Assembly (NCBI GenBank): GCA_000934385.1
Contig: KN880904.1
Span: 1 to 11,379, forward strand
Reading direction: 5' to 3'
Source: Cylindrobasidium torrendii FP15055 ss-10
Lineage: Eukaryota; Basidiomycota; Agaricomycetes; Agaricales; Physalacriaceae
Length of the DNA stretch: 11,379 nt
Under the pieces are notes generated by a model, which was not told the DNA's origin, made no database searches, and saw nothing but the letters and a program-made list of their open reading frames with translations. Positions within the stretch are counted from its first letter, which is position 1, and every line of letters begins with the position of its first letter. A program made the position numbers and the translations under genes. Below are positions 1 to 11,379 of this stretch, piece after piece.

Positions 1-69
1 CATTTGTGGCATTAATGGATGCGCTGACATGCAAATTGCACTGTATTTGTCTATCTACAACAATTCGCT

Positions 70-309
70 CTAAAACAATTCGCCTCGCTCCATTAAATCT
101 TCGAGATCCACATTCACGTCCATTCCTTGAGCATGAGCTTGAGCCATGGTAGGAACCCCCAGCTCTGACGTCTGATACATTGAAGCTTGGTTGAACCAAA
201 CACAAGAGCCTCTGATGTTACCATCCCTCCAAGCTCCTGGACGACGGTTTCTCTTTGTCAGGGGTTCAGAGTTCTGAGGAGTACATCTGGAAACCGCTAC
301 TTTTCCCAA
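70..309 (-). CDS. Possible 3' end of an unidentified flanking gene
   Basis: A 79-codon open frame on the minus strand ends at a TAG at 70-72. Its last part has an acidic, protein-like composition (it ends D-L-E-D-L-M-E-R-G-E-L-F). It lies just outside the suspected end of the Plavaka element near 314, so it could be the last exon of a host gene or of an older element. A possible 50-bp intron (a GTAACA donor near 226 to a TCAG acceptor near 177) cannot be confirmed or excluded. I do not recognise the protein and see no domain. The ORF is short enough to be chance, hence the low confidence. Confidence 0.25.
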   Translation of the reverse strand: MGKVAVSRCTPQNSEPLTKRNRRPGAWRDGNIRGSCVWFNQASMYQTSELGVPTMAQAHAQGMDVNVDLEDLMERGELF

Positions 310-747
310 GTTTCACTGAGTTATACTAGGCTTATACTCATACATATCATGAACTCAGTGTACCCTGTATTACCCAGGTGATCCGGGGTGCTTCACACCA
401 CCCAGGTCACTCAGAGTCACTCTAGGTTAGCATTAATTTAAGTAAATCCATAGGCTTCCCCAGGATAGCCTAGGTTTCTCTAAGTTACAATAAGTTGTGC
501 ATGATTTCAAAGGTGTATATAGGCTTCATAGAGACACCCAGGCCATCCTGATGCATGGTACATTACTATGTGTGAACTAGGAGATACAAGTCTATATGAG
601 TTCACCTGTGTACATAAGGCAGATCAAACCAGCAACCATCGGTGTAGGTTGACCAAGGTCACTAAGGTGACTCAGGTGTTGAGGTCAAATTGAGTATTTC
701 AAATGAATCCTAAGGTGGGAGATTATATACTGCATAAGTAAAGAGTA
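310..747. repeat. Non-coding tract with repeated short motifs, probable Plavaka 3' subterminal region
   Basis: No convincing gene lies here. The tract lies directly downstream of the stop codon of the Plavaka 3' half and is rich in reiterated motifs. GTCACT occurs at 406-411, 416-421 and 658-663, with GTGACT at about 668-673. CCCAGG or CTAGG words recur at about 373, 401, 423, 459, 470 and 538. CACTGAGTT (314-322) faces its exact reverse complement AACTCAGTG (352-360). Motif clusters of this kind are usual transposase-binding subterminal regions in CACTA-like elements. CACTG at 314 is a candidate element end, but the opposite end is not visible in the window, so the boundary is inferred. Confidence 0.45.
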
Positions 748-1133
748 TTACATGTATACTGTTTGGTAGGTAAAGAGGCTGAGCCAATTATTTACAAGAA
801 AATCACTACAAGTATCGAGCACACAATTATCAGTATCCCATACACTAACTGGAGTACGGCCAAAGTCAGGAAATAGCATACAGGATTGACGAATATTAGA
901 TAAAGGTATAATAGACCATGCCGGGGTGACGCCATCAGAACTGAGAGCTTTCTTCACAGAGGGCATGTTGTGAATAGCACGAATACGGTCGGTAAGCCGA
1001 GGAGCCGTGTACCACTGGACATAGGCAAGAGGAACCTTTGGCCAGTACTTGGGGAACGGGATGGATGTTCCATTTCGGGTTTTTTCAGCTATGGGCAGCG
1101 TGAAAATGACCCAAACACGCCCAATGCGTGTAC

Positions 1134-1184
1134 CTGTGAGTTGAAACTTCAGTTCAGCCGTGATTGGGGACGAGAATCACGTAC
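1134..1184 (-). other. Intron in the Plavaka 3' half
   Basis: This 51-bp intron has a GTACGT donor at the 1184 end and an ACTCACAG acceptor at the 1134 end. Splicing it joins L-E-G to G-T-R-I-G-R-V-W-V-I-F, a block conserved in the C-terminal region of Plavaka proteins. The downstream exon is then open for 129 codons to the stop at 748. Confidence 0.7.
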
Positions 1185-1983
1185 CCTCAAGCGATGTTGA
1201 CTGAGCCGTTGGCTGATGCAAGACTACCACAGTGTCGAAGCGGCCACCATCCAACGGTGAAGCCTTGACCCAATCACGCTCGTCTTTGGACTCATCGAAG
1301 CCCTCAAGGCTGAACTTGAAAGAATGCCACACATTGAGTCCCGGGAACGGAACAACATTGTGGTGGATGGCATCGCGCTGCTTCTTCTTGGCTTGTTCGA
1401 CCTCGATGGCATTTAGCCAACTGCACAAGTGAGACGGAAAATCCGGAATGCGGTGATGACGCTCAATGAGACGGATGGGTTTGTTGGCTGTTGTCGGATT
1501 TTTGGAAAGGGAGATTTGTTGTTTGTCCTGAGGAGAGGTGTTGCGCGGCACGGAAGGAGGAGATGCTGATGGAGGGAGCGCAGAAGTAGATGATGCGGTA
1601 GCAGAGGGAACAGAAGCGGTTTCTGCAGAAGGAAGAGGTGAGGTGACGCTGGTGGAGGTCTTTACGGCAGCTTTGCGCTTTTTCTCAGCACGAGCTTTAA
1701 GCTAGTCAGTACAAGAGGCAATAGTACTAAATATCATGACGCACCGCGCCGCTTCTGTAGTGCCCAAGAGACAGTGGTCAAACGATTTCATATTCTCTTG
1801 ACGGGATACCCAGACGGTCATCTGGGGAAACTCGTCTCGATGATTTGAAGCACGCCATCCCTTTTTGGCAAAGTCGATGTGAAGGCGCTCAAACATTTCA
1901 GTGTTGAAGTTGTTCGTGGTGCCAAAATAGCGGATGCTGGTAATGTAGTGTTGAAGAGAGTGGAACTTGGGTATGTTGATGTG

Positions 1984-2013
1984 TTCGCGGACCCCGAATT
2001 CGGGGTGCGTGAA
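1984..2013. repeat. Imperfect 30-bp palindrome abutting the insertion site
   Basis: The core ACCCCGAATTCGGGGT at 1991-2006 is a perfect 16-bp palindrome. It extends to 1984-2013 with 13 of 15 base pairs matching. It lies in Plavaka coding sequence, so both strands happen to read P-E-F-G-V-R-E. It ends one base before the TA duplicated by the inner element. Confidence 0.85.
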
Positions 2014-2014
2014 G

Positions 2015-2016
2015 TA
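2015..2016. other. Left copy of the TA target-site duplication
   Basis: TA directly precedes the left inverted repeat and recurs at 9941-9942 after the right one. Keeping exactly one TA when the element is removed restores the Plavaka reading frame as AAG GAT TAC TTC ACG. Keeping none, or both, would not. Confidence 0.85.
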
Positions 2017-2050
2017 CACGGCTGCACGAGAACAATTCAAAAAAACGTTT
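2017..2050 (+). repeat. Left terminal inverted repeat of the inner element
   Basis: The 34-bp left TIR starts CACGGCTGCAC and ends AAAACGTTT. It matches the reverse complement of 9907-9940 at 31 of 34 positions, with differences at TIR positions 12, 24 and 25. The first 11 bases are identical. AAACGTTT, itself a palindrome, closes the repeat and recurs once more inside the element at 2069-2076. Confidence 0.93.
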
Positions 2051-2315
2051 TGAGACCTTATTCGCCCGAAACGTTTGTGATATGAGAGAAAAAGGTTTAT
2101 TGTCAAATGAGAAATCCTAATAATTCTGCCTATATGGCCAAATGTCATATCGGGTATGACGCGTGGACCGACGCAGACATATCTATAATGATGACTAAAC
2201 ACTGCTTGTAGCGTAGACAACTCTTACATAATCACTCCCGTTATATTCTGAAACCGCGCACTGGTAATCATTTATTTGCAGCATATACTACTGGCTAGCT
2301 ACTGTGAATACCCCA
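2051..2315. other. Left subterminal non-coding region of the inner element
   Basis: This lies between the left TIR and the stop of gene B, so it includes the 3' untranslated region of gene B. No coding potential was seen. AAACGTTT recurs at 2069-2076. GATATGA at 2079-2085 has counterparts in inverted orientation near the right end (TCATATC at about 9843 and 9894), and TCATATCGG also occurs at 2145. These are candidate subterminal binding motifs only. Confidence 0.5.
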
Positions 2316-3911
2316 CTAATTAAACAGAAGATTACGGAGGCTCATCGAGCCATTTGGCCGTGCTACAGAGAAAGGAAACGTGAGTGGTGAGTCGCGACGG
2401 TGGTATCATTAACTCACCAGATGCAGACTGGTCCCCGGATAGTGTGGACGACGTGGAGGATGTACTGTTCACCGGTGCCGGACTGAGCATTGCGGGAGGC
2501 ACAATATTGCTGGGCATTGCCGTTGGCGGTGCGTGCATGCCCTGCATGGTGTTCTTGATCTTGCGCAGACCTTCATCGCGAGGGTCACGCTTCAGTTCGT
2601 GATCAAAGCGCTCTAAAAAGTATCTGGAGAGGCATCAGTTGGGGATGAATTGAATTTGAGGTGCAACCTACTCGCGCCATTCATATGACCTCTTGTCCTT
2701 GCCCCACCCGCGTGCTATCTTCTCTGCGAAGAATTTGTCGACAGCGCCAAAGAAGCGCTCTGTGAGCTCATCCTCACGAACTGGATCCGGCTGTTCACCG
2801 GCGGGCGCGGTCTCGAGGTCGTTGCGAGCACGCTTAGCTGGCGGGCGTCCAACCACACGCAAACCCTTCGAGAGGAGTGTGGGATTCTTGGAAATAACAT
2901 CGAACTAAGTGGTCATGTATTAGCGCAAACCAGCCTCCATTGGATGAAACAACTCACAAAAACTATCACATTCAGGTAATGCCCTGTGCGGATATGCATC
3001 TCCGACCCAAGCAAAGCCTTGACGATCTTGCAGGTCGTTGCGGAGACATTGAGTTGCTTAGCCTGCGCCTCTTGGAGCTAGACATAGTTTGTTCAGCGGG
3101 TAGGAAAATGAAGTACAGAAATCTCACCAAGCCACGGACGGTGCTCTTTGCCTCACTGTGGCAAATGTTCACTTGCTTTGCAAACTCGCGGCGCGTCACG
3201 ATGCTGATATTGTTGCCAAAGAATCGGGCCAGTCCATTGGTGTCGAATTGAGCTTTGAATATTTGGCTACATGCGTGGCCCAATGCCTCTTGATCAAATG
3301 CTACACGGCCGTGGTCGCCAACTGTCGCCTTGCAGACTGCACGGATTTGATCCTAATGACAATCAGCGCGAGACAAAAGACAACAAGCCCAGGACAAACT
3401 TTGTCTGCTTTCTCGAGTCTGATGGCAGCTTGTTGGTTTGTGCGAATGGCATTGAGAGCTTGAAGAATGGTATTCTGCTGTGCATGTACCTCTTTGAGTG
3501 CCTCTCCATTGGCGAGGGCAATCGTGAATGCAAGGAGAGGCGCAATGGAGGGCTCCTTGACCTCCATCTGCGAGTGGGATGAGAACCAAGAGAGCGTTCA
3601 AAGTGTGAGCGCACCGTGGCATAATTGAACAGCATATCTCGAGAGTCTTTCCCGAGGTGATACGTGTGCGAAAGGACTTGCGCGACATTGGCGCGTGTTG
3701 ACCCCAGAATGAGAAGGATCTCATTCATCTCATCTTCGTTGTGTTCCGCCTCTTCAGTAGGGCCGCTGGTCGCTGCCTGGTTAAGGCCTGGGGGTTCTGC
3801 TGTGGCTGATACCTGGAAGTCGGAGTTGCTGGGAGCCTCGGCGCCAGAGAGGTTGTCGCCGTATAGCTGAGGGTCAATGTTTGGGTCGAATTCGGGAGTT
3901 GGCGACTGCAT
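2316..3911 (-). CDS. Gene B: 427-residue element-encoded protein of unknown function
   Basis: Seven exons read 3911-3615, 3567-3400, 3352-3128, 3077-2970, 2904-2672, 2623-2418 and 2362-2316, joined by introns of 47, 47, 50, 65, 48 and 55 bp, all GT...AG. The total is 1,284 nt with no internal stop. Residues 1-70 are acidic and low-complexity. About 70-160 is predicted helical, with a Gln-rich segment (EVHAQQNTILQAL, about 125-140). About 156-266 is a compact region (AVCKATVGDHGRVAFD; then FGNNISIVTRREFAKQV). GRPPAKRAR at 285-293 is a likely nuclear localisation signal and loosely resembles an AT-hook core. About 300-370 is charged and helical, and a Pro/Ser/Thr-rich tail ends the protein. It lies downstream of gene A on the same strand, with a TATA box 52 bp before the ATG. 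I know no function; a nuclear DNA-binding accessory to the transposase is a guess. The fourth residue block (VRGLLQEAQ) weakly recalls an unnamed basidiomycete family. Confidence 0.8.
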
Positions 3912-4344
3912 GCTGGTTAAGGATGAGGTTGAGCAATTTGCACAGCGGCTAGTAGACCAGCCTTTATATCTGCGGGAAATTTCAGTGCCGAATTTCAACG
4001 AACTCGCAACCACTCTGAATGACGCAGAACGTGGTGCATATCCGACGTGACAGAAAGGGTCAAAGGACGGGAAGACGCACCCTTTGGAAGCCAACTCCAT
4101 CTGATCTCATAAATGTGTCATTGTTTCTTTGCCAGGTGGGGAGTGCGAGCATCCAGAAAAGTGAAGTCGAGATTCATGGTCGTGGTGAAAACGAAAGGTG
4201 GAAGTCGATATCGATCAACAAATGATGTGATCATTTCTGTTTGCCGAATCGCCATCCCCAGTGGCACCGATGTAGTGTTGAGTGTACCTCTGTTTCTACC
4301 GGAAAGAACACATTGAATGATATTTAGTTTAAACAATACATAAA
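3912..4344. other. Intergenic region between gene A and gene B
   Basis: The 433 bp between the stop of gene A and the start of gene B should hold the 3' untranslated region of gene A and the promoter and 5' leader of gene B. An open frame continues upstream of gene B's ATG to an ATG at 4100. That stretch overlaps the TATA box and has no protein-like character, so I treat it as leader. No other gene was seen. Confidence 0.6.
3963..3968 (-). promoter_or_regulatory. TATA box of gene B
   Basis: On the minus strand the sequence reads GATATAAAGG, with TATAAA at 3968-3963, 52 bp upstream of the ATG at 3911-3909. This spacing suits a fungal core promoter with a short leader and supports choosing the ATG at 3911 over the in-frame ATG at 4100. 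Confidence 0.55.
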
Positions 4345-7300
4345 TCACTTTCTAAGGGCTTGGCGCCTAAGGTCCACGGACTGAGCCATTGGCGTCGAAG
4401 CGGCTTGACGTTTCCGACCGACTGGCTTGTCTATTAGACTGCCCTCTTCTGCCCGACTTTGCTTGATTCCATCGAAGATACTTTTCACCGCTGTATGGAT
4501 GACATTTGAACGGACCAATGGCATGGGCGCTATGCGGAATGATGCCAGAACCTTTGCGTCCCGCATTTGTGTCGTGTTAAGAATGTATGAGTTCAGATGC
4601 GAGTGCTTAACCGTTGGCTTGCGCTTGATAGTTTCTTGTCGCTCTTCACGGACTGCGTTCCCTTCGCCCAACACACATTGGCCTTCGAAACAGTTGTGCT
4701 GAACGTTGACAGAGCAACAGATATCCTTTGTAGAGTTAAGTGGTCAAAATGAATACGACTAAGATTATAGCTCACCTGAAGGCCTACACGATTTACTGTG
4801 TTGCTGAGAACAACTGTGGGCATTCCATAAGCGCTATGCAATTGACCGACTTGCGCCAATTGGACCAAGGCCCAGTCAACTTTGTCTTCCCTTTGCATAG
4901 GCGAGTTGGACAGCTGCACAAACTCCAGAACTCGGGCTACCTGTCGTCCGTATGGGGTCTGGTAGATAATCCATCCCGAAGATAAGCAGATATCGCCATT
5001 TGAGGCAATAGCACCTGCTGAAGTCCGGCACATCCTCCCAGTGTATCCCAAGTTCTCGTGGAGAAAATAGAATGAGAGCGTCTCATGTATAGACTTGACT
5101 TTTGAGAGTTCGGATACAACTGCGCCTAAAGTACCGTTAACTTGTACACACTGCCAAAAGAGAATAGGATGCGCACCACAACGCGAGGGAACAGACGACA
5201 CAGTAGACAATGACCAGAGCTTGGGTCCAAAGTCGTCGATTTCCAAGAGTGAAAGCGGTGATACGCCCGCTGCACTCCATTGTGTGCGCGTCGTCTGCCA
5301 GACTTCATGCTCAGAAGGAGAGGTGACCCGGATATAGCCACCATGAATGAGATGTCGAACACGACTTGCGCGTGCCATTCGACTCGCAATGTCCTTTGAT
5401 GGTGCCGAGCGAGGGCTGTGAACACTGGCTGCTCGGATGATCGCGTTGAACGATTCAAATCCCTCGGTTGCAAAGAGTATAGCTGGCCCAAAGCGAACAA
5501 CATGGGTAGGGAGGTGAAGGAGGACATGGAACTTTGGCTTGTTAAACCACTGGGGCGAAAGACGGCAGACACAGTTGAGGAAATGGTCAATTGCTGCCTC
5601 AAGCTGTTCCTGTGTAGTTATTCATGAATTCACACGGCTAGTGCGCAATGAGAAGTACCTACAATGTGACTGGTTATATTGGGTATCTCAGGCTGCCAGA
5701 GAAGAGCGGCAAGATGTCCGAGGGCAGTCCAGACTTCGATGTTCTCTGATGGCATCAAATCGTATAGAACAAAGGGCGCGACTTGGGCAATTTTGCGGAA
5801 ATCTCCGCCTTGGAGTGACCCGGCATATGTAACAAGAGTTTCTCCTCGAAGTTTGTCGACACCAAGACCCGAGATATCAAGGCTATCAAGCCGCGTCTTC
5901 AGGACATGTAGACGATTGTCTTTTGCCGTTTTGAGACGAGCAACTGCGTCGCGCCATAGATACTTAACATATCCAAGCAAAACAACATGCAGTATCTCAA
6001 CCGGTGTATCAGTGTGGGGATTGAAGTCTGGATTGTAAGCGGTTAGTACAACAAATAGAACCCAATGTTAAGAAGCGTATACCTTTGATTCGCCATACTG
6101 GGCTGAGGGTAAAATCATCGGGTAATGATTTCTTGTACTCGTCTACATTCCTTTGCCTCTGAGCTGGAGAGACTTTCTTCTGCCGAATCAAACTTAACAT
6201 CTTTTCAATAAAGTAGTGTTGAAATGTGTCCTTTGTTCCAGTCGCAGTTCTCTCTTGCTTCCAACGGCTTATTCCACCAATGGTAGACGCTGTACTGAAC
6301 TGTGAGCGTAGCTCTTCCTTGGTTGCAGCCGGTGTACGATGCTCGTGGTTCTGTGAATTTCAGGACACCCAAAAGAATTGTCGCAGAAAATCTGAACGCA
6401 CCGCTGTCATAAAGTTGGTAATACGATTCACCATTTCTCCCATTGTCTCACCGTTCTTCTTGCCTTTTCGAGGACGTGTAGTTCCAGGAGAAGACGGTCT
6501 ACTCTGGTCAGACGTGTGTGATGCCGCATCCGAGTCGTTGCCAGTTCCCGGCGCCGTGTCCCCATAGTCTGGCTCCTCTTCCTCGTCGCCCAATCCAGAC
6601 ACCTTACACACCCGACAGAATAGCCGGCCTGTAAATCCTATATGGCACGCAAATTCACTCTGCATGGGATTGTCTCCGGTCATCGCCAAGACAAAGGGAA
6701 GAACAAGGATAGGCTCATGATACTGAGCGTCCCATGCCCAAATTCCATTGTTCTGACCATCCCTAATATCTCATTCAGTTTCGAGTGATTAGCTGATGAA
6801 ATTACACACTCTAGTTGTTCAACGACACCATCAAGCATTTCCAGCGGAGGAGCAATGTTTGATGTGCAGAGAAAATGAATATTTGACTCTTTGTGAACTT
6901 CGCGACGTGGGAGCCCTGCCGCAGTGAAAAGAAACGAGTTATGCTTGTTCCAGCGCTTTGACATATTGCCCGATGTGTCGTCGCAGTACAACCAAATAGG
7001 GAATGATACAACACGGCGACCTTTCGCACGCGCGCGCCATACATTGAAACCGTCAGTAGTTGCAACGGTCCAAGGCTGCACAGAGTCGTTCTGACGGATG
7101 CCTAAAGTGATTTAACGCCTTAGACATACTATGCAAACCTCTGGCAACATTTGCTTACCATTAATCATTCGTGGGTCAGGCAGCCCGTGACTTGAATGAA
7201 TCTTCACAAGGTCAGGCATGGGAAAGAGAAGGTCGTGAGCAGCGACATCAAGAGGGAAAGCGCCTTCGATAATCCAGCCATCTGTTTCTGCAGACATCAA

Positions 7301-9653
7301 AAAGCCGGAGCAGTAGAACTGGTTTTGTCGTCGAAACCAACGGATTGGCATGAAAACTTGGCCGTCCTTAAGCATTGTGGGCTCGTGGACGTAATATTGA
7401 TGTCCTGAGTTAGGCTCAACTATCATTTGTGTGGCCAGAGAAGGGTCGAGCTCCTCGCTCCATCGACGGCCATGCCATGCTTCCGAGACAGCACCACCTA
7501 GATCCTCTGGAAAGAAATGCAAATTGCGTCGAACCCGCGGATTCGACATTTCCTGGGACGTTGTGAGCCATGAAACGGAAGAAAACATTGGCTTCCAATG
7601 AAGCACCTGTGAAATTATACCACCAAGACTGTTCATGTAGTAAACATGCCCGAGCTTCCCACGATACATTGTCGTCGAAATGCCACACACTTCTTGAAGA
7701 GCGCGGTCAATGTCATCCATTTGGCGATCCGAGGGAAGGTTCCGAATACCAAGACACTTCATTGCCCAGTGGATGGCCGAATTGGACTTACGCGAGAATG
7801 CGCATCGAGGAATATGACGGAGGATATCAAGGACACATGTCTGTCCTTTGGTGAGCACTGAGTATATACGGTAGTGGTTTCACGGACCTGCTTGTCAGGC
7901 CATGGAAACCACTCGTTCTCGGCATTGGTGGTCACAGAGCGACGGGTCCGCACATTATCAACTGAAAGTGCTTTTGTGAGCTATCAATTTCTCGCATGGC
8001 GCGTGTATATTACGTACGCACAATGGCCGCCAGGCTTTCCCGATCATTGAGAGATGCCTCGCTGGCGGATGACCGGTCACTTGCCTCGTAACCATCCTCG
8101 TCTTCGGAGGAAGGGCATATGTCCTCACACAGATAGCGCTCCAGGTCTCGTGCCAGGTTTTCCATTACCAGCGAAGGACTGTCAATATCCATGGAGTCGC
8201 TCCCGGGTGATGGACTTCGTTCATCAGACTCAGCGTGAGTAAAGAGTGGGAAGTCATCAGGGCTGAATGTGTTCATATTGGGATAAGCCATGGGTGGTTG
8301 GGGCACATGATGCGGTGAGACTGAAACCCCGGAAAGGATACGACCAAGGGCACCCCGTAACTCGATGCTGCGATGCTCGGAATTGCTTCCTCCATGAGTT
8401 GAGCTTGTACCCGAAGCAACGCGTGGCTCTTTCTCCCAAAACGAAACACGCTCTTGATGCTTCCGAGTATTCTCGTGCCGTTTTATCTTGTAAGATGAGT
8501 GTTTTTCATCGCACGGACGACATCGAAAGTATCCTGATGGGCACGGCTCCCAGACTTCGAAGAGTTGATCAATTCGGAGCCATATATTGACAGACAATGC
8601 TCTTACCATCAGGACGACTTGAAGGAAAACTACCTGATGCAGCACTGAAGCTCGAGTTGTATGCATACTCGGGACGTGGCTCTTATTTGAACTGTGTCAA
8701 ACAAAGGACATAACCAGCTGCATTTACTCACGAGATGCAGACTGGCGCTCTGGTGCTCCGCCCCGAACTCGAAGGCGGACACCAACTACACTGAGATGAC
8801 CAATACCCAGCTCATGAAGTCGTTGATGAGATGCAAGCGGAGCCAGAGTTGCCTTTGGGTAGATGTAATAATGTTCAAAACGACGAGAACGGGGTATAAG
8901 GCCACGGTGAAGGAGAATACGTTCAATGCAATCGATTGATGCGTTGTGCGGGATGTCTAAATGTAATGTTAGCTTGCATGCCTATCACATACAAGATCTC
9001 CTACGCTTGAGCATACATGTCCGGCGAGAATATGGAAGATCAATCAGAAGTGTAAGCGTGCTTTCGATAGGTGTACGGCAAGGCATCATTGTGTTTAATG
9101 TCACTTGTGTTGTGCCAAGATAAGCCGCTGGTAGATTTGAGAAGAAAATCAATGTGCAATCGATATTTACACTTACACTTGAAAATGCGATAGCATGCTA
9201 GTACAAAAACAACCAACCCTACGCTCTCGACAGCTCGGTCGAAAGCAATGGCCACAAGTGGCCCGAAGCTCCGTGACACAACAGATAGAAGATGTGCGGC
9301 AGTGGTTCGAAGGTGCAGTGTGAGTGAGAATATGGCAGAACATGTAAATCCGCGCTTGAATGAGTGCAACCAAGCCACACGTTCGGCATGTTCCAACAGC
9401 TTGACCGATTTGGCATACTTTCGAAGGCATTGATGGCGTCGAATACGGGCAATGTGCCGCTGGAATGCAGAAAGATTTGAAGCCTTCCATACTTTACGGT
9501 GCTTGAAGAAATGCACACGAGATTGCCAGATGGAAGGGCTAATGGCATGTAGAACTAGATATTATTTAATTCGCCTTAACGCTGCCGAACCACAATAGAC
9601 TTACAAATGAGGATCGGGACAGCGACAGCTAGAAAGCATAGGATAGCATCCAT
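4345..9653 (-). CDS. Gene A: large DDE-type transposase with ubiquitin-like domain and U1-type zinc finger
   Basis: Fifteen exons: 9653-9605, 9554-9177, 9127-9017, 8956-8732, 8681-8607, 8554-8018, 7961-7888, 7840-7607, 7552-7159, 7101-6810, 6762-6402, 6350-6083, 6027-5663, 5609-4776, 4725-4345. All introns are GT...AG, 47-60 bp. The total is 4,578 nt (1,525 residues), open throughout. A shorter start at 9089 gives 1,370 residues in the same frame. Domains in the long numbering: a hydrophobic N-terminus; a ubiquitin-like domain (about 164-246) ending RLRVRGG; a U1-type zinc finger C291-C294-H306-H312; an acidic Ser-rich linker (330-450); WFPWPDKQTCVLDIL (about 478-492). The core has WLYCDDTSGN (D733/D734), TGDNPMQSE (D820), TPVEILHVVLLGY, KPKFHVLLHLP and FATEGFESFN (E1170/E1173), probably the D-D-E triad. 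A Cys/His cluster (VNVQHNCFEGQC) lies near the C-terminus. It presumably cuts and joins the element ends in the nucleus. The core matches unnamed multi-exon proteins I recall from Agaricomycetes. Confidence 0.85.
8732..9089 (-). other. Ubiquitin-like domain segment of gene A (with intron 9016-8957)
   Basis: This marks the exons coding for the ubiquitin-like part. An ATG pair at 9089-9084 is followed by a hydrophobic strand (TLTLLIDL), a second strand (RRTYIP), a helix (SIDCIERILLHRGLIP), a strand with YYIYP, and a last strand leading into VRLRVRGG, followed by APERQSAS. Length, strand order and the RLRxRGG end match ubiquitin-fold domains. The intron is 60 bp with a GTATGC donor, a GCTAAC branch site and a TTTAG acceptor. 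If 9089 is the true start, this domain is the very N-terminus, as in ubiquitin-fusion precursors. Confidence 0.65.
9177..9653 (-). other. Optional 5' exons of gene A (hydrophobic N-terminal extension) or separate leader
   Basis: Two exons (9653-9605 and 9554-9177) are joined by a 50-bp intron (GTAAGT...TCTAG). A 49-bp intron (GTAAGT...CCAG, 9176-9128) then links them in frame to the ubiquitin-like segment. They encode about 142 residues: a hydrophobic start (DAILCFLAVAVPILIF), a basic middle (RHIARIRRHQCLRKYAKS) and a second hydrophobic stretch (SVGLVVFVLACYRIF). The consensus splice sites and continuous frame argue that it is translated. Against this, all three minus-strand frames are open across about 9220-9490, and membrane segments are odd in a transposase. 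It may be a transcribed leader or an independent small membrane protein. Confidence 0.4.
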
Positions 9654-9906
9654 ACTGCAAGGACGTGCGCCAAGGTAGTAGTCAAACAAGCGCCGTGTCG
9701 GTGCGCTGCGCCACTAAGTTTAACTATGACGATTTTCGAGTTCGATCTCTTTGAGATCGAACTCGAAATTCGTCATTGTCACCTGATGCCTTTCCACGTG
9801 GATCGGAAAGGTTTTCTGCGCATTTGAATAATTGTTGTCTGCTCATATCGAGCAAGAACGATTATCTTTAATAAGGTATCTAACTACAAAATATCATATC
9901 GGATCG
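9654..9906. other. Right subterminal region and likely promoter of gene A
   Basis: No gene lies between the first possible ATG of gene A and the right TIR. The region contains a strong hairpin (9726-9776), two TCATATCG copies (9843 and 9894) that mirror a motif near the left end, and no clear TATA box. It should hold the gene A promoter and the right-end transposase-binding sequence. Confidence 0.5.
9726..9776. repeat. Long perfect-class hairpin in the right subterminal region
   Basis: Two 24-bp arms (9726-9749 and 9753-9776) are reverse complements with one mismatch, separated by a TTT loop. The inner 15 bp (TTCGAGTTCGATCTC) match perfectly. It contains repeated TCGA words. It could be a cruciform, a dimeric protein-binding site or a structured RNA leader element of gene A. 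Confidence 0.88.
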
Positions 9907-9940
9907 AAACGTTTTCCTGAATTGTTCTTGTGCAGCCGTG
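9907..9940 (-). repeat. Right terminal inverted repeat of the inner element
   Basis: Read on the minus strand from 9940, it begins CACGGCTGCAC and ends AAAACGTTT. It pairs with 2017-2050 at 31 of 34 positions. Plavaka coding sequence resumes immediately outside the following TA. Confidence 0.93.
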
Positions 9941-9942
9941 TA
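9941..9942. other. Right copy of the TA target-site duplication
   Basis: TA directly follows the right TIR and matches the TA at 2015-2016. On the minus strand it completes AAG GAT TA, the end of the Plavaka 5' half, which continues as C TTC ACG at 2014. Confidence 0.85.
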
Positions 9943-11145
9943 ATCCTTGTTTGCGTGCCACAAGGCTAGGGCGTCCTCCATGTATTGTAAGGTGTCATCG
10001 TCGTGGGTCGAATACTGGGCCAGGTAGATGAAGTCGAGGACGGCTCGGCAAGCGGTCACAGCGCGGTCATCGAGGATGTCGGCAATACAGCCTAGCAAGA
10101 TCTTCCCCATGTTCTTGCGTTCTGTCCCACTGATCTGGGACAGAGCAGTGATGCCGTTCTTGAAATGTCGCAAGCCCAGCCCCGGTGGTAGGCGATGTAT
10201 GCGACGATCCAGCTCAGCCTCTGTCATGAGCTCCTGGCACCATGCGATGAGATGACGGAGGACCCCTTGATACAGCTGGTGAAGAACATCTGGTGTTGTT
10301 GAGAGATGGATGTCGGTATATGGGAGGTTCTCCCAGAAGGGTTTCGAAACGTTGCCGTTGACGTCTTTGGCTTTACAAGCTTTCGAATAAGCGGAAGTGG
10401 ATGTTGTGGTTGCACGAGCTTCGTTCATAACGGATTTGGTCCATTCTGGAGTGCGATTGGGATACAAGTCGGAATCCTGTAGGTGGTCGGGGGGGCAAGT
10501 GCATTTCGGGCAGGAGCCATACTTGCTGCAAGTGATGAGGCACTGCTCTGGGTAGTCGGCGACATAGGCCGCCAGAATGGGATGTACAACGCGAGTCTTG
10601 CCGTCGCCGCCGGTGATGGTAACACCATCCTTGCCAGCCTTGATGAGCGGCTCAACGAGAACACGCATAGCAGTGTGGAACAGACGCTGGTAGCGTGCTC
10701 CCATGGATGGTTTGGATAGGTTCCCACGAGATAACTTGTCGACGGGAAGATAGGCCAAGAGGATGCATGCCTGTTGGGAGGGCTTACGGCGGAGAGAGTT
10801 TGGTATGTTCCCAAGAGTCAGATAGACGGGATAAGCCTGCTTGCTTCCCGAAAACTGCGTGAGCTGCGTTTTGTCGGTAGCAATGATGAGGGGAGCGAGA
10901 GTGTGCCCTTTGGGGAGCATATCCTTCACGAAAGTTAGCAAAGGAATGTCACAAACAAATACCACGCACCTGAATGTACCACCACCACTTTCCTGTCCAC
11001 ATCTCATTGTAGAACCGTGCTCCCTTATCGCTCCCCTCCTCCGTAGGCTGATGGAACATCTTCTTCGGCTTGTAAACAAGATGTTCAGCAAGCTGGGGAT
11101 CGCCCAGTAGACTCTCGACTGCTTCTAAGATGTCACGATGATGCG
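9943..11145 (-). pseudogene. Plavaka transposase, 5' half (DDE core), severed by insertion
   Basis: Two exons, 11145-10970 and 10923-9943, are split by a 46-bp intron (10969-10924; GTGCGT donor, GCTAAC branch site, GAAG acceptor). The first contains RDILEAVESLLGDPQLAEHL and MWTGKWWWYIQ. The second has the Plavaka core: PLIIATDKTQLTQFSGSKQ (first catalytic Asp), YPVYLTLGNIPNSLRRKPS, AAYVADYPEQCLITC followed by a Cys cluster (second Asp region), TPDVLHQLYQGVLRHLIAW, and the RRLPPG...FKNGI...SGTERKNM block. It breaks off after ALALWHANKD, where the inner element begins. The few extra codons before the next stop (about 9880) come from the TIR and are not part of the family. This part has no frameshift or stop. 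The 5' end beyond 11145 is not recognisable. Confidence 0.92.
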
Positions 11146-11379
11146 CTGATATATGGGGCGAAGGCAAATGGTCTACCAACACACACACACACACCAAACA
11201 CTAAGTTCGTGGGGTATTTAAGGCTTTTTGGATTGTTTCAATAGAATTTCTTCTAAGGTCGTTCGAACTGGTGCGGAGCCCTCTTTCGAGTACGCTCAAC
11301 GCGAAGACAAATCGCCAAAGGGGTCGACTGTCTGAGTGGCTAAATCACTAGGTGACCGCCGACGTCCAATTTTAAGTAC
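11146..11379. other. Region upstream of the recognised Plavaka exon
   Basis: No confident gene is seen. The minus-strand sequence just upstream of 11145 ends ATATATCAG, a plausible splice acceptor, so the AC-rich stretch is probably intronic. Further out (about 11215-11379) a frame reads V-D-P-F-G-D-L-S-S-R, then a TGA, then A-Y-S-K-E-G-S-A-P-V-R. It might be a decayed or spliced N-terminal Plavaka exon, but no family signature is present. Confidence 0.35.
11179..11194. repeat. (AC)8 microsatellite
   Basis: Eight uninterrupted AC dinucleotides lie just upstream of the probable acceptor of the first visible Plavaka exon. On the coding strand this is a (GT)n tract, most likely intronic. Confidence 0.9.

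What the first reader, a model, noticed from the sequence alone, without database searches (positions are those of the whole stretch)
2017..9940. A complete, little-described transposon nested inside a Plavaka transposase gene
Matching 34-bp TIRs, a TA duplication and restoration of the Plavaka frame with one TA define the element to the base. It carries a large transposase-like gene plus a second gene and looks intact. I know the transposase core as unnamed basidiomycete proteins, not as a defined element with ends. The window therefore gives the termini, target duplication and gene content of what may be an unnamed TA-duplicating family.
Basis: partly seen in the sequence, partly recalled or inferred. 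Interest (0 to 1): 0.88.

Follow-up and report, generated by a model that had tools for sequence, protein, structure and literature searches.

The report
Ubiquitin-fused RAG1-like transposon in mushroom
A complete jumping gene sits inside another jumping gene in a mushroom-forming fungus, and its movement enzyme resembles the one that shuffles antibody genes but carries a built-in ubiquitin-like piece and a chromatin-reader-like piece, a combination I did not find described.

Summary
A 7,924-bp DNA transposon (2017-9940) with imperfect terminal inverted repeats (33 of 37 bases) and a TA duplication splits a Plavaka transposase gene. An uninterrupted paralog on contig C379 has one TA there, and joining the flanks with one TA restores the frame. 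The host is Cylindrobasidium torrendii; no second copy was found. The large gene (4345-9653, minus) encodes a RAG1/Transib-fold, EnSpm-like (CMCT) transposase, widespread in mushrooms as 'hypothetical protein'. TA-duplicating EnSpm-like elements were named ESTA in 2025 from rust fungi; membership could not be tested. New here: the gene reaches further than annotated. Before a zinc finger lies a ubiquitin-like domain, followed by Gly-Gly in 20 of 20 cases found, preceded in long models by hydrophobic segments; a BAH-like domain lies at the C-terminus. I read it as an autonomous cut-and-paste element whose transposase may be released by cleavage after Gly-Gly. Cleavage and membrane anchoring are inferred. 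The second gene is an orphan.

The parts
2015..2016 (.). left target duplication TA
   Evidence: sequence; single TA in the uninterrupted C379 paralog
2017..2053 (+). left terminal inverted repeat, starts CACGGCTGCAC
   Evidence: 33 of 37 matches to the right end; I1
9904..9940 (+). right terminal inverted repeat, ends GTGCAGCCGTG
9941..9942 (.). right target duplication TA
4345..9653 (-). transposase gene; exons in my model 9653-9605, 9554-9177, 9127-9017, 8956-8732, about 8644-8018, 7961-7888, 7840-7159, 7101-6810, 6762-6402, 6350-6083, 6027-5663, 5609-4776, 4725-4345; the annotated protein P0001 (CYLTODRAFT_495162) starts at a later Met and lacks two further short stretches (inside 7840-7159 and 5609-4776), read as introns
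   Evidence: spliced frame open throughout; P0001; N-terminal exons supported by homology; the join near 8731-8645 is one of several possible
9541..9647 (-). N-terminal hydrophobic segment AILCFLAVAVPILIFLHAI, split by the intron 9604-9555
   Evidence: Kyte-Doolittle 2.74 over 19 residues; first 13 residues placed at 9647-9609, the rest by the exon limits
9202..9258 (-). second hydrophobic segment LVAIAFDRAVESVGLVVFV (weak, holds charged residues)
   Evidence: Kyte-Doolittle 1.87; place
8757..9062 (-). ubiquitin-like domain ending RLRVRGG (intron 9016-8957)
   Evidence: profile built without the window finds its larger exon at E 4.2e-13 in one open frame; domain profile matches ubiquitin; fold of the homolog P0040; places
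8457..8531 (-). zinc-finger-like motif C..C...HE....H
   Evidence: alignment A3; place
6654..6994 (-). first and second catalytic Asp regions (CDDTSGN within 6994-6965, GDNPMQS within 6680-6654; intron 6809-6763 between)
   Evidence: D366, D367, D453 in 36 of 36
6606..6620 (-). C(2)C motif FCRVC
   Evidence: 36 of 36
5445..5534 (-). H(3)H motif and catalytic Glu (KFHVLLH ... FATEGFESFN)
   Evidence: H782, H786 36 of 36, E806 35 of 36; aligned to Plavaka HxxxH...FER
4690..5003 (-). core of the C-terminal BAH-like domain (intron 4775-4726); limits approximate
2316..4100 (-). second gene, orphan protein P0121 (CYLTODRAFT_447627, 457 aa); ends read from the translations, approximate
   Evidence: protein search finds only itself; in the own genome only its own exons plus one match at E 0.13; Pfam and PDB best E 0.099 and 1.3
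9723..9779 (.). near-perfect subterminal palindrome
   Evidence: 27-nt arms, 93%; z -9.1 folded as single-stranded DNA
9941..11124 (-). host gene, upstream part: Plavaka transposase
   Evidence: PF18759 E 1.4e-84 for ORF 9880-11124
1702..2016 (-). host gene, downstream part with the HxxxH and Glu region of Plavaka (exact 3' limit of this exon not set)
   Evidence: joined-flank translation

Best explanation
The element is an autonomous cut-and-paste DNA transposon of the CMCT (EnSpm/Plavaka/Transib/RAG1) clade that duplicates TA. Shown: ends, TA duplication, empty site, intact spliced gene with the catalytic residues, predicted RAG1/Transib fold, ubiquitin-like domain with Gly-Gly, zinc finger, BAH-like domain. 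Inferred mechanism: the transposase is made as a precursor; a host deubiquitinase-type protease cuts after Gly-Gly, freeing the zinc finger-DDE-BAH part with an Ala start (Ala or Ser in most relatives); this binds the terminal repeats, cuts as RAG1/Transib do, and inserts at TA; the BAH-like domain steers it to marked chromatin. In long models the part before the ubiquitin-like domain is hydrophobic, so the precursor may be held at a membrane until cut.
Confidence: 0.8

Rival explanations
1. It is an ordinary member of the ESTA lineage (EnSpm-like transposons with TA duplications, Kojima 2025) in a mushroom; the extra domains are lineage baggage without a special role.
For: TA duplication, CA..TG ends, CMCT motifs and RAG1-like transposase match the description of ESTA.
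Against: The ESTA passages I read concern rust fungi and, for the three families described there, TET/JBP genes; no TET/JBP match among the 10 ORFs scanned here. The Gly-Gly is kept in 20 of 20 domains found, which argues for a role.
Confidence: 0.45
2. The ubiquitin-like domain is an uncut docking module (for example for Cdc48 or proteasome shuttles); Gly-Gly is structural.
For: Many uncut ubiquitin-like domains exist (general knowledge); the residues before Gly-Gly vary (LLGG, LRGG, RRGG, VPGG, LCGG).
Against: Uncut ubiquitin-like domains rarely keep an internal Gly-Gly (general knowledge); here it is kept in 20 of 20 and never followed by Pro.
Confidence: 0.35
3. The N-terminal exons are a separate small gene beside the transposase, merged by gene prediction.
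For: The annotated protein of this copy starts downstream (P0001); the join near 8731-8645 is one of several possible.
Against: The same order, ubiquitin-like domain, then HE....H (with the C..C part in 12 of 13), then core, in one protein in 13 aligned homogs from several genera, and all inside the terminal repeats here.
Confidence: 0.12
4. The insert is a chance pair of repeats in unrelated DNA, or a non-mobile gene insertion.
For: Single copy only.
Against: Exact empty site, TA duplication, inverted ends, intact RAG1-like transposase.
Confidence: 0.02

Closest known systems
[quoted passage not shown] Kojima 2025, PMC12730594)
   Same: TA duplication, CA..TG ends, fungal, C(2)C and H(3-4)H motifs, RAG1-like transposase
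Plavaka (PF18759), the host gene's own family
   Same: CMCT motifs; hhalign E 1.7e-5 over HxxxH...E; 2-bp duplications in PlavakaA
   Different: Pfam Plavaka does not hit the insert's transposase; Plavaka ends are TGT..ACA or CATCA..TGATG
EnSpm/CACTA (Transposase_21, PF02992)
   Same: CAC..GTG ends; D2 to C(2)C region aligns weakly; 2 of 36 homologs match PF02992, best E 0.0015
   Different: EnSpm makes 3-bp duplications; P0001 has no PF02992 match
Transib / ProtoRAG / RAG1
   Same: Predicted fold of the catalytic core; RAG1 works with a histone reader (RAG2 PHD, recalled), here a BAH-like domain is fused
   Different: No RAG2-like gene seen; TA instead of 5-bp duplications (recalled for Transib and ProtoRAG); zinc finger and ubiquitin-like domain at the N-terminus
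Ubiquitin precursor fusions (ubiquitin-eS31, ubiquitin-eL40)
   Same: Ubiquitin fold followed by Gly-Gly and a second protein part; among the PDB hits
   Different: About 21-27% identity to ubiquitin (P0040 model); residues before Gly-Gly vary; fused to a transposase

Membership tests
[quoted passage not shown]
   D366/367, D453, C472, C475, H782, H786 in 36 of 36; E806 in 35 of 36; criterion from PMC12730594
[quoted passage not shown]
   CACGG..CCGTG, TA
[quoted passage not shown]
   on a predicted model, pLDDT 80.5, pTM 0.81
ESTA | TA duplication with EnSpm-like, RAG1-like transposase | tested here: met
   (the EnSpm alignment is weak)
ESTA | groups with ESTA in the CMCT tree | not testable with these tools
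Plavaka | match to PF18759 | tested here: not met
   no match for P0001 (E up to 10) or for 8 ORFs of the insert (E up to 1), while the host gene matches at 1.4e-84
Plavaka | ends TGT..ACA (A) or CATCA..TGATG (B) | tested here: not met
   ends are CACGG..CCGTG; criterion from PMC12730594
EnSpm/CACTA proper | 3-bp duplication | tested here: not met
   2 bp, TA; criterion from PMC12730594
EnSpm/CACTA proper | match to PF02992 | tested here: inconclusive
   none for P0001; 2 of 36 homologs, best E 0.0015
KDZ (Kyakuja-Dileera-Zisupton) | 7-8 bp duplication | tested here: not met
   2 bp; criterion from PMC12730594
Ubiquitin-like domain | beta-grasp fold aligning to ubiquitin through its terminal Gly-Gly | tested here: met
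   sequence profile; predicted fold of the homolog P0040
BAH domain | BAH fold | tested here: met
Processed ubiquitin fusion | cleavage after Gly-Gly | not testable with these tools
   needs a protein experiment

The most novel reading that the evidence does not exclude
A widespread agaricomycete lineage of RAG1-like transposases is made as a membrane-held ubiquitin-like precursor. A host deubiquitinase cuts after Gly-Gly and releases the zinc finger-DDE-BAH enzyme into the nucleus, where the fused BAH domain (in the role that the separate RAG2 PHD plays for RAG1) directs insertion to marked chromatin. Transposition would then be switched by the ubiquitin system.
Probability: 0.2. Interest if true: 0.9.

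Novelty: new variant of a known kind. Interest (0 to 1): 0.62.

Why it matters
It gives exact ends, target duplication, empty site and a fuller gene model for a transposase family that is spread through mushroom genomes under 'hypothetical protein', so the family can be annotated and tested. The fused ubiquitin-like domain with its kept Gly-Gly suggests a way to control a transposase by ubiquitin-type cleavage, and the fused BAH-like domain suggests chromatin-directed insertion by a RAG1-like enzyme. Both predictions are directly testable.

Tried and rejected
Second copies in the same genome: none by DNA or terminal-repeat pattern. Distant relatives of the transposase on C27, C16 and C432 (33-58% identity by piece; 5 of the 13 listed pieces are free of stops, but the search ignores introns, so decay is not shown) were searched for TA-flanked CA..TG inverted ends in the stretches held (9.9, 9.9 and 5.5 kb): none (2 of 20 shuffles of the C27 stretch gave one weak pair each). 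The ubiquitin-like profile finds nothing convincing in those stretches. Relatives in viral and prokaryotic contigs: 20 and 76 pattern matches, none confirmed. Second gene: no relative by protein search, own genome, Pfam or PDB at a meaningful E-value. Sequence profile of the family against PDB: 0 matches, so fold comparison was used. hhalign with two further EnSpm-like ORFs was weaker still (E 0.0044 and 0.018, probability 8% and 3%); Plavaka against the EnSpm ORF gave E 0.49. A KDZ placement was dropped (duplication length). TET/JBP: no match among 10 ORFs scanned.

Literature: searches for a transposase with a ubiquitin-like domain (25 of 48 papers listed, 9 of 9, 6 of 6, 2 of 2, none found), BAH plus RAG1 (20 of 63 listed) and fungal CMCT/RAG1-like/TA elements (20 of 155, 13 of 13, 18 of 18) showed no paper that by title or start of abstract describes this fusion. 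Beyond the listings I saw passages of PMC9741609 and outline, abstract, four sections and passages of PMC12730594. The library lacks most subscription journals, and the 2014 PNAS paper on KDZ/Plavaka (identifier recalled) is not held.

Counts and rows set aside: of the 13 long homologs of A2/A3, 10 were picked by a pattern that asks for Gly-Gly and 3 (P0028, P0033, P0082) by hydrophobic segments, so the 6 held-out proteins are the fair test; one of these (P0122) is close to P0033 of the same species, leaving 5 independent. The 126 proteins include the second-gene protein P0121, hence 125 family members. P0045 (partial, E 1.8, also GG), P0066 and P0081 were not counted. In one search only sequences with at least 97 residues before the domain were counted (12 including the window; 11 with 2 or more segments, P0126 with one); P0046 (54 residues, none) was run and set aside; 7 further proteins with the domain were not run. 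The next-residue tally was typed in.

Full report
What is there. The window is the whole of contig C470 of a 29.3-Mb assembly. The closest protein match, CYLTODRAFT_495162 on a contig of the same 11,379 bases, names the organism as Cylindrobasidium torrendii FP15055 ss-10. Bases 2017-9940 (7,924 bp) end in inverted repeats that match at 33 of 37 positions, the outer 11 bp exactly, and are flanked by TA on both sides. They lie in a Plavaka transposase gene (PF18759, E 1.4e-84), between its first part and its HxxxH/Glu region.

Empty site. A Plavaka paralog on C379 runs on without interruption: the left flank matches up to C379 position 5896 and the right flank from 5895, a two-base overlap that is the TA. 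With the flanks joined by one TA, 540 of 676 aligned columns are identical and the reading frame continues as in C379. Of 10 distinct paralog places aligned across the junction none holds the insert; 5 have TA and 5 another dinucleotide at that point. The terminal-repeat pattern finds no further copy, and full-length DNA search finds only pieces of 200 and 109 bp at 76% identity plus the palindrome.

The transposase gene. Splicing with GT-AG introns gives one open frame on the minus strand down to 4345. The annotated protein P0001 (1,141 aa) begins within it and lacks two further short stretches, as the homologs do at the first of them. Comparison with longer homologs shows that the gene starts further up, at about 9653: exons 9653-9605, 9554-9177, 9127-9017 and 8956-8732 join in frame. 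The join to the zinc-finger exon (near 8731-8645) is the weakest point; several joins keep the frame. The ORF at 9040-9561 belongs to this gene.

Ubiquitin-like domain. An alignment of the N-terminal parts of 14 proteins gives a profile that finds 327 distinct PDB sequences at E<=1; the 60 shown are ubiquitin, polyubiquitin, ubiquitin fusions or variants and ISG15, matched through ubiquitin's terminal Gly-Gly in most. The highest scores come from repeats in polyubiquitin; single ubiquitin scores about 1e-5. In the model of the homolog P0040 (overall pLDDT only 58.8, block means 69-85 in this domain) the domain matches ubiquitin: of 21 PDB matches at E<=0.001, 20 are ubiquitin chains and 1 is RAG1; target TM-scores are 0.81-0.86 for most single-ubiquitin chains over about 80 columns. 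A profile built without the Gly-Gly columns finds the domain in 19 of 125 family proteins at E<=1e-13; Gly-Gly follows in 19 of 19, of which 6 were not used in building, 5 of them independent. A profile built without the window finds it in the window at E 4.2e-13, again followed by Gly-Gly. The next residue is Ala in 13, Ser in 4, Gly, Met, Ile in 1 each, of 20. Most homologs lack the domain in their gene models; whether through truncation or loss is not known.

Hydrophobic part. In 11 of 12 sequences with at least 97 residues before the domain, two or three 19-residue segments exceed the Kyte-Doolittle threshold of 1.6; P0126 has one. Shuffles of the same composition reach as many in 0-24 of 200 for ten of them, but in 52 (P0024) and 65 (window) of 200. 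Membrane anchoring is thus a suggestion, stronger for the family than for the window copy.

Mechanism. Shown: insertion with TA duplication, intact catalytic gene, domain order. From knowledge of RAG1/Transib: the core should cut the ends and join them to target DNA. Inferred: cleavage after Gly-Gly (about 0.5), membrane hold before cleavage (about 0.25), chromatin targeting by the BAH-like domain (about 0.5). The second gene (P0121) has no relative in the protein search, own genome, Pfam or PDB at a meaningful E-value and its role is open; a helper in end binding would be usual for EnSpm-like elements (general knowledge).

Place among the known. Kojima (PMC12730594; abstract, methods, sections 3.1 and 3.2, legends and passages read) named ESTA for EnSpm-like elements with TA duplications in rust fungi and sets ESTA, Plavaka, EnSpm, Transib and others in CMCT. 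This element meets the ESTA features that I could test; tree placement was not testable. It fails Plavaka (ends, Pfam), EnSpm proper (3-bp duplication) and KDZ (7-8 bp). No paper listed (103 found none) describes, by title or start of abstract, the fusion of a ubiquitin-like domain with Gly-Gly and a BAH-like domain to such a transposase. I rate it a new variant of a known kind.

Noticed in passing
window 9723-9779; L037 4564-4634, 4658-4716, 4746-4801 (contig C301): The element's subterminal palindrome is 85-87% like one on C301, where three long, nearly perfect hairpins stand in a row (33, 29 and 25-nt arms). Nature unknown.
   Followed up: partly
window 11136-11379: The right end of the contig matches four other contigs at 93-98% over its length and two more in part, three of the six at their first few hundred bases: a young repeat that may have broken the assembly.
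   Followed up: no
L034 (C27), L035 (C16), L036 (C432): Distant relatives of the transposase, 33-58% identity by piece; no terminal repeats found in the stretches held.
   Followed up: partly
window 2145-2153 and 9894-9902: TCATATCGG lies in direct orientation near both ends, and AAACGTTT palindromes lie in and next to the terminal repeats; possible binding sites.
   Followed up: no
window 1177-1701: DUF6830 (PF20722, E 7.5e-6) lies downstream of the Plavaka core on the same strand; perhaps a later exon of the same gene.
   Followed up: no
contigs C261 and C336, 2233-2463: Both give the same EnSpm-like match at the same place with the same 948-aa frame; perhaps duplicated contigs.
   Followed up: no
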